NCBI GenBank assembly: GCA_020201445.1
Contig: JAIVGU010000011.1
Span: 1 to 9,225, forward strand
Reading direction: 5' to 3'
DNA: 9,225 bases
From: Halobacteriales archaeon
Lineage (GTDB): Archaea > Thermoplasmatota > E2 > JACPAO01 > JAHFTW01
The notes beneath the pieces are model-generated. The model did no database searches. It was not told the DNA's origin and saw only the letters and a list, made by a program, of their open reading frames with translations. Positions 1 through 9,225 of this stretch are shown here, in pieces; positions within the stretch are counted from its first letter, which is position 1; the number at the start of each line of letters is the position of its first letter. Position numbers and translations under genes: made by a program.

Positions 1-1165
1 GGACCGTGGGCCAGGAGGCGGGCGCGACCGGCGGGTAGGGAGCGAGGCTCGCCTTGAGCAGGGCAACGTCGTCCTGCGGCGGGACCGGCGTGCCGCGGAC
101 CAACCGCTCGAGGCTGTCGTCGGCCAGCGGCGAGGTCCAGGTGCGGCTGGCGCGGACGCGGGCGGCGGTGTGGCCGTCGGTGGATTCCAGGTCCCAGCGC
201 ACACTGCGGGCGCGGCCTGGGGCGGTGTCGTCGACGCGCTCGTCCACGCTGGCCCTGCGCAGGAAGGCGCCGGGGTGGCTGCGCTCGAAGTCGGCCAGCG
301 GGCCGGAGGCGCGCGCCACCTTGAGGGCCTCGTCGAGGGGGAAGGCGAGCGGGAGGCCGTCGAGCGGGCGGTCGCCCGGCTGCGTCGCCAGGGGAGGCAG
401 GGGGGCCGGGAGCGCGGGCGCGGCGGGGACGCCCTCCTCGCCCGGCGAGAAGCCGGTCAGGTTCCAGACGAGGGTGCGGGTCTGGTTCCACGGGAGCGGG
501 CGCTCGATGCGCACCGGCACCGGGCAGGCGGGGGAGAGCCAGAGCGTCGTGGGGCCGTTGCTGACCACGAGGAGCCCCGCAGCGGTCCTGCCGAGGGAAT
601 GGAACTGGTTGCCGCCGCACTCCCCCGCCACCGCGACGCCCTGCGCGGGGTCGGCCACGGTGCCCTGCAGGCTGGAGGCGTGGCCGCAGGGCGCCCCGGA
701 GCCGTAGGCGGTCCACCAGGTCCACTGCGTCTCCTGCTCGCGGTCGGCGGCGGTGAGGTTGTTGGGCAGGGTGGCGGTCGTGGTCGACCTGCCGCCGCCG
801 TGCCGCTCCTGCGTCGAGGCGAGCGTGGCGGCCGCGGCGACCTCATGCCGGACGATGGCGTCGTCCCGGCCGACCACCACGCGGCGCTCCGTCAAGGTCT
901 GCGCGGCGTGCCAGGCGCCGGTGGCGTCGGCGGCGGCGTGGGCGGCGCTGCGCTCGAACGTGGACTGGAGCCACTGCCCGCCGTCGGGGAGCTCCACGGC
1001 GCCGTCGAGGCTGGTGACGTTGTAGGCCCAGCGGTCGCCGGCGTGGACGGCGGGGAGGCCGAAGCGCCCGGCGTCCTGGTGGACGGTGGCGGCGGCGGTG
1101 CCTGCGGCCAGCGCAAGGGCGGCGAGCAGGATGCGGGCGGTGAGGGCGGCGCGCGTGGGGGCCAT
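1..1165 (-). CDS. Secreted hypothetical protein, C-terminus beyond the window
   Basis: I translated this frame by hand from the ATG at 1165 to the left edge and found 388 open codons with no stop. Residues 1-26 look like a Sec signal peptide: Arg at 5 and 11, a hydrophobic stretch ILLAALALAAG, then a small-residue cleavage region TAAA. The rest is extracytoplasmic in style. It has four N-glycosylation sequons (N49-V-T, N136-L-T, N227-Q-T, N235-L-T), three cysteines (160, 183, 214), and a Pro/Ala-rich stretch at 246-262 separating two regions. I recognise no enzyme family. The phrase HAGDRWAYNVTSLDG at 41-55 resembles openings of archaeal exported proteins of unknown function, which is an impression only. 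There is no ideal SD, though a G-rich GGGGTGGGG lies before the ATG, and TTATCA (1190-1195) is centred about 27 bases upstream as a possible TATA element. The 3' end is missing, so a C-terminal anchor cannot be judged. The longer plus-strand open frames across this region are GC-driven shadows. Confidence 0.72.
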   Translation of the reverse strand, partial: MAPTRAALTARILLAALALAAGTAAATVHQDAGRFGLPAVHAGDRWAYNVTSLDGAVELPDGGQWLQSTFERSAAHAAADATGAWHAAQTLTERRVVVGRDDAIVRHEVAAAATLASTQERHGGGRSTTTATLPNNLTAADREQETQWTWWTAYGSGAPCGHASSLQGTVADPAQGVAVAGECGGNQFHSLGRTAAGLLVVSNGPTTLWLSPACPVPVRIERPLPWNQTRTLVWNLTGFSPGEEGVPAAPALPAPLPPLATQPGDRPLDGLPLAFPLDEALKVARASGPLADFERSHPGAFLRRASVDERVDDTAPGRARSVRWDLESTDGHTAARVRASRTWTSPLADDSLERLVRGTPVPPQDDVALLKASLAPYPPVAPASWPTV

Positions 1166-1273
1166 GAGGACCCCACCCCCTCTTGGAGGTTATCACTGGA
1201 CTGGCGCGAACGCGGAATCGTGGCTGGGGCGGGCGCCGAATCGTGGCGCCTCAGCGGTTCCGCCATCCCCCGA
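1166..1273. other. Intergenic spacer with possible promoter for the secreted protein gene
   Basis: This spacer of 108 bases lies between two minus-strand genes. TTATCA at 1190-1195 (TGATAA on the minus strand) is the only AT-rich hexamer close to the start codon at 1165. It sits at the distance expected for a TATA box feeding a leaderless or nearly leaderless mRNA. No hairpin or repeat was evident. The assignment is weak because the motif is short and matches the TATA consensus poorly. Confidence 0.25.
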
Positions 1274-1756
1274 TCAAGGGTGTTCATGCGCGCGGTGGAT
1301 GAGCATCGTGTCTGGATCGAGCACCTGGACCCGCAAGGCGTCCTGGCTGTGCAGGTCCATGACCCGGACAACGTCCTTTGGCCAGTATGTTCCAAGGTTC
1401 TTGCCAGAAACGCTCGTGACCCTGGCCTGGTAGTCTGTCAAGGCCCGGAGGGGGCTCCCCTCCTCCAAGGCCAGGTCCTCGTAAGCTTCCAGGAATTCGG
1501 TCTTGCAGGACTTGCAGCGCGCCCCGTGCAGGTTGTGGTGGATCAGCGCCATGGCGCCAACAATCACCTCCCGCAGAAGGTCGTCCCGGCTTTCCAGGGC
1601 CTTCTTGGAGCAAACGGGGCATTTTCGGACAATCCCGGGAGGGAAGGCGCGGGGCCGCTTGTGCATGAGGCGGTCCCGCAGCCGAGAGAGAGCTTCTGCC
1701 CATTCACGCGGGCTTGGGTAGGTGGCGTCGGGGGATGGGAACATGGCATCACGCAT
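1274..1756 (-). CDS. YgiT/MqsA-like zinc-finger protein, putative antitoxin partner
   Basis: The protein is 160 residues long. Two cysteine knuckles, CPVC at 46-49 and CKSC at 81-84, form a likely four-Cys zinc site. The second knuckle sits in HGARCKSCKTEFLEAYED, which resembles the 'lpa..C..Cge.yl' half of YgiT-type zinc fingers (the N-terminal domain of MqsA antitoxins). Residues 1-45 are an extra basic N-terminus, and 95-160 are an extra C-terminal segment (ending in the DPDTMLIHRAHEHP stretch) that does not look like the usual MqsA helix-turn-helix. The ATG at 1756 overlaps the stop of the upstream gene by 8 bases (1749-1756). No SD is visible, so translation is probably coupled. An ATG four codons in (1744) is an alternative start. 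Base composition is lower in GC than the neighbours (33 of 60 at 1381-1440). Inferred role: antitoxin and autoregulator of the pair. It could instead be an unrelated zinc-ribbon protein. The family call is from motif memory. Confidence 0.62.
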   Translation of the reverse strand: MRDAMFPSPDATYPSPREWAEALSRLRDRLMHKRPRAFPPGIVRKCPVCSKKALESRDDLLREVIVGAMALIHHNLHGARCKSCKTEFLEAYEDLALEEGSPLRALTDYQARVTSVSGKNLGTYWPKDVVRVMDLHSQDALRVQVLDPDTMLIHRAHEHP

Positions 1757-2039
1757 CGTAGGCAGTCACAATCAGCAGCAGGTTGCCCGCCTCGTCGCGG
1801 GAGACGTCGAAATCGACGCGGAGCCGGCGGCGGTTCGGGAGGTTGGCCAGCGCATACCAGCCGTCTGGATGGGCGGGTGCCCCATCGGACCTGGACCGGG
1901 AATCCTGGCTGACCCGATAGCAGCGCTCCAGGGCGGCGAGAATCTGCAGGAAGCCGATGCCGCGCTTCCCAGGATGGTAGGTGGGCGACTTGATGGCGCG
2001 GCCGGCTTGGACCAACGCGTGGACTTCACGGACATCCAT
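1749..2039 (-). CDS. DUF4258-like small protein, putative toxin of a two-gene module
   Basis: The protein is 96 residues long. It starts with a short helix, VREVHALVQAGRAIKSPTY, and ends in paired strands, RRLRVDFDVSRDEAGNLLLIVTAYDA. This is the pattern I associate with DUF4258 proteins: helix with 'v.e.l..G.vi', then 'lhVvv..de.g.l.vvTay'. DUF4258 genes are often found directly upstream of YgiT-type zinc-finger genes, and together they are regarded as TA-like. That order is seen here. The region at 40-62 is longer than usual. I chose the ATG at 2039 because AGGTG (plus-strand 2047-2051) precedes it by 7 bases, a good archaeal SD. A TTG at 2090 would add 17 residues, but it lies inside the palindrome. 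The stop overlaps the next gene by 8 bases, implying coupling. RNase-like toxicity is inference. The original family assignment needs a profile search. Confidence 0.6.
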   Translation of the reverse strand: MDVREVHALVQAGRAIKSPTYHPGKRGIGFLQILAALERCYRVSQDSRSRSDGAPAHPDGWYALANLPNRRRLRVDFDVSRDEAGNLLLIVTAYDA

Positions 2040-2046
2040 TGGGAGG

Positions 2047-2051
2047 CACCT
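2047..2051 (-). promoter_or_regulatory. Ribosome binding site AGGTG for the DUF4258-like gene
   Basis: On the minus strand AGGTG lies 7 bases before the ATG at 2039. It matches the archaeal anti-SD complement (GGAGGTGATC core). It decides the start in favour of 2039 over the upstream TTG at 2090. Confidence 0.6.
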
Positions 2052-2065
2052 GCGTATTGGCTTGC

Positions 2066-2114
2066 TTACGTGCAAAGAACGTAAGCACAAAGAGTTTACG
2101 TTCCCTGCACGTAA
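2066..2114. promoter_or_regulatory. Nested palindrome, likely operator of the TA-like pair
   Basis: The left arm at 2066-2084 (TTACGTGCAAAGAACGTAA) and the right arm at 2096-2114 (TTACGTTCCCTGCACGTAA) are inverted repeats. They match at 17 of 19 positions and are separated by an 11-base spacer. The only mismatches are the two central bases of the arms (AA against CC). Each arm is itself a dyad, TTACGT-N7-ACGTAA, so four half-sites TTACGT/ACGTAA are arranged as two dyads centred 30 bases apart. The left dyad extends to 9 bp (TGCTTACGT at 2063-2071 with ACGTAAGCA at 2079-2087). The element lies 27-75 bases upstream of the DUF4258-like ATG, where its promoter should be, and overlaps the AT-rich segments that could serve as a TATA box. 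A pair of repressor dimers binding about three helical turns apart is the natural reading. A stem-loop in the RNA downstream of the thioesterase gene is the alternative. Confidence 0.72.
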
Positions 2115-2156
2115 AATGCAGCCTCGGCACGCCGGGTTGGCGCTCGTTCATCAGCC

Positions 2157-2627
2157 TCAGAGCTTGTCCGCCGGGTGTTCGCGGCTGGCCTTGATGATCT
2201 CGGCGATGCGGCGTGCCTTCTCCATCTTCGCCTTCTCCTCGTCGGTCGCCGCGACGACGGGGGGCACCGGCGTCGGCTGGTTGTTGCGGTCGAGGGCGAC
2301 GAACGTCATGTAGCAGCTCGCGGTGTGGCGGGTCTCGCCGGTCTGTGGGCTCTCCGCCTCGACGCGGACGCCCACCAGCATCGAGGTGCGGCCGACGTGG
2401 CGGACGGTGGCGCGCACCACCAGGATGTCGCCGATGAACACCGGCTCGCGGAAGTCCATGCGTTCCAGCGAGACGGTGACGACCTTGGCGACGCGGGCGT
2501 GGCGCCACGCGGCGACGGCGGCGGCCTCGTCGATGTACTTGAGGATGGAGCCGCCGTGCACGTTGCCGTAGACGTTCGCCTCCTCCGGCGTCATCAGCTT
2601 GCTCATCGTGGTCGCGGACTGGCTCAT
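2157..2627 (-). CDS. Acyl-CoA thioesterase, hotdog fold (YciA/BACH type)
   Basis: The protein is 156 residues from the ATG at 2627. It hydrolyses acyl-CoA thioesters to free acid and CoA and is probably cytoplasmic and hexameric, as in this family. The family signature is clear. LMTPEEANVYGNVHGGSIL at 11-29 carries N18, G21, N22 and H24-G-G. D33 follows in KYIDEAAAVAAWRHAR as the likely catalytic acid. DFREPVFIGDILVVRATV (58-75) and the late strand HTASCYMTFVALD (101-113) follow. The C-terminus is a charged helix (129-148). Three starts are possible: TTG 2681, ATG 2654 and ATG 2627. None has a strong SD. I chose 2627 because homologues begin about 10 residues before the LM.PE..N motif, and the residues in front (PLPAPMPKPLAPVP) look like non-domain sequence. 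It follows the EF-like gene on the same strand after a short gap (17-71 bases depending on the start), so co-transcription is likely. Its acyl-chain preference cannot be read from the sequence. Confidence 0.88.
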   Translation of the reverse strand: MSQSATTMSKLMTPEEANVYGNVHGGSILKYIDEAAAVAAWRHARVAKVVTVSLERMDFREPVFIGDILVVRATVRHVGRTSMLVGVRVEAESPQTGETRHTASCYMTFVALDRNNQPTPVPPVVAATDEEKAKMEKARRIAEIIKASREHPADKL

Positions 2628-2698
2628 GGGGACGGGCGCCAGCGGCTTGGGCATGGGCGCCGGCAGCGGCTGCCCGCTCAAGAGGGCTCGCCTGGGGC

Positions 2699-3184
2699 TC
2701 AGCGCTTGCGGCCAGCCTTGCCCCGCTTCGCCTTCGCCCGCTTGGGGACGGCGCGCTTGGCGGCCTTGCGGGCCGGGGCCTTGCGGGTGCTCCGCTTGGC
2801 GGCCTTCCCCGCGGCCTTCTTCTTCGGCTTGCGGGCGGCCTTGCGGGGCGCCTTCTTGGCGGTGCGCTTCGCCGGCTTCTTCGCCGCCTTCTTCGGCGCG
2901 GCCTTGGGCGCGGCCGCCTTCACGACCTTGAACACCTCGGCCTTCTCGTGCACCTTCTGCGGCACCTGGACACCGACGTGCTGGCCGGCGTGGGCCTCCT
3001 GGATGGGCGCGTGGTCGAGTTGGAGGCTCTTGACCTTCTCCGTCAGGTCGTCGCCGTGGCCCTTGATGTGGATGGTGTCGCCGAGCTTGAGGTCGCCCTC
3101 CAGCCCCACGGACGCGGCGTGGACCTTGGGGTAATAGTGCTCGACGGTGCCGACCTTGCGCTCCTTGGGCTTCTTCGCGGCCAT
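2699..3184 (-). CDS. Translation elongation factor-like protein with a Lys/Ala/Arg-rich tail
   Basis: The protein is 161 residues long. Residues 9-88 (RKVGTVEHYYPKVHAAS...GDTIHIKGHGDDLTEKVKSLQLDH...GQHVGVQVPQKV...VFKV) match the small beta-barrel resembling domain 2 of EF-Tu/IF2 that archaea encode as a stand-alone 'translation elongation factor-like' protein of about 80-90 residues. From residue 89 to the end there are some 70 residues made almost only of Lys, Ala, Arg and Pro, with KKAAKKPAKR-like runs as in histone H1 C-termini. That tail is not part of the usual family and should be disordered, strongly basic and able to bind nucleic acid. I chose the ATG at 3184 because homologues start just before the KVG motif. 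An in-frame ATG at 3205 adds MARRFRP and is possible. No clear SD is present. Further upstream the same frame stays open to 3466, but that is proline/arginine-rich shadow over the neighbouring gene. Its molecular role in the family is unknown. Confidence 0.85.
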   Translation of the reverse strand: MAAKKPKERKVGTVEHYYPKVHAASVGLEGDLKLGDTIHIKGHGDDLTEKVKSLQLDHAPIQEAHAGQHVGVQVPQKVHEKAEVFKVVKAAAPKAAPKKAAKKPAKRTAKKAPRKAARKPKKKAAGKAAKRSTRKAPARKAAKRAVPKRAKAKRGKAGRKR

Positions 3185-3233
3185 GGGGCGGAATCGGCGG
3201 GCCATGGATACATGCCTTCCGCCTCGCGGCGCC

Positions 3234-3932
3234 TCAGGCCCGCCGCCGCGCCAGGAGGGCCGCCCCGAGGAGCGCCAGGCCCAGCGGGGGTGCGGCAGCG
3301 GTGCGGTTGGAGGGCGCAGGCCCGGAGGGGGATGACGCGGCGGTCGGCGCGGTGGAGGCCGTTGCGGACAGGGTGGAGGTGGAGGGTGCAGGGGCCGGCG
3401 CGGGCTTGGGCACCTCGAACGTGCGGCCCGGCCCCGCCTGGTCGAGCCCGCCGTCGGGCCCGGCAATGAGCTCCGAGTAGCCGACCAACTCGATGGCGTC
3501 CCCCGGCGCGGCGCCCAGCAGCGCGAGCGGCACGCTGTAGTGGTAGGCGTTCCCGGCGATGGTGACGGCGAGGTCGCTGCACTGGCTGGTGTCGGGCGCG
3601 TCGAAGCCCTGCGCCTGCCCCGGGCAGTGGAAGCCGCCGGTGTAGACGCCGCCCGCCAGTGGGACCGTCGTGAAGCCGACGAGGGTGAAGGCGCCGCCGA
3701 CGCGCAGGCGGGCGCCGACCTCGCTGCCCTGCGGCGGCCCGTCCACGGCCGCGACCTGGACGTGCAGCTCCACGTGCGTCGCGTTCAGGCCGTCGAGCCA
3801 GATGGCGGTCAGGTCGGCCCACGGCGTGGCCGGGGCGTCCGCGCTGTCCGCCACCTCGGGGTCGGCGGCGGAGCCTGCGGTGGCGGGAGCGGCGAGCGCG
3901 GCGAGCAGGAGGCCAAGGGCGACCAGGCGCAT
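3234..3932 (-). CDS. Secreted protein with C-terminal anchor or sorting signal
   Basis: The protein is 232 residues from the ATG at 3932. Residues 1-19 form a signal peptide (MRLVALGLLLAALAAPATA, cleavage before GS). Residues 24-175 are a beta-rich extracellular domain with two cysteines (103, 118) that may form a disulfide. Its opening, DPEVADSADAPATPWADLTAIWLDGLNATHVELHV, resembles the archaeal exported domains that begin with an acidic 'D..GD' segment followed by 'aDl..v.v', perhaps a DOMON/CBM9-like sandwich. A Pro/Ser/Thr-rich linker (176-214) leads to a short hydrophobic segment PPLGLALLGAALLA and a final RRRA. Linker, short hydrophobic stretch and Arg cluster are the tripartite pattern of surface-protein sorting signals such as PGF-CTERM, although the PGF triplet itself is absent. 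A TTG at 3974 would add 14 residues and spoil the signal peptide. It is divergent from the membrane protein gene. A TTAAA on the minus strand at 3989-3994 could be its TATA box. The function is unknown. Confidence 0.78.
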   Translation of the reverse strand: MRLVALGLLLAALAAPATAGSAADPEVADSADAPATPWADLTAIWLDGLNATHVELHVQVAAVDGPPQGSEVGARLRVGGAFTLVGFTTVPLAGGVYTGGFHCPGQAQGFDAPDTSQCSDLAVTIAGNAYHYSVPLALLGAAPGDAIELVGYSELIAGPDGGLDQAGPGRTFEVPKPAPAPAPSTSTLSATASTAPTAASSPSGPAPSNRTAAAPPLGLALLGAALLARRRA

Positions 3933-3986
3933 GCGGCGGCAGAGGCGCGGCCACGCAAGGAGGACGGCCACCAACTTGATGGCGGG

Positions 3987-3996
3987 GGTTTAAGGT
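3987..3996 (+). promoter_or_regulatory. TATA-like box in the divergent intergenic region
   Basis: GGTTTAAGG stands out as an AT-rich island in the GC-rich DNA between the divergent genes starting at 3932 (minus) and 4017 (plus). Its centre is about 25 bases before the GTG at 4017, the archaeal TATA-to-start distance for a leaderless mRNA. Read on the other strand (CTTAAACC) it could also serve the minus gene, giving a leader of about 34 bases. This is positional inference without TSS data. Confidence 0.5.
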
Positions 3997-4016
3997 CCCG
4001 GCGCGGGAGCAGACCC

Positions 4017-5114
4017 GTGGACCTGCCGCCCCCGTCCTACTTCCTGCTCCTGCTGCTCACGGCGGCCGCGGCGCCGCTGCTGGTGGCGCTGGCTCCGCGC
4101 CGGCGGGGCGTCCTCGGCCTGTCGCTCGGCGGCCTGGCCCTGGCGTGGCTCGGCCTGGCGCTGCTCCACTACGACCGCCTGCTCTGCTGGCCCCTCGTCG
4201 CGGCGGGTGCGGCCGTGCTTGGAGTGGCGGGCGTGCGCAGGGCGTGGGGAGTGGCGCTCGCGCTCCCCGCCGTCGCGGCTGGCGTGCTGTTCCAGATGCA
4301 GCCCGGCATCCCCGGGTTCGCCTCCTACTTCGGCGTCGGGCTGCCGATGGCGCTGCTGGTCGCGCTCGGCGCCGTGGCCCTCCGCCTTTCCCGCGACGCC
4401 CCGCCGGGCCGCGCGCTGGCCGGTTCGACGCTCATCCTGGCGGGGGCCACGCTGGTCCCGCTCTCCAGCTTCGGGTTCGGCTTCCTGGAGGGCTTCGAGG
4501 TGGCGCACGCGGCCTGGTTCGCGGCGACCGCGGCGGGGCTGGGCCTCCTCGCGAGCGCGTCCTTTCGGCCTCCGGTGCTCGACTCGCCAGCCGCTTACGC
4601 GGGGCGCGGCGGAGGGCGGCCGTGGCTTGCGGCGGGCGGGCTTCTCGCAGCGGCCGCTTTCCTGGCCATCGTTCCCTTGCTGCCCACGCGGCCAGAAGGT
4701 GTCGGCCCGGTGGCTGGGACGCTGCTGGCCCTCGCGGGCGCCACTGCGGCGCTGCTGGGAGCGCTCGGGGTGCACGGCCTCGCGGGGTGGTGGGCGGAGC
4801 GCGAGCGGGCCGCCTTCTCGTCCAGCTTCGCAGGCGGGTTCGATGGAGAGGTGGCGTGGCCGGGGCCCTCGTTGGTGCGGGACGCCGCGCAGGCGACCGT
4901 CGCGGAGCTGCGGCGCGTCGCCGCCGAGTTGGACCGTAGCCGGGCACCGCTCGGCGTCCTGCGTGTCCATGGCGGCGGGAACCTGGACACGCTTCCCGAG
5001 GATGCGCTCGCCTGGCTGGAGGGACAGGATGGGCCGCGACTCGTCCACGTCGCGTGGCGGGAGGGGCCGGAGACCTTCCTCGTGCCGCCCATCACGCCGG
5101 AGGAGACGCCGTGA
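4017..5114 (+). CDS. Polytopic integral membrane protein of unknown function
   Basis: The protein is 365 residues from the GTG at 4017. Roughly nine hydrophobic segments are visible: about 7-26, 31-51, 55-73, 77-94, 101-124, 133-158, 163-182, 201-223 and 229-255. A soluble C-terminal domain of about 105 residues follows (FSSSFAGGFDGEVAWPGPSLVRDAAQATVAELRRVAAELDRS...PETFLVPPITPEETP). That tail contains an amphipathic, possibly coiled helix (286-308) and then short strands around LGVLRVHGG and PRLVHVAW. Loops are short, and there are no obvious transporter or enzyme motifs and no charged residues deep in the helices, so I cannot name a family. I chose the GTG because it directly precedes the first membrane segment and has the TATA-like box about 25 bases upstream. 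GGGAG lies about 8 bases before it as a weak SD. The open frame extends back to 3540, but that part is a shadow of the secreted gene. The stop overlaps the next start (GTGA), so this gene and the winged-helix gene form one translational unit. Confidence 0.8.
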   Translation: MDLPPPSYFLLLLLTAAAAPLLVALAPRRRGVLGLSLGGLALAWLGLALLHYDRLLCWPLVAAGAAVLGVAGVRRAWGVALALPAVAAGVLFQMQPGIPGFASYFGVGLPMALLVALGAVALRLSRDAPPGRALAGSTLILAGATLVPLSSFGFGFLEGFEVAHAAWFAATAAGLGLLASASFRPPVLDSPAAYAGRGGGRPWLAAGGLLAAAAFLAIVPLLPTRPEGVGPVAGTLLALAGATAALLGALGVHGLAGWWAERERAAFSSSFAGGFDGEVAWPGPSLVRDAAQATVAELRRVAAELDRSRAPLGVLRVHGGGNLDTLPEDALAWLEGQDGPRLVHVAWREGPETFLVPPITPEETP

Positions 5115-5443
5115 GGAAGGCGCGCCTGCCCGCCGACGGCTACGCCTACCTCGCGCTGCTGGCCCTGCGCCACCACGGCGTGCTGACCAAAGGCACCCTG
5201 GCGTGGGAGATCCGCGCCAACCACCCGATGGTGACGAAGGTGCTGCGCGCCCTGGCCGACGCGGGGCTGGTGGAGGTGCGGCCGCGCGGGGACGGGGCGT
5301 TCGCCATCGCGGCGCTGCCAGGGCTGGCGGACCACCTGGCGCAGCACGGGCCGACGCTGGAGCGGCTGTTCGCACAGGCCATCGCGGACCACCTGCGCTA
5401 CGGGAGGCGGCCAGCATGGGCCCCGCCAACCCGCCAGGCGTGA
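5111..5443 (+). CDS. Winged-helix (MarR/ArsR-like) DNA-binding protein
   Basis: The protein is 110 residues long. Residues 10-66 form a winged helix-turn-helix. A helix YAYLALLALRHHG comes first, then the HTH around LTKGTLAWEIRANHPMVTKVLRALADAG (25-52), where 'hpmVtkvLraLadaGLV' is the recognition helix and its following helix. The wing is LVEVRPRGDGAFAIAA (53-68). This layout fits MarR-like or related small regulators. The C-terminal helix (71-98) may dimerise. No ligand or metal site is visible. The GTG start at 5111 overlaps the TGA of the membrane protein (GTGA), so it is translated by coupling. GGAG at 5102-5105 may help re-initiation. Inferred role: a regulator linked to the membrane protein, possibly acting on the shared divergent promoter at 3933-4016. 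The target is not shown by the sequence. An upstream ATG at 5054 in the same frame lies inside the previous gene and is not convincing. Confidence 0.82.
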   Translation: MRKARLPADGYAYLALLALRHHGVLTKGTLAWEIRANHPMVTKVLRALADAGLVEVRPRGDGAFAIAALPGLADHLAQHGPTLERLFAQAIADHLRYGRRPAWAPPTRQA

Positions 5444-5452
5444 TGACGAACC

Positions 5453-5479
5453 CACGGATTGCACGAATTTCACGAACGT
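5453..5479. repeat. Three tandem 9-bp CACGRATTN-type units
   Basis: CACGGATTG (5453-5461), CACGAATTT (5462-5470) and CACGAACGT (5471-5479) are three imperfect direct copies with a 9-bp period. They lie in the spacer between the convergent genes ending at 5443 and 5499. The pattern resembles the CACGGATT-type short dispersed repeat that I recall from spacers of many bacterial genomes. That comparison is from memory and unchecked. Confidence 0.5.
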
Positions 5480-5498
5480 TGGCTTCGTGGTTTCTTGG
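5471..5498. terminator. Possible terminator hairpin between convergent genes
   Basis: CACGAA (5471-5476) and TTCGTG (5484-5489) form a perfect 6-bp stem with a 7-base loop. The T-rich tract GTTTCTTGG follows on the plus strand. The element sits directly after the plus-strand winged-helix gene and before the minus-strand DUF72 stop. The stem is short, and archaeal termination relies mainly on T-tracts, so this is tentative. It shares bases with the 9-bp tandem repeat. Confidence 0.35.
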
Positions 5499-6317
5499 TC
5501 AGAGCGTCGTCTGCACGCCGCCGCCCTTGCCCACCGGTTCCTTGAGAAGCGCCTCGCCCGGCTTGTGCCCGAACCGCTTGCCCTCCTCCGGCCCGGCGAG
5601 CGCGGCCACGACGCGGGGCATCGAGTCGACGGCGTTGCCCTCGAACGGGTTGGTGACGATGCAGTACGCCTCCTTCCACGGGGCCTGTGCGGCGCGCTTG
5701 CGGACCTCCAGGATGTCGGCGAGCCGGTCGGCGACGGTGACGTGGCGGCCGCGCTTGTGGATGTGCTTGCCCGTGAACCGGAGGTAGCCTTTCTCGGCGG
5801 TGGCCCACGGGGGGGCGAAGGCGCCGGGGAAGGTGGACCAGACGAGCGGCGCCTCGTGGTCCTCGAGCAGGCTGCGGAAGGCGTCGGTGAACCACGACGG
5901 GTTGCGCACCTCGACGGCGAACGTCCCCGGCTCGCCCAGCCGCAGGAGCTCCTGGAGAAGTTCCGAGCCCTTGAGGCGGTCGAGGCTGGGCGGGAACTGG
6001 AGCAGCACAGGCCCCAGCTTCTTGGCGTCGCGCAGCGGGGCGAGGCCGGCCATGAACTGCCGTGCCTTCTCCACGCCGGCGCCCTCGTGCGTCACCGACT
6101 CGTGCATCTTGGGCAGGAACTCGAACCCTTTTGGCGTCTGCTCCACCCACTCCGCCAGCTCCCTGCCCGGCATCCTGTGCGCCAGCACGTCCGCCTCCGC
6201 CACGTCGAACAGGGCGGCGTAGCGCGGCAGGTACTCGGCGTGCGGCGTGCGCAGGGGATAGAGCGCGTTGTCGAAGTGGCTGTTCGACCAGGCCGCCAGC
6301 CCGAAGCGGGTCCGCAC
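5499..6317 (-). CDS. DUF72 (YecE) family protein
   Basis: The protein is 272 residues from the GTG at 6317. Family features run in order: RFGLAAWSNSHFDNALYP (4-21, the 'G.sgw....YP' opening), the segment LPRYAALFDVAEADV (30-44), TPKGFEFLPKMHESVTH (61-77), LGPVLLQFPPSLDRLKGSELL (101-121), FAVEVRNPSW (133-142), GYLRFTGKH (177-185) and CIVTNPFEGNAVDSMPRVVAAL (219-240). These are the conserved blocks of the TIM-barrel DUF72 family (COG1801), which has no agreed biochemical function. Length is normal for the family. The final ~25 residues are glycine/lysine-rich and may be a lineage-specific tail. I accept GTG because homologues begin only a few residues before the 'G..gW' block, and no in-frame ATG precedes it. 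No SD is seen. CTCATAG (plus-strand 6339-6345) is centred 25 bases upstream, which suggests a leaderless mRNA. It is divergent from the lipoprotein gene and convergent with the winged-helix gene. Confidence 0.88.
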   Translation of the reverse strand: MRTRFGLAAWSNSHFDNALYPLRTPHAEYLPRYAALFDVAEADVLAHRMPGRELAEWVEQTPKGFEFLPKMHESVTHEGAGVEKARQFMAGLAPLRDAKKLGPVLLQFPPSLDRLKGSELLQELLRLGEPGTFAVEVRNPSWFTDAFRSLLEDHEAPLVWSTFPGAFAPPWATAEKGYLRFTGKHIHKRGRHVTVADRLADILEVRKRAAQAPWKEAYCIVTNPFEGNAVDSMPRVVAALAGPEEGKRFGHKPGEALLKEPVGKGGGVQTTL

Positions 6318-6338
6318 GCCGGGGCATGGGCCTGGGCC

Positions 6339-6345
6339 CTATGAG
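6339..6345. promoter_or_regulatory. Weak TATA-like element in the DUF72/lipoprotein divergent spacer
   Basis: CTATGAG (CTCATAG on the minus strand) is the only AT-leaning heptamer in the GC-rich spacer 6318-6386. It lies 25 bases from the DUF72 GTG at 6317 and 45 bases from the lipoprotein ATG at 6387, so either gene could use it. The match to the TATA consensus is poor. Confidence 0.25.
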
Positions 6346-6386
6346 TCCTCCCAAGGCTCAAGAGACCGCCCCTGTCTGGCCAGCCC

Positions 6387-7838
6387 ATGCGTTCCCTCCT
6401 GCCCGCCCTCCTGCTCTGCCTCGCCCTCCTGGCCGGCTGCGCCCAGCCCCCGGCCGCGCCCCCCGAGCCGCCGGCGCCGGCCCCGCCCATGGAGATGCGG
6501 GTGCTGCCCAACGCCACGGCCCCGGCCGGCGACCTGGTGGCGGCCACCTACCGCGCCGGCAAGGCGGTGGGCACCGGCTTCCTCGGCGAGCCCACCCTCG
6601 TCGCCGACGCCTGGGGCCGCCTCCTGCTGACCTTCCCCGGCTGCGAGGGCAGCCACAGCCAGTGCCTCAACGCGCCCATCTTCCGCAGCGCCGACGGCGG
6701 GGCGAGCTGGGAGTCGCTGAACCGGCTCCGCAACGGCAGCCTGGACCCCGGCTCGCCGCGCGCCAACGGCGACGCGATGCTCTCCATCGACGCGGCAGGC
6801 GCCCTCTACGCCAGCAACCTGGGCAGCGGCCTGCCGCACTGGCGCTCCGTGGACGACGGCGCGACCTGGGAGTACCGCGGCAACCCGGTCCCCAAGGGCG
6901 CCGGCTCCGACCGGCAGTGGAGCTGGGGCGGGCCGAACGGCACGGTCGTCACCGCATGGATGGCCACCAGCCCGGCGCGCGCGGCGGCGGTGGCGGTGAG
7001 CCACGACGGCGGCTCCAAGTGGACGAAGCCCGCCACGCTGGACGCCAGCATCGGCTGGATTGGCCCCATCGCGGGCAGCCCCGACGGCCAGCGGCTCCTC
7101 GTCGCCTACACCAAGCCGCTCAACAGCGACCAGCCCGTCGTCGGCGGCGTGCTGCTGCCGAAGGACCCGCAGGTCGAGTTGCGGCTGCTGCGCTCCCTCG
7201 ACGGCGGCGCCACCTGGGGCATCGTCGGCACCGGGCACGTCATCACCAAGGACCCCGCCGTGTCGCAGTGGTCCGGCACCCTGATGGCCCCCGCCTTGGC
7301 GCGCACCGGCGACGGCACCCTGGTCTACGCCTGGAGCGAGCAGCGCCTCGACCCCGAGGGCCGCGCCGCCTCCACCGTCGCGTCCGTCTACACCATGGCC
7401 AGCAAGGACGACGGCGCCACCTGGGGCGCGCCCCGGCTGCTGTCCGGCGACCGCACCGCCATCATGCCGTGGGTCGTGGGCGGCGCGGGCGGCCGCTACG
7501 CGGTGGGCTACTACGCCGCCAGCGACGTCCACGTCGACTCGGACTACGAGGGCACCTGGGACATGGAGGCCACGGTGGTGGACGGCGAGCGCGCGGCCAC
7601 CGCCGTCGTTGCCGCCAAGGTGCACAGCGGCGGCATCTGCACCAAGGGCGGCGGCTGCAGCACCTCCGACCGCTCGATGCTGGACTTCCTCGGCGGCGCC
7701 CTGCTGCCCGACGGCCGCGTCGCGTGGGCCTACGCCTCCAGCGCCGGCATCGCCGCGGACCCGCGGGGCTTCGTGCTCGGCGGCGACGGCACCTCGGTCC
7801 TCGTCGCGGTGCAGGACGGCGGCTCGCGGCTGCTCTGA
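6387..7838 (+). CDS. Secreted lipoprotein with five Asp-box (BNR) repeats, sialidase-like propeller
   Basis: The protein is 483 residues long. Residues 1-18 form a lipoprotein signal: MRSLLPALLLCLALLAGC with lipobox L15-A16-G17-C18. A Pro/Ala-rich tether follows (19-35). Five Asp-boxes of the form SxDxGxxW are visible: SADGGASW (101-108), SVDDGATW (154-161), SHDGGSKW (205-212), SLDGGATW (270-277) and SKDDGATW (339-346). Their spacing of 50-70 residues fits blades of a six-bladed beta-propeller like sialidases and other BNR proteins. Paired cysteines (86/93 and 418/424) suggest disulfides. Asp-boxes are structural, so they do not prove glycosidase activity. I could not identify a confident sialidase arginine triad or FRIP motif. 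A surface-bound glycan- or protein-binding propeller is equally likely. The ATG at 6387 gives the ideal signal peptide. No SD is visible. The gene diverges from DUF72. Long open frames opposite and overlapping it are GC-rich shadows. Confidence 0.86.
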   Translation: MRSLLPALLLCLALLAGCAQPPAAPPEPPAPAPPMEMRVLPNATAPAGDLVAATYRAGKAVGTGFLGEPTLVADAWGRLLLTFPGCEGSHSQCLNAPIFRSADGGASWESLNRLRNGSLDPGSPRANGDAMLSIDAAGALYASNLGSGLPHWRSVDDGATWEYRGNPVPKGAGSDRQWSWGGPNGTVVTAWMATSPARAAAVAVSHDGGSKWTKPATLDASIGWIGPIAGSPDGQRLLVAYTKPLNSDQPVVGGVLLPKDPQVELRLLRSLDGGATWGIVGTGHVITKDPAVSQWSGTLMAPALARTGDGTLVYAWSEQRLDPEGRAASTVASVYTMASKDDGATWGAPRLLSGDRTAIMPWVVGGAGGRYAVGYYAASDVHVDSDYEGTWDMEATVVDGERAATAVVAAKVHSGGICTKGGGCSTSDRSMLDFLGGALLPDGRVAWAYASSAGIAADPRGFVLGGDGTSVLVAVQDGGSRLL

Positions 7839-8019
7839 CTAGAACGCGCCTCTGGCAGTTGGGCTTGCAGTTGAGGCCAGATGGCAGGTCCATCCAGTAC
7901 AGCGTAGGAGTCGTCGCCTTGATGGACGAGAATCGAGTTCGCGCAGGGCTGACCCTTGTCCCCCCGCAACGCCTGGCTGCGGCGCGGCGGACTCTGAAGC
8001 CGGGGAGGCGGCGGAATCG
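7839..8019. other. Intergenic region without a supportable gene
   Basis: Composition drops between the lipoprotein stop and the eL21 promoter. I see a short inverted repeat GTCCATC (7888-7894) / GATGGAC (7921-7927) and a 13-bp-period direct repeat GCAGTTG (7855-7861 and 7868-7874). A minus-strand frame starting at 7969 reads MRGDKGQPCANSILVHQGDDSYAVL and then runs into the lipoprotein gene. It could be a gene remnant, but I recognise nothing and do not call it. Confidence 0.4.
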
Positions 8020-8027
8020 CTATAAAC
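8020..8027 (+). promoter_or_regulatory. TATA box of the eL21-rpoF-DUF655 operon
   Basis: CTATAAAC is the best archaeal TATA box in the window and lies in otherwise GC-rich DNA. A start of transcription about 25 bases after its centre would be near 8048, leaving a 5' leader of about 55 bases before the eL21 ATG at 8103. The leader has an SD (AAGGT at 8092-8096), consistent with a leadered mRNA. Confidence 0.65.
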
Positions 8028-8029
8028 AG

Positions 8030-8039
8030 GGACCGGTCC
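8030..8039. promoter_or_regulatory. 10-bp perfect palindrome between TATA box and expected TSS
   Basis: GGACCGGTCC is self-complementary over 10 bp and begins three bases after the TATA box, where a repressor would block polymerase recruitment. In GC-rich DNA such a palindrome can arise by chance, so a regulatory role is only suggested by position. Confidence 0.3.
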
Positions 8040-8068
8040 TGGCCGCCCTACCCACCCGTGGTGCCCCA

Positions 8069-8085
8069 CCCAGGGCGCCGCTGGG
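8069..8085 (+). promoter_or_regulatory. Small hairpin in the eL21 mRNA leader
   Basis: CCCAG (8069-8073) pairs with CTGGG (8081-8085) around a 7-base loop that contains GGCGCC. It ends six bases before the SD at 8092-8096. Autogenous control of ribosomal protein operons often uses leader structures, but nothing here identifies a known one. Confidence 0.25.
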
Positions 8086-8102
8086 CAACCGAAGGTCCGA
8101 CC

Positions 8103-8396
8103 ATGCCCGTCCGCTCCAAGGGGCTCCGCTCCAAGACCCGCCACCTGCTCCTGAAGGACCCGCGCAAGCGCGGCGTGCTGCCTCCCAACCGCGTCCTGGC
8201 GGAGTTCCCCGTCGGCAGCCGCGTCGCCATCAAGATGGAGCCCAGCCAGCACAAGGGGATGACCCACAAGCGCTTCCAGGGCCTCACCGGCACGGTGGCG
8301 TCCAAGCAGGGCTCCGCCTTCGTCATCGACGTGATGCACGGCAACATGGCCAAGACCCTGGTCGTGCGCGCCGAGCACCTGCTGGCCCTCGAGTGA
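8103..8396 (+). CDS. rpl21e: Ribosomal protein eL21 (L21e), large subunit
   Basis: The protein is 97 residues long, the normal archaeal length. The sequence MPVRSKGLRSKTRHLLLKDPRKRGVLPPNRVLAEFPVGSRVAIKMEPS carries the family's basic N-terminus (GLRSKTRH.L.K..R.RG), then the beta-barrel beginning at 'l.ef..G..V.Ik.dps'. HKRFQGLTGTV (55-65) and VRAEHLLAL (88-96) are the other conserved blocks. It is a structural protein of the large subunit, shared by archaea and eukaryotes and absent from bacteria, and is one of the clearest lineage markers here. I chose the ATG at 8103 over the in-frame GTG at 8058 because all homologues start at this motif and because AAGGT precedes it by 6 bases. First gene of an operon with rpoF and DUF655. 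Its basic composition, unlike the acidic haloarchaeal protein, helps exclude a salt-in halophile. Confidence 0.96.
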   Translation: MPVRSKGLRSKTRHLLLKDPRKRGVLPPNRVLAEFPVGSRVAIKMEPSQHKGMTHKRFQGLTGTVASKQGSAFVIDVMHGNMAKTLVVRAEHLLALE

Positions 8397-8400
8397 GGTG
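8395..8400 (+). promoter_or_regulatory. Ribosome binding site GAGGTG for rpoF, overlapping the eL21 stop
   Basis: GAGGTG lies 6 bases before the ATG at 8407 and shares two bases with the TGA of eL21. It fixes the rpoF start at 8407 rather than at the in-frame GTG inside this motif (8398), and suggests translational coupling of the two genes. Confidence 0.75.
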
Positions 8401-8406
8401 CCCGCC

Positions 8407-8772
8407 ATGAGCGACGTCGACGTCATCCTCGAGGAGGCCGCCGAGGCGGGCCGCCTGGTCCCGCTGGCCGAGGTCAAGGCGATGCTGGAGAAGGCGCAGA
8501 AGGACCGCGAGGAGCTGACCTACGAGCAGAAGATTGCGCTGGAGCACGCCAAGCGCTTCGCCCGCGTGGACGCCAAGACGGCCAAGAAGGTCGTCGGCGA
8601 GGTCCAGAAGGCGTTCCCCGACCTGGAGGAGAAGTTCGCGGTGCGCGTGGCGGACCTGCTGCCGCAGCACCCCGACGACGTGCGCGCCCTGTTCCAGAAG
8701 TCCCGCCACGAGCTGACGGACGCGGACATCGAGCGCGTCATCGCCATCGTCGACGCCAACTACACCGCCTAG
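8407..8772 (+). CDS. rpoF: DNA-directed RNA polymerase subunit F (Rpb4 homologue)
   Basis: The protein is 121 residues long. Residues 38-120 show the archaeal Rpb4 core: LTYEQKIALEHAKRFARVDAKTAKKVV (38-63), then FAVRVADLLPQHPDDVRALFQKSRHELTDADIERVIAIVDAN (77-118), an HRDC-like helical bundle. It partners RpoE (Rpb7) to form the stalk of RNA polymerase, which binds emerging RNA and helps open the promoter. The N-terminal part (1-37), LEEAAEAGRLVPLAEVKAMLEKAQ, is the usual small tip region. Length is typical. It starts 10 bases after the eL21 stop with its own GAGGTG SD, and ends 11 bases before DUF655. The gene order eL21-rpoF-DUF655 is a conserved archaeal arrangement, which supports the assignment. 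Confidence 0.95.
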   Translation: MSDVDVILEEAAEAGRLVPLAEVKAMLEKAQKDREELTYEQKIALEHAKRFARVDAKTAKKVVGEVQKAFPDLEEKFAVRVADLLPQHPDDVRALFQKSRHELTDADIERVIAIVDANYTA

Positions 8773-8774
8773 GC

Positions 8775-8779
8775 GGGTG
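8775..8779 (+). promoter_or_regulatory. Ribosome binding site GGGTG for the DUF655 gene
   Basis: GGGTG sits just after the rpoF TAG and 4 bases before the ATG at 8784. The spacing is short but consistent with the GGTG-type sites of the two other operon-internal genes seen here. Confidence 0.5.
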
Positions 8780-8783
8780 CCCC

Positions 8784-9225
8784 ATGGAAGACTACGTCCA
8801 CATCCTCGACTTCCTGCCCCAGGGCCGGCCGGACTCGCCCCCCGCGCGCCGCGAGCCGACCCTGCTGGGCCTCGGCGAGCAGCAGTTCACGCTGTTCGAG
8901 CTGGTCCCCAAGCCGGGCGCCAGCTTCACCATCGGGGACCGCGCCTACGTCGGCAAGGACGTCGAGCAGCGCAGCCTGGTGCAGAAGATCCGCGGGCGCA
9001 TCATGTACCACGAGCTGACCCCGGCGGCGCACGGCGAGCTGCCCTACGTCATCGAGGACATCGTGCGCTCGGACCCCAACCGTTTCCTCAAGTTCTTCAA
9101 CGACGCGCCGAGCATCTCGGTGCGCTACCACGCGCTGGAGCTGCTGCCCGGCATCGGCAAGAAGTCGGTCGAGCACCTGGTGCAGGAGCGCAAGGCCCCC
9201 TTCGCGTCCCTGGAGGACCTGGAGC
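8784..9225 (+). CDS. DUF655 family helix-hairpin-helix protein, C-terminus beyond the window
   Basis: I translated 147 codons by hand to the right edge and found no stop. The N-terminus MEDYVHILDFLPQG is the family opening. A beta-rich S1/OB-like domain follows (FTLFELVPKPGASFTIGDRAYVGKD, 35-59), then IRGRIMYHELTPAAHGELPYVIEDIVRSDPNRFLKFFNDA (69-108). A helix-hairpin-helix motif comes after it, LELLPGIGKKSVEHLVQERK (118-137), with the GIGKK hairpin typical of non-specific nucleic acid binding. This is the archaeal COG1491/DUF655 protein, a putative RNA-binding protein of unknown role, normally found after rpoF and often before the rRNA dimethyltransferase gene ksgA/dim1, which would lie just past this window. 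The link to ribosome biogenesis is inference from gene neighbourhood. About a quarter of the protein should be missing, judging from the usual family length. Confidence 0.92.
   Translation, partial: MEDYVHILDFLPQGRPDSPPARREPTLLGLGEQQFTLFELVPKPGASFTIGDRAYVGKDVEQRSLVQKIRGRIMYHELTPAAHGELPYVIEDIVRSDPNRFLKFFNDAPSISVRYHALELLPGIGKKSVEHLVQERKAPFASLEDLE

Follow-up and report, generated by a model that had tools for sequence, protein, structure and literature searches.

What is the role of a palindrome whose two arms are themselves palindromes, placed in front of a pair of small archaeal genes? The window, i.e. the whole stretch of 9,225 nucleotides analysed here, is archaeal, as it encodes ribosomal protein L21e, Rpb4/RpoF and DUF655 at 8.1-9.2 kb. 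The palindrome is located within a 117-bp intergenic region flanked by two genes of the same orientation, namely a thioesterase gene (2157-2681, minus strand), whose stop codon marks one end, and a small gene A (ATG at 2039, minus strand), whose start marks the other and which is followed by a larger gene B (Table 1). The original prediction regarded this element as a cooperative operator that controls a toxin-antitoxin (TA)-like pair and occludes its TATA region. The analyses presented in the following make it likely that the nested palindrome serves an archaeal TA operon as its autoregulatory operator, while the TATA region was not borne out. On the other side of the thioesterase gene, positions 2699-3202 encode a protein with weak similarity to EF-Tu domain 2 and, by eye, a lysine/alanine-rich stretch.

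Table 1. Positions of the palindrome, the gene pair and their surroundings in the window
Feature	Position	Strand	Remarks
Gene B	1274..1756	-	antitoxin candidate; start ATG 1744 (156 aa) or 1756 (160 aa)
Gene A	1749..2039	-	96 aa; MqsR-like toxin candidate; first in presumed operon
Operator candidate-to-gene A start interval	2040..2065	-	26 nt
Composite operator candidate	2066..2114	.	two dyads within one overall dyad, centre 2090; like architecture in locus L001
Proximal dyad	2066..2084	.	minus strand TTACGTTCTTTGCACGTAA; ACGT cores -43, -32 from gene A start
Distal dyad	2096..2114	.	minus strand TTACGTGCAGGGAACGTAA; ACGT cores -73, -62 from gene A start
Stretch from secreted-protein-like gene (2-1165) to thioesterase gene (2157-2681)	1166..2156	.	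991 bp; 115 bp between corresponding genes of genome G056

Architecture of the nested palindrome

The two arms form an inverted repeat of 19 nt each, with 17 of 19 positions complementary and a gap of 11 nt, and both match TTACGT-N7-ACGTAA exactly, with dyad centres at 2075 and 2105; repeat and pattern searches thus confirmed the design as it had first been described. Even when up to three mismatches were allowed, the whole window yielded the two arms only (2 found against a mean of 0.28 expected), and at least two such matches were present in 6 of 200 shuffles. The AT-richer island reported for DNA of more than 70% G+C was likewise recovered, with 26 G+C among the 60 bases of 2061-2120 and 72.7% in the window overall.

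The further claim that a chance origin is unlikely holds for the nested dyads, less so for the long repeat taken alone. Indeed, an equally good inverted repeat was contained in 4 of 200 dinucleotide shuffles of the whole window, while local shuffles of 2041-2130 produced neither the inverted repeat nor a single such dyad (0/5000 in both cases). What stands out is therefore the nesting of the dyads and less so the repeat length, which is in itself unexceptional. Similarly, the two-dyad array of the window did not appear in any of 20000 composition-preserving shuffles. As to the TATA region, TTTAWATA is matched at no more than 5/8 positions over the 100 nt that precede gene A, so that the box is unconfirmed and the position of the promoter was not located.

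A gene pair with toxin- and antitoxin-like predicted folds

The TA nature of the small-gene pair is supported by the predicted folds of A and B, through which it was also assigned which of the two is the toxin. For gene A, a protein search returned 36 proteins (the window's own included), and a match to the MqsR fold was obtained from VIA-align on the predicted structure. Foldseek gave nothing at E 0.001 or better, with MqsR absent among the best 50 of 894 matches; the MqsR family PF15723 was matched neither by the window's gene A (E up to 10) nor by the 36 family members, and a PDB sequence search retrieved unrelated proteins only. DUF4258 was weakly matched by 4/36 family members (best E 0.012) and not by the window's own gene A. 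On the predicted structure, gene A probably encodes a small MqsR-like (RelE/BECR-fold) toxin, presumably an mRNA-cutting enzyme, which would be toxic to the cell. The out-of-frame ORF 1772-2035 (87 aa, ATG at 2035), which overlaps the likely gene A and to which a mechanical ORF list points as the wrong protein, was tried as gene A and rejected (of 23 search candidates, none had an E of 1 or lower).

Gene B begins 4 nt after gene A if its start is placed at 1744, and overlaps it if placed at 1756. The predicted protein comprises an MqsA/YgiT-type zinc domain at about residues 43-104 (160-aa numbering, as throughout), with cysteines 46, 49, 81 and 84, all invariant in the 26 of 26 homologues aligned, and a MazE/AbrB-like C-terminus at residues 117-159. 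MqsA provided the best three matches in a PDB profile search (E 0.015-0.054) and ranks 1-4 in Foldseek (probability 0.99-1.00, E 0.029-0.12). The cut-off of YgiT_finger (20.2) is reached by two homologues, P0065 and P0068, the window's B lying below it at 15.5. Past residue 108 the model shows a strand followed by a helix of 7 residues and two further strands (pLDDT 66-80). A C-terminal HTH (Xre) domain was not found in B, the predicted region not being helical; the HTH-named TIGR03830 matches the zinc part only (1-47 of 127 in the window's B, 1-65 in P0065), and a weak winged-helix match (SelB_WH1) occurs in 4 of the 26 homologues. The AbrB-like fold was assigned through weak similarity, and a PDB sequence search with the C-terminal profile of B retrieved unrelated proteins only.

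A search with gene B returned 69 proteins, again including the window's own, and neither a profile search of viral contigs nor plasmids yielded any relative. When 68 of the 69 B clusters were used for linkage, 26 of the 36 A clusters (the window's own among them) could be joined to a B cluster by a longest contig of the same size. As the locus numbers of A and B are moreover neighbouring in two MAGs (VI796_04810/04815 and AABY18_02740/02745), the two genes mostly travel together. Genome G001 holds three diverged B-like genes (L004, L006 and L008) with differing upstream sequences, two of them with an A match and the third with an A-like frame seen by eye. The B relative of L012 (G119) is extended at its N-terminus and lacks an A match, and a dyad GACGTAC-AAG-GTACGTC was seen by eye at the start chosen by the analyst. 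L003 and L007, near contig starts, retain only the AbrB-like C-terminal part of a B relative.

Conservation in relatives, the empty site and rival readings

A contig scan for B relatives of the close family recovered three loci, of which L003, a B fragment without usable upstream region, served solely in the C-terminal alignment. L001 carries A and B in the same toxin-first order as the window, and the region upstream of A contains ACGT-N7-ACGT as well as ACGT-N7-ACG, the two centres being separated by 31 bp and the ACGT cores lying at -73, -62 and -42 from the start of A. The letters between the cores differ from those of the window, and here too the overall dyad is a strong one (score 13; 0/300 shuffles). 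L002 possesses B alone, preceded by one ACGT-N7-ACGT; in the place of the second dyad there is only a degenerate TTGCGTG, according to the analyst's reading of the alignment. No gene A match was found in the genome of L002, which may be incomplete. In composition-preserving shuffles, ACGT-N7-ACGT appeared 6 times in 20000 for L001 and 16 times in 20000 for L002. The loss of the palindrome that would have counted against an operator was thus not observed in the two close B-keeping relatives found, which retain both dyads and one dyad, respectively.

Between the window and L001, identity amounts to 3/11 in the spacer between the dyads, 13/20 and 12/20 in the dyads, 12/23 in the far flank, and in the near flank to 10/25 unshifted or 15/24 with a shift of 1 nt. 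Raw identity alone thus does not distinguish the dyads, which are marked out by their position and the letters of their cores. Immediately downstream of the dyads, AAGC(C/A)AATACG is common to the window (2040-2065) and L001, and perhaps represents an initiator or other site. Upstream of the distant B relatives (n = 7; L006, L008-L013) no palindrome beyond chance was found within 110 nt of starts chosen by the analyst. Either the operator drifts along with its DNA reader in these loci, or it belongs to the close family only. L009 has a differently lettered inverted repeat from -40 to -2 of A (14-nt arms, 11-nt gap), which is marginal (9/300 shuffles) and was given no weight in favour of an operator.

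Among the readings that compete with an operator of gene B, it is improbable that the element acts as RNA, whether by folding into a long hairpin within the gene A leader or by terminating the thioesterase transcript. The minus strand does fold well in the window (-35.3 kcal/mol, z -6.9) and in L001 (-20.1 kcal/mol, z -4.2), and the stop codon of the co-directional thioesterase gene 42 nt ahead of the palindrome would suit a terminator. L002, however, keeps the dyad and lacks a stable hairpin (z 0.7; 152/200 shuffles fold equally well), Rfam has zero matches in the window, and the distance to the start of A is constant in the window and L001. The ACGT letters and their spacing, which an RNA stem would not need, are retained. 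A dyad without a hairpin, together with fixed core letters, favours recognition of DNA over that of RNA.

It is likewise unlikely that another regulator of the host recognizes the palindrome and thereby controls A and B. Such a reading draws on the fact that binding by B is itself a presumption and that the AbrB-like fold of B was assigned through weak similarity, but a host regulon should give more copies of the array than were encountered. The two-dyad pattern was found in 2 of the 389 genomes of a phylum sample, once in G001, where the only copy is situated at the A-B module, and once in G321 within an 11-bp tandem repeat. A reversed control pattern gave ten matches in nine genomes (hand count), so that a random match somewhere in the phylum is unremarkable, whereas a match exactly upstream of A-B is remarkable. 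At up to one mismatch, TTACGTGYANNNNACGT has 8 matches in four of six genomes: two are the dyads of L001, one is that of L002, and the remaining five are all inside long open frames. Exact TTACGTGYANNNNACGT is present in 3 of 79 genomes of the class of L001, in two of them apart from the module and within long frames. The dispersed copies that would have spoken for a repeat family were not found in the genomes searched, with one place in G001 and one intergenic place in G002.

The locus of G056 shows what the site looks like without the module. By DUF655 (82% identical), G056 is the nearest to the window among the 389 genomes searched; its thioesterase is 88% identical, and 115 bp on follows a relative of the window's gene at 2-1165 (30% across 191 aligned positions). 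G056 gave no match to B at E 1e-20, genome-level matches to A being confined to G001 and G082, and tblastn with A and B found nothing in the 14 kb fetched. ACGT-N7-ACGT is absent from the gap and from these 14 kb, and neither TTACGTGYANNNNACGT nor the two-dyad pattern is matched in this module-less genome, which again argues against a regulator of the host. Module and palindrome are thus absent together at this site, and gain or loss are both possible. An inverted repeat in an AT-richer island, present here with the module and missing at the matching G056 site, could also be taken for what is left of a small mobile element (MITE), for one of its ends or for a dispersed repeat, yet this is very improbable, as G001 and G002 lack the many copies typical of MITEs and the nested dyads keep a constant distance to the start of A at two loci. 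A chance palindrome, for which only the whole-window shuffles could be adduced, is hardly credible given the local shuffles and the recurrence of the array at the corresponding position in L001.

A putative autoregulatory operator and its relation to known systems

Kept in whole or in part in the two closest B-bearing relatives and missing in the relative without the genes, the palindrome is most likely the site at which the antitoxin represses its own operon, and the placement of an operator ahead of a TA-like pair, as originally predicted, is upheld by this distribution and by the TA-like predicted folds. According to the model, antitoxin B would hold toxin A through its MqsA-type zinc domain and read DNA through its MazE/AbrB-type domain, both of them predicted. 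One antitoxin dimer would occupy each dyad, with ACGT-N7-ACGT cores 11 bp (about one turn) apart, and the distance of 30-31 bp (about three turns) between the dyads would place two dimers on the same face of the DNA. These dimers may act cooperatively in repressing A and B, and repression would be lifted when the antitoxin is degraded or outnumbered by the toxin. L002, where A was not found and the second dyad is degenerate beside one full dyad, is a single locus that hints at a toxin bridging two antitoxin dimers, the second dyad being kept only alongside the toxin.

Most similar is mqsRA of E. coli, which in the passages of PMC4803016 devoted to it has the toxin gene first, a larger antitoxin with a four-cysteine zinc domain and a C-terminal HTH, and self-repression, with the MqsR toxin acting as a derepressor. 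The pair in the window shares the gene order and the larger antitoxin, the predicted RelE-like toxin fold and the predicted succession of an N-terminal four-cysteine zinc domain and a C-terminal DNA-binding domain, and presumably also the repression of its own operon. It differs in that the C-terminus of B looks MazE/AbrB-like instead of helix-turn-helix and in that A has no Pfam MqsR match. Although the module would work like MqsRA, it is not classed as a member, since neither the HTH feature nor the MqsR sequence family was found. A pairing of YgiU/MqsR with Xre is mentioned in PMC2701414.

Passages of PMC4803016 also describe an 'alternating palindrome' operator of combined inverted repeats for mazEF, with its AbrB-type antitoxin MazE. 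The pair in the window resembles this system in its candidate operator of combined inverted repeats and in the AbrB-type DNA-binding fold predicted for B. It differs in a toxin whose predicted fold is MqsR/RelE-like, in the C-terminal placement of the AbrB-like part, and in a symmetry of two equal dyads spaced by about three turns. For yefM-yoeB, that source reports long and short palindromes that have a core in common, lie at a fixed distance from each other, accompany the operon and are bound in a cooperative manner. Two palindromes with a common core and fixed spacing are kept with the operon here too, and their binding may likewise be cooperative; by contrast, the centres are 12 bp apart in yefM-yoeB versus 30-31 bp in the window and L001, and the antitoxin fold is another. 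Finally, PMC11980606 treats DUF4258 as a toxin family of BECR fold that also occurs in fusions with MqsA, and a table therein gives the antitoxin first. The predicted BECR-type fold, the MqsA-type partner and the weak matches of some gene A relatives recall this family, from which the window's gene A differs by having no match and by preceding B.

Taken together, it is quite possible, and we propose it tentatively, that these loci represent an archaeal TA family, in which an MqsR/MqsA-type pair is combined with an AbrB-type reader and an operator grammar of its own (a spacing of one turn for the ACGT cores and of three turns for the dyads, which each combine a strong half, TTACGTGYA, with a weaker one). 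Our word searches of the open-licence literature brought up no description of an MqsA/YgiT zinc part joined to an AbrB-type reader, a statement that extends to these searches and not to the literature overall. If the proposal is true, uncultured Thermoplasmatota-type archaea possess an MqsRA-like module, and the halves of the antitoxin have been exchanged in such a way that the toxin-holding zinc part was retained while another DNA reader was substituted for the original one. The nested operator would then offer a compact model of the spacing of antitoxin dimers on an archaeal promoter and of their possible tie by the toxin.
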